Assembly: GCF_001267925.1 (NCBI RefSeq)
Contig: NZ_CP011409.1
Span: 2,418,001-2,482,000, forward strand
Direction: 5' to 3'
Origin: Herbaspirillum hiltneri N3
Lineage (GTDB): Bacteria > Pseudomonadota > Gammaproteobacteria > Burkholderiales > Burkholderiaceae_D
Length of the DNA: 64,000 bases
Below are positions 1 to 64,000 of this stretch, piece by piece. Each line of letters starts with the position of its first letter. Within the stretch, counting starts at the first letter, position 1. The notes below the pieces were generated by a model. The model worked only from the letters and a program-made list of their open reading frames with translations. It made no database searches and was not told where the DNA came from. The translations under genes and the position numbers were made by a program.

Positions 1-21
1 ATCGATCAGCCTTTAATATTT

Positions 22-106
22 TGGTGCCCACGGAGGGACTCGAACCCCCACACCTTGCGGCACATGGACCTGAACCATGCGCGTCTACCAATTCCGCCAC
101 GTGGGC
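22..106 (-). tRNA. tRNA-Leu(CAG), copy 1
   Basis: Read on the minus strand this 85-nt stretch folds as a class II leucine tRNA. The acceptor arm GCCCACG pairs with CGTGGGC, there is a long variable arm, and the T-arm carries GGTTCGAGTCC. The anticodon loop TTCAGGT gives anticodon CAG, which reads CUG. The CCA end is encoded. It is identical to the copy at 348-432. A promoter-like pair lies about 45 nt upstream, and bases 1-14 resemble the right arm of the terminator that follows copy 2, so this copy probably ends in the same way beyond the window edge. Confidence 0.97.
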
Positions 107-150
107 CTGAAACGTTGTCACATAATCTGTGCAGCGCTTAGAAGGGCTGA

Positions 151-179
151 ATAATACTGGCATTGTGTCTGACGGTCAA
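151..179 (-). promoter_or_regulatory. Probable sigma70 promoter of tRNA-Leu copy 1
   Basis: On the minus strand TTGACC (174-179) and TATTAT (151-156) are separated by 17 nt. Transcription would begin near 145, about 39 nt before the mature tRNA 5' end at 106. The position between the two tRNA copies suggests that copy 1 can be transcribed separately from copy 2. Confidence 0.6.
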
Positions 180-308
180 CAAAATAATGCGGGAAAATTC
201 TGGTGATTTGAAGGCGATGGTGGCGAACGAAATGTCGTGCACGAAGGACGGATTTGCGGTCGGGGATTGCGGGATAAGGACAGGAATTTTAATGGCCCGA
301 AAAACGCA

Positions 309-340
309 AAAGGCTGGTTGATTTTCATCAACCAGCCTTT
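309..340 (-). terminator. Intrinsic terminator after tRNA-Leu copy 2
   Basis: A perfect 14-bp inverted repeat (309-322 with 327-340, loop TTTC) lies directly downstream of the second tRNA gene on the minus strand and is followed there by a T-rich stretch. Half of a very similar hairpin sits at the left window edge after copy 1, so the terminator appears to belong to the repeated unit. Confidence 0.8.
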
Positions 341-347
341 TATGTTT

Positions 348-432
348 TGGTGCCCACGGAGGGACTCGAACCCCCACACCTTGCGGCACATGGACCTGAA
401 CCATGCGCGTCTACCAATTCCGCCACGTGGGC
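348..432 (-). tRNA. tRNA-Leu(CAG), copy 2
   Basis: This 85-nt gene is identical to the copy at 22-106, with anticodon CAG, a long variable arm and an encoded CCA. It is the promoter-proximal copy of the tandem pair, lying just downstream of a consensus promoter and followed by a strong hairpin terminator. The roughly 240-nt spacer to copy 1 contains the terminator and a second promoter, so the pair looks like two separate transcription units rather than one polycistronic tRNA transcript. Confidence 0.97.
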
Positions 433-459
433 TTCACGCTGTAAAAGCGAAAGAACGAG

Positions 460-487
460 ATTATAGCGCAATTTCTGGGGATGTCAA
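460..487 (-). promoter_or_regulatory. Consensus sigma70 promoter of tRNA-Leu copy 2
   Basis: On the minus strand a perfect TTGACA (482-487) and a perfect TATAAT (460-465) are separated by 16 nt, placing the start about 20 nt before the tRNA 5' end at 432. Both hexamers match the consensus exactly, as expected for a strong stable-RNA promoter. Confidence 0.85.
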
Positions 488-692
488 TCACTTCGGAGCA
501 TATGCCGGAATTATTTCCTGCGACATTCCGCGCGGTAGCCTTTCGCCGCCCCACGTTAGGCAAATAGCCGCAACCTCCGTTACACTAGGGCATGTTGCGC
601 CGTGCCATATAGCCCGGCCGACGGTATTCCAACAGCGCGTCAGGTAATTCGCCGGGCGCTGCTGACGAATAACAATTTACGCGAATATACTT

Positions 693-3173
693 TTGAGCCA
701 ATTTCCCTATTCCATCCCCAGCCGTGAGGAAATTCTCGGCATCCTGCGTACCTCTTCCGGTGCGCAAAACACGATGACACTGGCCGCTGCGCTCAGCGTC
801 AAGCCTGAAGAAATGGATGGCCTGACGCGCCGGCTGAACGCGATGGAGCGCGATGGCCAGATCAAGCCCGACCGCTCCGGCAACTACCAGCTCACGCATT
901 CCGATAGTTTCATCGAAGGGCGCGTCAGCAGTCACCGCGACGGTTTCGGCTTCCTGTTGCCGGAAGACGGCAGCGCCGATATCTTCCTGCCCGAGAAAGA
1001 AATGCAGAAGGTCTTGCACGGCGACCGCGTCCAGGCACGCATCATCGGCACCGATCGCCGCGGCCGTCCGGAAGGCACCATCGTCGAAGTGGTGTCGCGC
1101 GCGAATACCCACGTCATCGGTCGCCTGCTCAACGAGAACGGCGTCTGGGTGGTGGCGCCGGAAGACAAGCGCATAGGCCAGGATGTGATCCTCGCGGGCT
1201 CGCCGGGCAAGGCCAAGGCCGGCCAGGTGGTCAGCGTCGAGCTGACGGAACAGCCTTCGCGCTATACGCAACCTGTCGGCAAGATCGCCGAAATCCTCGG
1301 CGATATCGACGATCCGGGAATGGAAATCGAAATCGCCGTGCGCAAATACGGCGTCCCGCATGAATTCTCCGAAGCCGCCAAGAAGCTGGCGTCGAAACTG
1401 CCGAGCGAAGTCCGCGCTGCCGACCTCGACGACCGCGTCGATTTGCGCGACGTGCCGCTGGTCACCATTGACGGCGAAGATGCGCGCGACTTCGACGATG
1501 CGGTGTATTGCGAACCGGTCAAGATCGGCCGCTCCAACGGTTACCGCCTGATTGTCGCGATCGCCGATGTCAGCCATTACGTGAAGCCCAACGATGCGCT
1601 TGACGTCGATGCGCTGGAGCGCAGCACCTCGGTGTATTTCCCGCGTCGCGTGATTCCGATGCTGCCGGAGAAATTGTCTAACGGCCTGTGTTCGCTCAAT
1701 CCCGATGTCGATCGTCTCACTCTCGTCTGCGACGCCGTCATCACGGCCAAGGGCGAGATCAAGGCATACCAGTTCTATCCTGCGGTGATCCATTCGGCCG
1801 CGCGCCTGACTTATACCGAAGTCGCGGCCGTGCTGGCCAACACCAAGGGCCCGGAAGCCGCCAAGCGCGCCGGCCTGGTGCCGCATCTGCTGCACCTGTA
1901 CGAAGTGTTCCAGGCCTTGCTGCAGGCACGGCATGCGCGCGGGGCGATCGACTTCGAAACCACCGAAACCTATATCGTCTGCAACGCCGCCGGCAAGATC
2001 GAAAAGATCCTGCCGCGCACACGCAACGACGCGCACCGCCTGATCGAAGAATGCATGCTGGCGGCCAACGTCTGCGCCGCCGACTTGCTGCAGCGGCATG
2101 AGCATCCGGGCCTGTACCGCGTCCACGCGGGACCGACCAAGGAAAAACTCAACCAGCTGCGCACTTTCCTCAAGCAGATCGGCCTCAATCTCAACGGCGG
2201 CGACAAGCCGAGCGCGTCCGATTACGCCGAATTGATGCCGAAGATCAAAGCGCGTCCCGATGCCTTGCTGATCCAGACCATGCTGCTGCGGTCCATGCAA
2301 CAAGCCGTCTACAGCCCGGAAAACATCGGCCACTTTGGTTTGTCGTATGAGTCTTACGCCCACTTCACCAGCCCGATCCGGCGCTATCCCGACCTGCTGA
2401 CGCATCGCGCCATCAAGGCGATCCTGCTCGGCAAGCGCTACGACCCCAAGGGGCTCGACACCAGCGTGCTCAATACGATGCTGTCGCCGGCCGCACGCAA
2501 GGCGCAGGCCGTGGATCGCGCCAACGGCAAGAAGAAATCGGAAAGCAGCATCGCCATCTGGGAAGCGCTCGGCATCCACTGTTCCGCCAACGAACGCCGC
2601 GCCGACGAAGCATCGCGCGATGTCGAGGCATGGCTCAAGTGCTACTTCATCCGCGACAAGCTGGGTGAGGAGTTCACGGGTACGATTTCCGGCGTTGCCA
2701 CCTTCGGTATCTTCGTGCAGTTGGACGCGCTGTATATCGAAGGCATGGTGCATGTCACCGAGCTGGGCGCGGATTACTTCCAGTACGACGAAGCGCGCCA
2801 TGAATTGCGCGGGGAACGCACCGGCATCCGTTATCAGCTCACCGATCGCGTTACGGTGCAGGTCAGCCGCGTCGACCTTGATGCGCGCAAGATCGACTTG
2901 CGGCTGGTGACCGAGCCGGGCATCCGCACCATTCTCAAGAATGAGGCGCGTCGCGCTGAAAGCGCCCAGCAGGCGCGCAGCAAGGGTGGTTCCGGTGCGA
3001 AATCCGGCGCCGCCAAGAAAGCCGCCCCTGTGGCTACAGCACCAGCGAAGGCTGGCAAGGCTGCCGGCAAAGGCAAGACCGCCGCGCGCAGCGGCGCCGC
3101 CAAGGGTGTGGCTGAGTCGGAGCGCAAGCGTCCGGCGAAAAGTTTTTCCCGTCCCAGCAAGAAAAAGCGCTGA
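693..3173 (+). CDS. rnr: Ribonuclease R (exoribonuclease II family)
   Basis: An 826-residue protein with the RNase R layout: N-terminal winged-helix and cold-shock OB domains, an RNB catalytic domain and an S1 domain near residues 660-740. The acidic catalytic cluster GEDARDFDDAV sits around residues 260-271. The tail from about 745 is rich in Lys, Ala and Arg, as in RNase R homologues that bind structured RNA. RNase R is a processive 3'-5' exonuclease acting on structured mRNA and rRNA and in tmRNA quality control. The start used is TTG at 693, because the conserved opening FPYSIPSREEIL follows at once and an in-frame stop lies only 30 nt upstream; no strong ribosome binding site is visible. 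It is followed by rlmB 68 nt downstream, the usual rnr-rlmB pairing. Confidence 0.95.
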   Translation: MSQFPYSIPSREEILGILRTSSGAQNTMTLAAALSVKPEEMDGLTRRLNAMERDGQIKPDRSGNYQLTHSDSFIEGRVSSHRDGFGFLLPEDGSADIFLPEKEMQKVLHGDRVQARIIGTDRRGRPEGTIVEVVSRANTHVIGRLLNENGVWVVAPEDKRIGQDVILAGSPGKAKAGQVVSVELTEQPSRYTQPVGKIAEILGDIDDPGMEIEIAVRKYGVPHEFSEAAKKLASKLPSEVRAADLDDRVDLRDVPLVTIDGEDARDFDDAVYCEPVKIGRSNGYRLIVAIADVSHYVKPNDALDVDALERSTSVYFPRRVIPMLPEKLSNGLCSLNPDVDRLTLVCDAVITAKGEIKAYQFYPAVIHSAARLTYTEVAAVLANTKGPEAAKRAGLVPHLLHLYEVFQALLQARHARGAIDFETTETYIVCNAAGKIEKILPRTRNDAHRLIEECMLAANVCAADLLQRHEHPGLYRVHAGPTKEKLNQLRTFLKQIGLNLNGGDKPSASDYAELMPKIKARPDALLIQTMLLRSMQQAVYSPENIGHFGLSYESYAHFTSPIRRYPDLLTHRAIKAILLGKRYDPKGLDTSVLNTMLSPAARKAQAVDRANGKKKSESSIAIWEALGIHCSANERRADEASRDVEAWLKCYFIRDKLGEEFTGTISGVATFGIFVQLDALYIEGMVHVTELGADYFQYDEARHELRGERTGIRYQLTDRVTVQVSRVDLDARKIDLRLVTEPGIRTILKNEARRAESAQQARSKGGSGAKSGAAKKAAPVATAPAKAGKAAGKGKTAARSGAAKGVAESERKRPAKSFSRPSKKKR

Positions 3174-3241
3174 TCCGGCGTCGGACGATCCGGAATTGAA
3201 GTAATCAGCAATTTGGCAAGATAAGGCAAGAAGTAGAGCAC

Positions 3242-3979
3242 ATGAAAAGTAAAATGATTTTTGGTTTCCACGCCGTCACCTCGCGGATTCGTCACGAGGC
3301 GTCGTCGGTGGAAGAGTTGTACGTTGATGCGGACCGCAATGACGCCCGCATGCGCGACCTGCTGCATGCGGCCAAGGCGGCAGGCGTGCGCATCATCCAG
3401 GCGGACGACCAGCGCCTGTCGAACATTGTCGGCACGCGCCGTCACCAGGGGGTGGTGGCCAAGGCCGGCGAGCTGTCGCTGGCGCGCAATCTCGACGAGT
3501 TGCTCGACGCCATCGAAGGTCCGCCTTTGCTGCTGATCCTCGACGGCATTACCGATCCGCACAATCTCGGCGCCTGCCTGCGGGTGGCGGACGGCGCCGG
3601 CGCACATGCCGTGATTGCGCCGAAGGACCGTGCAGTCGGCCTCAACGCCACGGCCGCCAAGGTCGCCAGTGGCGCCGCCGAAACCGTCCCCTACATCACC
3701 GTGACCAATCTGGCGCGCACCATGCGTGACCTCAAGGATCGCGGCGTCTGGCTGATCGGCACCACCGATGACGCCGAAAAAGACCTGTACGCCGGCGATT
3801 TCTCCGGCCCCACTGCGCTCGTGATGGGCTCGGAGGGCGAAGGCATGCGTCGCCTGACGCGTGAAACCTGCGATTTGCTGGTCAGCATTCCGATGTTCGG
3901 CTCGGTCGAGAGCCTGAACGTTTCCGTCGCTTCCGGCGTCTGTCTGTACGAAGCGCGCCGGCAGCGTCTGCCCAAGTAG
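3242..3979 (+). CDS. rlmB: 23S rRNA (guanosine-2251-2'-O)-methyltransferase RlmB
   Basis: A 245-residue SpoU/TrmH-type SPOUT methyltransferase of normal length. The N-terminal substrate-binding domain (about 1-75, opening with IFGFHAV) is followed by the knotted catalytic domain with the three family motifs: the Asn/Arg region [22 protein letters not shown], and the C-terminal [15 protein letters not shown] that binds S-adenosylmethionine. RlmB methylates G2251 in the peptidyl-transferase loop of 23S rRNA. It lies directly behind rnr on the same strand and a palindromic hairpin follows its stop. TrmH (tRNA Gm18) is the paralogous alternative, but the N-terminal domain and the rnr context favour RlmB. 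Confidence 0.93.
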
Positions 3980-3987
3980 TTTTGGGC

Positions 3988-4009
3988 GCCTGCCGGGATC
4001 CCGGCAGGC
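3988..4009 (+). terminator. Hairpin after rlmB
   Basis: A perfect 22-nt palindrome (two 11-nt arms, GC-rich) starts 9 nt after the rlmB stop. The following bases are only moderately T-rich (AATTCTTCCTC), so it may be a weak terminator or an RNA-stabilising hairpin. Confidence 0.5.
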
Positions 4010-4129
4010 AATTCTTCCTCTGTACTGCCTCCGTGTGATCCCGTTATTGATGCCAGGAAAGCCGACGCCCGTTCGGCAAGACTGACGGTAAACGATTAAG
4101 ATTGCACCTTCCGCATTGACACCGAAAAT

Positions 4130-4879
4130 ATGTTCAGCCGACTCCGAGAAGACATCTCCAGCATCATCGAACGCGATCCTGCAGCGCGCAACGCCTGGGA
4201 AGTCCTGACCTGTTACCCGGGCCTGCACGCAGTGGTGTTGCATCGTGTCGCGAACAAGTGCTGGATGATCGGCCTGAAGTGGCTGGGACGTTTCATCTCG
4301 CAGCTGGCGCGCTGGTTCACCGGCATCGAAATCCATCCGGGCGCCACCATCGGCCGCCGGGTTTTCATCGACCACGGCTTCGGCGTGGTGATCGGTGAAA
4401 CGGCGGAAATCGGCGACGACTGTACGATTTACCAGGGCGTCACGCTCGGTGGGACTTCTCTCAACAAGGGCGCAAAACGCCACCCGACACTGGGACGCGG
4501 CGTCATCATCGGCGCTGGTGCGCAAGTCCTCGGCGGCTTCACCGTCGGCGACGGCGCCAAGGTCGGCTCCAATGCCGTCGTGGTCAAGGAAGTACCTCCG
4601 GGCGCCACGGCGATCGGCAATCCGGCGCGCGTCGTGCGCAAGGAAGTGCCGGATCCACGCGAGCATGCCGCCGCGCGGATGTTCGCCGCCTATGGCGTCA
4701 CGCCGAATGGCGACGACCCCTTGTCGAAAGCCCTGCACGGTCTGATCGATCAGGCTGCCGCACAGGAACATCAGATCGAGGTCATGCTGGCCGCGCTCAA
4801 GAGCGCCGGCATCGGATGCGAGAAGCTGGAAGAGTTGGAGAAATTCGATCCTGCCCGGCTCAACAAGCTGGTGGAATGA
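4130..4879 (+). CDS. cysE: Serine O-acetyltransferase
   Basis: A 249-residue left-handed beta-helix acetyltransferase. It makes O-acetyl-L-serine from serine and acetyl-CoA, the committed step of cysteine synthesis. The N-terminal helical part (about 1-70, [25 protein letters not shown]) is followed by hexapeptide repeats including [18 protein letters not shown] and [20 protein letters not shown], a characteristic CysE active-site segment. The tail from about 190 is longer than in short NifP-type enzymes and ends in a helical region. It is the last plus-strand gene before a strong bidirectional terminator and is separated from rlmB by 150 nt, so it is probably its own transcription unit. Confidence 0.95.
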
Positions 4880-4893
4880 AAAAGAGGAGCAAT

Positions 4894-4923
4894 AAAAAAG
4901 AGGAGCTTATGCTCCTCTTTTTT
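4894..4923. terminator. Bidirectional terminator between cysE and lpxH
   Basis: The stem AAAGAGGAGC (4897-4906) and GCTCCTCTTT (4911-4920) has loop TTAT and is flanked by A-runs on the left and T-runs on the right. It can therefore stop transcription from cysE (plus) and from the convergent lpxH (minus). Confidence 0.85.
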
Positions 4924-4954
4924 TATGGCGCGCAGTCTTTGCGCCGGATGTGAT

Positions 4955-5749
4955 TTAACGTATCTCGACTCCGGCGGCATCGAAGCGATGCAACACGCCA
5001 TCCGCAGTCAGGCTGATCCAGCCGCCGCGAGCCGCTTCGACGTCGTACTCCCAATCGGGCAGCACATAGCGCAAGCGCGTCTGTCCGTTCGCCGGTACGG
5101 CATGCAGGGCAGGGCGATGCGTGTGACCGTGGATCAGCACCTGCGTGCCGGTGCTGTCGTAAAGCGCGGCGATGGCATCGGCATTGACGTCCATGATCTC
5201 GTTGGATTTTTCCTTGTTGGCGTCCTTGCTGTTCTGGCGCACGCCTTCGATGATGGCTTTGCGCTGGGCCAGCGGCATGGCCAGGAATTGCTGTTGCCAC
5301 GCCGGTTGCCGCACCTGTGCGCGAAACGCCATGTAAGCCGTGTCGTCGGTGCATTGCGCGTCGCCATGCGCCAACGCGATAGTGCGTCCGGCCAGATGGA
5401 TGACATGCGGATCGCCCAAGATGGTCAGTCCGGCGGCTTCGGCGAAAGCCGGTCCGGCCAGGAAATCACGGTTGCCGGCTATCCAGAACAGCTGCACGCC
5501 GCGTTCGCTCAACTGGCGCAATGCATCGGCGATAGTGCGGTTGTAAGGCGTCTCCAGATCGTCGTCGCCAGCCCAATATTCGAAGATGTCGCCCAGCAGG
5601 TAAAGCTGCTGCGTGAACGCGGCGTGCTCAGCCAGGAAATCAAAAAACGCCTGCGTCGTGCGCGGCAGCGAGGCCTGCAGGTGCAGGTCGGAAATAAAAA
5701 GCGCAACCGCCCGGGGTTGCGCTTTCTGTACGGATGAAGTGTCGGTCAT
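4955..5749 (-). CDS. lpxH: UDP-2,3-diacylglucosamine diphosphatase
   Basis: A calcineurin-like metallophosphoesterase of about 264 residues, the normal length for LpxH. It hydrolyses UDP-2,3-diacylglucosamine to lipid X and UMP at the inner-membrane surface in lipid A synthesis. The metal-binding motifs are present in order: ISDLHL near the N-terminus, GDIFEYWAGDDD, AGNRDFL, ALAHGDAQC and IHGHTHRPA. ATG at 5749 is preferred over the GTG immediately before it. The gene lies 23 nt downstream of ppiB on the same strand; the order ppiA, ppiB, lpxH looks like one minus-strand unit ending at the bidirectional terminator. Confidence 0.94.
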   Translation of the reverse strand: MTDTSSVQKAQPRAVALFISDLHLQASLPRTTQAFFDFLAEHAAFTQQLYLLGDIFEYWAGDDDLETPYNRTIADALRQLSERGVQLFWIAGNRDFLAGPAFAEAAGLTILGDPHVIHLAGRTIALAHGDAQCTDDTAYMAFRAQVRQPAWQQQFLAMPLAQRKAIIEGVRQNSKDANKEKSNEIMDVNADAIAALYDSTGTQVLIHGHTHRPALHAVPANGQTRLRYVLPDWEYDVEAARGGWISLTADGVLHRFDAAGVEIR

Positions 5750-5772
5750 CACTGAAGATCGGTGCAGGACGA

Positions 5773-6261
5773 TCAGATCACTTCAGCCTTTTCGATCACC
5801 ACGTCTTCGACCGGGACGTCGGCGAACATGCCCGAACGGGTGGTCTTGACGTTCTTGATCTTGTCGATCACGTCAGTGCCGTCGGTGACCTTGCCGAATA
5901 CGCAATAGCCCCAGCCGTCCTGGCCCGGAAAGTCGAGGAAACTGTTGTTCTTGACGTTGACGAAGAACTGGGCCGATGCCGAGTGCGGCGCCGATGTACG
6001 TGCCATGGCCAGTGTGTACGGCTCGTTCTTGAGACCGTTCTTGGCTTCGTTTTCGACCGGGTCGTTGGTCGGCTTTTGCTTCATGCCTGGCTCGAAGCCG
6101 CCGCCCTGGATCATGAAGCCGTCGATCACGCGATGGAAAATGGTGCCGCTGTAATGGCCGGAATTGACGTAAGCCAGGAAGTTTTCAACCGTCTTCGGCG
6201 CTTTTTCAGCGTCCAGTTCGACCGTGAAGTTGCCGTGGTTGGTAGTGAAGAGAACAGCCAT
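5773..6261 (-). CDS. ppiB: Cytoplasmic peptidyl-prolyl cis-trans isomerase, cyclophilin B type
   Basis: A 162-residue cyclophilin with no signal peptide, starting directly on the cyclophilin fold (TTNHGNFTVELDAEKAP). The active-site segments [14 protein letters not shown] and MARTSAPHSASAQFF are intact. It catalyses cis-trans isomerisation of X-Pro bonds in the cytosol. The start has an AAAGGA-like ribosome binding site. It is a close paralogue of the next gene upstream, which carries a signal peptide, so the pair supplies one cytosolic and one periplasmic isomerase. Confidence 0.94.
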   Translation of the reverse strand: MAVLFTTNHGNFTVELDAEKAPKTVENFLAYVNSGHYSGTIFHRVIDGFMIQGGGFEPGMKQKPTNDPVENEAKNGLKNEPYTLAMARTSAPHSASAQFFVNVKNNSFLDFPGQDGWGYCVFGKVTDGTDVIDKIKNVKTTRSGMFADVPVEDVVIEKAEVI

Positions 6262-6334
6262 GAGAATTCCTTTGCGTGAAAAATGAAATGATGCGAAAAA
6301 TTATACGGTATGCGTGCTGCAGCCCGGCTCCGGC

Positions 6335-6919
6335 TTACTTGACCAGCGTGGCCGACTGGATGACCACCGGAGTGACCGGCACGTCGTCGTACATGCCGCT
6401 GCTGCCGGTGCGGACCTGCTTGATCTTGTCGACCACGTCTGCTCCTTGCACAACCTTGCCGAACACTGCGTAACCCCAGCCATCGCGGCTGGGATAATCC
6501 AGCGGCTGGTTGTTGTTGACGTTGATGAAGAACTGGGCTGCGGCGGAGTGCGGATTCGAGGTGCGCGCCATGGCAATAGTATACGCCTCGTTTTTCAGGC
6601 CGTTCTTGGCTTCGTTCCTGATCGGCGCGTCAGTCGGCTTTTCGCGCATGTCCTTGTCGAAACCGCCGCCCTGGATCATGAAACCCTTGATCACGCGATG
6701 GAAGATGGTGCCGTTGTATTGACCCTTCTTGACGTATTGCAGGAAGTTGGCCACGGTGACAGGCGCCTTGTCGGCATCGAGTTCCAGCGTGATGTCGCCC
6801 ATGCTGGTTTTGAGCAGCACGCGCGGCGCGTCGGCGGCATGCGCAAGCACGGCGGCGCCGGACAGGGAAATCGCGGCGATGCATTGCAGCAGCTTGCGGC
6901 GGGACAGGGCTTGAATCAT
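6335..6919 (-). CDS. Periplasmic peptidyl-prolyl cis-trans isomerase, cyclophilin A type
   Basis: A 194-residue cyclophilin with an N-terminal signal peptide: ALSRRKLLQ followed by a hydrophobic stretch and the cleavage-like site AHA-A near residue 29. The mature part matches the ppiB product closely ([29 protein letters not shown]). The frame is open further upstream to 7021, but ATG at 6919 is chosen because it places the signal peptide at the N-terminus and has GGAAG about 7 nt upstream; a longer form would bury the signal. Function is prolyl isomerisation of exported proteins. It lies 73 nt upstream of ppiB. Confidence 0.9.
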
Positions 6920-6990
6920 GAAGAGCTTCCTTGCTTGAAAACGACTGAAAATGGACGGCTGAAATGCGGGGGAGGGAAGGCCGGATTCGC

Positions 6991-8247
6991 TCAGGCCGTG
7001 CCTTCGTAGACGATCTTCCATTGCGATCCTTCTTTTTGCCAGTACTGGCGCTTGCGGACCGCGTTCTTGTTCTTGCCGACGGCAGTTTCCTGAATGAAAG
7101 TACTGACGATCAGCTCATCCTTGCCTGGATAGCGATACAAGCTCAGGTCCCGCACTTTGACACTGGAGGGACGGGCGCCGTTCAGGTTTTTTTGCTGGCG
7201 GCTGAACCAGGTGCTGAGGCTTTCGCCGAGGTTGGAGCGGAAGGCCGGTGAATAATTGGCCAGTACCTTGTCGGCGTCCGCGGCTTCCATGTCTTGCTGC
7301 CACTGGTCCATGAATTTGCCGGCCGAGCCGCGCTCCTTGTCCCATTCGCTCTTGTTGACGAACTGGATGCCGTCGCTGATCACGACCACGGTCTTGCCGA
7401 CTTCGGCGGTGGAGTACAGGCTTTGCAGGTCGGGATTGGCAAGCACCACGCAACCGTCGGACGACAGTGGTGGACGGCTGAAATTGTCGGACGGCGTGCC
7501 ATGCAGCCAGATGCCCGAGCCGCTGCGGCCGTTGCGCTTGTCCCATTCATTGGGATAGTTGAGCGGCAGCGCGCCGGTGCCGTAGAAATCGGGCAGCTTG
7601 GGGCCGGGAATGCGGGCGTTGACGTAATACACGCCGATCGGCGTACGCTGGTCGCCTTCACGCGACTTGTTGACGCCGTAGCGGCCTTGCGAAATGTAAT
7701 AGTCGGTGATGAAGCGCAACTGGCCGCCCTGATTTTCGTAGACGTACATGCGCGAACGGCTGGTATCGACCACCAGCACGTTCTTCTGGTCGTCGCCGAC
7801 TTGCAGCACCGGCTTGGGAATCAGGTTGGGATTGGGACGCTCCTGCAGCGACTTGATGCGCACCATGGCTTCTGCGCGCAAATCCTTGAGCTTGTCGGCC
7901 GGAGCGTCGGCCATCGCGCCGAAGCCCCTGACCGGACGCGCGTGCATCATCAGCAGGTCGCCGCGCACCAGATGGCCGAGGCGGAAATGGGGATACGCCG
8001 CCACCAGCGCATCCGCCTTCGCTTGCGCTTCCTGCAGGCGGTTGTTGCCCAGGTCCTTGTAGATCTCGATCAGCAAGGCCTCGGGATCTGGCTTGCGGAT
8101 TTCCGATTGCAGCGTTTGCGGCGGAATTGCGGAAGAGGAAGCGACGCTGGTTGCAACCGGCGCGCAGGCCAGGCAACTCAGCATCAGTCGTCCAAGGACT
8201 GATCGCAAGGGCAATCCCTTGCGCGTATTTGCAGCAAAACGAACCAT
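6991..8247 (-). CDS. Secreted L,D-transpeptidase (YkuD domain) with NTF2-like C-terminal domain
   Basis: A 418-residue protein with a basic N-terminus and a hydrophobic signal segment (about 10-35). The middle region carries a YkuD/ErfK catalytic domain: [26 protein letters not shown], and the active-site stretch HGTPSDNF...SSDGCVVL with His249 and nucleophile Cys266. The common residues flanking the Cys (SHGC[IV]R) are changed to SDGCVV. The last ~100 residues form an NTF2-like domain ([37 protein letters not shown]), the arrangement known from Csd6-type L,D-carboxypeptidases/transpeptidases. Likely role: peptidoglycan cross-link or peptide-stem modification in the periplasm. Its ATG overlaps the stop of the upstream TPR gene by one base (TGATG), so the two are probably translationally coupled. 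Confidence 0.88.
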
Positions 8248-9485
8248 CAGCCTCCCGTGCGCTCCTGTTTGATCAGCCACTTGTTGCCCTGTTTGGTCAG
8301 GATCAGTGTCTTGCGGCTGTTAACTGTCAGACGGTTCGAATTATATATCTGACGGAAGCGGACCGTTGCAGTGTCGTTCTTGATTGCGATTTGCGGCGTT
8401 TCGACCTTGACGGTGATATGGCCTTTTTCCTCAATGCGGGCGCGGCGCTCGTCAGCCCATTCCTTGCGCGATTCGCCCTTGGGCGTCTGGAAATCGCTGC
8501 CGTAGGCGGCCAGATAAGACTTTACGTCCATATCGCTCCAGGCCTTGGCCCAGTTGTTGACGGCGGCCAGCACGGCGGTCTTGTCTTTTTCTTCACGTGC
8601 CGATTCGGAGGCCTTGGCGGCGGCCTTGTCTGCCTTTTCAGCGGCCTTGTCAGCCTTGCTCGGCTTTTCGGCGGGCTTCTCGGCCGGTTTTTCAACCGGT
8701 TTCTCGACCGGCTTTTCAGCAGGCTTCGGTGCCGGCTTCTCAATCGGTTTTTCCGTCGGCTTCGGTTTTTCCACCGACGCTGCAGGTTCTGGTTTCGGTT
8801 CCGGCTTCGGCTTGGTTTCCGCGGCAGGCGCCGGCGTCGGTGCCGGAGTTGGGGGTGCGACCGGCGCCGCAGGCGTCGACGGCTTGCTGTTGGCGGTATT
8901 GGCGCTCGCCAGTTTCGGAATCGTGCCGCCGGTGATGTTGCCTGACAGCGTGCGCACCAGCGTCAGCTTTGGCTGCGGCACATTGCTGCCGGGATCGATC
9001 TGCAGCGCCTTGTCGTACGCCTGGCTGGCCAGCTTGGCGTAAATGTCGCCGAGGTTTTCCAGCGCGGTGGCGTAGGTCGGATTGGTGCGGATGGCCATGT
9101 CGAGCGTGGTGCGGGCCTTGTCATATTGACCATTGGCGGCGTACAGCACGGCCAGGTTGTTATATGGCTCCGGCAGGTCGGGGAAGTCTTCCGTCAGTTT
9201 GCTGAAGATGGCGATGGCTTCAGCGGACTTGTTTTGTTCCGCCAGGATCAGGCCCTTCACGAAACGCATCTGGGCGTCCCGCGGATGCTTGGCAAGAACC
9301 GCATCGGTCTTGATCAGGGCGTCGGCATACTGGCCGCTGCGCATGAGTTTGCTGATGTCCGAAACTTCGCTGGCCTGCGCCGGGTAGATTGCGGCGATCA
9401 AGCCGGATAAAATAACGGTCTTGCTCAAAATGCCACGCAATGCATTGCGATAAGTGTGCGGGGATGCAAGAGGCATGGTTTTCAT
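8247..9485 (-). CDS. Exported TPR protein with Pro/Lys-rich linker and NTF2-like C-terminal domain
   Basis: About 412 residues. A signal peptide (about 12-38, ending AIYPAQA) is followed by three to four tetratricopeptide repeats (about 40-170, for example PEPYNNLAVLYAANGQYDKARTT with its neighbours). A long low-complexity linker follows, with repeated Glu-Lys-Pro units and then Ala/Lys/Glu-rich helix. The C-terminal ~105 residues form an NTF2-like domain (VNNWAKAWSDMDVKSYLAAY) of the same kind as the end of the overlapping L,D-transpeptidase. This suggests a scaffold or partner for that enzyme at the cell wall; the linker could span peptidoglycan. ATG 9485 is taken as start, with ATG 9476 a close alternative; neither has a clear ribosome binding site. 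Confidence 0.82.
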   Translation of the reverse strand: MKTMPLASPHTYRNALRGILSKTVILSGLIAAIYPAQASEVSDISKLMRSGQYADALIKTDAVLAKHPRDAQMRFVKGLILAEQNKSAEAIAIFSKLTEDFPDLPEPYNNLAVLYAANGQYDKARTTLDMAIRTNPTYATALENLGDIYAKLASQAYDKALQIDPGSNVPQPKLTLVRTLSGNITGGTIPKLASANTANSKPSTPAAPVAPPTPAPTPAPAAETKPKPEPKPEPAASVEKPKPTEKPIEKPAPKPAEKPVEKPVEKPAEKPAEKPSKADKAAEKADKAAAKASESAREEKDKTAVLAAVNNWAKAWSDMDVKSYLAAYGSDFQTPKGESRKEWADERRARIEEKGHITVKVETPQIAIKNDTATVRFRQIYNSNRLTVNSRKTLILTKQGNKWLIKQERTGG

Positions 9486-9690
9486 CAATGCTATACTCGA
9501 ACGAAAAGACGCATTTTATCAAAGAAGCACTATAAAAAGGGTTTTGGCAATCGTGTTGTATTCATGTTGTAGACCGCTATAAAACAACAAGCGCGGACGC
9601 ACTGAAAACGTGCCGGCAGATGGCAACCCGCGCCTCTTGCTCAGCACTGAAACACCACACGAACCATTGCCGGAACCTATATTCCCATTC

Positions 9691-11094
9691 ATGAGCACTC
9701 TGAAAATCTATAACACGCTGGCGCGTGATAAGCAGGCTTTTTCCCCAATCGAACCGGGCAAGGTCCGCCTCTACGTATGCGGCATGACGGTCTACGACTA
9801 CTGCCATCTCGGCCACGCGCGCGTGATGGTCGTGTTCGACATGGTGCAACGCTGGTTGCGCGCGACAGGTTTCGATGTGACTTATGTCCGCAACATCACC
9901 GACATCGATGACAAGATCATCCAGCGCGCAATCGAAAATCGCGAATCGATCGGCCAGCTGACGCAGCGTTTCATCAAGGCCATGGACGAGGATGCCGCCG
10001 CGCTCGGCGTGCAGAAGCCGGATCATGAGCCGCGAGCCACGGCCTATGTGCCGCAGATGCTGGACCTGATCAGCAAACTTCAGACCAACGGCCTGGCTTA
10101 CCAGGGCAGCGACGGCGACGTGAATTATTCGGTGCGTGACTTTCCCGGCTACGGCAAGTTGTCGGGAAAGTCGCTCGACGACCTGCGCGCCGGCGAGCGC
10201 GTCGACGTCAATACCGGCAAGCGTGATCCGCTGGACTTCGTGCTGTGGAAGGCCGCCAAGGAAAGCGAACCGGGCGAAGTCAAATGGGATTCGCCCTGGG
10301 GCAAGGGCCGGCCGGGCTGGCATATCGAATGCTCGGCCATGGCGAGTGATTTGCTTGGCGATCATTTCGATATTCATGGCGGCGGACAGGACTTGCAATT
10401 CCCGCATCATGAAAACGAAATCGCCCAATCGGAAGGCGCGCATCGGCACACCTTCGTCAATTATTGGATGCACAACGGTTTTATCCGTGTCGACAATGAA
10501 AAGATGTCGAAGTCGCTGGGAAATTTTTTCACCATCCGCGATGTCCTGAAAAAATACGATCCTGAAGTGGTACGCTTCTTCATTCTGCGCGCGCACTATC
10601 GCAGTCCGCTCAATTATTCGGATGCGCATCTGGACGACGCCCGCGTCGCCTTGACGCGTCTTTATACGGCACTGAAAGATGCGCCGGTTGAAGCGGGTAC
10701 GGTAGCAGAGGTCGATCAGGGCGATGTCTACGCGCAGCGCTTTGCCGAAGCGATGAACGACGATTTCAATACGCCGGTGGCGGTTGCAGTGCTGTTCGAT
10801 CTGGCCAATGAAGTCAACAAGACCAGGTCGCCGGCGCAGGCGCGGCAGTTGAAGGCGCTGGCGGGAGTGATCGGATTGCTGGAGCGGCCGGCCGAAGCTT
10901 TCCTTCAAGGCGGCCAGGGCAGCGAAGCTGCCGGCTTGTCCGCAGCAGATATCGAAGCAAAAATCGCGGCGCGCGTCGCCGCCAAGCAAGCAAGGAATTT
11001 CGCTGAAGCAGACGGCATCCGCGCCGAACTCGCTGCGGCCGGCGTGATTCTGGAAGACAAACCGGGCGGTTTGACCGAGTGGCGACGAGGCTGA
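9691..11094 (+). CDS. cysS: Cysteinyl-tRNA synthetase
   Basis: A 467-residue class I synthetase of normal length that charges tRNA-Cys. The HIGH-type motif is HLGHARV (about 35-41) and the KMSKS loop is EKMSKSLGN (about 268-276). The zinc ligands are visible as CGMTVYD, HIECSAM and [13 protein letters not shown] 9691 is preferred over an in-frame codon 81 nt upstream because [11 protein letters not shown] is the conserved enzyme N-terminus. A glycosylase gene starts 5 nt after the stop. Confidence 0.97.
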
Positions 11095-11099
11095 CGAGA

Positions 11100-11744
11100 A
11101 TGATAAAAAACAATCCCGCTGATCCGGCGATCAGCGTACCGGCATATTGGGAGGACGCCAAAGCGGAGTTGATGAAGCGCGACCGCATCATGCGCAAGCT
11201 CATTCCGCAATTCGGCGACCTTCAGCTGACCGGCCGCGGCGATGCTTTCACCACGCTGGCGCGTTCCATTATCGGCCAGCAGATTTCCACCAGGAGCGCC
11301 CAGGCCGTCTGGCAGCGTTTCCTCGAAGCATGCCCGAAATGCATGCCGGCCCAGGTCATCAAGGCCGGTCCGGAGAATCTTGTCGCCTGCGGGCTGTCCA
11401 AACGCAAGGCCGAGTACATTCTTGACCTCGCCAATCACTTCAAGGCGAAGACTGTCCATCCCGACAAATGGGCGGAGATGGAAGACGAAGACGTCATCGC
11501 CGAGATGCTGCAAATCCGTGGGATCGGCCGCTGGACAGCCGAGATGTTTTTGATATTTAATCTGCTGCGGCCGAATGTGCTTCCCCTGGACGACCCCGGT
11601 TTGCTCAAGGGCATCAGCGACAGTTATTTTTCGGGCGAACCGGTATCGCGCAGCGATGCGCGCGAAGTCGCCGCGAACTGGGAGCCGTGGCGCACCGTCG
11701 CCACCTGGTATCTGTGGCGCAGCCTGGATGGCGCCGCCTCCTGA
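11100..11744 (+). CDS. DNA-3-methyladenine glycosylase II (HhH-GPD family)
   Basis: A 214-residue AlkA-type base-excision glycosylase lacking the extra N-terminal domain of E. coli AlkA. The helix-hairpin-helix LQIRGIGRWTAEMFL and the downstream catalytic Asp in LPLDDPGLLKGI are both present. It would remove alkylated purines from DNA. ATG 11100 with GACGAG upstream is preferred over the GTG at 11079, which overlaps the cysS end; the spacing of 5 nt suggests cotranscription with cysS. Its location upstream of accA is a common betaproteobacterial order. Confidence 0.9.
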   Translation: MIKNNPADPAISVPAYWEDAKAELMKRDRIMRKLIPQFGDLQLTGRGDAFTTLARSIIGQQISTRSAQAVWQRFLEACPKCMPAQVIKAGPENLVACGLSKRKAEYILDLANHFKAKTVHPDKWAEMEDEDVIAEMLQIRGIGRWTAEMFLIFNLLRPNVLPLDDPGLLKGISDSYFSGEPVSRSDAREVAANWEPWRTVATWYLWRSLDGAAS

Positions 11745-11813
11745 AGATTGAGAAAATTGCCCCTCGGCGACCAATGTTGTCAAGGAGGCAATGCGAATAG
11801 AAGGCATGCGGGC

Positions 11814-11822
11814 TGTTATACT
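11814..11822 (+). promoter_or_regulatory. Possible extended -10 element upstream of accA
   Basis: TGTTATACT matches an extended -10 (TG-N-TATACT) 35 nt before the accA start. No convincing -35 hexamer is visible at 16-18 nt, which fits an extended -10 promoter, but the call rests on nine bases. Confidence 0.4.
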
Positions 11823-11856
11823 CGCGCCTGTTCATGAAAATGCGTAAAGGAATACG

Positions 11857-12837
11857 ATGAGCAAGTCGACAACGACATTTCTGGGTTTCGAGCAGGCAAT
11901 CGCCGAGCTGGACGCCAAAATCGAAGAGTTGCGCTTTGTGCAAGACGACTCGGCAGTCGATATCTCGGAAGAGATCGAGCGCCTGGTCAAGAAGAGCCAG
12001 CAACTGACCAAGGATATCTACGCCAAGCTCACGCCATGGCAAGTGTCGCAAATCGCCCGTCATCCGCAACGTCCGTACACCATGGACTACGTGAATGAAA
12101 TCTTCACCGACTTCCACGAACTGCACGGCGATCGCACCTATGCGGACGACCTGTCCATCGTCGGCGGTCTGGCGCGCTTCAATGGCCAGGCCTGCATGGT
12201 GATCGGTCATCAGAAGGGCCGCGATACCAAGGAACGCGCGCTGCGCAATTTCGGCATGCCGAAACCGGAAGGCTATCGCAAGGCCATGCGCCTGATGAAA
12301 GTCGCCGAAAAATTCAATTTGCCGATCTTCACCTTTGTCGACACGCCCGGTGCGTTCCCCGGCATCGACGCGGAAGAGCGCGGCCAATCCGAAGCGATCG
12401 GCCACAATCTCTATGTCATGGCCGAACTCAAGGTGCCGCTGATCGCCACCATCATCGGCGAAGGCGGCTCCGGCGGCGCGCTGGCGATTGCCGTCGGCGA
12501 TTCGGTGCTGATGCTGCAATACGCGACCTATTCGGTGATCTCGCCGGAAGGCTGCGCCTCGATCCTGTGGAAGACCGCCGACCGCGCGTCCGACGCCGCC
12601 GAAGCGCTGGGCCTGACTGCACATCGGCTCAAGGCCATGGGCCTGATCGACAAGATCGTCAACGAACCGCTCGGCGGCGCCCATCGCGATCCCAAGCAAA
12701 TGGCCTCGCTGCTCAAGCGCGCGCTGGCCGATACGCTGCGCCAGTTCCAGGGCGTCAAGACCAAGGAACTGCTGGCTGCGCGTCACGAGAAGCTCATGAG
12801 CTACGGCAAGTTCAAGGAACTCAATACGCAGGAATAA
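11857..12837 (+). CDS. accA: Acetyl-CoA carboxylase carboxyltransferase subunit alpha
   Basis: A 326-residue alpha subunit of normal length that works with AccD to transfer the carboxyl group from carboxybiotin to acetyl-CoA, making malonyl-CoA for fatty-acid synthesis. The opening [19 protein letters not shown], the crotonase-like core [20 protein letters not shown] and the oxyanion-region [17 protein letters not shown] are intact. AAAGGA precedes the ATG. It is followed by a hairpin terminator and then tilS, the widespread accA-tilS order. Confidence 0.97.
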
Positions 12838-12898
12838 ACCTGCCGCCGGCGTCGCTGCGTGAAGGTTGCGATGCCGGATTACAGTTCTTTTTTTGCAG

Positions 12899-12925
12899 AT
12901 GGCCTCGTTTGAGGCCATTTTCTTT
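12899..12925 (+). terminator. Intrinsic terminator after accA
   Basis: ATGGCCTC (12899-12906) pairs perfectly with GAGGCCAT (12911-12918) across loop GTTT and is followed by TTTTCTTT. It lies 60 nt after the accA stop. Confidence 0.8.
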
Positions 12926-13017
12926 AGCGTCAGGCTGCCGGTGGCAGCTGTCATCTAGGCGCCGGAGTTCGTCTCATCCATCAACAGCCGTTATCGCTCA
13001 CGCGCAGGAAAATCGTC

Positions 13018-14445
13018 ATGTCCGCTTCAGGCGCCGTCCCCACCTTGCAAGAACAACTCGCCGAGGCCGTCGAGGCGCTGAGCATCCCGCATCGCTTCGA
13101 CAACGATCGCACGCTGGCCGAAGCATTCCCGGTCATCGCTGTGGCTTACAGCGGCGGACTCGATTCGTCGGTGCTGCTGCATCTCGCCGCCGAATTCGCG
13201 CGTGAGCGCGGCATACGGCTGTTCGCCTTCCACATCCATCATGGCATCAGCGCCAATGCGGATCAGTGGCAGACGCATTGCCGCGCGCAATCCGAACGTG
13301 TCGGCGCCGGTTTCGATACGCGCAACGTGACACTGGCGACGAAGGACAAGAGTGGCGTGGAAGAAGCGGCGCGCGTGGCGCGTTACCAGGCGCTCGGGCA
13401 ACTGTGCCGGGAGCATGGCGCAGGCCTGCTGCTGACCGCGCATCATCTCGACGATCAGGCCGAAACGGTGCTGCTGCAAATGCTGCGCGGCTCGGGTGTG
13501 GCCGGGATTTCAGGCATGGATGGCGCCAACGTTGCGGCGGAATTGCTCGGCGACGCCAACCTGCTGATGGCGCGCCCCTTGCTCGGCGCATCGCGCGGCG
13601 AGCTGGAGCAATATGCACGGCAAGAGCAGGTGGCGTACGTCGAGGATGAATCCAATAGCGACACGCGTTATGCACGCAATGCCTTGCGCCATAAAGTGAT
13701 GCCGGTGCTGGCAGAATTCTTCCCCGGTTTTCAGGAACGCTTTGCACGTGCGGCGGGACACGCACAAGCGGCGCAGCGACTGCTGACGGTGCTGGCGGAT
13801 CAGGATATCGCCGCTTGCCTGGAAGGGGAATATCTCAGCGTGCCGGCATTGCGCCGGCTCGATTCCGAACGCATCGACAATCTGTTGCGCCACTGGCTCG
13901 GCCTGCGCGGATTGCGCATGCCTTCGTCGGCCTGGCTGTTCGAACTGCGCACGCAGTTGCTCGATGCGAAATACGATGCACAGCTGTGCGTGACGCATCC
14001 CGATTGTCACGTACGACGTTATCGCGACCGTGTTTTCCTGACGCCGCGCCGCCCGCCGTTCGATGAAAACACCGGGCCGCAGCCGTTCACCTGGCGCGGT
14101 GAAGAGAAGCTGCATTTTCCACAGTTTTCCGGCAGCCTGTTTTTCGAGGTTTCCGACATTGGTTTTAACGCCGCATGGCTGCGCGAGCAAGCCTTGTCCG
14201 TCTGTTTGCGCAGCGGCGGCGAACGCGTCAGGCTGGCCTGGAATCGCCCGGCCAAGAGTCTCAAATATCATTTTCAAAACATGGACATTCCAGCCTGGGA
14301 ACGTCCGTATCTGCCGCTTGTTTTTGCACAGGAGCAGATCCTGTATGCGGCGGGTATCGGCATGGATTGCCACGCGCAACCCAAGCCGGGCGAGGAGAGC
14401 GATGAGCGCCGGATTGCTTTGCGCTGGCAGGCCGATCTGAGTTGA
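13018..14445 (+). CDS. tilS: tRNA(Ile)-lysidine synthase
   Basis: A 475-residue N-type ATP pyrophosphatase that converts C34 of the CAU-anticodon tRNA-Ile to lysidine so that it reads AUA. The PP-loop AYSGGLDSSVLLH lies near residues 42-54, HHLDDQAETVLLQ follows, and the central part has the TilS arrangement. The C-terminal domain (SLKYHFQNMDIPAWERPYLP) is the substrate-binding region of long-form TilS. About 25 residues precede the usual start of homologous proteins, so the N-terminus could be slightly shorter. Confidence 0.95.
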   Translation: MSASGAVPTLQEQLAEAVEALSIPHRFDNDRTLAEAFPVIAVAYSGGLDSSVLLHLAAEFARERGIRLFAFHIHHGISANADQWQTHCRAQSERVGAGFDTRNVTLATKDKSGVEEAARVARYQALGQLCREHGAGLLLTAHHLDDQAETVLLQMLRGSGVAGISGMDGANVAAELLGDANLLMARPLLGASRGELEQYARQEQVAYVEDESNSDTRYARNALRHKVMPVLAEFFPGFQERFARAAGHAQAAQRLLTVLADQDIAACLEGEYLSVPALRRLDSERIDNLLRHWLGLRGLRMPSSAWLFELRTQLLDAKYDAQLCVTHPDCHVRRYRDRVFLTPRRPPFDENTGPQPFTWRGEEKLHFPQFSGSLFFEVSDIGFNAAWLREQALSVCLRSGGERVRLAWNRPAKSLKYHFQNMDIPAWERPYLPLVFAQEQILYAAGIGMDCHAQPKPGEESDERRIALRWQADLS

Positions 14446-14480
14446 GTGCGGGCGTCCGGTTTCTTAGCGACGCAATGAAA

Positions 14481-14518
14481 AACGGCTTGCCATGTTCGAT
14501 GGCAAGCCGTTCTTTTTT
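14481..14518. terminator. Bidirectional terminator after tilS
   Basis: AACGGCTTGCCAT (14481-14493) and ATGGCAAGCCGTT (14499-14511) form a perfect 13-bp stem with a 5-nt loop, followed on the plus strand by CTTTTTT and preceded by AAAA. It separates tilS from the convergent small gene at 14574-14849. Confidence 0.85.
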
Positions 14519-14573
14519 GCGCTCCCTGAGCGTGTTTTACATGCTACCTGTACTTCACTTCAGGCTGCCTGAA

Positions 14574-14849
14574 TTACTTGGTCTTGGCAGGTGCTGCTGG
14601 TGTTGCCGGCGTTGCTGGAGTTGCAGCTGCGTCAGTCGCTGGTTTTGCGGCAGCGGTCTTTTCAGCCTTGGCTTCCTTCTTGGTGTGCTTCACGGCCTTG
14701 TGCTTGGCTGCGTGCTCAGCCTTTGGCGCTGTTGTCGCAGCTGCAGGAGTCGCAGCGGCAGCAGGTGCTGCAGGTGCGCCGGTCTGAGCGAACACTGGCA
14801 GAGTCAGGGCGGAGAACAGTGCTGCAACGACGATGGATTTCGAGTTCAT
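14574..14849 (-). CDS. Small exported Ala/Pro/Lys-rich protein
   Basis: A 91-residue protein with a clear signal peptide (SKSIVVAALFSALTLPVFAQ, cleavage near residue 21). The mature part is almost wholly Ala, Pro, Thr and Lys, with a central basic stretch KHKAVKHTKKEAKAEK. The composition recalls small periplasmic acid-shock-like or histone-like proteins, but no family can be assigned. The ribosome binding site AAGGAAATT precedes the ATG. It stands alone between a terminator and the DUF3096 gene. Confidence 0.75.
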   Translation of the reverse strand: MNSKSIVVAALFSALTLPVFAQTGAPAAPAAAATPAAATTAPKAEHAAKHKAVKHTKKEAKAEKTAAAKPATDAAATPATPATPAAPAKTK

Positions 14850-14992
14850 GGCAATTTCCTTAAAGAGAAGTTTTTTCAGTCTCGGCGCTAAGTGTTGCGC
14901 CTTACTTCCATTAACGAGCCGTGAACCGAAGCGACGACATCAGAGTGTTTCAAAAGATGTCATATTTGTAAGCGTATGTTGCTGTCTTTTCG

Positions 14993-15148
14993 CTACGCAA
15001 ATGGCCAGCCGTGTGAACCGAACAAGCCGACCAGGCCGATGACGATCAGGTAAATCGCGATGATGAAATTGAGCAGGCGCGGCATGACGAGGATCAGAAT
15101 GCCGGCGATCAGGGCGACCAGCGGGCCGAAGGAAAGATGAAGGTTCAT
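14993..15148 (-). CDS. DUF3096 small membrane protein
   Basis: A 51-residue protein. An N-terminal FGPLVALIAGILILVMPRLL followed by a second hydrophobic run IIAIYLIVIGLVGLFG gives two transmembrane helices, the pattern of DUF3096 proteins widespread in proteobacteria. A good AAGGAG lies 6 nt before the ATG at 15148. Function is unknown. It is divergent from the LysE-type exporter at 15281, with 132 nt between them. Confidence 0.85.
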   Translation of the reverse strand: MNLHLSFGPLVALIAGILILVMPRLLNFIIAIYLIVIGLVGLFGSHGWPFA

Positions 15149-15280
15149 GTGATGCTCCTTGTGGATTGATCTTGATCGGAACAGCTATATCCTTCTGACG
15201 TGATTGGGCCGGCGGAGTTCAGCGCACCGCCGCGCTTGTCCTTATAATGTCGGTCCCGATCCATCTGCAGAAAGTAAGGC

Positions 15281-15916
15281 ATGGCTTTTCAATCCTGGTT
15301 TGCGTTTTTCCTGGCGGCTTGTCTGATCGCCATCTCGCCCGGTTCCGGCGCGGTCTTGTCGATGAGCCATGGCCTCAGCTACGGCGTGCGGCGCACCAGC
15401 GCCACGATCCTCGGACTGGAAGTCGCACTGGTGCTGATCCTGGTGATCGCCGGCGCCGGCGTGGGTTCGCTGCTGGTGGCCTCGGAAGCCGCCTTCAATA
15501 CGATCAAGATCCTCGGCGCGGCCTACCTGATTTATCTCGGCTGGTCGCAGTGGCGCGCACCGGTGCATGTCGACGAGGCGCAGGCCGCGCGTCCGGCGGC
15601 GCCGACGGCATGGTGGCAGCGCACGGTCACCGGCTTCCTGACCAATGCCACCAATCCGAAAGGTATCGTCTTCATGGTCGCGGTCTTGCCGCAGTTCATC
15701 AACCATGAGCGTCCGCTATGGCTGCAGTTGCTGCTGATGGCGATCACCATGGTGGCGGTCGATTTGGTGGTGATGCACGGCTACGCGTTCGCGGCGAGCC
15801 GCATGCAGCGTTTTTTCCGGGATGCAAAAGCCGTGCGCATGCAGAACCGGTTTTTTGGCGGGGTGCTGATGCTGGTCGGCGCCGGGCTGTTTTTCTTCAA
15901 ACGCAGTCAGCAATGA
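15281..15916 (+). CDS. LysE/RhtB-family amino-acid exporter
   Basis: A 211-residue inner-membrane protein with the six-helix LysE fold. The N-terminal signature is ISPGSGAVLSMSHGLSYG, followed by KILGAAYLIYLGW and GFLTNATNPKGIVFM, all typical of RhtB-type homoserine/threonine exporters. Export of a neutral amino acid or homoserine (lactone) driven by proton motive force is likely; the substrate cannot be read from sequence. Monocistronic, ending at a strong hairpin. Confidence 0.88.
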   Translation: MAFQSWFAFFLAACLIAISPGSGAVLSMSHGLSYGVRRTSATILGLEVALVLILVIAGAGVGSLLVASEAAFNTIKILGAAYLIYLGWSQWRAPVHVDEAQAARPAAPTAWWQRTVTGFLTNATNPKGIVFMVAVLPQFINHERPLWLQLLLMAITMVAVDLVVMHGYAFAASRMQRFFRDAKAVRMQNRFFGGVLMLVGAGLFFFKRSQQ

Positions 15917-15950
15917 TGTCGTGCCGACAATAAACTGGCAGACGTAAAAA

Positions 15951-15985
15951 AGCCCGCATCGACCATGTCGCCTGCGGGCTTTTTC
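15951..15985. terminator. Bidirectional terminator after the LysE-type gene
   Basis: AGCCCGCA (15951-15958) pairs with TGCGGGCT (15973-15980) and is followed by TTTTCTT on the plus strand; AAAAA precedes it. It lies between the convergent LysE-type and PsiF genes. Confidence 0.8.
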
Positions 15986-16005
15986 TTCAACCTGAATTGC
16001 GGGGA

Positions 16006-16305
16006 TTACTTGTCCTTCTTCAGGCACTCTTTCATGAAGGCTTTGCGGTCGTCGCCTTTCTTGCCGGTGGCGTCCTTGTTGCAGCTCTTCATCTTGTCTT
16101 GCTGGGTGACTGGGGCAGCGGGAGCGGCCGGCTTGTTGGAGAGGCACTCTTTCATGAAGGCCTTGCGTTCGTCGCCTTTCTTGCCGGCGGCGTCCTTGTT
16201 ACAGGTGGTCATCTTGCTTTGCTGGGCGGTCTCCGCCATGGCGGCCGGAGCGAGCATGACGGGAGCGATGAGGGCGAGGGCCAAGGTTGCAAGCAGTTTT
16301 TTCAT
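16006..16305 (-). CDS. Periplasmic PsiF-repeat protein
   Basis: A 99-residue protein. A signal peptide (about 1-25, ending PAAMA) is followed by two PsiF repeats, each with the pattern MxxCNKDAxGKKGDxRKAFMKECL and separated by a short Ala/Pro linker. PsiF is known as a phosphate-starvation-inducible protein of unknown function in E. coli. An ATG four codons upstream is rejected because the ribosome binding site GGAG for the inner ATG lies within those codons. Confidence 0.88.
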   Translation of the reverse strand: MKKLLATLALALIAPVMLAPAAMAETAQQSKMTTCNKDAAGKKGDERKAFMKECLSNKPAAPAAPVTQQDKMKSCNKDATGKKGDDRKAFMKECLKKDK

Positions 16306-16453
16306 GGTTTTCTCCATTCAGGGATAACGTGGGTTGTGCGGCTCGGATGCCGCGTTCTTGCCTGGTTCTGCGCTTGCACGACGGCATGGCCGCCTGCTTG
16401 CCCTTGAACGTTTGCCAAACCAAGGGCGTTGACAGCGCCGCTACGCCATTTTT

Positions 16454-16849
16454 TCAGCGGGTGCAGCTGACATCGCCTTCGGGGCAGGTGGATAGCGCCT
16501 TGAGCTCTTTAGTGCGTTCCAGCGTCTTTTCCGTCAGGCAGGATTGCAGTGCCATGTTATGCACCGAGCCGCCGGCGCTACGCGAGTTGGCATACTTGCA
16601 GGACAGGTCGCGATACTTGATCCAGGCCAGCTGGACGTCGCGTATCTGGTTTTGCTGGGTTTTGTCGAGGCGCTTGCGGTAGTCGACGTAGGTCTGGTTC
16701 AGCTCGGCGTCGGCCTTGTTGAGCGCCTGGCTGGCGCATTCGTCCATGTCGGCCTGGGTTTGGGCGCTATTGCAGTCCAGCGCCCAGGCGTTGCAGCCGG
16801 CGACGGAGAAGGAGAGCAGCGCGACGATGCGGCATAGGGATGATTTCAT
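16454..16849 (-). CDS. Exported LprI-like protein (DUF1311)
   Basis: A 131-residue protein. After a signal peptide (about 1-23, AGCNAWA) comes a cysteine-bearing helical domain: LDCNSAQTQADMDECASQA, LNQTYVDYRKRLD, and AWIKYRDLSCKY ahead of a Cys-containing tail. This is the LprI N-terminal domain, named after a mycobacterial lysozyme-inhibitor lipoprotein; most bacterial members are uncharacterised. GAGG precedes the ATG at 16849. A longer frame upstream lacks a sensible start. Confidence 0.85.
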   Translation of the reverse strand: MKSSLCRIVALLSFSVAGCNAWALDCNSAQTQADMDECASQALNKADAELNQTYVDYRKRLDKTQQNQIRDVQLAWIKYRDLSCKYANSRSAGGSVHNMALQSCLTEKTLERTKELKALSTCPEGDVSCTR

Positions 16850-17052
16850 GTTTTTCCTCAACTTTATCTGGTGGCGAGTGTCTACGTTGCGGTAGGCAAA
16901 AGCAAGCGCTTTGCACGGCAAGATTGTTGCCAAGTGTTACCGTGCGGGAGCAGAACACGGGGGCAGAGCGCTGCGAGTTTTTTAGAAGTGCCGCCCGGCA
17001 TCGAGTTCAATCGAAAACCAATCAATATTTCAAGCGAAGACTGGATAAATTC

Positions 17053-17409
17053 ATGGCGCTCAACTGGATCGCAGCTTTCAAACTGATACCTTGGGCCGAC
17101 GTCGTTCAGGCCACGCCGACCGTGGTGCGCGGCGCCAAGGACTTGTGGGCGCGCACGCGGGCGGGCAAGGCCGCCTCGTCCGCCGTTGAGGATGGCGCAG
17201 CGCCGGCCCCGGGCAGTCCGGAACATCTGGCGCAGCGCATCACGCAGCTGGAAGCGGAGCAGGTCGACGCCTCGGCGCTGATCAATACGCTGGCCGAGCA
17301 AAACGCGCAATTGGTGGCGGCGCTCGACAACGTACGCAACAAGGTCAAGCTGCTGGTTGCGGCGTGCGTGTTGCTGGCGTTGAGCAGCGCGGCCTTGTGG
17401 CTGCGCTAG
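17053..17409 (+). CDS. Hypothetical membrane protein with coiled coil
   Basis: A 118-residue protein of unknown family. The N-terminal half is amphipathic (AFKLIPWADVVQATPTVVRG) and includes a short Ala/Pro linker. A helical region with a heptad-like pattern follows (LAQRITQLEAEQVDASALINT to ALDNVRNKVK), and it ends in one transmembrane helix LLVAACVLLALSSAALWLR. The single C-terminal anchor would leave the coiled coil in the cytoplasm. It is upstream of the ABC permease gene but separated from it by a terminator-like hairpin. Confidence 0.65.
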   Translation: MALNWIAAFKLIPWADVVQATPTVVRGAKDLWARTRAGKAASSAVEDGAAPAPGSPEHLAQRITQLEAEQVDASALINTLAEQNAQLVAALDNVRNKVKLLVAACVLLALSSAALWLR

Positions 17410-17475
17410 CCGGATGAGGTCGCCGGCGGCGTAAAAAAACCAACCCCGCCGGCATACGCTATGCTGTCGGCAATG

Positions 17476-17512
17476 GACGCGCTTGTCTGGTGGCAAGCGC
17501 GTCGTTTCTTTC
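17476..17512 (+). terminator. Probable terminator upstream of the ABC permease gene
   Basis: GACGCGCTTG (17476-17485) pairs with CAAGCGCGTC (17494-17503) across an 8-nt loop and is followed by GTTTCTTTCT. It ends 22 nt before the next coding start. Confidence 0.6.
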
Positions 17513-17533
17513 TGATTTCCCGCCTGGAGCCGC

Positions 17534-20044
17534 ATGTTTCTTCTCTCGTTACGCATGACGCGCCGTGACTGGCGCGCCGGTGAATTGCGCTTTTTGCTGA
17601 TTGCCCTGATCGTCGCCGTGGCGGCGTTGTCCTCGGTCGGCTTTTTCGTCGACCGCATGCGCGCCGGCCTCACGCGCGATGCGCACCAGTTGCTCGGCGC
17701 CGATCTGCTGGTCGGTGCGGACCAGCCGCTCAATCCGGCCTGGATCGAGCAAGCGCAAAAAAATAATCTGACGATGGCGCAGACGGTGGTTTTCCCGAGC
17801 ATGGCGATTGCCGGCGAAGGAGACGCCGGCCCCGATGCGGCGCGCTCCATCCTCTCATCGATCAAGGCGGTCACCAGCGCCTATCCGCTGCGCGGACAGC
17901 TGAAGCTGGCAACCCCTGAGGGCGTGGACCGTGCTGCCGAAGGCGTCCCGCAAGCCGGCTCGGTATGGGTCGATCCGAACATCCTCTCGGCCCTGCAAGT
18001 CAGGCAGGGCGATGCGCTCAAGCTGGGCGACCAGCGCTTCCGCATTGCCGGCGTGATCGCTGTCGAACCCGATCGCGGCAGCGCCTTCGTCAATTTCGCG
18101 CCGCGCGTGATGCTGTCGATGGACGACCTTGCCGCCACGGGCCTGGTGCAGTTCGGTTCGCGGGTCACCTACCGCCTGCTGCTGGCCGGGGCGCCGGAGC
18201 AGGTCAAGTCCTACCAGCAATGGCTGCAGAAGACCATCGATGACGGCAACGTCAAGGGCGTGCGCATCGAGTCGCTCGAATCAGGCCGTCCGGAGATGCG
18301 CGCCACGTTGGATCGCGCCGAACAATTCCTGTCGCTGGTCGGCCTCTTGTCGGCCTTGCTGGCTGCGGTCGCCGTGGCGATGGCGGCACGCCGTTTCATG
18401 CTGCGGCATCTGGATGCCTGTGCCATGCTGCGCTGTTTCGGCATGACGCAAAACCAGGTCACGCTGATGTACCTGCAGGAATTCATTGTGGTCGGACTGG
18501 CCGGCAGCGCACTCGGCGTAGCCCTCGGTTTTGCCGCGCACTTTGCACTGCTCGAATGGCTGGGTCGCTTCATGCCGACCGCGCTGCCGGCGGCGAGCTG
18601 GTGGCCGGCGCTGCAAGGCGTGGCGGTCGGCTTGCTGTTGCTGGTCGGGTTCGCCTTGCCGCCGCTGCTGCAGCTGCGCAACGTGCCGCATAACCGCGTG
18701 ATCCGGCGCGAAGCGTCGGCGCCAAAAGCGATGAGCATCGCCACCTATGCGCTGGGCATGCTGGTGTTTGCAGGATTGCTGCTGTGGCAGGCAGGCGATA
18801 TCAAGCTGGGGGCGATGACGGCGGCAGGATTTCTCGGCGGTTTTGCATCGTTTGCGCTGATTGCCTGGGCGTGCCTGCGCAGCGTGCAATCGCTGCGCGG
18901 CCTGTTCAACAACCAGAGCTGGCGTTTCGCCATCGACGGCTTGCAACGCCGTCCGGGCGCCACTACGATGCAGATCGTCGCGCTCGGTCTCGGCCTGATG
19001 GCCTTGCTGTTGCTGACGGTGATCCGCGGCGACCTGATCGGCGCCTGGCGCCAGGCCACGCCGGCGGATGCGCCGAACCGTTTCGTCATCAATATCCAGC
19101 CGGACCAGAAAGACGTGGTCGAGGAAAAACTGAAACAGGCAGGTCTGCAGCAGGCGCGTCTGTTCCCGATGATTCGCGGCCGCTTGGTGCAGGTCAACGG
19201 CAAGCCCGTCACCAACGACACTTATCAGGAAGACCGCGCCAGGCGCCTGGTGGATCGCGAATTCAATCTCTCCACCATGCGCGACCTGCCGGCGCAGAAC
19301 ACCATCGTCGGCGGCAAATGGTATGACGACAGCCGTCCCGAAGCCTCGGTGGAGGAGGGCCTGGCCAAGACACTCAAGCTTAGCCTCGGCGATCAGCTGC
19401 AATTCGATATCGCGGGGCAATTGATCAGCGTGCCGATCACCAGCATTCGCAAACTGGAGTGGGGCTCGCTGCGCGTCAATTTCTTCGTCATCATCAATCC
19501 GGCGGCGATGCGCGAGATGCCCCAGACCTGGATCACCGCATTCCACTTGCCGGACGCCAAGGCCGGACTGGGCAACGTGCTCACGCGCGATTTCCCGAAC
19601 CTGACGGTGGTCGACATCGGCAGCGTGTTGAAACAAATCCAGGATATCGTCGATCAGGTGATTTCCGCAGTGGAATTCCTGTTCCTCTTTACGCTGACGG
19701 CCGGCGTGCTGGTGCTGTACGCCGCGCTGGTCGGCACCCAGGATGAGAGGGTGCGCGAAGCGGGCCTGCTGCGGGCGCTCGGCGCCACCCGGCAGGAGTT
19801 GGCAAAGGCGCAACGCATCGAGGTCATGCTGATCGGCAGCGTGGCCGGATTGCTGGCCGCCAGCGGCGCCGCCGGCATCGGCTGGGCGCTGGCGCACTAC
19901 GTGTTCGACTTCGAATGGCGCTTCAGTCCGTGGCTATGGCTGGCGGGCGCGGGCATCGGCATGGCTTGCGCCGTGTTCGGCGGCTGGGCGGGTTTGCGCA
20001 ATGTGCTGTCGAGGCCGCCACTGCAGACCCTGCGCGAAGCATAG
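17534..20044 (+). CDS. FtsX/LolE-type ABC transporter permease (YbbP-like)
   Basis: An 836-residue membrane protein. An N-terminal helix (LLIALIVAVAALSSVGFF) is followed by a periplasmic MacB-type domain, two four-helix FtsX permease blocks (about 260-470 and 710-836) separated by a second periplasmic domain, giving about ten helices as in YbbP. In other proteobacteria YbbP works with the ATPase YbbA, which is encoded next to it. Here no ATPase gene is adjacent within the window; the neighbours are a small membrane protein and a haemoglobin. Export or extraction of a hydrophobic substrate from the inner membrane is possible, but unproven. Confidence 0.85.
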   Translation: MFLLSLRMTRRDWRAGELRFLLIALIVAVAALSSVGFFVDRMRAGLTRDAHQLLGADLLVGADQPLNPAWIEQAQKNNLTMAQTVVFPSMAIAGEGDAGPDAARSILSSIKAVTSAYPLRGQLKLATPEGVDRAAEGVPQAGSVWVDPNILSALQVRQGDALKLGDQRFRIAGVIAVEPDRGSAFVNFAPRVMLSMDDLAATGLVQFGSRVTYRLLLAGAPEQVKSYQQWLQKTIDDGNVKGVRIESLESGRPEMRATLDRAEQFLSLVGLLSALLAAVAVAMAARRFMLRHLDACAMLRCFGMTQNQVTLMYLQEFIVVGLAGSALGVALGFAAHFALLEWLGRFMPTALPAASWWPALQGVAVGLLLLVGFALPPLLQLRNVPHNRVIRREASAPKAMSIATYALGMLVFAGLLLWQAGDIKLGAMTAAGFLGGFASFALIAWACLRSVQSLRGLFNNQSWRFAIDGLQRRPGATTMQIVALGLGLMALLLLTVIRGDLIGAWRQATPADAPNRFVINIQPDQKDVVEEKLKQAGLQQARLFPMIRGRLVQVNGKPVTNDTYQEDRARRLVDREFNLSTMRDLPAQNTIVGGKWYDDSRPEASVEEGLAKTLKLSLGDQLQFDIAGQLISVPITSIRKLEWGSLRVNFFVIINPAAMREMPQTWITAFHLPDAKAGLGNVLTRDFPNLTVVDIGSVLKQIQDIVDQVISAVEFLFLFTLTAGVLVLYAALVGTQDERVREAGLLRALGATRQELAKAQRIEVMLIGSVAGLLAASGAAGIGWALAHYVFDFEWRFSPWLWLAGAGIGMACAVFGGWAGLRNVLSRPPLQTLREA

Positions 20045-20097
20045 CGAGGGCGTAACCGGGAGACATACCGCCGCCGAAGCAGGTATCATCTCGGTCT

Positions 20098-20499
20098 ATG
20101 CAAATCGAAGACCTCAATCAGCCGACTGTCTATGACATGATCGGCGGCGCGGAAAAGCTGCGCGCCATGGTGGATCGTTTCTACGATCTGATGGACCTCG
20201 AGCCGGAATTCGCCGGCATCCGTGCGCTGCACCCGCCGTCGCTCGACGGTTCGCGCGACAAGACCTACTGGTTTCTGTCCGGCTGGAGCGGCGGTCCCAA
20301 CCTGTACATCGAACGCTTCGGCCATCCGTTCTTGCGCGCACGCCATCTGCCGTTTGCCATCGGCATTTCCGAACGCGACCAGTGGTTGCGCTGCATGGCC
20401 TGGGCGATGGAAGACACCGGCCTTGACGAAGCCCTGCGCACGCGCCTGATGCAGTCGTTTTTCCAGACCGCCGACTGGATGCGCAACAAGCCTGAGTGA
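20098..20499 (+). CDS. Group II truncated haemoglobin
   Basis: A 133-residue 2-on-2 haemoglobin. YDMIGGAEKLRAMVDRFYDLM opens the fold, and the heme-pocket segment contains the proximal His in RARHLPFAIG and the group II Trp in RDQWLRCMAWAM. Members bind O2 or NO and are linked to nitrosative or oxidative defence. It starts 53 nt after the permease gene and lies 46 nt before rmuC, so the three may be cotranscribed. Confidence 0.92.
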   Translation: MQIEDLNQPTVYDMIGGAEKLRAMVDRFYDLMDLEPEFAGIRALHPPSLDGSRDKTYWFLSGWSGGPNLYIERFGHPFLRARHLPFAIGISERDQWLRCMAWAMEDTGLDEALRTRLMQSFFQTADWMRNKPE

Positions 20500-20545
20500 C
20501 AATTCCGACCTCCGACCTATCAACGAAACACCAAGAAACAGCGAC

Positions 20546-22021
20546 ATGACCCAGACTGAAATGATTCTCCTTGCCCTGATTGCCGTCGGCATCGTGCTGC
20601 AGATAGCGATCCTACTGCGCGGCCGCGGCGGCATCGACATCGGCGGGCCGTTGCAGCAACTCAAGAGCGAATTGCAGCGCCATCAGCAAGACCTGGCCGA
20701 GCGCAGCGAACGCGAATTGCGCGACCAGCTGCAATCCAATGCGCAAAGCACGCGCCAGGAACTGGGCGGCAACTTCGGCCAGTTGCAGCAGACCCTGGCG
20801 GCGCAGATGACCAGCGTCGCGACCTTGCAGAACAACCAGATCGACAGCTTCGCCCAGCAACTGGTCAAGCTCAACGAGACCAATGCCCAGCAACTCGACG
20901 GCATGCGCCAGACCATGAACCTGCAAGCGCAGGCCAGCCGCGAAGAGCAGGCGGTCTCGCTCAAGCGTTTCGGCGATACGCTGAACCAGACGCTGACCGC
21001 GCTGACCGAATCCAACGCGCAGCGCATGGCTGAAGTGCGCGCCACGCTGGAAGCCAAGATCAAGGACCTGCAACTCGATAACGGCAATCGCCTGGAAGAG
21101 ATGCGCAAGACCGTTGACGAGAAGCTGCACGCCACGCTGGAACAGCGCCTGGGCGAATCGTTCAAGCTGGTGTCGGATCGCCTCGACAAGGTCCATCAGG
21201 GCCTGGGTGAAATGCAGCAGCTGGCGATCGGCGTGGGCGACCTGAAACGCGTGCTGACCAACGTCAAGACGCGCGGCACCTGGGGCGAAGTGCAGCTGGA
21301 AATGCTGCTCGAACAAATGCTCACGCCCGACCAGTACGCCAAGAACGTCGAGACCGTGCCCAATACCGGCGAGCGCGTCGAGTTCGCGATCAAGCTGCCG
21401 GGCAACGACGACGGCGGCATGCCGGTGTGGATGCCGATCGACGCCAAATTCCCGAAGGAACAATACGAACGCCTGGCCGAAGCGGCCGACCGCGCCGACG
21501 CCGAGGGCGTGGCGCAAGCCGGCCGAGAACTGGAACGCGCCGTGCGCGGCGAGGCCAAGACCATTGCAGAAAAATATCTGTCGCCGCCGTTGACGACCGA
21601 TTTCGCCATCCTGTTCCTGCCGACCGAAGGCTTGTATGCGGAGGTCATGCGCCGCCCGGGATTGTCGGACGACCTGCAGCGTACGCATCGCGTCAGCATC
21701 GCCGGACCGTCGACCTTGTCGGCGCTGCTCAACAGTCTGCAGATGGGATTCCGCACGTTGGCGCTGGAAAAGCGTTCATCGGAAGTGTGGCAGGTGCTGG
21801 GGGCGGTGAAGACCGAATTCGGCAAGTTCGGCGATGTGCTGGCCGCGACCAAGAGTACGCTGGAACGCGCCGCCAAGAACATCGAGCAGGCCGAGACGCG
21901 CACGCGCCAGATGACGCGCAAACTGAAATCGGTGGAAGCCTTGCCGAGCGATACGGCGCAGAAACTGCTGGGTACCGCCGAGCCGGAAATCGACGGCGAC
22001 GGCCAGAGCGAATTGCTCTGA
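20546..22021 (+). CDS. rmuC: DNA recombination protein RmuC
   Basis: A 491-residue protein. An N-terminal transmembrane helix (ILLALIAVGIVLQIAILL) is followed by a long Gln/Glu-rich coiled coil (about 35-215) and the RmuC nuclease-like domain, with GTWGEVQLEMLLEQML and PIDAKFPKEQYERL. RmuC limits recombination between short inverted repeats in E. coli. Length and layout are normal. Confidence 0.93.
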   Translation: MTQTEMILLALIAVGIVLQIAILLRGRGGIDIGGPLQQLKSELQRHQQDLAERSERELRDQLQSNAQSTRQELGGNFGQLQQTLAAQMTSVATLQNNQIDSFAQQLVKLNETNAQQLDGMRQTMNLQAQASREEQAVSLKRFGDTLNQTLTALTESNAQRMAEVRATLEAKIKDLQLDNGNRLEEMRKTVDEKLHATLEQRLGESFKLVSDRLDKVHQGLGEMQQLAIGVGDLKRVLTNVKTRGTWGEVQLEMLLEQMLTPDQYAKNVETVPNTGERVEFAIKLPGNDDGGMPVWMPIDAKFPKEQYERLAEAADRADAEGVAQAGRELERAVRGEAKTIAEKYLSPPLTTDFAILFLPTEGLYAEVMRRPGLSDDLQRTHRVSIAGPSTLSALLNSLQMGFRTLALEKRSSEVWQVLGAVKTEFGKFGDVLAATKSTLERAAKNIEQAETRTRQMTRKLKSVEALPSDTAQKLLGTAEPEIDGDGQSELL

Positions 22022-22078
22022 GACCGTGAACAGGTTCCGGGCGCTGAAGCAGTCCAGGCTCGGTCCCGGTCCGAAAAA

Positions 22079-23482
22079 TCAGCGAATCAGAAATTTCATC
22101 AGCAACGCAAACAGCTTGCCGTAAGGTGGGTTGAACAGCCGCATGACGTTGAAGCGGCTTTGCGTGAACACCGGCTTCATGTGCGAAAAGCGCCTGAAAC
22201 CTTCCTCTCCATGATAGGCGCCCATGCCGGACGCGCCGACGCCGCCGAACGGCAAATTCTCTTGTGCAATGTGCAGCAGCGTGTCGTTGACCGTCACGCC
22301 GCCGGCGACCGTCTGTGACAAGACCAGGTCGATGGCCGTCTCGCTTTTTGCAAACAGATACAGTGCGAGCGGACGCGGCCTGGCGTTGACGAAGGCAATC
22401 GCCTCGTCGAGATTCTCATAGGTCACGAGCGGCAGCAGCGGCCCGAAAATTTCTTCCTGCAGGATACGGGTGTCCGGTGCGACTTGCGTCAGCGCCATGG
22501 GCGGCAACAGGCGCGTCGACGGGTGCGGCGTATGCGTGGAGAGTGGTGCGACCGTCGCGCCGCGTGCGCGCGCATCGTCGAGCAGCGCCTGCAAGCGTGC
22601 GAAATGCCGGTCATTGACGATGCTGGTGTAGTCGTCGACGGCCAGGCGTTCGTCGTTGAGCGCAGGATACGTGCGCGCCACGACGGCGCGTGCGGCGTCG
22701 ATGAAATCACGTTCACGGCCGTGTGGCAGCAATACGTAGTCGGGTGCAATGCAAGTCTGGCCGGCGTTAAGCAGCTTGCCGCTGATGATGCGCGCGACGG
22801 CATGCCTGAAATCTGCATCGGCGGCAATGATCGCCGGCGATTTTCCGCCCAGCTCCAGCGTCACCGGCGTCAATCGCTCGCTGGCGACGCGCATGACCTC
22901 GCGGCCGACAGCGGTGGAGCCGGTAAAAATCAGATGGTCGAAGGCGAGGGCGCAGAATTCCCGGGCGACATCGATGCCCCCATTGACGACGGTGATTTCA
23001 TCGTCGGAAAACGATTGCCGGATCAGCCGTTCGAACAACTCGCCGAAGATCGGCGTGTTTTCCGACAGCTTGATCATCGCCAGGTTGCCGGCGGCCAGTG
23101 CGCAGGCCAGCGGACCGACGGTCAGCAGCAGCGGATAATTCCACGGCGTGATGATGCCGACGACGCCGAGCGGCTGCGGCAGCACGCGATTGCCGGCAGG
23201 CTTGAACCAGATTGCCGTCGGTCGGACTTGTGGCTGCATCCAATGCTTGCCGTGGGTCAGTGCGTGGTCGATCGCCTGCAGGCTGGTGAAGACTTCGAGG
23301 AATTGCGTTTCATGTTGCGAGCGGTTGCCGAAGTCGGCGCTGATTGCAGCGGCGATGCCGTCGCGATGGCGCAGCAGCAGATGGCGCAAGCGTTGCAGCC
23401 GGTCGCGGCGCTCTTCCCACGGCGTCGCCGGCTGTGCGCGCGAGCGCAGATGCAGCCGGTCGAAGCGCGCGGTCAGCGTCAT
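22079..23482 (-). CDS. Coniferyl-aldehyde-dehydrogenase-type NAD(P) aldehyde dehydrogenase
   Basis: A 467-residue aldehyde dehydrogenase with the Rossmann segment FTGSTAVGREVM, the general-base Glu in TLELGGKSP (about 210) and the nucleophile Cys244 in NAGQTCIAPDYV. The C-terminal hydrophobic tail (YGKLFALLMKFLIR) and NYPLLLTVGPL favour the branch annotated as coniferyl or fatty aldehyde dehydrogenase (class 3 like). It oxidises an aromatic or long-chain aldehyde to the acid; the true substrate is not clear. It lies 4 nt downstream of moeA on the same strand, so it may ride on the molybdopterin operon. Confidence 0.87.
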   Translation of the reverse strand: MTLTARFDRLHLRSRAQPATPWEERRDRLQRLRHLLLRHRDGIAAAISADFGNRSQHETQFLEVFTSLQAIDHALTHGKHWMQPQVRPTAIWFKPAGNRVLPQPLGVVGIITPWNYPLLLTVGPLACALAAGNLAMIKLSENTPIFGELFERLIRQSFSDDEITVVNGGIDVAREFCALAFDHLIFTGSTAVGREVMRVASERLTPVTLELGGKSPAIIAADADFRHAVARIISGKLLNAGQTCIAPDYVLLPHGRERDFIDAARAVVARTYPALNDERLAVDDYTSIVNDRHFARLQALLDDARARGATVAPLSTHTPHPSTRLLPPMALTQVAPDTRILQEEIFGPLLPLVTYENLDEAIAFVNARPRPLALYLFAKSETAIDLVLSQTVAGGVTVNDTLLHIAQENLPFGGVGASGMGAYHGEEGFRRFSHMKPVFTQSRFNVMRLFNPPYGKLFALLMKFLIR

Positions 23483-23486
23483 GGCT

Positions 23487-24773
23487 TCAGATCAGGCCGT
23501 CGAACAGGACCACCTGCACCAGGTCGCCGGCGGCGACGTCCCCTTGTGCATCGTCAAGCACGATGATGCAATTGGCGTCGGACATGGAACGCAGGATGCC
23601 GGAGCCTTGCGCGCCGGTCAGCTTCACCTTCCATACACCGTCGCTGTCGGGTGCGAGGATGCCGCGTTGGTATTCGGTGCGTCCCGGCTTCTTGCGAATG
23701 GCCGACAGGGTCATCGCCTGCAGGCGCGGCAACGGACCGGCGTCGGCACCCATCATGCGCAGTAGTGCATCGCGCACGAAGAAATAAAAACTCACCATCA
23801 CCGCCACGGGATTGCCCGGCAGGCCGAACAGATAGGCGCCGCGATCATGTGACGCGATGCGGCCGAAGGCCATCGGGCGGCCCGGACGCATGCCGATTTT
23901 CCAGAACAGCATGTCGCCCAGTTTGGTCATGGTCTGTTTGGTGTAATCGGCCGCGCCGACCGAGACGCCGCCGGAGGTGATGACGGCATCGGCGTGCTCG
24001 CAGGCGCTGCGGAAGGCCGCTTCCATGGCGACCGGATCGTCCCTGACCACGCCCATGTCGATGATGTCGCAGCCCAGGCGCGTGAGCATGCCGTACAGCG
24101 TATAGCGGTTGGAGTCGTAGACGCAGCCCGGATCGAGCGGCTCGCCGACCGAGCGCAATTCGTCCCCGGTCGAGAAGAAGGCCACGCGCAGGCGGCGCTG
24201 CACCGGAACCTCGGTCACGCCCAGCGAGGCGAGCATGCCGATATCGGCGGGGCGCAGGATCTTGCCGGCGCGCAGTGCAATCTGACCATTGCGCAAGTCT
24301 TCACCGCGCAAGCGGCGGTTGTCGCCGCGTCGTACGCGACCAGCCGGAATGGTGACGGCGGCATCGGATTGATGCTCGGTAAATTCCTGCGGGATGACGG
24401 TATCGCAATCGGCCGGCATGGCGGCGCCGGTCATGATGCGAACGCATTCGCCTGCGGCCACGGCGCCGTCGAACTGCCGGCCGGCATGGACGCTGCCGAC
24501 GATACGCAGCGTCAGCGTCTGATTGCTCGCGAGGTCGTCGCCACGTAGCGCATACCCGTCCATGGCGGAATTGTCGTTGGCGGGGACGTCGATGGTCGAG
24601 GTGATATCGGCGGCCAGCGTACGGTCCAGCGCGCTGCGGATGGCGACGCGTTCGATCGAAGAAATCGGCTGCACGAAATCGTGGATGATTTTTTGCGCCT
24701 GCGGCACGGTCATCGCATCCGGGTCATAACCGGACATGCAACTGACGATGTCGGAGAGGGAGAGTTGAGTCAT
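23487..24773 (-). CDS. moeA: Molybdopterin molybdenumtransferase MoeA
   Basis: A 428-residue MoeA of normal length. It inserts molybdate into adenylylated molybdopterin, completing molybdenum cofactor. Domain cues in order are DNSAMDGYALR, VRIMTGAAMPADCDTVI, the molybdopterin-binding GGVSVGAADYTKQ and GLPGNPVAVMVSF, with a beta-barrel C-terminal domain. Its ATG follows the mobA stop with no gap (TAA-ATG), the third gene of the moaA-mobA-moeA operon. Confidence 0.95.
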   Translation of the reverse strand: MTQLSLSDIVSCMSGYDPDAMTVPQAQKIIHDFVQPISSIERVAIRSALDRTLAADITSTIDVPANDNSAMDGYALRGDDLASNQTLTLRIVGSVHAGRQFDGAVAAGECVRIMTGAAMPADCDTVIPQEFTEHQSDAAVTIPAGRVRRGDNRRLRGEDLRNGQIALRAGKILRPADIGMLASLGVTEVPVQRRLRVAFFSTGDELRSVGEPLDPGCVYDSNRYTLYGMLTRLGCDIIDMGVVRDDPVAMEAAFRSACEHADAVITSGGVSVGAADYTKQTMTKLGDMLFWKIGMRPGRPMAFGRIASHDRGAYLFGLPGNPVAVMVSFYFFVRDALLRMMGADAGPLPRLQAMTLSAIRKKPGRTEYQRGILAPDSDGVWKVKLTGAQGSGILRSMSDANCIIVLDDAQGDVAAGDLVQVVLFDGLI

Positions 24774-25397
24774 TTATTCGGATTCCAGTTGGCGCAGCTC
24801 TTGCAGCGTGTTGATGTTGCAGAAGGCGGTTTCGTCGTCGAAATGGACTTCGACGGTGTGGATGCCGGCAAACCAGCGTTCCATTTTGCGGCCGTCCTCT
24901 TGCAGGAAGCCGGTCAGTGAGGGCAGCAGCGTTTTCCTGAGCAGGCAGAACACCGGGTGACGCTGCAAATCGGTCTGGCCAGCGCGGCCGGTGACGGCGA
25001 TGGCCGCGTCGGCCTGTTGCAGCGAGAGCGCTGCGGCCAGCTTCGCCACCAAATCCATGGGCAGCAGCGGCGAGTCGCAAGGCGCGGCGGCCAGGTAGTC
25101 AGTGGCGCAATGCGTCAGGCCGCTATGCAGGCCTGCCAGCGGACCGGGGAAGTCAGGCAGCAGGTCCGGCCATACCGGAAGATTGAACGCCGCGTAGTCG
25201 CTCTGATGGCGGTTGGCGTTGATCGCCAGCGTGCCGGTCTGGCCGGCCAGGCGTTCGATCACGTGCGCCGCCAGCGGCTTGCCGCGAAACAGCTGCAAGC
25301 CTTTGTCGACGTGGCCCATGCGGGCGCCGCGTCCGCCTGCCAGTACGAGGCCGGTAATCTGCTGGAGAGAAATGGATGGGGTGACGGCCATGGCCAT
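24774..25397 (-). CDS. mobA: Molybdenum cofactor guanylyltransferase
   Basis: A 207-residue nucleotidyltransferase. The GTP-binding signature LVLAGGRGARMGHVDKGLQ is near residues 17-35, and AAPCDSPLLP is the metal-binding Asp region. MobA attaches GMP to molybdopterin to form the bis-MGD cofactor of DMSO-reductase-type enzymes. Its ATG overlaps the moaA stop by one base (TGATG), indicating translational coupling. Confidence 0.94.
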   Translation of the reverse strand: MAMAVTPSISLQQITGLVLAGGRGARMGHVDKGLQLFRGKPLAAHVIERLAGQTGTLAINANRHQSDYAAFNLPVWPDLLPDFPGPLAGLHSGLTHCATDYLAAAPCDSPLLPMDLVAKLAAALSLQQADAAIAVTGRAGQTDLQRHPVFCLLRKTLLPSLTGFLQEDGRKMERWFAGIHTVEVHFDDETAFCNINTLQELRQLESE

Positions 25398-26521
25398 CAG
25401 CCGCCGATGTACGACATTTCGACTTTACGCACTTGCGGCATCGATGTCGGGGACGAGCCTTTCTGTTCGCTCCGCAGTTCGGAATAGCGATCGCTGCGGC
25501 GGCCCCAGATGGCGGCGATGGTGGATGAAATTTCCGCATCGCTGCGCTCGCCGCGCAACAGGCCGCGCAGGTCATGGCCTTCGCCGGCGAACAGGCAGGT
25601 ATAGATTTTTCCTTCGGTCGACAGGCGCGCGCGGCTGCAATCCTGGCAGAACGCCTGGGTGACGCTGGAGATGACGCCGATTTCACCGCCGCCGTCCCGG
25701 TAGCGCCAGCGCTGCGCGGTCTCGCCGGTGTAGTTGGCGTCGATCGCTTCGAGCGGCAGTTCGGCATGAATGCGGCGGATCACTTCACTGGATGGCACCA
25801 CTTCATCCATGCGCCAGCCGTTCGAGCTGCCGACGTCCATGTATTCGATGAAGCGCAGGGTGAACGGCGAGTCCTTGAAGTGGCGCGCCATCGCCAGGAT
25901 TTCGTGGTCGTTGACGCCTTTCTTGACCACCATGTTGATCTTGATCGGGCCGAGGCCGACCTTGTGCGCGACGTCGAGGCCGTGCAGGATCTGCGAGACC
26001 GGAACGTCGACGTCGTTCATGCGCTTGAAGTTGGCGTCGTCGAGTGCATCCAGCGAGACCGTGACGCGCTTGAGGCCTGCGTTCTTCAACGCCTGCGCCT
26101 TTTGCGCCAGCAGCGTGCCGTTGGTGGTCAGGGTCAGGTCGAGCTCGCGGCCGTCGGGCGTGCGCAGTTCATGCAACATGCCGATCAGGCGTTCCAGGTG
26201 CTTGCGCAGCAGCGGTTCGCCGCCGGTCAGGCGAATTTTCTCCACGCCATGGGCGACAAATAATTTTGCCAGACGCGCGATTTCTTCAAACGACAGCAGG
26301 GAAGAGTGCGGCAGGAAGTTGTAGTCCTTGTCGAACACTTCCTTGGGCATGCAATACACACAGCGGAAATTGCAACGATCAGTGACCGAAATGCGTAGGT
26401 CGTGCAACGGACGCATCAAGGCGTCGGCGAGGAAGCCGGACGGCGCTTCCAGCAGCGCGGGCACGGCTGCGAAGCTAGCGTTCAGGCGTTCGTCGATGAT
26501 CGGAATGATGCGTTTGTTCAT
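25397..26521 (-). CDS. moaA: GTP 3',8-cyclase MoaA
   Basis: A 374-residue radical-SAM enzyme for the first step of molybdopterin synthesis. The radical-SAM cluster motif [10 protein letters not shown] is near residues 50-60. The second, C-terminal 4Fe-4S cluster is held by [19 protein letters not shown], and the protein ends in the essential Gly-Gly (SYIGG). The N-terminus is about 35 residues longer than in E. coli MoaA, as in related betaproteobacteria. It is the first gene of the minus-strand moaA-mobA-moeA operon. Confidence 0.96.
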
Positions 26522-26661
26522 ACTCGCTACGATAGCATGCGGAGGAAAATTCGGCAGTGTACAGAGCTGCCGGAGCGATCCCGGTACAGTACGGAAACAA
26601 GAGGATGTTTACTTGCCTTTTTGCAATGATGCAAACGCACATTCAGCCGGCGGCAGACGAG

Positions 26662-26690
26662 AAAAAAGGGAGTTTTCACTCCCTTTTTTC
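26662..26690. terminator. Bidirectional hairpin after the rne frame
   Basis: AAAAAAGGGAGT (26662-26673) and ACTCCCTTTTTT (26678-26689) form a perfect 12-bp stem with a 4-nt loop. It lies 26 nt after the stop of the minus-strand rne frame and is followed there by an A/T-rich tract. Confidence 0.85.
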
Positions 26691-26715
26691 TTGCTGCGCG
26701 GTGCTTGCTAAGGCA

Positions 26716-29366
26716 TCAACGACGGGTTTCGACCTGGACCAGGGGTTCAGTCGACTGCGGCGGCAATGGCTTGCGTTCGCGCGGCACGTGCGGCGCGGGC
26801 ACGATCAGGGCGGCGGCGGCCTGGGCTGCGCGCAGTTTTTCCGGATCGGTACTGGCAAGGGTCAGACCGGCCGACGACAGCATGTCGTTGAGGTCATTCC
26901 ATTGCTTGCCGTTGGAAACTGCCGGAGCCGCTGCAACCGGGGCCGGTGTCGGAGCAACAACTGCCGCAGGGGCGGGAGCTGCTTCAATGACTGGCGCTGC
27001 AGGCGCCGCGGCAACCACCGGAGCCGGTTCCACGGCTGCCGGAGCAGTTGCTTCAGACAGCAGGCTGATCTGTTGCGGCGCAGGGGCTGCAACAGGAGCA
27101 GCAACAGGAGCAGCAACGGGAGCAGCAACAGGAGCAGCAACAGGTGCGGCTTCCGCCACAGGTGCTGCGGCGACAGGGGCCGGCGCTGCAACGGCGGCTG
27201 CTGTTTCCTGAACCGGCGCCGAAGCAACTGGTGCAGGTGCAGCTTCGACCGGCGTTTCAATTGCCGGAGCAGCTTGTACGGCGACCGGAGCTTCAACAGG
27301 AGCTGGAGCAGCGACCGGTGTTGCGGCAGGCGCCTTTTCGTACCATGGACGCTCATTGTCTTCGGCAGGCGCAGCTACGGCTGCGGCTGGAGCGGCAACT
27401 TGCACCGGCTCTTCGCCATCCACGCCATCAGCGGATTCGCCTTCGGCGTTTTCGCCACCGTTTTCGCCGTCACGATCGCGGCGATTGCGGTTGCGGCCGC
27501 CACGGCGGCGGCGACGACGCGGTTCGCCTTCTTCTGTTGCGCCGTCAACTTGATTGCCTGCCACTTGTGCAGTGTCGGCGCCTTCGACGTCGGTCACTGC
27601 GACAGCAGCAACGCCGGTCGCCAGAGCGGCTTCCAATGGCAATCCATCTTCCGCTTTCGGCAGGTCCTTGCGCTCTTCGCGTGGAGGACGCGGCGTACGC
27701 GGTTGACGTGGTTCACGCGCTTCGCTGCCTTCGCGCGGTTCGCGATTTTCCTTCGGCTCACGCGGTTCACGGCCTTCGCGCGGCGGGCGTGGTTCACGCG
27801 GTTCGCGCGGCTCACGCTCGTTGCGGCCCTCTGCGCCTTCACGCGGCTCGCGTGGTTCGCGGGCTTCCTTCGGTTCGCGCGGTGGCCGTGGCGGACGGGC
27901 CGGCTTGCCTTCGTATTCCTGCTTGCCGGATTCGTCGCGGGCGTTTTTCTCAGATGCGCCGCCGTCGCGCTCTTCGCGCTCGTTGCGGTTGCGGCCATTG
28001 CGGTTGCGACCGTTGCGATTGCGGCTGTTGCGGTCGGCGTGGTCGCGTTTTTGCGGGGTCTTGGTTTCGGCCGGTGCGGCGACAGGCGCCGCTTCCACCG
28101 GTTTGGTGCGGAAGAAGCTCCAGATCTTGCTGAAGAAGCCCGATTCCGGCGCCAGGGTAGGCACTGATTCAACCGGCGCCGCCACCTTGCGTTCGACGAT
28201 AGGCGCCGGCTGGTCAGGGGTGATGCCCTTGACGACGGCTTCCTGGCGCGGCTTGATGTCTTCCTTCTGGCGCTTGCTGTAACCGATGTCGGTTTCAGCC
28301 TCTTCAGCCATGGCATAGCTGGCTTGGGCGTCGTCCAGGCGCGGATCGTCGTGCTTGATGCGCTCGAGCTTGTAATGCGGGGTTTCCAGATGCTTGTTCG
28401 GGATCATGATGACCGTCACGCGGTGGCGTGTCTCGATCTTCAGGATTTCGCCGCGCTTTTCGTTCAGCAGGAAAGCGGCGACGTCGACCGGAGCCTGGAC
28501 ATGGATGGCGGCCGAGTTTTCCTTCATCGCTTCTTCCTGGATGATGCGCAGGACTTGCAATGCGGACGATTCGGTATCGCGGATGTGGCCGGTGCCGTTG
28601 CAACGAGGGCAAGTCACGTGGCTGCCTTCGGACAGCGACGGACGCAGGCGCTGGCGCGACAGTTCCATCAGGCCGAAGCGCGAGATCTTGCCCATCTGGA
28701 CGCGGGCGCGATCATGGTGCAGGGCGTCTTTCAGGCGGGATTCGACTTCACGCTGGTTCTTGGCGTTTTCCATGTCGATGAAGTCGATGACGATCAGGCC
28801 GCCCAGATCGCGCAAGCGCAATTGGCGGGCCACTTCGTCGGCGGCTTCAAGGTTGGTGTAGAACGCGGTGGTTTCGATGTCGCTGCCGCGAGTGGCGCGC
28901 GCCGAGTTGACGTCGACGGAGACCAGGGCTTCGGTGTGATCGATCACGATGGCGCCGCCGGAAGGCAACGGCACGGTGCGCGAGTACGCGGTTTCGATCT
29001 GGTGTTCGATCTGGAAGCGCGAGAACAGCGGCACGTCGTCGTGGTAGCGCTTGACGCGGTGAACCATGTCCGGCATCACGTGCGCCATGAACTGCTGGGC
29101 TTGCTCGTGGATGTCGTCGGTATCGATCAGGATTTCGCCGATGTCAGGCTGGAAATAGTCGCGGATCGCGCGGATCACCAGCGAGGATTCCTGATAAATC
29201 AGGAAAGCGCCGGAGCCGGACTGGCCGGCGCCTTCGATGGCGCGCCAGAGTTGCATCAGGTAGTTCAGGTCCCACTGCAGTTCGTCGACGTTGCGGCCGA
29301 TGCCTGCGGTGCGGGCGATGACGGACATGCCGTTGGGCAGGTCCAGCTTGTCCATGGTTTCGCGCA
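26716..29366 (-). pseudogene. rne: RNase E segment, N-terminus missing
   Basis: About 880 codons of RNase E, the endonuclease that starts mRNA decay and matures rRNA and tRNA. Present are the 5'-sensor region ARTAGIGR, the DNase I-like catalytic part with its metal-binding Asp residues in [11 protein letters not shown] and IVIDFIDM, the zinc link CPRCNGTG, and a long disordered tail. The tail has Arg/Glu/Pro-rich repeats (REPREPREP type, probable RNA-binding), then an Ala/Pro/Val-rich stretch built on a GCAACAGGAGCA-like microrepeat (27085-27150), then a conserved C-terminal end. Missing are the N-terminal RNase H-like part and the S1 domain. The adjacency to moaA fits the native rne locus of related bacteria, so this end of the frame looks like the true position. 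Confidence 0.8.
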
Positions 29367-31056
29367 GGGTGGCGACATCGGCGCCTTCCAGTGTTGCCGC
29401 CAGCACCTTGATGCCGTTGACGTCGACCGCTTGCGCGAGCAATTCGTCGCCCTGGTTGGACGCCAGCCTGGATTTCAATCCGGCCAGTTCCTTTTCCAGC
29501 GCCTTGACGTGGTCCTGCACCTGCGCAATGCGCTGGGTCAGTTCTTCCGGCTGCGCCTTCAGGGCCGCGGCCGCTTCGGCGACGCGGTTGCTGAGGGTCT
29601 GCACCAGCGCCAGTGCGCCTTCGCCGCTGACGGCTTCGACGCGGCGAATGCCGGCTGCGACGCCGCTTTCGGCGACAATCTTGAACAGGCCGATATCGCC
29701 GGTGCGCGACACGTGCGTACCGCCGCACAGTTCACGCGACGAACCGATCGACAGCACGCGCACTTCGTCGCCGTACTTCTCGCCGAACAGCGCCATTGCG
29801 CCGGCGCCGACGGCATCGTCGTAACCCATCAGTTTGGCTTCGGTCGCGGCATTGGCGAGGATTTCGCGGTTGACGATTTCTTCGACGCGGCGGATTTCAT
29901 CGGCGCTCATCGGTGCGTTGTGGCTGAAGTCGAAACGCGTCTTGTCGGCGTCGACCAGCGAACCCTTTTGCGACACGTGGTCGCCCAGTACTTCACGCAG
30001 CGCCTTGTGCATCAGGTGAGTGGCCGAGTGGTTGCGCATGGTTTGCGCGCGCTGCTCGCCGTCGACCTTGGCTTCCACGACATCGCCCACCGCCAGCGAA
30101 CCCTTGACCAGGCTGCCGTGATGGCCGAACACATCGGGCTGGATCTTTTGCGTATCGGCCACCGCGAACAGCGCATTGGCTGCTTCGAGCACGCCGGCGT
30201 CGCCCGCCTGGCCGCCCGATTCGGCGTAGAACGGCGTGGTGTCGAGCACCACGATGGCGTCCTGGCCGGCTTCGACCTTGGCGACGGCGCTGCCGTCGAC
30301 GTACAGCGCAGTGACCTTGGCCTGCTGCGTCAGCGCGTCATAACCGACGAATTTGGTCTTGTCGCCGCTGTATTCGATGCCGGCAGCCGATTTGAATTTA
30401 CCGGCGGCGCGGGCCGTCGATTTCTGGCGCTCCATGGCAGTGGCGAAACCGGCTTCGTCGAGTTCGACATTGCGTTCGCGGCAGATGTCGGCGGTCAGGT
30501 CGAGCGGGAAACCGTAGGTGTCGTACAGCGTGAAGGCGGTCTCGCCGTCGAGCTTGCCGGCATTCTTGGCCAGCGCGGCTTCGAGGATCTTCATGCCGTG
30601 TTCCAGCGTTTCGCCGAAACGTTCTTCTTCCTGCTTGAGCACTTGTTCGACACGCGCAGCGGCGGCCGGCAGTTCCGGATAGGCGGCGCCCATTTCGGCG
30701 ACCAGATCCTTGACCAGCTTGTAGAAGAACGGCTGGGTCTGGCCCAGCTTGTGACCGTGACGCAGCGCGCGGCGGATGATACGGCGCAGCACATAGCCGC
30801 GGCCTTCATTGCCTGGAATCACGCCGTCGACGATCAGGAAGGAGGTCGCACGGATGTGATCGGCGATGACCTTCAGGGAATTGTTTTCCAGATCGTCGAC
30901 CTTGGTTTCGCGCGCAGCGGCCTTGATCAGGCGCTGGAACAGGTCGATCTGGTAGTTGCTGTGCACGTGCTGCAGGATCGCCGCCAGGCGTTCCAGGCCC
31001 ATGCCGCTGGTACCGCCGACGACCAACAACTTCTTGCCTTTGAATTGATTGCTCAC
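26716..31056 (-). CDS. Chimeric frame: SDR N-terminus + alanyl-tRNA synthetase + RNase E
   Basis: A single uninterrupted 1446-codon frame starts at GTG 31056, with AAAGG upstream. Residues 1-20 read like a short-chain dehydrogenase N-terminus ([15 protein letters not shown], a Rossmann TGxxxGxG motif). From residue about 21 the sequence is alanyl-tRNA synthetase entered inside its catalytic domain ([16 protein letters not shown]), running through the editing domain ([22 protein letters not shown]). At about residues 564-570 it switches to RNase E ([18 protein letters not shown]) and continues to the RNase E C-terminus. Neither enzyme is complete: AlaRS lacks about its first 240 residues and its C-terminal domain; RNase E lacks about its first 150 including the S1 domain. 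Both joins are at motifs shared by the partners. A real fusion protein, a rearranged locus or an assembly error are all possible; the last seems likeliest because both parent genes are normally essential. Confidence 0.8.
29348..31005 (-). pseudogene. alaS: Alanyl-tRNA synthetase segment, both ends missing
   Basis: About 550 codons of alanyl-tRNA synthetase. They run from the late catalytic domain through the tRNA-recognition region ([31 protein letters not shown]) and the editing domain with its zinc ligands ([15 protein letters not shown]) to part of the C-Ala domain ([20 protein letters not shown]). The N-terminal class II motifs 1 and 2 are absent, so it could not charge tRNA-Ala, although the editing domain could in principle still hydrolyse Ser-tRNA-Ala or Gly-tRNA-Ala. 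The last shared stretch with rne is TLRETMDKL. Confidence 0.8.
30991..31056 (-). pseudogene. 5' end of a short-chain dehydrogenase gene, truncated
   Basis: The first 20-22 codons match the start of a short-chain dehydrogenase/reductase: a basic opening, then [11 protein letters not shown], the NAD(P)-binding glycine motif. The rest of the expected ~250 residues is absent because the frame passes into alaS at GMGLE. The gene has a ribosome binding site and faces away from a LysR gene, a common SDR-LysR divergent arrangement, so this end also looks native. Confidence 0.65.
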
Positions 31057-31294
31057 GTGAATGCCTTTCTTCCTGTCTGCGACAGGTAAGGATTAAAAAA
31101 CGGGACAAGATGCAGGAGCCATTCCATCCCATGTTGAAGTGACCATAGAAAAACTATCGCATGACGATCAGTACGCTACTGGCCAGGCGGATACTCATCC
31201 GCCCTTGCTTCAATGAAGACCAGATTCTTCTCTTATTTCTTTTCACGGACAAACGAGATAAAGTGTCTTCTATTGAAATATTTTCTTTATCGGA

Positions 31295-32209
31295 ATGAAA
31301 ACGCTGGCACATTTGAATGCGCTGCGCGCCTTTGAGGCGGCAGCCCGCCACCAGAGCTTTTCGGCTGCGGCCGAGGAACTCCACGTCACGCCGGCAGCAG
31401 TGGGACAGCTGGTGCGCACATTGGAAGATTGGCTGGGAACGCCGCTTTTCCACCGCGGCACCAGTGGACGCGCGCGCCTGATCTCGACCGAGGCTGCCGA
31501 ACGAGCCCTGCCGGATATCCGTGCGGGATTGGATCGTTTGTCTCTGGGGTTGGAACGTCTGAAGGAGGGCTCGGCTAACGGCGTACTGACCGTGACCGTC
31601 AGTCCGGCCTTCGCCGCGAAGTGGCTATTGCCTCGCATGGAGCGTTTTCAGTCTGCATGGCCGGATACCGATGTGCGCCTGGACACCAGCCTCAAGCCGG
31701 TGGATTTCATCGCGCAACGTATCGATATCGGCGTGCGCTACGGGACGGGGCAATGGCCGGGGCTGGTCGGCGTCAAACTGATGGATGAAGAAGTCTATCC
31801 CGTGTGCTCACCGGAACTGCTGCAGAAAAAGAAGCGCTTGCGCAAGCCGGAAGATCTTGCTCAGGAGACCCTGATTCACGACCTGTCGATGGACGGCCAT
31901 GGCGCATTTCCGACATGGCATGCCTGGCTGAAAAAGGCGGGGGCGACGGATGTGCCGACGGCGCGCGGGATGAAGATCAACAACTCCGCAGCGGTCCTGC
32001 AAGCCGCCATTGAAGGGCATGGTATTGCACTCGCGCGCAGCGTCATGGCGAGGGACGATCTTTCTGCCGGCAGGTTGGTGCGGCTTTTCCCGGACATCCG
32101 GTTCTCTTCGCCCCTGGCCTACTATGTGGTGTACCGTGCGGAATGCGAAAACCTGCCTAAGCTGGTGGCTTTCAAGGACTGGCTATGGAGCGAAGTGACG
32201 CGGGCGTAG
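31295..32209 (+). CDS. LysR-family transcriptional regulator (GcvA-like)
   Basis: A 304-residue LysR regulator. The N-terminal winged helix-turn-helix (LNALRAFEAAARHQSFSAAA, ELHVTPAAVGQLVRTLEDWL) is followed by a periplasmic-binding-protein-like effector domain (about 90-300). KPVDFIAQRIDIGVRYGTGQWPGL resembles the GcvA subgroup. It is divergent from the truncated SDR start, with 238 nt between them, so it probably controlled that dehydrogenase. The inducer is not predictable. Confidence 0.9.
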   Translation: MKTLAHLNALRAFEAAARHQSFSAAAEELHVTPAAVGQLVRTLEDWLGTPLFHRGTSGRARLISTEAAERALPDIRAGLDRLSLGLERLKEGSANGVLTVTVSPAFAAKWLLPRMERFQSAWPDTDVRLDTSLKPVDFIAQRIDIGVRYGTGQWPGLVGVKLMDEEVYPVCSPELLQKKKRLRKPEDLAQETLIHDLSMDGHGAFPTWHAWLKKAGATDVPTARGMKINNSAAVLQAAIEGHGIALARSVMARDDLSAGRLVRLFPDIRFSSPLAYYVVYRAECENLPKLVAFKDWLWSEVTRA

Positions 32210-32299
32210 ATGGTCAATGCCCGCACCATGGCGTTACGGGACAGTTGACGCAGGCTTCGCGACATCCCGAACGCAAAAAATACCAATTGAACAATATTG

Positions 32300-32548
32300 C
32301 TACTTGTAAAAAGCTTCGACCTTGCCTTTGACCTTGGTCAGCAGAGGATTGCCTTTGCGATCCAGCGCCTTGCCGGCCGGAACTTTGATCCATCCTTCGC
32401 TGATGCAATATTCGTCGACATCGGTACGCTCTTTGTCATTGAGGCGGATGCCTACTTCATGTTCAAAGATGGCGGCGTTGAAATAGGGGCTGCGCGGATC
32501 GATCGAGAGCCGGTCAGGGAGCGGGGGGCGTTGTGTAGTGTCGTTCAT
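32300..32548 (-). CDS. DUF3297 family protein
   Basis: An 82-residue cytosolic protein matching the DUF3297 pattern from end to end: PPLPDRLSIDPRSPYFNA, GIRLNDKERTDVDEYCISEGW and a basic C-terminal half (RKGNPLLTKVKGKVEAFYK). Function is unknown. ATG 32548 is chosen over an upstream in-frame ATG because the conserved N-terminus begins there. Confidence 0.88.
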   Translation of the reverse strand: MNDTTQRPPLPDRLSIDPRSPYFNAAIFEHEVGIRLNDKERTDVDEYCISEGWIKVPAGKALDRKGNPLLTKVKGKVEAFYK

Positions 32549-32736
32549 GGCCGCAATTATCAACGATAAAATTGCGCAAAACAATTCTTTGTTGAGACCG
32601 CCGGATTGGGCTTATTCGATCTGCGACCGAACGAATAAGCCTGGCCGGTCCTCCCGCATCGCCAATAAATTTTGCGAAAGCATCGCGCTTGTCGGCTACC
32701 ATTCCCCCTTCGATGACATGAAGAAGAGAAACGGCC

Positions 32737-33180
32737 ATGGGCATACTGGACGATGCGATACGCGAAATACGGCAGGAGAAGCAGGCAGCGGAAGACGAAT
32801 TGCGGCAGGCGCTGGAAGATTTCGACATGATCACTTCCCGTGCCGTTGACGCGGTGAAGAACACGGTCGCTGCGTTGCGGGTGGAATTGCAGGCTGCGAA
32901 CTGGTGGAGCGAAGAGCTGAAAGAGGAGAGCCGGAAACCGGACTACCTGAGCCTGAGTTTCCGCGTACGCCGCCATGCAGAAACCCCCGATTCCGCAACC
33001 AATCCCGCCTATCTCTATGCCATCAGGTTTGACGCCCTGGGCGGCGCCGTCCGGATAACGGATTCAGTCGATCCCTTGCTGGAGCCGCTGGAATTTCGCG
33101 GCGTGGCCAGGCAGGATTTTGGCGCGGATCTGGAAAAGGATCTGAAGCTGTTCCTGAAGGCGATTCTTTACAAGCATTGA
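32737..33180 (+). CDS. Hypothetical protein with N-terminal helical region
   Basis: A 147-residue protein that I do not recognise. The first ~65 residues are charged and helical (IREIRQEKQAAEDELRQALE). The rest looks like a small alpha/beta domain with conserved-looking SLSFRVRRHAET and YAIRFDALGGAVRIT. There is no signal peptide or membrane segment. It stands between DUF3297 and the metallopeptidase-like gene. Confidence 0.6.
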   Translation: MGILDDAIREIRQEKQAAEDELRQALEDFDMITSRAVDAVKNTVAALRVELQAANWWSEELKEESRKPDYLSLSFRVRRHAETPDSATNPAYLYAIRFDALGGAVRITDSVDPLLEPLEFRGVARQDFGADLEKDLKLFLKAILYKH

Positions 33181-33296
33181 ATTCCCGGTATCGACATCCA
33201 CATTTCCTTGCGGTGTCGTCAATCGACTTTCCGGCCGGCATGGCATGCCTGAACAGGCGTCCCGAAGCCGCGCAGCAACTCCACCTTTGCATCCCC

Positions 33297-33815
33297 ATGT
33301 CATCACTGAAGTACCTGAACGCCTATTCCGAGCAAACCCGTACGCAAGTGTCGCAACTCATCGCCGAGGATCGCTTGCGCAGCGTGCTGCTGCAACGCTA
33401 TCCGAAACCGCACGAACTGCGCACCGACAAGGCGCTTTATCAATACGTGCAGGAGTTGAAGACCGAGTTCCTGCGCAATGCCGAACCGATCAACAAGGTC
33501 GGGTACGACAGCAAGATTCACATCATCAATCATGCGCTGGGCATGCACACGTCGATTTCACGTATCCAGGGCGGGAAGCTGAAGGCAAAGCACGAGATTC
33601 GCGTCGCCACCTTGTTCAAGGAGGCGCCGATCGAATTCCTGCGCATGATTGCCGTCCACGAGCTTGCCCATCTCAAGGAAAAGGAACACGACAAGGCGTT
33701 CTACAAACTGTGCACGCACATGGAGCCCAACTACCATCAATACGAATTCGATCTGCGCCTCTACCTCACGGAAATCGATCATTCCGGACGACGTATCTGG
33801 GGCGTTGAAAAATAG
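33297..33815 (+). CDS. YgjP-like zinc metallopeptidase-domain protein
   Basis: A 172-residue protein with the M48/YgjP-type zinc motif VHELAHLKEKEHDKAFYKL: HELAH plus a downstream His in EHDKAFY. The C-terminal sequence HQYEFDLRLYL fits the YgjP/WLM family. No transmembrane helices are seen, so it is probably a cytosolic peptidase-like protein of unknown substrate. ATG 33297 is preferred although the frame is open from 33177, because the upstream part is not protein-like. Confidence 0.82.
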   Translation: MSSLKYLNAYSEQTRTQVSQLIAEDRLRSVLLQRYPKPHELRTDKALYQYVQELKTEFLRNAEPINKVGYDSKIHIINHALGMHTSISRIQGGKLKAKHEIRVATLFKEAPIEFLRMIAVHELAHLKEKEHDKAFYKLCTHMEPNYHQYEFDLRLYLTEIDHSGRRIWGVEK

Positions 33816-33851
33816 GGGGCGCATCTCGCTCCGCAGACGTTGTCGGTGCAT

Positions 33852-33889
33852 AAAAAAAAGCCCGCAACCGGAATGAGCCGGTGGCGGGC
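33852..33889 (-). terminator. Intrinsic terminator for the small minus-strand gene
   Basis: GCCCGC-AACCGG (33860-33871) pairs with CCGG-TGGCGGGC (33878-33889) and, read on the minus strand, is followed by TTTTTTTT (33852-33859). It supports a real minus-strand transcript from 34185. Confidence 0.8.
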
Positions 33890-33978
33890 GAGACAGCCGT
33901 TTCGAGCTGCAAGGAGATGCGGTATCGGGTCGGCCGACTGCACGAAGTCGCGCCGGCCGGCCGAGGTCTTCCCGTGTT

Positions 33979-34185
33979 CTAAACGTGTGCGTCGCGACCG
34001 CACTGCGCGTGAGGTGCATCCGTAAAGAGCGGCATCAGGCGCAGGCGACGCTCGTCTTCGTCTTCGGCACGCTGGTCTTCGGCGTCAAGGAATTTCAGAT
34101 GCTTGTCGACCGAAAAACACGCCCACACGAGGAGCACGTCGAGAAGAATGATTCCGATGCTGGTCAAGCTGATGCTGGAGCCCAT
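33979..34185 (-). CDS. Small single-span membrane protein
   Basis: A 68-residue protein. One N-terminal transmembrane helix (SLTSIGIILLDVLLVWACFSV) is followed by a charged cytosolic tail (DAEDQRAEDEDERRLRL). AAAGGA precedes the ATG at 34185, and a clear intrinsic terminator follows, which supports expression. No family recognised. Confidence 0.6.
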   Translation of the reverse strand: MGSSISLTSIGIILLDVLLVWACFSVDKHLKFLDAEDQRAEDEDERRLRLMPLFTDAPHAQCGRDAHV

Positions 34186-34340
34186 GATTGAATCCTTTCG
34201 GTCGAGATGTTGCGCTAGGAACGCTGCATTTGACTTAATCATACTCAACGGAATGTCGCCCTCATATCAGTCAAATCCTGATTTCCCAAGGGCAACGGCA
34301 GGCATCGCGCCTTGGCGCCGGTGCGTGTCTGCGCGCCTGA

Positions 34341-35357
34341 TCAGGAACTCGCCGCAGGTACGTTCACGCCCGTCCCGTCCGGCAGCAAGGTGGCGATCTC
34401 GGCCAATTCATCCGCGCTTAACCGAAACCCGGCCGCCGCCATGAGCCCGTCGATTTGTCCGGGGCGACGGGCCCCGACGATCGCTCCCGTGACGGCCAAC
34501 TGCCGCAGGACCCAGGCAATCGCCACGGCGGCGGGTGTCAATCCGTGGCGTTGGCCGACGCGGCGCATGACTTCGACCAATTCCAGATTGCGGCTCAGGC
34601 GCGGCTCCTGATAATCGGCACTGCGCGTCTTGCGCCAGTCGTCGTCGGGCAGTTGCGCAATGCGTGCGCGCGTCATCGCGCCGGTCAGGAGGCCCGATTG
34701 CAGTGTTGAATAGGCGATCACGCCGATGCCCGCCTGGTCGCAAAATGGCAGAATTTCCTTCTCCACCTCGCGCATCAGCGCCGAATAGGGCGGCTGCAAA
34801 CAAGCAATCCCCGCCACCGATTGCGCACGCCGAAGTTGCGGCACGTCGAAGTTGGAGACCCCGATCGCCCGGATCTTGCCCTGCTCTCGCGCCTTGGCAA
34901 GAGCGCTGACGGCGGCTTCGATTCCGTCATCCCGGCCGCCCGCCGGAAAGGCCGGCCAATGGATCTGATACAGATCGATGGTCTCCACCTGCAGGCGCCG
35001 CAAACTGCCTTCGATTTCTCTGATCAGGGAATCCGGCGCCAAGGTGTGCGAGATCTCTTTTGTCACCGGATCCCACACCAGGCTTCCTTTGGTAAACACC
35101 AGCGGACGACGAGACGCCGGCACGCGCCGGAGCACCTGGCCCACGATTTCCTCCGCGTGCCCCAAGCCGTAGACGGCGGCCGTGTCGATCCAGTTGACGC
35201 CGCGTTCGACTGCATATTCCATCGCCGCGAGGCTCTCTTCATCGTCTTGAGCGCCCCAGCCGAATTCCCAGCCCGGACCGGCAATCGCCCAGGTACCCAG
35301 GCCAATGGGAGAGATGGAAAGGTCGCTCTTTCCAAGCCGTCTTCGTTGCATTTGCAT
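34341..35357 (-). CDS. Aldo/keto reductase
   Basis: A 338-residue TIM-barrel NADPH reductase. The family pattern is complete: GLGTWAIAGPGWEFGWG, NWIDTAAVYGLGHAEEIVG with the catalytic Asp and Tyr, a Lys in LVFTKGSL, and DLYQIHWP with the catalytic His. The C-terminal VGARRPGQIDGLMAAAGF binds the NADPH phosphate. It resembles the YajO/general stress AKR branch. It is divergently transcribed from a LysR gene 145 nt away, which probably regulates it. Confidence 0.9.
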   Translation of the reverse strand: MQMQRRRLGKSDLSISPIGLGTWAIAGPGWEFGWGAQDDEESLAAMEYAVERGVNWIDTAAVYGLGHAEEIVGQVLRRVPASRRPLVFTKGSLVWDPVTKEISHTLAPDSLIREIEGSLRRLQVETIDLYQIHWPAFPAGGRDDGIEAAVSALAKAREQGKIRAIGVSNFDVPQLRRAQSVAGIACLQPPYSALMREVEKEILPFCDQAGIGVIAYSTLQSGLLTGAMTRARIAQLPDDDWRKTRSADYQEPRLSRNLELVEVMRRVGQRHGLTPAAVAIAWVLRQLAVTGAIVGARRPGQIDGLMAAAGFRLSADELAEIATLLPDGTGVNVPAASS

Positions 35358-35502
35358 TTTCGTTTCTCTTTCAGGTGAGGAGGAAGTTGATCGCCGTGGG
35401 CCGCGCAACTGCGTGAGCCGATGGCAGCGCATCAGTGTGTCCGCTGGAGTGGAAAACGATAAGACCGGTTATGCTTGATGGATTGATGAGAAAAATTCAG
35501 CT

Positions 35503-36384
35503 ATGACACCAGATTTGCATGAACTTGATGCCTTCGCCGCAGTAGCCCGTCACCGCAGTTTTCGCAAGGCGGCTGCGGAACGAGGCATCACGGCTTCTGC
35601 CTTAAGCCATGCGATGCGTGTCCTGGAAGATCGCCTGGGTCTGCGCTTGCTGAACCGGACGACGCGCAGCGTGACGCCGACCGAAGCCGGTGAACTATTG
35701 CTGGCGCGCTTGTCGCCTGCGTTGCAGGACGTGGCCGAGGCCTTGACCGCTCTCGCCGCCATGCAGGAGCAGACCTCCGGCACGCTGCGACTCAACATGC
35801 CCCGCCCGGCAGCCAGATTGGCGGTGGGCCCGCTACTGTCCCGCTTTATCACGGCCCATCCGCGCATCCAGGTGGAAATCGTGACCGACGATGGCCTCAG
35901 CGATATCGTCGGCGCCGGATTCGACGCCGGCATTCGCTTCGGAGAACGCCTGGCCGGAGACATGGTTGCGCTTCCCATCGGGCCGCCGCAGGCATTCGTG
36001 ATGGTGGCGTCTCCGTCCTACCTGGCGCAGCACGGTACGCCGCGGGAGCCGGCCGACTTGCTTTCGCATGCCTGCATCGGAAGGCGCTTTCCGAGCGGGA
36101 CACGATATGCGTGGGAATTATCGGGCAAGGGCCTGCCGCTGACGTTGTCGGTCAATGGCGCGTTGGTGCTTGATGATGACGCCCTGATGATCCAGGCGGC
36201 GCGCGACGGACTGGGCGTAGCCTATGTCTATGAAACCATGGCGCTCGATGCGCTGGCCTGCGGAGATCTGGTGACGGTGCTCCCTGCCTGGAATGCGCCG
36301 GCGGCGCGTTTTTTTCTCTACTATCCGGGACGACGCAATCTCCCGCCTCCCTTGCGGGCATTTGTGGATTTCATCCGCGCCTGA
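35503..36384 (+). CDS. LysR-family transcriptional regulator
   Basis: A 293-residue LysR regulator with HTH LDAFAAVARHRSFRKAAAERG and ALSHAMRVLEDRLGLRLLNR, then an effector domain with GTLRLNMPRPAARLAVGPLL and FDAGIRFGERLAGDMVALPI, typical of the AaeR/YafC group. It is divergent from the aldo/keto reductase gene, and the 145-nt intergenic region would hold both promoters and the operator. Confidence 0.9.
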   Translation: MTPDLHELDAFAAVARHRSFRKAAAERGITASALSHAMRVLEDRLGLRLLNRTTRSVTPTEAGELLLARLSPALQDVAEALTALAAMQEQTSGTLRLNMPRPAARLAVGPLLSRFITAHPRIQVEIVTDDGLSDIVGAGFDAGIRFGERLAGDMVALPIGPPQAFVMVASPSYLAQHGTPREPADLLSHACIGRRFPSGTRYAWELSGKGLPLTLSVNGALVLDDDALMIQAARDGLGVAYVYETMALDALACGDLVTVLPAWNAPAARFFLYYPGRRNLPPPLRAFVDFIRA

Positions 36385-36709
36385 ATCGAAGCATCTCCGT
36401 CTGCTGTCTTGATTCCAACTGCTGATATCGTTTTCAGCGACATCGCTGCGCGCGGCGCGGTCGCGTGAAGGCAACGATGCCGAGCATTGAGCGGCCGGAA
36501 TGTTAACAATTAAATAATTTGAATTAAGGTCCAATGCAAAGACGAAAGCGCAAAACACGGAAGATGCGCGGTTAAGCTCGCGTTACACGATTGATTAAGC
36601 TCTGGTTAACTGCCAAAATATTGCCTGGCTTCAAAGAAAATGAAATGCCGGGACTGTTCGCAGTTATTCGCAGTTCCGGCCGATATAGAAAATATGGGGA
36701 GATGCGCAA
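36385..36709 (+). other. AT-rich upstream region of the export cluster
   Basis: A 325-nt non-coding gap precedes the TolC-like gene. The part from about 36495 to 36620 is clearly more AT-rich than its surroundings (TTAACAATTAAATAATTTGAA, TTGATTAAGC) and probably holds the cluster promoter. A GGGAGA ribosome binding site lies about 11 nt before the ATG at 36710. I see no small gene here. Confidence 0.6.
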
Positions 36710-38278
36710 ATGCAGCATGCGTTGGGGAAGCGGGTATCCGCTATCGGGACAAATTATTCGTCGCTGGCCAAGACCGCGGCAAGCGGTGCCATCGGCCTGC
36801 TGATACTCAGCGGCTGCTCAACGCTGGACATCGACTCGGCGCGACTTTCAACATCGGAGATTCGCTCCACTCTCGCCGAGGATCGCGCCGCGCTGACCCG
36901 TGATGTGGCTCCCTTGAGCGGCCCGCTGACCTTGAACGAAGCAATTGCCCGCGCCATCAAGTACAACGCCGATCGCCGCTATCGGGCCATGGAAGAAGCT
37001 GTCGCCATGGGGACGTTCGAAGCCGGCCAGTTCGACATGCTGCCCAAGCTGGTTGCTTCCGCCGGTTATCGTAGCCGCAACAATGACCTGATTACCCGCA
37101 GCACCGATTCAGTGACCGGCGCGCCTTCATTGGCCAATCCTTACATTTCTTCCAGCCGCACTGCCGTCACTACCGATGTCGGCATCTCCTGGAGCCTGCT
37201 CGACTTTGGACAGAGTTATTACGCAGCCCGCCAAAATGCCGATCGCGTCCTGATTGCCGGGGAACGTCGACGCAAGGCGCTGCACAATCTGATCCTGGAT
37301 GTGCGCACGGCCTATTGGCGCGTCGTCGCGGCACAAAAACTGATGCCTCTGCTGCGCACCACCATCACTGAATCCGAGCTGGCGCTGAAGGATGCGCGCA
37401 AGGCCGAAGCGGACCGCATCCGGTCGCCCCTGGAGCCGCTGCGTTATCAGCGCCAACTGCTGGAAAATTTGCGCCTGCTCGAAACCATAGAACAGGAACT
37501 CTCGGCTGCGCGCATTGAATTGGCGACGCTGACAGCGATACCTCTGACCGTTGACTACACGGTCGTCGATCAGGCCGGCGACATCAATACGGCATGGCTT
37601 GGCCAACCGATGGACAAACTGGAAGAAGTGGCATTGCTGCGCAATCCCGATTTGCGCGAAGGCATCTACAACGCCCGCATCGCGCAACAGGAAACCCGGC
37701 GTACGCTGCTCAAATTTTTCCCCGGCTTGTCGTTCAATTACGGCTACAAGCGTAGCGACGACGATTATCTGATTCATCAGAACTGGACCGAAGCGGGTGC
37801 GCAGATCTCATTCAATCTGCTGGGCTTGCTGTCTGCGCCTGCGCAAATGCGTCTGGCCGATGCGGGGGTCGCACTGGCGGATCAGCGCCGCATGGCGATA
37901 CAGATGGCTGTGCTGAGCCAATTGCACATCGCGCGATTGCAATACGCGAATACGGCTCAACAGTACGAGCGCTCTGACGCCATTGCGCAAGTCGATGTGC
38001 GTCTTGCTCAGCACATCGCCAATCAGGCCAGTGCGGAAAAACAATCGACGCTGGACAGAATTTCGCAACAGAGCGCCGCGGTGCTGTCCCAATTGCGTCG
38101 CTACCAGGCCTTGTCGAACGCGCAAGCGGCGGCATCACGCCTGCAAGCGACATTGGGTATGGAACCTTCTGTGGACGCGACATCGGACATGCCGTTGGAG
38201 GCATTGACGGCGGCCGTCGACAAATCCCTGCAGGCGTGGAATCAGGGTGTCTTGCCGGAACCAGAGAGTCGTCCATGA
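36710..38278 (+). CDS. TolC-like outer-membrane efflux lipoprotein
   Basis: A 522-residue TolC-family protein. The N-terminus has a hydrophobic signal with a lipobox (LLILSGCS, Cys near residue 41), so the protein is probably lipidated like NodT/OprM-type channels. Two long helical repeats follow, with ALTRDVAPLSGPLTLNEAIARAIKYN opening the first and GVALADQRRMAIQMAVLSQL in the second. It would form the trimeric outer-membrane and periplasmic tunnel of a secretion or efflux machine. It is the first gene of the 36.7-48.1 kb cluster and overlaps the next by four bases (ATGA). Confidence 0.88.
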   Translation: MQHALGKRVSAIGTNYSSLAKTAASGAIGLLILSGCSTLDIDSARLSTSEIRSTLAEDRAALTRDVAPLSGPLTLNEAIARAIKYNADRRYRAMEEAVAMGTFEAGQFDMLPKLVASAGYRSRNNDLITRSTDSVTGAPSLANPYISSSRTAVTTDVGISWSLLDFGQSYYAARQNADRVLIAGERRRKALHNLILDVRTAYWRVVAAQKLMPLLRTTITESELALKDARKAEADRIRSPLEPLRYQRQLLENLRLLETIEQELSAARIELATLTAIPLTVDYTVVDQAGDINTAWLGQPMDKLEEVALLRNPDLREGIYNARIAQQETRRTLLKFFPGLSFNYGYKRSDDDYLIHQNWTEAGAQISFNLLGLLSAPAQMRLADAGVALADQRRMAIQMAVLSQLHIARLQYANTAQQYERSDAIAQVDVRLAQHIANQASAEKQSTLDRISQQSAAVLSQLRRYQALSNAQAAASRLQATLGMEPSVDATSDMPLEALTAAVDKSLQAWNQGVLPEPESRP

Positions 38279-39078
38279 TTTCAGCCTTACACGGTGGGCG
38301 CGGCCGGCTGGCATTTGCCTATGCGTTTTCCTGTGCGTTTACACTGCTTGCATCAACTGGCTACGCCGCTGCGCCGCAGGCCTCAGCCGGATCTGCAACC
38401 GGATCAGCCCTCGAAAATCGCGAAATCCGCGCCCAATTGGCGCCACGCCGTTACACCACGTTGGCGGCTGAAATCGGCGCCAAGATCAATCGCTTGCCAT
38501 TGGTCGAAGGTGCTGCATTCAAGCAAGGACAGGTGCTGGTGCAATTCGACTGCATGTTGCAGCAGGCCCAGCTGGCGAAAGCCAACGCTGCATTGATGGC
38601 CGCCGATGCCACGTGGCGCGGGAATCAAAAACTGGCTGAGCTCAATTCGGTCGGAAAGATGGAACTCGAGGTGTCGAAGGCCGAAGCGCTCAAGGCGCAA
38701 GCCGAAGTCGCCGCCAACCGGACGCTGATCGGGAAATGCCAGATTTCCGCGCCATTCGCCGGTCGCATCGCCGAGCAAAAGGTGCGGGAACAGCAATACG
38801 TGCAGCCCGGCCAGGGACTGATGGAAATCATTGACGACAGTCAGCTGGAACTGGAATTCATCGTCCCTTCGCGCTGGCTTGCGTGGCTGCGCAATGGTGC
38901 GGCGTTCCAGGTCAACATTGACGAAACCGGCAAGACTTATCCAGCCAAGGTGCTGCGCATCGGTGCGCGCGTCGATCCGGTCAGCCAGTCCGTCAAGCTG
39001 ACCGCGGTGATTGACGGCCACTTCAGTGAGTTGATTGCCGGCATGAGCGGCAAAGTCCTGATCGCACCACCACGCTAG
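38275..39078 (+). CDS. Short HlyD/RND-type periplasmic adaptor
   Basis: A 267-residue periplasmic adaptor. A signal peptide (about 10-35, ending TGYAAA) is followed by a barrel-sandwich hybrid: KINRLPLVEGAAFKQGQVLVQFD, a short helical hairpin (LAKANAALMAADATW to ALKAQAEVAANR), and ISAPFAGRIAEQKVREQQYVQPG. Such proteins join an inner-membrane partner to TolC. It is shorter than HlyD of type I secretion and has no inner-membrane anchor apart from the signal. ATG overlaps the stop of the TolC-like gene (ATGA), so translation is probably coupled. Confidence 0.87.
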   Translation: MISALHGGRGRLAFAYAFSCAFTLLASTGYAAAPQASAGSATGSALENREIRAQLAPRRYTTLAAEIGAKINRLPLVEGAAFKQGQVLVQFDCMLQQAQLAKANAALMAADATWRGNQKLAELNSVGKMELEVSKAEALKAQAEVAANRTLIGKCQISAPFAGRIAEQKVREQQYVQPGQGLMEIIDDSQLELEFIVPSRWLAWLRNGAAFQVNIDETGKTYPAKVLRIGARVDPVSQSVKLTAVIDGHFSELIAGMSGKVLIAPPR

Positions 39079-39164
39079 TATCTGCGCGCGTTCAATTGAA
39101 TTGTTCAGTCGCGATCGTTTCAATTGTTCAATCGTTCCAAACGCCCCTCACATAGGAGCACGCC

Positions 39165-42100
39165 ATGAACCAGTTGATTTCTTCCCTGCGTCGCGCTGCC
39201 GCCGATGCCGCTGTTGCTGCTGTTGCCGATACTGATAAGCCAGCCGTCCGTCGGCCGCTGCGGCATGCATCGCAATTGCTGTCGCTGGAACAACGCTTCA
39301 TGTTTGACGGCGCTGTCGCCGACGCAGCACACGCCGCCCAGGCGCATGACAGCGCGCCGCCGCCAGTGCCGCCGGCAGTCACGGTGCGAGCCGCCGATCC
39401 GGCCAAGGACGAGGGCAAGAAAGAGGTGGTACTGGTCGACACCTCCGTCGCCAATTACAAGAGCCTGGAAGCCGGCGTCCGCGATGGCGTAGGCATCGTC
39501 GAGTTCGACGGCAGCAAGGACGGCCTGGCGCAGATCGCGCAATGGGCGGCCACGCAAAACGGACTGGATGCAATCCACATCCTCTCGCATGGCTCGGAAG
39601 GTGTAATCAACCTCGGCACGGCGCGGTTGGATGAAGCGACGCTGGGAACCGCCACCACCCAGGCTGAACTGGCGCAACTTGGCCAGGCCCTGACCGCCGA
39701 CGGCGACTTGCTGTTGTACGGCTGCGATGTCGCCGCCGGCGACAACAACACGCTGATCGCCGATCTGGCGCAGGTCACCGGCGCCGATGTCGCGGCGTCG
39801 CGCGACGCCACCGGCGCGGCAGCCATCGGCGGCAACTGGACGCTCGAAGCGCATGCCGGCAAGATCGACACCAAAGCGCTCGACATCGCCGACTATCAGG
39901 GCCTGCTCACCTTGATTACCTTGTCCGGCAGCGACGCCGACTACACCTCGACCACCATCGTCAAGCAGGTCAACGGCCAGAACATCACGTTTTCCGGCGG
40001 CGCCAGCGCCGGCGGCCTGGGCATTGACGGCACCTATGGCACGGACGGGTTGTACGCCTATCAAGGCCCGACCAATGAAGTCAAACTGACGATCACAATC
40101 GGTTCCGGCTACAGCTTCGACATCAGCTCGTTCGATGTCGGCGTCCTGACCGGCTCGCTGAGGATAGACTTTACGTATGCCGACAATACAACCGACACGC
40201 TGACAGTCAACTCGCTGGCCAACGGCTGGCAGACCGTGCTCAATTCCAGCCTGAGCAAACAGATCAACGACGTCAAGCAGGTGGTGTTCAGTTCCGGCGA
40301 TTTCGGGCTGTTCCAGAATTTCGACATCACTGACGTCAAGGCTGTGCTGCACCCGCCCACGGTCACGGTCAACAGCGCCAGCCTGTCGGCCGACACCGGC
40401 ACCAGCAGCAGCGACTTCATCACCAAGACCGCCGCGCAAACCATCAACGGCACGCTGTCGACCAACCTGAGCACGGGCGAAAAGGTTCAAGTGTCGTATG
40501 ACAACGGCAGCAGCTGGACCGATGCCACCAGCTACACGGTCGGCTCCAGCAGCTGGAGCACCACCACCACGCTGGCCGGCAGCAGCACCTTCCAGGCGCG
40601 CGTCACCAATAGCGACGGCTCCAGCACCGCCTACACGCACAGCTACGCGCTGGACACCACGGCGCCCACCACCAGCTTCAGCGGCATCGCGCTGTCAGCC
40701 GACACCGGCAGCAGCGGCAGCGACTTCATCACCAAGACTGCGGCCCAGACCATCACGGCCACCCTGAGCACAACGCTGACCGCCGGTGATGTCGTCTACG
40801 GCTCTCTGGATAACGGCGCCACCTGGACCGACATCACCAGCAAGGTGTCCGGCACCACGCTGACCTGGAACGGCGCCACCCTGGGCGCCGGCAGCAGCTC
40901 CATCGCGTTCAAGGTGACCGACGCAGCCGGCAACGACAGCAGCCTGAGCTCCCATAGCTATACGCTGGACACCACCGCGCCCACCACCACTGTGGCCACG
41001 GCGGCCTTCTCCAACGACAGCGGCACCTCGTCGTCCGACTTCGTCACCAATACGGCGGCGCAGGACCTGAGCGGCACGCTGTCGGCCAACCTGGCCGTCG
41101 GCGAGACGGTGCTGGTATCGCTCGACAACGGTTCGACCTGGACCACCGCCACCACCACCGTGGGCCAGAACACCTGGTCGCTGGCCGGGCGCACGCTCAC
41201 CGCCAGCAACACCCTCAAGGTCAAGGTCAGCGACACCGCCGGCAACGACGGCAGCGTATTGAGCCAGGCCTACGTCTACGACACCACGGCGCCGACCATC
41301 GCCTTCAACAGCCTGGCGCTGTCGGCCGACACCGGCGGCAGCAACAGCGACTTCATCACCAAGACTGCGGCCCAGACCATCACGGCCACCCTGAGCACCA
41401 CACTGGCCGCCGGCGACATCGTCTACGGTTCGCTGGACAACGGCGCCACCTGGACCGACATCACCAGCAAGGTCAGCGGCACCGCCCTGAGCTGGAACGG
41501 CGTCACGCTGACCGGCAGCAGCACGTTGCAGCTAAGGGTCGTCGACGCCGCCGGCAACAGCGGCAGCGCCAAGACCCAGGCCTACACGCTCGACACCAGC
41601 ACCCCGGCCACGCCCGGCACGCCGGTGCTGGCAGGAGCCAGCGACACGGGCGCCTCCGGCAGCGACGGCGTGACCAGCGACACCACGCCGACACTGAGCG
41701 GCACGGCCGAGAACGGCAGCACCGTCACCGTGTTCGACGGGGCCACGCTGCTGGGCACCGTCACCGCCGGCGCCGGCGGCTGGACCCTGACCACCGGCGC
41801 GCTGGCCGAAGGCAACCACACCATCACGGCCGTCTCCACGGACGCCGCCGGCAACGCCACGGCCGCTTCGGCCGCGCTGACCATCAACATCGACTCCACC
41901 GCGCCCACCGTCGCCTCGGTGGCCGTGCCGGCCAACGGCACCTACTACAATGGCAATCCGCTGGACTTCACCGTCAACTTCGACGAAGCCGTCACCGTCG
42001 ACACCACCGGCGGCACGCCGCGCATCGCCCTCGTGGTCGGCGCCACCACGCGCTACGCCAGCTATGTGTCCGGCTCCGGCACCAGTGCGCTGGTGTTCCG

Positions 42101-44573
42101 CTACACCGTGCCCGGCGGCGACGTCGATGCCAACGGCATCACGGTCGGCGCGCTGTCGCTCAACGGCGGCACGCTGCGCGACACCGCAGGCAACAACGCC
42201 GCGACCACCCTCAACAGCGTCGGCAGCACGGCCGGCATCAATGTCGACGGCACCAGCCCGAGCGTGACCGGCATCAGCGCCACCACTGCGGACGGCAGCT
42301 ACGCCGCCGGCCAGACCATTACCATCACGGTAGGCTTCTCCACAGCGGTGGACGTCGACACCAGCGGCGGCACGCCGACGCTGACGCTCGACAACGGCGG
42401 CGTCGCCAGCTACGCGGGCGGCTCGGGCAGCAGCACGCTGACGTTCACCTATGTGGTCGCCGCCGGGCAGAACAGCGCCGACCTCGACTACGGCTCGACC
42501 GCCGCGCTGGCGTTCAACGCTGCCACCATCACCGACGCCGGCGGCAGCCACCGGCCTGCCGACCTCACGCTGGCCACGCCGGGCACGGCCGGCTCGCTGG
42601 GCGCCAACAAGAATATCGTCGTCGACACCACCGCGCCGACCAACACCGTGGCTGGCGCCAGCTTCTCGTCCGACACCGGCAGTTCCAGCACCGACTTCAT
42701 CACCAAGACTGCGGCGCAAACCATCAGCGGCACGCTGGCGTCAAACCGGGCGGCCGACGAGCAGGTCTACGTGTCGCTGGACAACGGCGCCACCTGGACG
42801 CTGGCGACCAGCAGCGCCGGCGCCAACACCTGGTCGCTGGCCGGGCAGACGCTGTCCGGCAGCGGCACCCTGAAAGTGCGCGTCAGCGACAACGCAGGCA
42901 ACAACGGTACCGCCTACTCGCAGGCCTACGTGCTCGATACCACGGCGCCCACCACCAGCTTCAGCGGCATCGCGCTGTCGGCCGACACCGGTGCCAGCAA
43001 CAGCGACCTGATCACTAACACGGCGGCGCAGACAATCTCCGCCACGCTCAGCAGCGCCCCGGCGGCCGGCGACATCGTCTACGGCTCGCTGGACAACGGC
43101 GCCACCTGGACCGACATCACCAGCAAGGTGTCCGGCACCACGCTGACCTGGAACGGCGTCACCCTGGCCGCCAGCAACACGCTTCAACTGCGCGTGACGG
43201 ACGCCGCCGGCAACAACGGCGCCGCCACCAGCCGGGCCTACGTGCTCGACACCACCGCCCCGACCACCAGCGTGGCCAGCGTGGCCTTCTCGGCCGACAG
43301 CGGCGCCTCCGGCAGCGACTTCATCACCCGTACGGCGGCGCAAACGGTAAGCGGCACCCTGTCCTCCAACCTGGCGGCCGGCGAATCAGTGCTGGTCTCG
43401 CTCGACAACGGCGCTACCTGGAACACCGCCAACGCCACTGTCGGCAGCAATGCCTGGTCGCTGGCCGGCCAGACCCTCAACGCCAGCAACACCCTGCTGG
43501 TCAAGGTGACCGACACCGCCGGCAACGACGGCGCCGTGCTCAGCCAGGCCTACGTCTACGATACTGCGGCCACGGTAGCGACCGTCGACACGCTGCAGAC
43601 CGACAGCAGCACACCCACGTTGACCGGTAATGCCACCCTGGCCGCAGGGGAAACCATGACGGTCACTGTCGGCGGCGCTACGTATAATGTCGTTCCGGTA
43701 GCAGGGCATTGGAGCCTTGATCTGTCCACGGCCGTCCCGGCGAGCGGTGTTTTGGCGCTGCCTACGGCGCATCGTTACGAGGTGGTGGCAACCGTCACCG
43801 ATATCGCCGGCAACACGTCCAGCGACGTCAGCAGCAACGAACTCACGGTCGGAACGATTGCAACCGTTGCGCCATCGTCGCCGCTACCGCCTCCGCTGCC
43901 GGTGCAAACGCAAATCCCGCCGCCTCTCGCCATACAGACCGGAGGAGAACCGGCGTCTCCCGGACTGCCTCCAAACGAGGCAAGCATCGCGCCCATCCTC
44001 ACGCCTTCCGTCGCCTGGAGCAGTCCGTTGATGTCCGGCGTCTTCACGCTTGATTCGACTACGTTGTCCGAACCTCAGGCGCTGACCAGCGGCCGCCCGG
44101 ATCTGATTGGCAACGATGGCGTCCTGATCAGCAATACGCCTATTCCCGACCTGAACGTACGCAATAATGGTCCTATCTCTCTTCAGGTGCCCGGCGATGC
44201 CTTCTCCTACGGCGGAAATGCAAGCAGCCTGCAGTTGAACGCGACCCTGGCGGACGGCAGGCCGTTGCCGACCTGGCTCAAGTTCGATCCCTCCACTGGC
44301 CGGTTCACAGGTACGCCACCCCTCGGATTTGAAGGTACGCTGAATTTCAAGGTCAGTGCGCGCGACAGCCAGGGCCACGTCGCGGTACAGACGTTCAAGA
44401 TCGTCGTCACCAAAGAGGGACAAAACAACCAGCGCGCGCAGCTTGAGCGCGGCCAGCAGGAACCGGCGGGACGTCCCGGCCTGAACGAACAAATCAGATC
44501 GGCGCATGCGGCGGGAGCCGATCGCCTGGCCCTGTTGTCGCGTAGTCCGGCGACGACGCGATTGCGTGCATGA
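39165..44573 (+). CDS. Giant DUF4347 / Ig-like repeat surface protein
   Basis: An 1802-residue protein with AGGAG before its ATG. There is no Sec signal peptide; residues 41-50 are LEQRFMFDGA, resembling the LEPR-type motif I recall from the N-termini of very large exported proteins. Residues about 85-248 form a DUF4347 domain (HILSHGSEGVINLG, DGDLLLYGCDVAAGD). A beta-rich region to about 395 is followed by about eleven Ig-like domains to ~1560, a Pro-rich linker, and a cadherin-like/He_PIG domain (PTWLKFDPSTGRFTGTPP) near 1690-1760. No RTX nonapeptides are seen, so the usual type I C-terminal signal is lacking. Probable role: adhesin or biofilm matrix protein exported by the neighbouring proteins. 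Its stop overlaps the next start (ATGA). Confidence 0.9.
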   Translation: MNQLISSLRRAAADAAVAAVADTDKPAVRRPLRHASQLLSLEQRFMFDGAVADAAHAAQAHDSAPPPVPPAVTVRAADPAKDEGKKEVVLVDTSVANYKSLEAGVRDGVGIVEFDGSKDGLAQIAQWAATQNGLDAIHILSHGSEGVINLGTARLDEATLGTATTQAELAQLGQALTADGDLLLYGCDVAAGDNNTLIADLAQVTGADVAASRDATGAAAIGGNWTLEAHAGKIDTKALDIADYQGLLTLITLSGSDADYTSTTIVKQVNGQNITFSGGASAGGLGIDGTYGTDGLYAYQGPTNEVKLTITIGSGYSFDISSFDVGVLTGSLRIDFTYADNTTDTLTVNSLANGWQTVLNSSLSKQINDVKQVVFSSGDFGLFQNFDITDVKAVLHPPTVTVNSASLSADTGTSSSDFITKTAAQTINGTLSTNLSTGEKVQVSYDNGSSWTDATSYTVGSSSWSTTTTLAGSSTFQARVTNSDGSSTAYTHSYALDTTAPTTSFSGIALSADTGSSGSDFITKTAAQTITATLSTTLTAGDVVYGSLDNGATWTDITSKVSGTTLTWNGATLGAGSSSIAFKVTDAAGNDSSLSSHSYTLDTTAPTTTVATAAFSNDSGTSSSDFVTNTAAQDLSGTLSANLAVGETVLVSLDNGSTWTTATTTVGQNTWSLAGRTLTASNTLKVKVSDTAGNDGSVLSQAYVYDTTAPTIAFNSLALSADTGGSNSDFITKTAAQTITATLSTTLAAGDIVYGSLDNGATWTDITSKVSGTALSWNGVTLTGSSTLQLRVVDAAGNSGSAKTQAYTLDTSTPATPGTPVLAGASDTGASGSDGVTSDTTPTLSGTAENGSTVTVFDGATLLGTVTAGAGGWTLTTGALAEGNHTITAVSTDAAGNATAASAALTINIDSTAPTVASVAVPANGTYYNGNPLDFTVNFDEAVTVDTTGGTPRIALVVGATTRYASYVSGSGTSALVFRYTVPGGDVDANGITVGALSLNGGTLRDTAGNNAATTLNSVGSTAGINVDGTSPSVTGISATTADGSYAAGQTITITVGFSTAVDVDTSGGTPTLTLDNGGVASYAGGSGSSTLTFTYVVAAGQNSADLDYGSTAALAFNAATITDAGGSHRPADLTLATPGTAGSLGANKNIVVDTTAPTNTVAGASFSSDTGSSSTDFITKTAAQTISGTLASNRAADEQVYVSLDNGATWTLATSSAGANTWSLAGQTLSGSGTLKVRVSDNAGNNGTAYSQAYVLDTTAPTTSFSGIALSADTGASNSDLITNTAAQTISATLSSAPAAGDIVYGSLDNGATWTDITSKVSGTTLTWNGVTLAASNTLQLRVTDAAGNNGAATSRAYVLDTTAPTTSVASVAFSADSGASGSDFITRTAAQTVSGTLSSNLAAGESVLVSLDNGATWNTANATVGSNAWSLAGQTLNASNTLLVKVTDTAGNDGAVLSQAYVYDTAATVATVDTLQTDSSTPTLTGNATLAAGETMTVTVGGATYNVVPVAGHWSLDLSTAVPASGVLALPTAHRYEVVATVTDIAGNTSSDVSSNELTVGTIATVAPSSPLPPPLPVQTQIPPPLAIQTGGEPASPGLPPNEASIAPILTPSVAWSSPLMSGVFTLDSTTLSEPQALTSGRPDLIGNDGVLISNTPIPDLNVRNNGPISLQVPGDAFSYGGNASSLQLNATLADGRPLPTWLKFDPSTGRFTGTPPLGFEGTLNFKVSARDSQGHVAVQTFKIVVTKEGQNNQRAQLERGQQEPAGRPGLNEQIRSAHAAGADRLALLSRSPATTRLRA
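40359..43855 (+). repeat. Tandem Ig-like domain repeats inside the surface-protein gene
   Basis: About eleven units of 300-380 bp encode roughly 100-residue beta-sandwich domains, most ending in YxxDTTAPT. Seven units share the core DSG/DTG-xSxSDFIT-xTAAQT and SLDNGATW (units starting near 40359, 40666, 40981, 41288, 42637, 42948, 43258). Units near 41599, 41905, 42256 and 43570 are of other Ig-like subtypes. Some stretches, such as ACCAGCTTCAGCGGCATCGC at about 40671 and 42955, are identical in DNA, so the array can change length by recombination. Confidence 0.85.
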
Positions 44574-45958
44574 ATCCGGGCCCGGTCTTCAATCCTCTGC
44601 TGGCCCTGCTGGAACTAGCACAAAGTGCGCGCGCGGCGAGCAGCCCGAACGAGCTGGCCTTCCTCGCCGTCAATGACAGCCGCACCCTGGCGCCTTACCG
44701 CCAGGCCGCACTGTGGTTTGGTGCCGGCGGTGTTCACACCCTGTCCGGCGTGGTCGCGGTCGAGGCCAACGCGCCCTATGCGCAATGGATCGACCAGTTT
44801 TGCCGCGCGCTTGCCGAGCAGCATGACGCGAATACGCCGCTCGCGGTCGAAGCCGCGCGGCTGCCGCCCAAAGTCACCGCCGCCTGGGACGAATGGCTGC
44901 CTCCTTGCGTCACATGGATACCCCTGAACAGAACCGGGCGCGTAACTGAAGACCGGTCCGGTACCTCCGGCCAGGCCGGCTTGCTGCTGGCGGGCGATCT
45001 GGCGCTGTCGGCCGAGCAGTTGGCGTCGCTGTCGGAATGGATGGACATCTGGCAACACGCCTGGCGCGCCCTGCATCGCGGACCGCGCTGGTCGCTGGCG
45101 GCCTTGCCGACTTATCTGCGCAATTGGTGGAACGCTTCCTTGCCATCCTTGCGCTGGCGTCGCCGCGCCGCGGTCGCGGTCGCCGTACTGGGCGTATTGC
45201 TGTTCCCGGTGCACCTGACGGTGCTGGCTCCGGGTGAACTGGTTCCTGCCAATCCTGCCACCATCCGCGCGCCGCTCGACGGCGTCATCGCCAACTTCAC
45301 CGTCCGTCCCAATCAGTCGGTCGCGTCCGGCCAGGCACTCTTTTCTTTCGACCAGGCGCCGATCGACAGCAAGCTCGATGTCGCGCGCGAAGCGCTGTCC
45401 ACCGCCCAAGCGGAATATCGGCAGGCAGCGCAGATCGTGCTCAACGATCCCCGCGCCAAAGCGCAACTGGCGGGGCTGCTGGGCAAGGTCGCTGAAAAGC
45501 AGGCGCAGGCCGCCTTCCTCGAGGGCCAGGCTCAGCGCTCGAAAGTACTGGCGCCGCAAGCCGGCATCGCCTTGTTCGACGACCCGTCCGAGTGGATCGG
45601 ACGCCCGGTGCAAACCGGCGAACGCATCATGCAGATCGCGGCTCCCAATGACGTGGAGATCGAAGCCTGGGTGCCTCTGGGCGACGCGATTCCCCTGCCG
45701 GACCAGGCGCCGCTGCATCTGTATCTGGCATCGGCGCCATTGACGCCGCTCTCCGGCACGCTGCGCTATATGGGACATCGCGCAACAGCGCGTCCCGACG
45801 GCACTTATGCCTATCGCGTGCGCGCCAAGATCGACGCCGCGACTGACCAGCGCATCGGCCTGAAAGGAACCGCAAAGCTGGTGGGCGACCGCGTGCCCCT
45901 CGTCTACTGGATATTGCGGCGGCCATTGGCGAGCATTCGCCAGTTCCTCGCCGTGTAA
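44570..45958 (+). CDS. HlyD-family membrane adaptor with cytosolic N-terminal domain
   Basis: A 462-residue protein. Residues 1-195 form a soluble, probably cytosolic domain of GAF-like appearance (ELAFLAVNDSRTLAPYRQAALWF). One transmembrane helix lies at about 198-217 (AAVAVAVLGVLLFPVHLTVL), and a periplasmic HlyD-type barrel-sandwich domain with a short helical hairpin follows (NPATIRAPLDGVIANFTVRPN; KVLAPQAGIALFDD). It would bridge the inner membrane and TolC, and the cytosolic part could sense or receive substrate. It overlaps the surface-protein stop (ATGA) and is 5 nt upstream of the M50 gene. Confidence 0.85.
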   Translation: MNPGPVFNPLLALLELAQSARAASSPNELAFLAVNDSRTLAPYRQAALWFGAGGVHTLSGVVAVEANAPYAQWIDQFCRALAEQHDANTPLAVEAARLPPKVTAAWDEWLPPCVTWIPLNRTGRVTEDRSGTSGQAGLLLAGDLALSAEQLASLSEWMDIWQHAWRALHRGPRWSLAALPTYLRNWWNASLPSLRWRRRAAVAVAVLGVLLFPVHLTVLAPGELVPANPATIRAPLDGVIANFTVRPNQSVASGQALFSFDQAPIDSKLDVAREALSTAQAEYRQAAQIVLNDPRAKAQLAGLLGKVAEKQAQAAFLEGQAQRSKVLAPQAGIALFDDPSEWIGRPVQTGERIMQIAAPNDVEIEAWVPLGDAIPLPDQAPLHLYLASAPLTPLSGTLRYMGHRATARPDGTYAYRVRAKIDAATDQRIGLKGTAKLVGDRVPLVYWILRRPLASIRQFLAV

Positions 45959-45963
45959 ACATC

Positions 45964-48066
45964 ATGCCTGCAAGATTGCCGAGCCTGCGCCAGGAATTAT
46001 CCATTTCTGCCGGACCAAGACTTCCCGACGGCCAGCCCAGCTGGACGCTGCACGACCCCGTGCGCAATGTCTTTTTCCAGCTCGACTGGCCCAGCTTCGA
46101 AATGCTCAGCCGCTGGGACCTGGATGATGCGGCAGCGATCATCGGCGATATCAATCGCTCGACTGCCTTGCAACTCGACAAGGAGGCGTTTGACCATTTC
46201 TTGAATTTCTTGCGGGAGCAGAATCTGCTGCAGCCGGCGTCCGGTTCCGCCCCGGTATTTGCCGCGGCGCGTGAGCGGCAGCGCGGCACTTTGTTTCAAT
46301 GGCTGCTGCACAACTATCTGTTCTTCCGCATCCCCTTGCTACGCCCCGATGCCTGGCTGACATGGCTGCAACCACGCCTGGCGTTCCTGTTCAGTCCCAC
46401 GTTTCGCCGCCTGACCATCGCCGCCGGCGTGCTGGGTATTCTTGGCGCCTATCGCGAATGGGATCGGTTCTCCGCAACGCTGATGGATACCCTGAGCTGG
46501 CAAGGCGCGGCGATGTATGGCGTGGCTGTCGTGTTTGCCAAAACCTGTCATGAACTGGGACACGCGCTGACGGCCAAGCGGTATGGCTGCCGCGTGCCGA
46601 CCATGGGATTGGCTTTTCTGGTGATGTGGCCGGTCGCCTACACCGACACCAACGAAGTGTGGAAGCTGCCGCGGCGCGAACAACGCCTGGCGGTGGCCGG
46701 CGCCGGCATCGTGACCGAAATGGGAATCGCCGCGTGGGCCACGCTGGCGTGGGCCTGGCTTCCGGAGGGCGGCGTAAAGCAGGCCGCCTTTCTGTTGTCC
46801 ACCACGACCTGGATTTCCACGCTGGCGATCAACGCCAGCCCCTTCATGCGCTTCGATGGCTACTACATTCTGTCGGACTATCTGGGCCTGCCCAATCTGC
46901 ATAACCGCTGCTTCGCGCTGGCGCGCTGGGATCTGCGTGAACGCCTGTTTGCGCTGGGCGAACCAGCGCCCGAAGTGTTCCCGCACCAGCGCCGCATCGG
47001 CCTCGTCCTGTTCGCCTGGGCGGTCTGGATTTACCGGCTGGTGCTGTTTCTTGGCATCGCCGCATTGGTCTACCATTTCTTTATCAAGGCGGTCGGCATC
47101 CTCTTGTTCTTCATCGAAATGGGATGGTTTGTGGCGCTGCCTATCTGGCGGGAAATACAGGCATGGCGTCTGCGATGGCCTGCATTGAAACACAGCCCTC
47201 GCGCCCGTGTCACCGCGATGCTGGCAACCTTGCTGTGTCTGCTGTTCCTGCTTCCGTGGCCGGGACGAATACGTACTTCCGGGATGCTGCAACCGCAGAC
47301 CAGGATGGCGTTGTATGCGCCGCCACAATCCAGGGTCGAATCCCTGCCGGTGGCAAGCGGACAGAAGATACAGGCCGGGCAGACGCTGCTGCGCCTGAGC
47401 TCGCCTGAACTGGACCTGCGCATCGGCGAGGCGGATGCGCGCCACGAAGCCTTGTCCTGGCAATCCGCAGCGGCCGGCTTTGACACGGCCACACGCAAGG
47501 ACTGGCAACTCCTGAATGATCAGCTGGCTTTTTCCGATGCCGAGCAGGCATCCGTCAATGTTGACCTCCAGCGCTATCGTCCGGTCGCGCCGTATGCCGG
47601 GGTATTGGTGGATGTCGATCCGGACCTGAGGCCGGGACAGTGGATAAAAAATCAGGAATATCTGGGCACGCTGGTGGCCGGCGGCCAATGGCAGGTCGTG
47701 GTATATGTCGACGAAGATGCGCTGCATCGCATCGATCGTGGCGACCGTGCGCTATTCATTGCCGATGGATTGGGAAGCCCGTCGTTGCGACTGACCGTAT
47801 CCAGTATCGATCGCGACGCCACTCGCACAATGGGAGAGCCTGAGTTGGCGAATCTGTTCGGCGGCGACGTACTGGCGAGAGAAAAAAACGGCGTGCTCTA
47901 TCCGGAAAACGCCGTCTTCCGTGTCGTATTGAATGTTGCCGGGGCGCTGCCGGCGGAGCAGCAGGAATGGCGCGGACACGTCACCATCGCAGGCCGGTGG
48001 GAAGCGCCGGCATTGAGATTCTTGCGTACCGCGGCATCGGTCGCCTGGCGTGAAGCCGGTTTCTAG
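45964..48066 (+). CDS. Membrane M50 metalloprotease fused to a HlyD-like domain, PqqD-like N-terminus
   Basis: A 700-residue protein. Residues 1-95 look like a PqqD/RRE-type peptide-binding fold (PSWTLHDPVRNVFFQLDWPS). The polytopic membrane core follows, with the site-2-protease zinc motif H196-E197-L198-G199-H200 and the second motif N290-A-S-P-F-M-R-F-D298-G, both intact. From about 435 a periplasmic barrel-sandwich hybrid (MALYAPPQSRVESLPVASGQ, YRPVAPYAGVLVDVDPDLRPG) resembles HlyD. It takes the position where an ABC exporter would be expected in a type I secretion cluster. Activity as protease, channel or both is unknown. Last gene of the cluster, followed by a strong terminator. Confidence 0.85.
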   Translation: MPARLPSLRQELSISAGPRLPDGQPSWTLHDPVRNVFFQLDWPSFEMLSRWDLDDAAAIIGDINRSTALQLDKEAFDHFLNFLREQNLLQPASGSAPVFAAARERQRGTLFQWLLHNYLFFRIPLLRPDAWLTWLQPRLAFLFSPTFRRLTIAAGVLGILGAYREWDRFSATLMDTLSWQGAAMYGVAVVFAKTCHELGHALTAKRYGCRVPTMGLAFLVMWPVAYTDTNEVWKLPRREQRLAVAGAGIVTEMGIAAWATLAWAWLPEGGVKQAAFLLSTTTWISTLAINASPFMRFDGYYILSDYLGLPNLHNRCFALARWDLRERLFALGEPAPEVFPHQRRIGLVLFAWAVWIYRLVLFLGIAALVYHFFIKAVGILLFFIEMGWFVALPIWREIQAWRLRWPALKHSPRARVTAMLATLLCLLFLLPWPGRIRTSGMLQPQTRMALYAPPQSRVESLPVASGQKIQAGQTLLRLSSPELDLRIGEADARHEALSWQSAAAGFDTATRKDWQLLNDQLAFSDAEQASVNVDLQRYRPVAPYAGVLVDVDPDLRPGQWIKNQEYLGTLVAGGQWQVVVYVDEDALHRIDRGDRALFIADGLGSPSLRLTVSSIDRDATRTMGEPELANLFGGDVLAREKNGVLYPENAVFRVVLNVAGALPAEQQEWRGHVTIAGRWEAPALRFLRTAASVAWREAGF

Positions 48067-48130
48067 CCGGCTCCGTAAAATCGCCAGGCGGCTTGCCCGC
48101 GCAGGTCGAAGCAAGTCCCGTCAAAATGAA

Positions 48131-48154
48131 GCCCGCTTGCGCGGGCTTTTTTTT
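48131..48154 (+). terminator. Terminator of the export cluster
   Basis: GCCCGC (48131-48136) pairs with GCGGGC (48141-48146) across loop TTGC and is followed by eight T residues (48147-48154). It lies 65 nt after the M50 gene stop. Confidence 0.85.
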
Positions 48155-48175
48155 GTGCGTGATTACCGCGAACGA

Positions 48176-49873
48176 TCAGGCGCTGCGGCGTTCATCCCTG
48201 AGCTGCAAAGCCGGATTGATCACCTTGGCATCGGCGCCGAACGGGCGCAGCGGCAGGATACGGGCGGAGCTGGACAGGGCCGGATCTTCCAGGCTGAACA
48301 CGCCGACGGCCTGATTGAGCCTGCCGGCCTGGTCCTGCAACGTGCCGACGGCGGCGCTGGCTTGCTCCACCAGTGCGGCGTTCTGCTGCGTGACCTGGTC
48401 CATCAATGCAATGGCGCGGTGCACTTCTTCGATGCCGATGCTTTGCTCGTGGCTGGCGGCGGAGATTTCGCCGACGACGTCGGTGACGTGCTTCACGCTG
48501 GCGACGATCTGTTCCATCGTTTCGCCGGCCTGGCCGACCAGCTTGGCGCCGGTGTCGACCTTCTCCACCGAGTCATCGATGAGCGACTTGATTTCCTTGG
48601 CGGCGGCCGAGCTGCGCTGCGCCAGGCTGCGCACTTCGGTGGCGACCACGGCAAAGCCGCGGCCTTGTTCGCCGGCACGCGCCGCTTCGACTGCGGCGTT
48701 CAGAGCCAGGATGTTGGTCTGGAAGGCGATGCCGTCAATCACGCCGATGATGTCGACGATCTTGCGCGAGGAAGTATTGATGGAGTCCATGGTATGCACC
48801 ACTTGGCCGACGATGGCGCCGCCCTGGATGGCGATCGCGGAGGCGTTGCGCGCCAGCTGGTTGGCTTGCTTGGCGTTGTCGTCGTTCTGCTTGACGGTGG
48901 ACGTCAGCTGCTCCATCGCCGAGGCGGTTTCTTCCAGCGAGGCGGCCTGATCTTCGGTGCGGGCGGCGAGATCGCGATTGCCTTCGGCGATCTGGGCGCT
49001 GATCTCGGTAACGTCGCTGGCGGCGTCGCGCACTTCGGTGACGGTACGGCGCAGATTGCTGCTCATTTCCGACAGTGCGGCCATGATGCTTTCGCGACCC
49101 TTGCCGAGATCCTTGTCCTGCTCGATGGCGTGGTACAGCTCGCCGCGATCGACGGCGAAGGCCAGTTCCTTGACTTGCGCCGGTTCGGCGCCAAGTGCGC
49201 GGCGGATGTGGCGGGTGATCAATGTCGCCAGCACGACGCCGGTAGCCATGGCGATCGCCAGCAGCACCAGCATCAGCGCCTGGAAGCCGTGCGCCAGGCT
49301 GCGTGCGTGGGCCGATTCGGCCTGGGTCATCTGTTCCTGCAGGTCGATGAATTTGTTGATCGATGCCAGCCATTCGACGAAGGCAGGCTTGCCTTGCTGC
49401 AGCATGATCTGGCGTGCGCCGTCGGTGTCGCCCGAGGTGCGGGCCGCGATCACGCGTTGCACCAGCGGCATGGTGCGCGCTTCGATGGCCTTGATGGCGG
49501 CGAGGTCGGTGCGTTCTTCGGCGCGGATGTTCTTGCCCTTTTCACCGGAGAAGATGGCGTCGAGCGGTTGCGCCGATTGCTGGTAGTCGCTGTCCAGTTT
49601 GCTGATCAGGCCGATGACGTCCTTGACCTCGGTGTCGCCCACCAGGGTCAGGTCGCGCAGTGCGATCGCGCGGTCATGCACGCTGCCGCGGAAGTTGATG
49701 GCGTAACGCTGCTTGACGTTGTTGTCGTCGCTGATGGTGCTGAGGCTGCCTTCGATGGCGTTGACCTTCATGATGCTGAGTGCGGTGAGCGCGACCATCA
49801 TGGCCAGCACGATGGCGAAACTGATTCCGAGGCGGGCTGCGACGCTGATGGCAGGCCGTGGCGATTGATTCAT
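48176..49873 (-). CDS. Methyl-accepting chemotaxis protein with 4HB ligand domain
   Basis: A 565-residue chemoreceptor. TM1 (about 10-32) is followed by a four-helix-bundle periplasmic domain to about 190, then TM2, a HAMP domain and the cytoplasmic signalling hairpin. The kinase-control tip [20 protein letters not shown] is intact. The end lacks a CheR-docking pentapeptide, unlike the receptor at 57999. GGGAG precedes ATG 49873. Ligand unknown; it is convergent with the export cluster. Confidence 0.93.
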
Positions 49874-50130
49874 GGTGAGGCTCCCTGAGGTTGCACGCCG
49901 TCCGGAGTCGGCGCTTGTGGTCTTTTTTTGGGCGGCTGTCCGTATCTTGCGGTGCACAACAACTGCCGGCTGACGCAATCTTAGGCGAAATCAATGTTTG
50001 GCAAAAATTGATAGTTTTCATCAATCCGATAGCTTTTATACACTCCTTGATGGCTGCGGCCCGGCGCCGGATTTCCACGTGGAAACCACCTTGCCACGGC
50101 AGGAATAACCGGAACTCCGGCCGGAAAACG
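49874..50130. other. Intergenic region upstream of the chemoreceptor
   Basis: Non-coding. The stretch 49985-50045 is AT-rich (TGGCAAAAATTGATAG, AGCTTTTATACAC) and probably contains the chemoreceptor promoter; I could not identify a convincing sigma28 or sigma70 pair. The rest shows no gene. Confidence 0.5.
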
Positions 50131-50166
50131 AAAAAAAGCGCCGGCTACCTGAAGTAGCCGGCGCTT
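50131..50166 (-). terminator. Terminator after the porin gene
   Basis: AAGCGCCGGCTAC (50136-50148) and GTAGCCGGCGCTT (50154-50166) form a perfect 13-bp stem. On the minus strand it is followed by TTTTTTT, so it ends the porin transcript. Confidence 0.85.
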
Positions 50167-50198
50167 TGCGGGTGACCCCGCTCTGAACCGTGCTGCTA

Positions 50199-51404
50199 TC
50201 AGAAGTAGTGGATCACGCCGACGTTGACGGCGTTCTGGCTGCTGTCGGAACCAGGCACGCTGCTGCTGTTGACGCCGACGTTATACACGTCGGACGCGCG
50301 CAGGTTGCGATAAACGCCGTACAGCGAGGTGCGCTTGGACAAGGCGTATTTCGCACCCAGGTTGAGCTGGGTCATCTTGCCGTCGCCGGCATTGACGAAG
50401 CCGACACGGGCGTATTGCACGCTGGCCAGCAACGACAGGGCCGGCGTCAGCGCGTAGTTGACGCCGACGTCGAAGATGTTGGTCTTGTCGTTGTTGACGC
50501 CGCCGACGGCGAATTGCGCGGTGCTGTCAGCCGTGAAGCTGGCGGCCGACGCGGCGGAGAACGATACCGCGCTGCTGGCTTGCGCCAGCGGCAGCTTCAC
50601 TTGCGACCACGAGCCGTGCAGCTTGGCGGCGCCGAGCTGGTAGCTGGCGGCCAGGGTCCAGGTCTTCAGGCAGGTCGAACCGATGTTGGCGGCGCCGGTG
50701 GAGCATGTCGTCGCGGCCGAGGAGTTGACGTCGCTGCCGGCGATCGAGCCCGCTGCGGTGCCGGCCTTCTTGGCCTGGAAGTAAGCCAGGCCGACGCCGA
50801 ACGGACCGTTGGCGTAGGCACCGCCGATGCCGTAGGACTGACCGGTGGAAGCGGAGCCGGCGTTCTCGCCGAAGCCGTAGATCACGCTGCCATAGAAGCC
50901 GTTGACGTTGGGCGTGTTGTAGCGGATCGAGTTGTTGACGCGTTCGCCGTTGGTGCGATCCAGATCTTTGGCGTGGACATTGCTGACCATGCCGCCGAGG
51001 TCGTCGACCGTGGTGAAGGCCGCGATGTCGTCAAGGAAGTCCTTTTGGCGGCCCAGCAGCACGGCGCCGAAGTTGCCCGACAGGCCGACGGTGGCGGTGC
51101 GGCCGAACAGCGTGCCATTTTGTGCGGCGGCGCCGGTGTCGACGTTGAAGCCGTTTTCCAGGTTGAACAGCGCCTTCAGGCCGCCACCCAGATCTTCGCT
51201 GCCCTTGAAGCCGAGGCGCGAACCCTTGATCGCACCCGAATCCACACCGGCGCGGCTGCCGGTGGCGGAACCGACGCCGGTGGCGACCTTGCTGTTGTAG
51301 GCCACGCTGGCATCGATGATGCCGTAGATCGTGACCGAGCTTTGTGCATGGGCGACGCTCGCGAACGAGCCGATTACCGCCAGTGCCAGGAGAGACTTTC
51401 TCAT
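50199..51404 (-). CDS. Gram-negative porin (betaproteobacterial type)
   Basis: A 401-residue outer-membrane porin. The signal peptide LLALAVIGSFASVAHA is followed by QSSVTIYGIIDASV, the usual first strand, and the protein ends in a beta-strand with terminal aromatic Phe (NVGVIHYF), the OmpA/porin C-terminal signal. GSRLGFKGSEDLGGGLKALF and LGRQKDFLDD are typical trimeric general-porin segments. ATG 51404 is chosen to start at the signal peptide. An AT-rich 5' region (51480-51600) suggests strong transcription. Confidence 0.93.
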   Translation of the reverse strand: MRKSLLALAVIGSFASVAHAQSSVTIYGIIDASVAYNSKVATGVGSATGSRAGVDSGAIKGSRLGFKGSEDLGGGLKALFNLENGFNVDTGAAAQNGTLFGRTATVGLSGNFGAVLLGRQKDFLDDIAAFTTVDDLGGMVSNVHAKDLDRTNGERVNNSIRYNTPNVNGFYGSVIYGFGENAGSASTGQSYGIGGAYANGPFGVGLAYFQAKKAGTAAGSIAGSDVNSSAATTCSTGAANIGSTCLKTWTLAASYQLGAAKLHGSWSQVKLPLAQASSAVSFSAASAASFTADSTAQFAVGGVNNDKTNIFDVGVNYALTPALSLLASVQYARVGFVNAGDGKMTQLNLGAKYALSKRTSLYGVYRNLRASDVYNVGVNSSSVPGSDSSQNAVNVGVIHYF

Positions 51405-51674
51405 TTTCAGAACTCCAATGATTGTTTGAATGACATCCAAAATGGATCGATGCGATGTTGCGAAAACGCTTCACAATCGATGCTTCTCGATGGAAATTAC
51501 AAGAAGACTTTATTTATTTAAACAAATAATGGAATTTAAAACAAAGAATTATTTTTAATTCTCTCTCTGAAATTGGAATTTGTATCTTTTATACAACTGC
51601 GCCCGCCGGGAAGCCGCTTATCCAAACGACAACGCCCCGCCTCGCAAGGCAGGGCTGGCAGGAATGCTGCCGGC

Positions 51675-51929
51675 TCAGTAGTGGAAGCGGCACTGATGCA
51701 CGATGATGTTGCCGTGCAGGCGCTCGAATACGATGCGGTGCTCGGCTGAAATGCGCACCGCGCTGAGGCCCTTGAACGCCAGCGGCAGCTCCGTGACCTG
51801 CTGGCTGGGCAAGGCGTCGCCCTGTTTCAGCCTGAGCAGGATCTGGCGGATCCGGTCGGCAAAAACGGCATCGTTGGCTTGCCAGTAGTCGAGGTCTTCG
51901 GCTGCGCCCGGCGTGAGCAGCAGCTTCAT
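51675..51929 (-). CDS. YoeB/Txe-family mRNA interferase toxin
   Basis: An 84-residue RelE-fold toxin. The active-site positions match E. coli YoeB: Glu47 (YoeB E46), Arg65, His83 and Tyr84 in the C-terminal RFHY. YoeB cleaves mRNA at the ribosomal A site. The gene overlaps the antitoxin stop by four bases (ATGA) and lies downstream of it, the standard YefM-YoeB order, so the pair is predicted to be active. ATG 51929 fits better than a start three codons upstream. Confidence 0.9.
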   Translation of the reverse strand: MKLLLTPGAAEDLDYWQANDAVFADRIRQILLRLKQGDALPSQQVTELPLAFKGLSAVRISAEHRIVFERLHGNIIVHQCRFHY

Positions 51930-52168
51930 TCGACACATGCCTCGGTGAGGAACTCCGCGCGCACCTGCTGCAGACTTTCCTGCAGGCGCTCGGCGTTGAC
52001 CGAGGTGGCGAACAGATGAACGATGTCCTGCAGCGCGCGCCAGCTGGATTCCTTCAGGATGATCAAATTGTCGCAGGCGTCCTGCGTCACCAGCACTTCA
52101 TCGGAACCGGCCAGTTCGAGCACTTCGTCGATGTGCGTGGTCAGGTAGTGCGAACTCAGGGAATACAT
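51926..52168 (-). CDS. YefM/Phd-family antitoxin
   Basis: An 80-residue antitoxin. The N-terminus (SLSSHYLTTHIDEVLELAGSDE, VLVTQDACDNLIILKESSWRALQD) matches the Phd/YefM DNA-binding fold, and the C-terminal helix is the part that binds toxin. GAGG lies before the ATG at 52168. It would repress its own operon with YoeB. Confidence 0.87.
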   Translation of the reverse strand: MYSLSSHYLTTHIDEVLELAGSDEVLVTQDACDNLIILKESSWRALQDIVHLFATSVNAERLQESLQQVRAEFLTEACVE

Positions 52169-52278
52169 GCTTGCCTCGATGTTTTTTGACTTGAACGGGG
52201 TGGAATTCTTGTCTCCGCCGGCTCTCCTCCGGGCATCGTCGCGGCGCAGCTGCGCCCGGCGCGATGCCTCTGACAGGA

Positions 52279-52695
52279 TCAATAGCCGCGATACAGACCT
52301 TGCGGGTCGGGGTGCTTGTTGTATTCGACCAGCTCGGCCTGCACTTGGGCGCTGGTCTTGGTGGACACGAATGCAGGCAGGTGCGGGTAGGCGGCGTCGC
52401 CGACGCTGAGCTCACCGCTGGCGCGGGCCCGGACCAGTTCGGCGACGACTTCGGCGCGCGTCTTGGTGGAGACGAATTTCTGCTGGTAGGGATAGTCGGC
52501 GTCGCCGACGTTGAGTTCGCCGTTGGCGCGCGCTTGCTCGAGTTCAGCGATGACCTGGGCGCGGGTCTTGGGAGAAGAAGCGGAAGAAACGGAAGAAGCG
52601 GAGGATGCTGAAGTTGTTGCGGTAGGCGCGTTTGCTAGTACAGAACCGCTGAGAACGGTCAAAACAAGAGCGGCCGCCAATTGATTGATAGCCAT
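52279..52695 (-). CDS. Exported DUF4148 protein, three repeats
   Basis: A 138-residue protein. A signal peptide (about 1-22, ending SVLANA) and a Ser/Ala-rich linker are followed by three DUF4148 units: KTRAQVIAELEQARANGELN, KTRAEVVAELVRARASGELS and a shorter KTSAQVQAELVEYNKHPDP. DUF4148 proteins are small periplasmic proteins of unknown function, common in Burkholderiales, and usually have one unit. Confidence 0.85.
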   Translation of the reverse strand: MAINQLAAALVLTVLSGSVLANAPTATTSASSASSVSSASSPKTRAQVIAELEQARANGELNVGDADYPYQQKFVSTKTRAEVVAELVRARASGELSVGDAAYPHLPAFVSTKTSAQVQAELVEYNKHPDPQGLYRGY

Positions 52696-53049
52696 TTTTT
52701 TTCTTTCGGTAGTGATTAAAGAGGCGGCGATCCGGGGACATGAACACCCGCCGGACCGCCTCTCGATGAGGGAGCACGGCAGTGCAGATACTGCTGCGAA
52801 CTGCACTGCATTCATCGATGGAGAGACTTTAATCCTTGCCCATAAGAGAATAAACAATACCAAAAGAAAAACGTTATTGCGAATATAGAAATAATATAAT
52901 GACGCGATTTCGGGTATACGCACGGGCGCGCCAACTCCTTCGCCCGGCGTACCGGTCTGGCCGGAGACACGGTGCCGAGAACACAGCGGCCGCAACTTGC
53001 CGCAGCTTGCGCATTACAATACGTGCCTGTTTGATTTCCATTGCGCGCC
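52696..53049. other. Intergenic region between the DUF4148 gene and the GGDEF gene
   Basis: A 354-nt gap. The part 52835-52905 is AT-rich (GAGAATAAACAATACC, ATAGAAATAATATAATG) and probably carries the divergent promoters. I see no credible gene; frames in this region lack starts and codon bias. Confidence 0.55.
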
Positions 53050-54273
53050 ATGCTGACCGTAGTCTCGATTCTCACCACAACCGCTCTGTTCAGCTTGGCG
53101 ATGCTGCTGGTGCTGGGGTCTTTGCTGCGCTCGCCGGTGGCGGGCGTGCGCGAATGGTTTTTCGCCAACCTGGCGATGGTGGTGTCGCTGCCGCTGCTGG
53201 CCTTGCGCACCGCAATTCCCGATTTCATTTCCATCGTCGTCGCCAACGTCGTCATGTCGCTGGCGGGCGCGTTCTATTACGCCGGCTGCGCGCGTTTCCT
53301 TGGTCGTCCGGTGCCTTGGGTGCGCATGCTGGCAGGCGTAGCGCTGATCGGCATCGCCATGATCGTATGGCGCTACGTCGACGCCAACCTGCCGATGCGC
53401 GTAGTGGCCTCCACCACCTTCAACACCATCGTCTGCACCGCCATCGGCGTGATCCTGCTGCGCCGTCGCCCACGCGACCGCAGTCCTTACAACTTCTGGT
53501 TCGCGGCGCTGATGGCGTTTCTGTTCGCGGGGACGCAAATGGTGCGCGGCCTGTACTTCATGACGCTGGCGCCGGACGAGTCGCTCGCCATGCTCAATAG
53601 CGTCTGGAACATCAGCCTGCTGACCGTCGGCGCGGTGGTCATGCCGACGCTCACCATGATCGCGGTGATGATGGTGCATGACGCCATGCTGGCCAAGGTC
53701 GAGCACGCGCTCAACCATGACCACCTCACCGGCGCACTCACGCGCAAGCGCTTCGAGAGCATCACCCGTGACCTGCTCGCAGCAGCGCAGCCGGCGCGGC
53801 CGCTGGTGCTGCTGCTGATCGACCTCGATCATTTCAAGCGCATCAACGATACTCACGGCCACGCCGGCGGCGACGAAGTGCTGCGCGCGTTCGTGCAGAT
53901 GGCCGGCGACTTCGTGCGGCCGGGCGATGCGCTTGGTCGTCTGGGCGGAGAAGAATTCGGCCTGCTGCTCCCCGCCACTACAGCAGCCGATGCCGCCGCC
54001 ATGGCGGAGTCGCTGCGGGCGCAGGCGGAGGGTCAGGTCGTGTCCGGCGAGTTCGGCTCCTGCCGCTACAGCATCAGCATCGGCATCGCCACTGCGCATT
54101 GGGAAGACAGTCCGGACCGCTTCAATGCGCGCGCCGACCGCGCCTTGTACGCCGCCAAGAACAGCGGCCGCAATCGCGTGGCGTCGGAGGAGACCCTGCC
54201 GAAGCTGGAAACGGAAATGGAAATGGAAATGGAACTGCCGGCAAAAGCCGGCAGGAATAGTGCGCAGGCCTGA
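53050..54273 (+). CDS. Membrane-bound diguanylate cyclase (GGDEF)
   Basis: A 407-residue protein. The N-terminal ~205 residues form about six transmembrane helices (TVVSILTTTALFSLAMLLVL and so on) as a membrane sensor. A GGDEF domain follows, with active site GGEEF at residues 299-303 and an inhibitory RxxD (R290-D293) five residues upstream, so product inhibition by c-di-GMP is expected. No EAL domain follows, so it should synthesise c-di-GMP. ATG 53050 lies next to a TTG three codons earlier. The C-terminal tail contains a run of a hexanucleotide repeat. Confidence 0.92.
   Translation: MLTVVSILTTTALFSLAMLLVLGSLLRSPVAGVREWFFANLAMVVSLPLLALRTAIPDFISIVVANVVMSLAGAFYYAGCARFLGRPVPWVRMLAGVALIGIAMIVWRYVDANLPMRVVASTTFNTIVCTAIGVILLRRRPRDRSPYNFWFAALMAFLFAGTQMVRGLYFMTLAPDESLAMLNSVWNISLLTVGAVVMPTLTMIAVMMVHDAMLAKVEHALNHDHLTGALTRKRFESITRDLLAAAQPARPLVLLLIDLDHFKRINDTHGHAGGDEVLRAFVQMAGDFVRPGDALGRLGGEEFGLLLPATTAADAAAMAESLRAQAEGQVVSGEFGSCRYSISIGIATAHWEDSPDRFNARADRALYAAKNSGRNRVASEETLPKLETEMEMEMELPAKAGRNSAQA
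54207..54236 (+). repeat. GGAAAT hexanucleotide repeat in the GGDEF gene
   Basis: Five GGAAxx units, three of them perfect GGAAAT (54213-54230), encode ETEMEMEMEL in the C-terminal tail. A six-base unit keeps the frame, so slippage would only change tail length. Confidence 0.75.
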
Positions 54274-54306
54274 TCGTTCAGGCCTGAAGCCGGAAGATCA
54301 ATCCGG

Positions 54307-55551
54307 TCAATCCGCCGCGCGCAGCTTCTTCACTTCCGCATCCGAAGGCTGCAGGGCGGCGCCGTCGACATACACGAAACTGCTCATGATGCCTTTGCCG
54401 TCCTTGATGCCGGTGCGGCCGACGAAAGCGCCCAGCGTCGACTGGTGATCCTGCGCGCGGTAGGTGATCGTCGCCACCGGCGTCTCCACCTTCAGCCCGG
54501 AAAACGCCGCCGCCAGTTTGTCCGAATCGGCGCTGCCGGCCTTCTTCAGCCCAGCTGCAATCGACATCAGCGCGCTGTAGCCGACCAGCGAGCCGTTGCG
54601 GGGATAGTCGTTGAACTTCTTGCGATAGGCGTCCACGAATTTCTTGTGCTCGGGCGTATTGATGGCGTACCAGGGATAGCCGGTCACGAGCCAGTTGCCG
54701 GGTGCTTCGGCGCGCAGCGGGTCGAGGTACTCCGGCTCGCCCGACAGCAGCGACACCACTTCTCGTCCCTCAAACAGACCGCGCGTATTGCCCTCACGGA
54801 CGAACTTGCCAAGGTCGGTCGCGAACAACACGTTGAAGATCGCATCCGGCCTGGCGTCGGCCAAGGCCTGCGTGACCGCGCCGGCGTCGATCTTGCCCAG
54901 CGGCGCCGCCTGCTCGGCGACAAATTCGATGTCCGGTTGCGCCGCCTTCATCAGCGTCTTGAAACTGGCGACGGCGGACTGGCCGTATTCATAATTCGGA
55001 TAGACGATCGCCCAGCGTTTCTTCTTCAGCTTCGCCGCATCCTTGACCAGGGACGCCACCAGCATGTAGGTCGACGGGCGCAGGCGATAGGTGTACTTGT
55101 TGCCGTTGTGCCAGACGATCTTGTCGGTCAGCGGCTCGGCCGCGAGGAAGAAAATCTTGCGCTGCCGGGCGTAATCGGTCAGCGCCAGGCCGGTGTTGGA
55201 CAGGAAGCCGCCGAACAGCAGCGACACCTGTTCACGCTTGACCAGTTCTTCGGCCACACGTACCGAGTCGCCGGGATTGCCGTTGTCGTCGCGCGAAATG
55301 ACTTCGAGTTTTTTGCCGAGCACGCCGCCTGCGGCGTTGATTTCTTCCAGCGCCATTTCCCAGCCCTGGCGGTATGGCTCAAGGAAAGCCGGCTGCGCCT
55401 TGTAGCTGTTGATCTCGCCGATCCTGATCGTGGCCTGGGCGGCCTGGGCTGTAGCGCTGCCGGAAAAACCTACGGTGGCCAGCACCGCCGTAACGGCGGC
55501 GAACTGCAATGCATGCGTGAGGCGGAACTTAAAACGAAGTCGCGAATTCAT
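54307..55551 (-). CDS. Periplasmic substrate-binding protein (Peripla_BP_6, branched-chain amino-acid type)
   Basis: A 414-residue type I periplasmic binding protein with signal peptide (about 15-38, ending ATAQA). The two-lobed fold is marked by IRIGEINSYKAQPAFLEPYR, INAAGGVLGKKLEVISRDDN and VSLLFGGFLSNTGLALTDYA. Family members bind amino acids, amides or aromatic acids for Liv-type ABC importers. No permease or ATPase gene is adjacent. AAGGAC precedes the ATG. Confidence 0.88.
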   Translation of the reverse strand: MNSRLRFKFRLTHALQFAAVTAVLATVGFSGSATAQAAQATIRIGEINSYKAQPAFLEPYRQGWEMALEEINAAGGVLGKKLEVISRDDNGNPGDSVRVAEELVKREQVSLLFGGFLSNTGLALTDYARQRKIFFLAAEPLTDKIVWHNGNKYTYRLRPSTYMLVASLVKDAAKLKKKRWAIVYPNYEYGQSAVASFKTLMKAAQPDIEFVAEQAAPLGKIDAGAVTQALADARPDAIFNVLFATDLGKFVREGNTRGLFEGREVVSLLSGEPEYLDPLRAEAPGNWLVTGYPWYAINTPEHKKFVDAYRKKFNDYPRNGSLVGYSALMSIAAGLKKAGSADSDKLAAAFSGLKVETPVATITYRAQDHQSTLGAFVGRTGIKDGKGIMSSFVYVDGAALQPSDAEVKKLRAAD

Positions 55552-55656
55552 GGTGTCCTTCCCGGTAAAGACGACAAGTATAACGAGCGCCGGGAATTTC
55601 CACCTGCACGCGCCCGGTTGCAGAAAGCAAAACCGGGTCGCACAGCGTTTGAAGTT

Positions 55657-56811
55657 TCAGTTACCGATACCGACGTGGTATTGCTTGTACATGGTCCACA
55701 CCGAATTCCTGACCTGGTAGGTCGAGAAGCTTGCATCGCGCAGATCGCCGTGGGCGTCGAATGAAATCGTGCCGGTCAGGCCGTTATATTTGATCGCATG
55801 CAAGGCTGCCGTCACCTTGCGCGGATTGGCCGAGCCGGCGCGCACGATCGCCGCGGCCAGCACCTGCACCTGGTCGTACGCCACCGCCGAGTAGGCGCCG
55901 GGCGCGGCGTTGTAGCGCTGCTGGTAGTTCTTCTCGAATGCCTCGAGCTGCTTGGACTTGCGTTGATGCGCGCCGGGCATGATCGACACCGTGCCCTCCG
56001 CGCCGGGACCGGCGGTCTGCAGGTACATCGGACCGACCAGCGATGCTGCCGTCACCAATGATGCCTCGATACCCAGGCGGTACATGTTTTGCGCCAGCAT
56101 CGCACTCTGCGATGCCAGCCCGCCGAAGAATATCGCGTCCGCCTTGCCGACCCGGATCGCCTTGAGGATGTCGTTGAAGTCGTAGGTCGTGGCGCTGACC
56201 GAATTGACGCTGACGATCTTGCCGCCGAGCTTGGTGAAGGCGCTCTCGAATTTTTCCTTGTAGTCGCGCCCGAACACGCTGTCGTCATGTACGATGGCGA
56301 TGCGGGTCTTGTGCATTTCCTGCACGACGTAAGAGGCCAGCACGGTCGCGCGCTGCTCGTCGTAGGCGGCGATGCGGAAGGCGCTGTCATGGCCCTGCTG
56401 AGTGAAGCGCCGCGTACCGGAAATGGCGAAATGTGGAATCCCGGCCTTCTGGTAGATCGCCGACGAGCTGACCGCGACCGCGCTGTTGAAAATGCCGACT
56501 ACCCCGGCCGTATCGTTCTTGGCGAAATAGCGCGCGGCGATTTCGGCGATGCGCGGATTGGATTTGTCGTCCTGCACCTGCAGCTTGAGCACCATCCGGT
56601 CGCCGCCCACGCGCATCTCGGCGCCGTTGATTTCATCGACCGCCATCTTGACCGCATTGAGCATGCTGGTCCCGCTGGCACTGCTCAGGCCGCTGAGCGG
56701 TCCGGCGAATCCGATGGAGACGTTCTTGTCGGCGGCCGCCGCCGGAAACTGCCATCCGAGCAGTACCGCCATGGCCAGCAGCACCATGCTGCGTTTGCCT
56801 TGCTTCTCCAT
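55657..56811 (-). CDS. Periplasmic substrate-binding protein, LivJ/LivK type
   Basis: A 384-residue binding protein. The signal peptide (about 8-26, QFPAAAA) is followed by a Liv-like binding fold with VSIGFAGPLSGLSSASGTSMLNAVKMAVDEI, the typical opening of leucine-binding proteins (shown in part), and IVHDDSVFGRDYKEKFE. ATG 56811 has AGGACAGGG just upstream. It is only distantly similar to the next gene in the pair and is likewise not followed by ABC permease or ATPase genes. Confidence 0.9.
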   Translation of the reverse strand: MEKQGKRSMVLLAMAVLLGWQFPAAAADKNVSIGFAGPLSGLSSASGTSMLNAVKMAVDEINGAEMRVGGDRMVLKLQVQDDKSNPRIAEIAARYFAKNDTAGVVGIFNSAVAVSSSAIYQKAGIPHFAISGTRRFTQQGHDSAFRIAAYDEQRATVLASYVVQEMHKTRIAIVHDDSVFGRDYKEKFESAFTKLGGKIVSVNSVSATTYDFNDILKAIRVGKADAIFFGGLASQSAMLAQNMYRLGIEASLVTAASLVGPMYLQTAGPGAEGTVSIMPGAHQRKSKQLEAFEKNYQQRYNAAPGAYSAVAYDQVQVLAAAIVRAGSANPRKVTAALHAIKYNGLTGTISFDAHGDLRDASFSTYQVRNSVWTMYKQYHVGIGN

Positions 56812-56999
56812 ATGTCCCTGTCCTTTCGACATCGCGCTGATGTAGTTGTGATGAGTGCGCGACGCCGATAGTTATATCACTCCGACCGGGCGTGCCATAA
56901 GGCAAAAATGAAGCATAAAACCGGTGATTTCCCTCTCATTGTGAGATGTTGATGAAAAGGCATCAAGCTGAGTTCCGGTCGAACAATTGCGGCATCCAT

Positions 57000-57138
57000 C
57001 GTCGCCGAGCGTGACCGGCAACAGACCGTTCTTGTAGCAATTGCCCTGGAAAATTTCTGCAAGACCGGCCGAATGTTTCCACGTGACACCAAAACCACGC
57101 GGAGCGTCATATTCGGCAGAAAAATAAACCGCGATCAA
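57000..57138 (-). pseudogene. Possible remnant of an isopropylmalate-dehydratase small-subunit-like gene
   Basis: The minus-strand translation AEIFQGNCYKNGLLPVTLGD resembles the conserved LeuD segment (S-x-A-D-I-F-x-x-N-x-x-x-N-x-L-L-P-V). The residues before it, YDAPRGFGV, recall the upstream REHAPWAL region. Beyond about 46 codons no further match is seen and no complete gene fits here, so this looks like a decayed fragment. The match is by eye only. Confidence 0.4.
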
Positions 57139-57146
57139 TTTTGATC
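57133..57146. promoter_or_regulatory. Palindrome upstream of the TetR gene
   Basis: GATCAA-TT-TTGATC is a perfect 14-nt palindrome about 90 nt before the TetR start, in the shared intergenic region. It is a candidate operator for autoregulation, but short AT-rich palindromes arise by chance. Confidence 0.35.
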
Positions 57147-57236
57147 AAACTATATTCATGTGCATCCGCAGGCTATAATCTGGCTGCCTGGCCGCGCTCC
57201 GAGCGGCCTGGTTACTGATCAATCCTGCCGTCACTC

Positions 57237-57947
57237 ATGCGCCAATCCACACTGTCAACATCGCCGATCGCATCCTCATCCGCATCTGAAACCGAAGCCG
57301 CGCCTGCCAAACTCGGCTTGCGCGAACGCGGCAAGCTGGAAAAGCGGCGACGCATCCGGCAGGCGGCGCGCGATGTATTCCTTGAGAAGGGCTACGACGA
57401 CGCCACCACCCGCGAGATCGCCGAACGCGCCGACGTCGCCATCGGCACCTTGTTCGTCTACGCCAAGGACAAGCGCGACTTGCTGATGATGATCATCAAT
57501 GACGATCTCGACCAGTTGAACCAGACCCTGGTCGAGACCGTGCAGACCGGCACGCTGATCGACCAGCTTACGGAGTTCTTCCGCAAACGCTATCAGTACT
57601 GGGCCAGCGAACCGCGCCTGTCGCGTCCTGCGGTGCAGGAGACCTTCGACTTCCTGTCCGGTTCAACGGGCAAGGGGCCGGAAACTGTGCGCTTCTATGC
57701 ACGCCGGGGCCGCATCGTCGACCTGTTGTCGGCCATCATCAAGAACAAGCAGGCCGAGAAAAAAATCTGCACCGACTACAGCCCGGAAGAAATCGCGTCC
57801 TTGTTCATGACCATCTACCTGACCGAGGTGCGGCGCTGGCTCAGCGACGAACATCCGCAAGTTGAAACCGGCATAGCCCATCTGCGCAAACTGATGGCAC
57901 TGGCCTTGTGCGGCGTCAAACCCGCAGCCGGCGAAGCCGACATCTGA
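57237..57947 (+). CDS. TetR-family transcriptional regulator
   Basis: A 236-residue regulator with HTH RRRIRQAARDVFLEKGYDDA and TTREIAERADVAIGTLFVYAK. The effector domain is helical. About 30 residues of Ser/Ala-rich sequence precede the conserved start, so a shorter start is possible. It is divergent from the binding-protein gene and convergent with the chemoreceptor at 57999, so its target may be the binding-protein genes or itself. Confidence 0.9.
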   Translation: MRQSTLSTSPIASSSASETEAAPAKLGLRERGKLEKRRRIRQAARDVFLEKGYDDATTREIAERADVAIGTLFVYAKDKRDLLMMIINDDLDQLNQTLVETVQTGTLIDQLTEFFRKRYQYWASEPRLSRPAVQETFDFLSGSTGKGPETVRFYARRGRIVDLLSAIIKNKQAEKKICTDYSPEEIASLFMTIYLTEVRRWLSDEHPQVETGIAHLRKLMALALCGVKPAAGEADI

Positions 57948-57998
57948 CCGTCTTCATCGCGCTGCCGTTTTTTTCGCTTGCGATTTCTTCCCCGCCGC

Positions 57999-59702
57999 TC
58001 AGAACTGTTCCCACTGCTCTTCGCTGCCGCGGCTGCGCAGGCGCAAATCGATTTCGTCGGTAGCTGGCGTCGCCATTGCCCTCGCTATCACTGCGTTTCG
58101 TACGACTGCCGCCGGCCTGGCGGCAACTGATACAGCCGATGCGGCCGGCTTCACCACCACCTGATTTCCCAATTTGAAAAATCCAACCACGCGCTCCAGC
58201 CGCGCCGCCTGATCCTGCAGCGATTGCGCGGCGGCGGCGGCTTCCTCCACCAGCGCGGCGTTCTGCTGCGTGCCTTCATCCATCTGCGTGATGGCGAGAT
58301 TCACTTGCCCGATGCCTTCGCTCTGCTCCTGGCTGGCGACGCTGATTTCACCGACGATATCCGTCACGCGTTTGACGCTGGCAACGATCTCGGTCATGGT
58401 GGCGCCGGCCTGGTTGACCAGCCTGCTGCCCTGCCCGACCTTGTCGACCGAATCATCGATGAGCTGCTTGATCTCTTTTGCCGCTGCGGCCGAGCGCTGC
58501 GCCAGGCTGCGCACCTCGGACGCCACGACGGCAAAGCCGCGGCCCTGTTCGCCGGCGCGGGCCGCTTCCACGGCGGCATTCAAGGCGAGGATATTGGTCT
58601 GGAAAGCGATGCCGTCAATCACGCTGATGATGTCAACGATCTTCTTCGACGACTCATTGATCGAACCCATGGTGGCCACCACCTGAGATACGACCGCGCC
58701 GCCGTCGACCGCCACGGCGGAAGCAGACCGCGCCAATTGATTGGCCTGGCGTGCATTGTCGGCGTTCTGCTTCACGGTCGAGGTCAACTCTTCCATTGCC
58801 GATGCGGTTTGCTGCAACGCGCCGGCCTGCTGTTCGGTGCGCGCCGACAGATCCAGATTGCCGGTGGCGATCTGGCCGGATGCACCGGCGATGCTGATGG
58901 CGCCGTCGCGCACTTCGGTGACGGTGTTGAGCAAGTTGCCGTTCATTTCCTTGAGCGCCTGCAACAACTGCCCGGTTTCGTCTTTCGCCAAGACCGTGAT
59001 GCGCGCGCCCAGATCTCCGGACGCCACTGTCTTGGCGATGTCCACCGCATGCTTCAGCGGCCGGACGATACTGCGAGACAGCAACACCGACAGTAACGCG
59101 CCGACGGCCAGTGCGATGACCGCCAGCGACGACATCACCAGCAGGCCGGTATTGTAGTGGGTGGCGATCGTGGCCGCCGAAGCGTTGATGAAGTCCTTCT
59201 GCGCGTTGACGAAACGCGATACGGAATCGTTGTAGGAGAGCATGGCTGGAATGAACTGCTGCTCGGTGACACTACGCACGCCGTCTTCGTCGCCGCTTTC
59301 CTTGAGTTTGAGAACGGCGTCGCGCACGTTCTTGTAACGTTCCAGCTGCGTCTTGACGTCAATAAGGAATTTGTCGCCGGCAGTCGTACTGGCCTCGAGC
59401 TGTTTGAAGATCTCGTTGGCGCGACCGGTCTGGGCGCCAATCTGTTGCGCGAAATATTTCTGCGCGACCGGGTCAGCGCTCTTGATGCGCGCCAGCGTAC
59501 GGATGCCGTTGCCCTCGATGATCTTCATCCATTCCGTCGCCAGCCGTTCTTTTGCCAGCGCGTCATTGACCATGATTTCGGTAGCGTTGCCGACTTCGCG
59601 CAGACGCAGAATGCCGACAGCAGACATTGCCGCCATCAGCAACAGCAATGCAGTGAACCCCAGGCCGAGCCGGCGTCCTATCTTGATGTCAGCGATCCTC
59701 AT
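57999..59702 (-). CDS. Methyl-accepting chemotaxis protein with CheR-docking tail
   Basis: A 567-residue chemoreceptor. TM1 (about 11-33) is followed by a 4HB-type ligand domain, TM2 near 192-212, HAMP and the signalling hairpin with an intact tip ([20 protein letters not shown]). It ends in EEQWEQF, whose last five residues match the xWxxF pentapeptide that tethers CheR/CheB. AAGGAG precedes ATG 59702. It lies directly downstream of the AAHS transporter, suggesting taxis toward the same aromatic acid. Confidence 0.94.
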
Positions 59703-59755
59703 CTTGCTCTCCTTCCCTCTCTTGTTGTTTTGCCAAATCACAACTTCAAATGCAA

Positions 59756-59781
59756 GACGCACGATCAGATGATCGTGCGTC
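59756..59781. terminator. 26-nt palindrome between the AAHS and chemoreceptor genes
   Basis: GACGCACGATCA (59756-59767) and TGATCGTGCGTC (59770-59781) form a perfect 12-bp stem with a 2-nt loop, 15 nt after the transporter stop on the minus strand. The following T-run is weak, so it could be a terminator, an operator or an mRNA-stability element. Confidence 0.5.
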
Positions 59782-59796
59782 GTGGTGAAAACTTTC

Positions 59797-61158
59797 TTAG
59801 TGAGAACCGGCCACCACGGTGAGATTTTCCCCTCGCCGTATCGCCTCGCTGCGCAATCGCAGCAAGAGGAAGGCTGACATGCAACCCACCAGCATGGGAA
59901 TGGCGCCATACAGAAAGATCTGCGGCAGGGGCAACTTCAGCGCGATCAGGATTCCGCCGATCACCGGGCCCAGAATCGAACCGATGCGGCCGATGCCCAA
60001 TGCCCAGCCGACGCCGGTGGCGCGGATGAACGTCGGATACGAACTGCCGGCCAGGGCGTTGAGGCCAAACTGCGTGCCGACCACAAACAATCCTGCCGCG
60101 AACACGATCACTTCCAGCATGACTTCGCTGTTGCTGAACTTGCCGATGGAGGCAATCGTCACTGCCGCCAATCCGAAGAAAGCCACCAGCGGCTTGAGGC
60201 TGCCGCGATCCAGCAGGCGGCTGATGATGATGCCGCCGAAGGTGCCGCCGACCTGGAACAGCGATGTGACGATCACGGCGCGCTGCAGCGGCACACCGGT
60301 GCTTTCGATGACGGTCGGCAGCCAGTTGGCGATGAAATGCAGCGTGATCAGATTGGCGATGAAGCAGATCCACAGCAGGACGGTGAAAGGCGCGCGTTTT
60401 TCTTTGAACAGATGCGGCAACGACATGCCGGAACGCACCTCTTCCTTCACTTCCAGTACGCTCTCGTCGGTGATCCCGGCATGCGGAAACCATTTGCGCA
60501 TTTGCGCACGCGCCTGCTCGATGGCGCCTTGGCGCAGCACCTGGAAGCGCACCGACTCGGGCAGGAAGAAATAACACAGCAATGCCACTACCAACGGCGC
60601 GATGCCGCCGATCACGAATACCGATTGCCAGCCGAAGCGCGGGATCAGCAATGCCGCGGCGCCGCCCATCGCAGCGCCGATGGTGTAGCCGAGGAACATG
60701 ACCGTCACCAGCGTAGCGCGATATTTTTTCGGTGCGTATTCGGTGTTGAGCGCGATCGCGTTCGGTACCGCGCATCCCAGACCGATACCTGCCAGGAAGC
60801 GCAGCGCAATCAACCCGTTCAGACCGGTGGCAAATGCCGTCACCAAGGTAAACAGACCGAAGCAGACCGCACCGGCCAGTACAGTGCGCTTGCGACCCCA
60901 GCGGTCGCCCAGCGTGCCGCCCTGGGTGGCACCGATCATCATGCCAACCAGGCCGGCACTGAATGCGGTACCGAACGATGCGCGGCTGACTTGCCAGGCC
61001 TTGATCAGCGACGGCGCAACATAGCCGATGGCTTGCAGATCGAAGCCATCGACCACCATGATCAAAAATGACCAGAAAATCAGCTGTACGTGAAATTTGG
61101 TGATTTTCGAATTGTCGAGCAAACCGACAACATCGATTTTTTTAAGTCCTGTGTTCAT
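59797..61158 (-). CDS. MFS aromatic acid:H+ symporter (AAHS family)
   Basis: A 453-residue 12-helix transporter. The AAHS signature lies in the first helices ([16 protein letters not shown]) and the loop 2-3 motif [15 protein letters not shown] is complete. Members such as PcaK and BenK take up 4-hydroxybenzoate, benzoate or gentisate-type acids. The Asp in helix 1 (DGFDLQ) needed for transport is present. AGAGG precedes ATG 61158. It lies in the porin-hydroxylase-dioxygenase neighbourhood, so the substrate is probably a hydroxybenzoate. Confidence 0.92.
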
Positions 61159-61261
61159 CCTCTATCCTCTTCGGGCTCTGTTGGCGCCATTGCGCAGGTA
61201 ACAAACGCCGGGTAGTCGGCGCGAGGCAAGAACGCTTGCATCGCGCCTCGGCTCCCCCAAC

Positions 61262-62362
61262 TCAGAAGAGGTGATGGATGCCCACGCGGTAGACCGCCTG
61301 CGACTGACTGTTCGAAGGGAGGAAGCCGTTGATGACTGCGTAGCCGCCGGAGGCTTTCTGGTACGCGCCGGCGACATACAGCGTGGTCCGCTTCGAAAGA
61401 CGGTACATGTTAATCAAATTGAACTGATTCCACCGGATGTTCTGGAAGGTGCTGCGTGATACCGAAACGCCGACGGTGTCCGCGACCGACAGGTTGTAGT
61501 CGGTGCCGATTTCATAGTTGGCTTGCGCCGCCGAACCAACCTTGTTCTCCAGCTTGACGCGGGAGTACATGGCATGCGGCATGAAATCGCCGATCTTGTA
61601 CGAAGCGTTGATACCCATGCTGGTCGTCAGATCGGCATTGAAGTTGGCATACACCGCATCCGGGGCGACCGGGTTGGCGCTCAGTGTCTGGCCAAGCAGG
61701 CGGCCGACGCCGAGGGTGCCGCCAATGTTGATGGCGCGGTCATGCGAGACGGTATAAGCCAGGCCTGCATTGAGCGCGCTGCCGATGTACTTGGCGCCGA
61801 AGCTGTAAGTGCGCGCTTTGTTGAACGAGCCGGCCTGCTCGCCGAAGCCGTTCATTGCACCAAACGTAAAGCCGCCGAAATTCGGCGATTCGTATTTGAC
61901 GGCATTGTCGAGCTGGAACTGATTGGCCATGTTGTCCAGATTGCCCGGATGGAAAAAATAGGCCGACCCCAAGTTGCCGTTGCTCTGGAAGCGCAGGTAT
62001 TCATACATGAAATCCGGCATGTGGCCCATGGTCACGGTGCCGGCGGGCGTCGACAAACCCACGACCGAGTAGCGATTGAACAAGACGCCGGCACGCTTCA
62101 TCGAGCCGTCGTCGAGATTGAATCCGCTTTCCACCACGAACAGCGCCTTGTAACCACTGCCCAGATCTTCCGCGCCGCGAAAGCCGATGCGATCCGGCGA
62201 ACGGTTGCCGGCATCCTCCCGCACACTGCTGCCGCCGCGCTGGTTGCTGACGTAGCTGACACCGGCGTCAACGCTGCCGTAGACGGTGACGTTTTCCTGG
62301 GCGCTTGCCGCGCCGCTCGCTGCCAGCGCTATCGCCGCCAGCCTGATCCCTGTTGTTTTCAT
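61262..62362 (-). CDS. Gram-negative porin
   Basis: A 366-residue porin with signal peptide (AAIALAASGAASA) and the opening ENVTVYGSVDAGVSYVS. The last strand ends YRVGIHHLF, a C-terminal Phe. PDRIGFRGAEDLGSGYKALF is a common porin segment. AGGAGG precedes ATG 62362. It is probably the outer-membrane entry route for the aromatic acid used by the neighbouring genes. Confidence 0.92.
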   Translation of the reverse strand: MKTTGIRLAAIALAASGAASAQENVTVYGSVDAGVSYVSNQRGGSSVREDAGNRSPDRIGFRGAEDLGSGYKALFVVESGFNLDDGSMKRAGVLFNRYSVVGLSTPAGTVTMGHMPDFMYEYLRFQSNGNLGSAYFFHPGNLDNMANQFQLDNAVKYESPNFGGFTFGAMNGFGEQAGSFNKARTYSFGAKYIGSALNAGLAYTVSHDRAINIGGTLGVGRLLGQTLSANPVAPDAVYANFNADLTTSMGINASYKIGDFMPHAMYSRVKLENKVGSAAQANYEIGTDYNLSVADTVGVSVSRSTFQNIRWNQFNLINMYRLSKRTTLYVAGAYQKASGGYAVINGFLPSNSQSQAVYRVGIHHLF

Positions 62363-62491
62363 GCGTGCTCCTCCTGATGAATAGTTATGCGGATGCTTGG
62401 ACATCCATTCTTAGGCCGTTCTTTTCCCACTTGCTTCCATCGCCTGCCCGGCCATGTGTTGGCTTGCCGAACTGCTTACTTGCCGAACTGC

Positions 62492-63697
62492 TTATTGGAT
62501 TTGCTGCGCCCGCCGGACGCTGGCGATCATCGACGAGTTGAGCAGGTAGCCGCGCGCCTGGTCCTTGTCGGCGGCAATGTCCCGCATCTCGTCCAGATGC
62601 TTGCGCCGTATGTCGGGATCGCGTTCTTCGAGCAGGCGTTTGTTGCGGATGGTGATGGCCTGTACATACTCGATGTTGGTTTGCCGGCGCTGCCGCACGT
62701 ACAGATCCAGATCGTCCCCGCGCTGCGGATCGGCCAGCACGGCGACCAGCTTCTCGGTCAGATTGACGGCATCGTGAATGCCGCTGTTAAGTCCCATGCC
62801 GCCAAGCGGGTTGTTGACGTGCGCGGAATCTCCCGCCAGCAGCACGCGACCGACGCGGAAAGTCGACGCCACGCGTTGATGCACCCGGTACACGCTGCGG
62901 TAGGCGATGTCATAAGTCTGATCCGGCGACAGGAAACCCTGGATACGGCTTTGCACGAATTCGTCCGACAGGATTTGTTCCTCGTCCATCTCCGGCAGCG
63001 TCGGGAAAGCAATGCGCCAGATGCCCGGCGGTCCCTGATGCGGCTGGATGAAGATGGCGCACCATTCGTCGGGATCGGCAATATACGCATTGCCGGTGAA
63101 GCCTTGTTCGCGCAAGTCGTACGGCGTGGCAAACACCAGGAAGCGTTCCGGCCAGGTAAAGCCTTCGAACTCGATATCCATCCCTTTGCGCACTGTGCTG
63201 CGCACGCCGTCGGCGCCGATCAGATAGGAAGCGCGAATTTCTTCGGCGCCGGCAGGCGTCTCCACGTTGACCGTGACGCCGTCGGCATCTTGCGTAAAAC
63301 CGGTGCAGCGATGCGAGAACAGCACGCGCGCATTCGGGTATTGCTGCAAGGCTTCGTGGGCGATGTGCGACAGCTTGTGCTGTTCGCAATGCAGGCGAAA
63401 CGGATAGCGCGTCTGATCGGAGATGATGCCGAGATCGAACTGCGCGACCACGCCGTGGCGTCGATCGCGGATCTGCCACTCGGGAACCTTGATGCCTTCT
63501 TTCAGCAGCGCTTCGCCGAGGCCGAGCGCATCGAGCATTTCGACGGTCGGCGGATGGAAGGTGCCGGCGCGCAGATCGCGGGGAATGGATTCTTCGCCTT
63601 CCAGCAGGATGACGTCGACGCCCTGGCGCGCCAGGGCAAGCGTGGTGACCAGTCCGACCGGACCGCCGCCTGCGACTACTACGGGATTTCTTTGCAT
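62492..63697 (-). CDS. FAD-dependent aromatic hydroxylase (class A flavoprotein monooxygenase)
   Basis: A 401-residue monooxygenase of the PHBH/MhpA fold. It has the N-terminal GxGxxG (AGGGPVGLVTTLAL), the NADPH/FAD DG motif LIGADGVRSTV and the FAD-ribityl GD motif LLAGDSAHVNNPLGGMGLN. It would add a hydroxyl group to an aromatic acid using NAD(P)H and O2. The neighbouring gentisate-dioxygenase-like gene suggests that the product is gentisate, for example from 3-hydroxybenzoate, but substrate specificity cannot be read directly. Confidence 0.87.
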   Translation of the reverse strand: MQRNPVVVAGGGPVGLVTTLALARQGVDVILLEGEESIPRDLRAGTFHPPTVEMLDALGLGEALLKEGIKVPEWQIRDRRHGVVAQFDLGIISDQTRYPFRLHCEQHKLSHIAHEALQQYPNARVLFSHRCTGFTQDADGVTVNVETPAGAEEIRASYLIGADGVRSTVRKGMDIEFEGFTWPERFLVFATPYDLREQGFTGNAYIADPDEWCAIFIQPHQGPPGIWRIAFPTLPEMDEEQILSDEFVQSRIQGFLSPDQTYDIAYRSVYRVHQRVASTFRVGRVLLAGDSAHVNNPLGGMGLNSGIHDAVNLTEKLVAVLADPQRGDDLDLYVRQRRQTNIEYVQAITIRNKRLLEERDPDIRRKHLDEMRDIAADKDQARGYLLNSSMIASVRRAQQIQ

Positions 63698-63778
63698 GTT
63701 TCTGTTCCGGGTCTGCCGGCGCGCATGGCGACGCCGGCGTTGATGAAGTTGTTGTCGTTGTCGTTGCCGGGCTTGTCT

Positions 63779-64000
63779 TCAGCGCTGCTCGCGCCACAGG
63801 CCGAGCACTTCCTGCACGGGACGATCAGAAAAACTGAATAGCGTTGTTTCGCCGTGCGCTTCGAAGTGATGCTTCGCCCAGCTTGGAATCACGAAGACGT
63901 CGTTCGGCTGTGCAGTGAACGTACGGTCGTCCAGTGTCACCGTGACGGCGCCATCGATCACGGCGAACACGGTACCTGCCGAGCAGCGATACGGCGCTGT
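63779..64000 (-). CDS. Gentisate 1,2-dioxygenase-like cupin, C-terminal part (cut by window edge)
   Basis: The frame stays open to the window end; 74 codons including the stop are visible. The translation YRCSAGTVFAVIDGAVTVTL followed by PNDVFVIPSWAKHHFEA and FSFSDRPVQEVLGLWRE matches the C-terminal cupin of gentisate 1,2-dioxygenases, which open the gentisate ring to maleylpyruvate using Fe(II). A cupin strand and the DRP/LGL-x-RE ending are clear. Start and N-terminal cupin lie outside. Confidence 0.8.
   Translation of the reverse strand, partial: TAPYRCSAGTVFAVIDGAVTVTLDDRTFTAQPNDVFVIPSWAKHHFEAHGETTLFSFSDRPVQEVLGLWREQR

Follow-up and report, generated by a model that had tools for sequence, protein, structure and literature searches.

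A TolC/HlyD/M50 gene block of Herbaspirillum hiltneri N3 as a putative leader-guided exporter of its own giant surface protein

How could an 1802-residue surface protein leave the cell when the gene block around it encodes a TolC-family channel and HlyD adaptors, and no pump? The question was raised by five genes of the window (the whole stretch of DNA analysed, 64,000 nucleotides from Herbaspirillum hiltneri N3), which an earlier note had read as a type I secretion system (T1SS)-like exporter with an M50 fusion in the place of the ABC transporter. The block, with its overlaps or short gaps, was as described: all five open reading frames were on the forward strand and were matched by Pfam families. 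The features were as follows:

36710..38278, + strand: TolC/OEP-family outer-membrane factor, 522 aa (Pfam OEP, 6.5e-29)
38275..39078, + strand: short periplasmic HlyD/RND-type adaptor, about 267 aa from ATG 38275 (HlyD_3, 7e-21)
39165..44573, + strand: giant surface protein, 1802 aa, the proposed cargo (DUF4347, 1.1e-48; Big_13, 5.4e-61)
39276..39314, + strand: leader-like motif LLSLEQRFMFDGA, giant residues 38-50, the proposed ligand of the RiPP recognition element, RRE (sequence, alignment)
44570..45958, + strand: membrane HlyD adaptor, 462 aa (HlyD_3, 3.2e-18)
45964..48066, + strand: RRE-M50-HlyD fusion, 700 aa (Peptidase_M50, 3.4e-07; HlyD_3, 1.1e-12)
48128..48149, + strand: terminator-like hairpin with a T tract, 3' of the last gene (consensus match only, no evidence of function)

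The second gene most likely starts at ATG 38275, in an ATGA overlap with the stop of the first (its longest frame begins at GTG 38236); genes 2 and 3 were separated by 86 nt, genes 3 and 4 shared an ATGA overlap, and genes 4 and 5 were 5 nt apart. The flanking genes, LysR (35503, + strand) and MCP (48176, - strand), were unrelated to the block. The TolC/OEP protein carried LSGC near residue 36, which we take to be lipobox-like. HlyD_3 was present in three of the proteins: the short adaptor passed TIGR01730, a model for RND adaptors (116.9 bits, cut-off 94.9), and the block HlyD scores were far under that of TIGR01843 (type_I_hlyD). The membrane adaptor consisted of an N-terminal domain of about 200 residues, a single hydrophobic stretch near 201-220 and, last, the HlyD domain. 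Nine stretches of the giant matched Big_13 (Ig-like repeats). In a Pfam scan of the open reading frames between 36710 and 48066, no ABC, RND or MFS pump, other ATPase or recognised modification enzyme was found, in agreement with the note as regards RND pumps and ATPases. Its claim that no ABC ATPase is present was borne out for the block only and does not extend to the cell, because a T1SS-class ABC is encoded elsewhere in the genome, at 3.886 Mb.

Such neighbourhoods had been said to occur in other proteobacteria, and recurrence was confirmed: in other genomes, 80 loci (“type A”) combined genes for the M50 protein, the second HlyD and a giant. The set was less fixed on its upstream side: of the 27 loci that showed at least 0.9 kb of sequence before the giant, 8 had no short HlyD there. 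Four loci scored without the second HlyD had over-long M50 frames, and at least one of them (L017) does carry it; in another (L030) the giant was not visible. ABC-pattern ORFs occurred in only 6 of 81 loci (the 80 plus the window's own; many loci incomplete): three on the opposite strand, two located 2.1 and 6.3 kb downstream, and one adjacent, in L017, where an HlyB-like ABC gene begins 110 nt after the M50 gene.

The M50 protein was organised as a predicted N-terminal RRE fold (residues 4-91), an M50 membrane domain (about 140-430) and a HlyD domain (430-683). Its zinc motifs were HELGH (196-200) and NASPFMRFDG (290-299); HExxH and the third zinc-ligand motif were intact in 28 of 28 aligned proteins (alignment A1: the window protein and 27 of the 120 homologues listed) and in 86 of 86 type-A ORFs. 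In the predicted model, the first 91 residues or so adopt the RRE/PqqD fold, a three-strand sheet plus a winged helix, so that this domain models as a leader-peptide reader. It was folded alone, because adaptor proteins filled the matches in a fold search with the full-length model. Pfam PqqD matched none of the 28 type-A members, and the type-A N-terminal domain profile found no PqqD in the PDB. For the domain, 31 of 32 rows were used; L052 was excluded, since its match started inside the adjacent gene. A further row set (A2) comprised the window protein and 18 of the 120 listed.

The giants had a leader-like consensus at their N-termini, LxLE[QPA]RxMFD[GA]A. All 33 DUF4347 matches in 150 genomes were counted, and the LExR motif was present in 21 of 23 giants where a type-A-family M50 was present and in 0 of 10 where it was absent; these figures should be read with the patterns having been derived from the giants, the pattern for this count having been widened after the sequences were seen, the genomes not being independent, and the same pattern occurring in 59 of 2114 frames of at least 300 residues (giants and repeated stretches included). 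The exception was one genome (G054) with a type-A M50 and two DUF4347 giants without the motif. Among the loci, five giant ORFs had no motif: L016, L061 and L068, each preceded by a DUF4347 N-terminal ORF in the same locus, plus L020 and L035. In the window giant, 12-residue hydropathy means over residues 1-100 peaked at 1.32, and the peak around the motif was 0.65-1.72 in 31 of 32 motif-bearing giants and 2.27 in the other; as a hydropathy reading, the earlier claim that the giant lacks a Sec signal holds. The C-terminus was also conserved, with GRxgLseQlRxA (C-terminal alignment, 73 rows).

DUF4347 itself was considered as the export mark and rejected, because same-block giants that did not match the window DUF4347 retained the motif (L038, L042, L048, L054, L063, L075 and L078) and DUF4347 giants in genomes without the M50 lacked it. 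DUF4347 genes on contigs other than that of the M50 were set aside as proof of action in trans, since several of them are cut off by the end of a contig and could be split parts of the neighbouring giant.

A search with the window M50 protein gave 37 matches. Of these, 16 were type A, 20 formed a sister family, here called “type B”, and the last was a short fragment (G110:C37). A SecA-like ATPase was encoded next to the same parts in 18 of 20 type-B loci and in 0 of 86 type-A loci; the window genome had one SecA match. Pfam PqqD was matched by 16 of 17 type-B members (alignment A5: 17 of 20 N-termini, leaving out L095, a near copy of L094; L100, with an uncertain start; and L109, by the length filter), and the type-A profile matched the type-B domain weakly (E 0.001, probability 21%). 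Pfam GAF matched one type-B homologue of the membrane HlyD and none of the type-A proteins, whose N-terminal domain may be called GAF-like only by analogy. Type-B giants carried the LEPR-XLL motif: the three scanned, chosen for a visible motif, all passed the cut-off of NF012209, whereas the window giant gave no match at E 1. An N-terminal LExR motif is common to both, ending in FDGA in the window and in SAD in LEPR-XLL.

Type-B loci fit the description of a module of SecA_DEAD, M50, GAF-HlyD and HlyD genes, sometimes with OEP and without an ABC gene (Kamneva et al. 2015, PMC4452313); the window block shares its M50 with a HlyD domain but, like the rest of type A, not its SecA-like ATPase. The main text of that paper does not contain “lepr” or “n-terminal motif”, and its sections on the module do not name a substrate. 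The note had known of no worked-out mechanism; none for such an exporter was found in open-licence papers, nor any paper joining RRE, M50 and giant cargo, although this SecA-containing relative was already described. The RRE fold on the M50 protein, the association of the leader-like motif with the M50, and the SecA-bearing sister family with LEPR-XLL giants are new here.

The following export route is proposed. Lacking a Sec signal, the giant precursor would remain cytosolic. The RRE, at the putatively cytosolic N-terminus of the M50 protein, would bind the N-terminal leader of the giant, LxLEQRFMFDGA, and the M50 membrane domain would hold this leader, and probably cleave it, during entry of the chain into the envelope. 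The HlyD domain of the fusion may build a periplasmic ring with the second membrane adaptor and the short one, and this ring would join the TolC-family channel, so that the giant would leave in one step and fold its Ig-like repeats outside the cell. No motor gene lies in the block; as a first guess, housekeeping SecA would most likely give the push, since the sister family combines these parts with a SecA-like ATPase. We regard as evenly balanced the overall reading of the block as a dedicated RRE-guided, M50-containing, type-I-like exporter of its giant, with housekeeping SecA as the most likely motor. The note's T1SS-like exporter thus stood as to the recurrent set and the giant as likely cargo; it had missed the RRE fold, the leader-like motif and the conserved C-terminus.

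With type I secretion (HlyB-HlyD-TolC; LssB and PrtD classes) the block has in common a TolC-family channel, HlyD adaptors and a co-encoded giant repeat protein without a Sec signal; it differs in having no ABC exporter, extra adaptors, an M50 with an RRE, and a leader-like motif at the cargo N-terminus. Unlike the RiPP leader readers (lasso B1 RREs, PqqD), the window RRE is fused to M50-HlyD, and its presumed ligand is on an 1802-residue protein instead of a peptide precursor. Residues 63-390 of the M50 protein matched daptide_HExxH NF041824 (151.5 bits, under the cut-off of 300), but in contrast to the RiPP M50 proteases (NF041824; YydH/LiaK, NF058609) it has a C-terminal HlyD, and no peptide precursor or ABC gene was recognised in the block. 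More tentatively, and with less than even confidence, these systems may form a separate trans-envelope secretion class, in which RiPP-style leaders on giant adhesin-like proteins would be read by the RRE, admitted and cleaved by an M50-adaptor fusion without a dedicated ATPase, LEPR-XLL being the same kind of leader for SecA-powered sister machines. A testable function is offered for three orphan pieces: the LEPR-XLL/LExR motif, the M50-HlyD genes (labelled “putative peptide zinc metalloprotease” in databases) and the SecA-associated T1SS-like module, published without a substrate. If true, small-peptide leader recognition serves the export of proteins some 2000 residues long, and no dedicated ABC pump is needed to run a type-I-like conduit; the block may be a poorly explored way to secrete giant proteins.

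The inner-membrane step could instead be carried out by a distant T1SS-class ABC on which the block HlyD and TolC proteins dock, the M50 only trimming or anchoring the N-terminus. The window genome (4.97 Mb, single contig) had six ABC_membrane proteins, including the LssB-like ABC at 3.886 Mb, 1.4 Mb from the block (448.7 bits, under the cut-off of 693.1, aligning to the model only from position 125). T1SS-class ABCs were common in carriers by the LssB, PrtD and HlyB checks, and the idea that carriers generally lack them was rejected: among the matches listed for 40 of the 80 type-A loci, LssB was over the cut-off in at least 19 of 40 and above 380 bits in at least 35 of 40, and three of the five lowest LssB scorers exceeded the PrtD cut-off. 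In one genome (G125) the LssB-like ABC was in pieces in different frames. The HlyB-like gene of L017 also favours an ABC; the scarcity of ABC-pattern ORFs in the loci does not. The ABC at 3.886 Mb has its own neighbours (HlyD, OmpA-like, OEP and a 2692-aa ORF with no leader-like motif in its first 70 residues), and the draft genome of Variovorax N23 had no LssB, PrtD or HlyB match over the cut-off. We consider this explanation unlikely, though the strongest of the alternatives.

A more doubtful alternative gives the role of inner-membrane gate to the M50 protein, the chain being pulled by proton-motive force or by folding outside, with neither SecA nor ABC. This would suit the type-A loci, with their lack of SecA-like ORFs and few ABC-pattern ORFs; however, a simple hydropathy scan of the membrane domain gave no more than six TM-like stretches, and an ATPase lies beside the same parts in type B. 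To our knowledge, no M50 protein acts as a channel. In its favour, an M50 pore was proposed for the SecA-bearing module (PMC4452313), and the M50 protease EpeP is regarded as cleaving and exporting EpeX (PMC10885120). Least probable of all is that a small product, or the leader after its cleavage, is what the tripartite parts export, the giant reaching the surface by another route: RiPP maturation uses both M50 proteases and RREs, the M50 part resembles the daptide protease and the short HlyD resembles RND adaptors, but the block has neither a pump nor a modification enzyme of a recognised kind, motif and M50 co-occur across genomes, and the giant gene sits inside the block.

The block that the earlier note had described (36710..48066, forward strand) was found with its five genes at the positions claimed when reading frames and sequence were checked, and it is almost certainly real. 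In Pfam and NCBIfam scans the product of gene 1 matched OEP, the short HlyD scored above the RND_mfp cut-off, the giant protein carried DUF4347 with Big_13 and Ca2+-stabilised repeats, gene 4 encoded a membrane HlyD (gHlyD) and gene 5 Peptidase_M50 plus HlyD. The largest gap (86 nt) precedes the giant; the other genes overlap (ATGA at genes 1/2 and 3/4) or touch (5 nt between genes 4 and 5). A terminator-like hairpin lies downstream, and by Pfam the flanking genes encode a LysR regulator and an MCP. DUF4347 had a single match in this genome (one contig, 4.97 Mb).

When 8000 candidates were scored in a protein search with the M50 protein, at least 7332 were homologues at E 1e-5, the closest named one among the matches listed being that of Herbaspirillum lusitanum (84% identity). 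The species-genome scan found 131 relatives, and 80 loci were kept; by title most are from Burkholderiales and Rhodocyclales, and some from Pseudomonas, Methylotenera or Sulfuricella. In the co-occurrence survey proposed earlier, a giant lay near the M50 gene in 70 of the 71 loci with room for one, and 69 of 73 loci had a second HlyD (in at least one of the remaining four, its absence is an artefact caused by an over-long M50 frame); the short HlyD was less constant (19 of 27 loci with at least 0.9 kb in view), and of 12 loci with at least 2 kb in view, 11 had TolC upstream of the giant. These counts indicate a nearly fixed giant-gHlyD-M50 core and a less fixed TolC-HlyD side. All 86 M50 reading frames of SecA-less (type A) loci retained HExGH and the third-ligand motif, as would be expected if selection maintains an active protease. 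The giant adjoined M50 on the opposite strand in three loci (L025, L026, L046) and was placed first or last in four (L125-L128), one of them being:

G054:C1:909000-928900 (L125), type A, in the order HlyD, gHlyD, M50, TolC and, last, a giant with LEPRFMFDGA

Eight loci (L006, L007, L013, L027, L034, L037, L043, L044) had giant and M50 and no short HlyD in the 1.0-2.8 kb viewed upstream of the giant; their block may begin with a different arrangement of genes.

At the N-terminus of the giants, an R-rich stretch is followed by LxLE[QPA]RxMFD[GA]A. This strict motif was present in 30 of 35 giant frames with an uncut 5' end (three of the five exceptions were C-terminal pieces of split genes) and was absent from every non-giant frame of these loci (5,041 frames in all). 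Seven giants without a match to the DUF4347 of the window also had it. The C-terminus was also conserved (LP.W..Fd..tG.F.g.pP and a final GRxgLseQlRxA; alignment of 73 rows) and the middle variable, which suggests that the block needs both ends of the giant rather than the middle.

Among 150 genomes of the order (each at least 95% complete), DUF4347 occurred in 21, the M50 family in 26 (E 1e-20) and both in 16. M50 was present in 16 of 21 genomes with DUF4347 vs. 10 of 129 without (Fisher 5e-11) and, in the N-termini of all 33 DUF4347 matches, the LExR motif in 21 of 23 from M50-bearing genomes vs. none of 10 from M50-less ones, including one partial domain in G077 (Fisher 7e-07), both p values being too small because genomes share ancestry. 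The LExR pattern had been widened to fit a sister family after a narrower one missed some, and it also matched by chance with some frequency (59 of 2114 long frames, a count that includes giants). Both motif-less giants of the 23 belonged to G054, which also holds a motif-bearing one. Two DUF4347 giants of G092, a genome of the same family (L111, L112), lacked the motif, and no M50 match was found there at E 1e-20; these giants are therefore probably exported by another route.

The same scan gave 37 M50 matches: 16 of type A (34-100% identity), 20 of the sister family, type B (25-30%, about 715 aa), and one short piece in neither. All 20 type-B loci were retrieved; those scanned by Pfam encode OEP, HlyD, GAF-HlyD and M50, and a SecA-like ATPase of 660-700 residues adjoins M50 (SecA_DEAD 1e-78 to 1e-104 in four scanned). 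It was found in 18 of 20 type-B loci (L102, one of the other two, ends at M50) vs. none of 86 type-A loci. The giant start, out of view in most type-B loci, was FExLExRxxxSAD-like in L096 and L101 and read FESIEPRVLMSGD in L092; all three giants exceeded the cut-off of NCBIfam LEPR-XLL, a named motif with no stated function found in the literature covered. Kamneva et al. 2015 (PMC4452313) described this gene set, proposing that SecA is the ATPase and M50 the pore, and called the biological role of the module completely unknown. Neither the parts nor the SecA-bearing module is new; in the open-licence literature, no paper was found naming an RRE (a PqqD-like fold) in such M50 proteins, linking it to the motif of the giants or describing the SecA-less form.

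Most likely, the giant would be made and kept in the cytosol, the RRE would bind its leader, M50 would act as a gate in the membrane or as a protease on the leader, the conduit would consist of TolC and three HlyD proteins, and the giant would fold outside the cell. The predicted model very probably places an RRE in the first ~91 residues of M50; reading of the leader by it is rather probable, and cleavage of the leader is a nearly even matter. A precedent is EpeP, an M50 protease believed both to cut its peptide and to export it (PMC10885120).

As the earlier note had stated, the domain scan found no ABC exporter in the block. Energy from a distant one is rather unlikely. The genome encodes six ABC_membrane proteins, one of them LssB-like, 1.4 Mb from the block and aligned to its model from position 125 onwards only, in a second T1SS-like locus:

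G000:C1:3874000-3893000 (L089, L090), outside the window: LssB-like ABC, HlyD, OmpA-like (weak), OEP and a 2692-aa frame

This frame had no Pfam domain over cut-off and no leader motif in its first 70 residues, which were inspected. The LssB cut-off was passed by 19 of 40 unit-bearing genomes and 35 scored above 380 bits, MsbA-like proteins of the window's own genome reaching 359; PrtD types occurred in three of the five low scorers, and G028 had a HlyB/C39-like ABC under cut-off. Only at L017 among the 80 kept loci did an ABC directly adjoin M50 (L017:12211-14340, HlyB-like, same strand, 110 nt after M50; 597.6 bits to TIGR01846, under cut-off). A Variovorax draft (N23, G005) had no T1SS-class ABC above the LssB, PrtD or HlyB cut-offs, and some carriers may do without one. 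That no dedicated energy source exists is quite improbable. By analogy with type B, the housekeeping SecA would be the first candidate for the energy source, ahead of a distant ABC, though still less likely than not; one SecA match was found in the window's genome. In G125, a type-A genome otherwise complete, the LssB-like ABC gene (L170) was in pieces in different frames.
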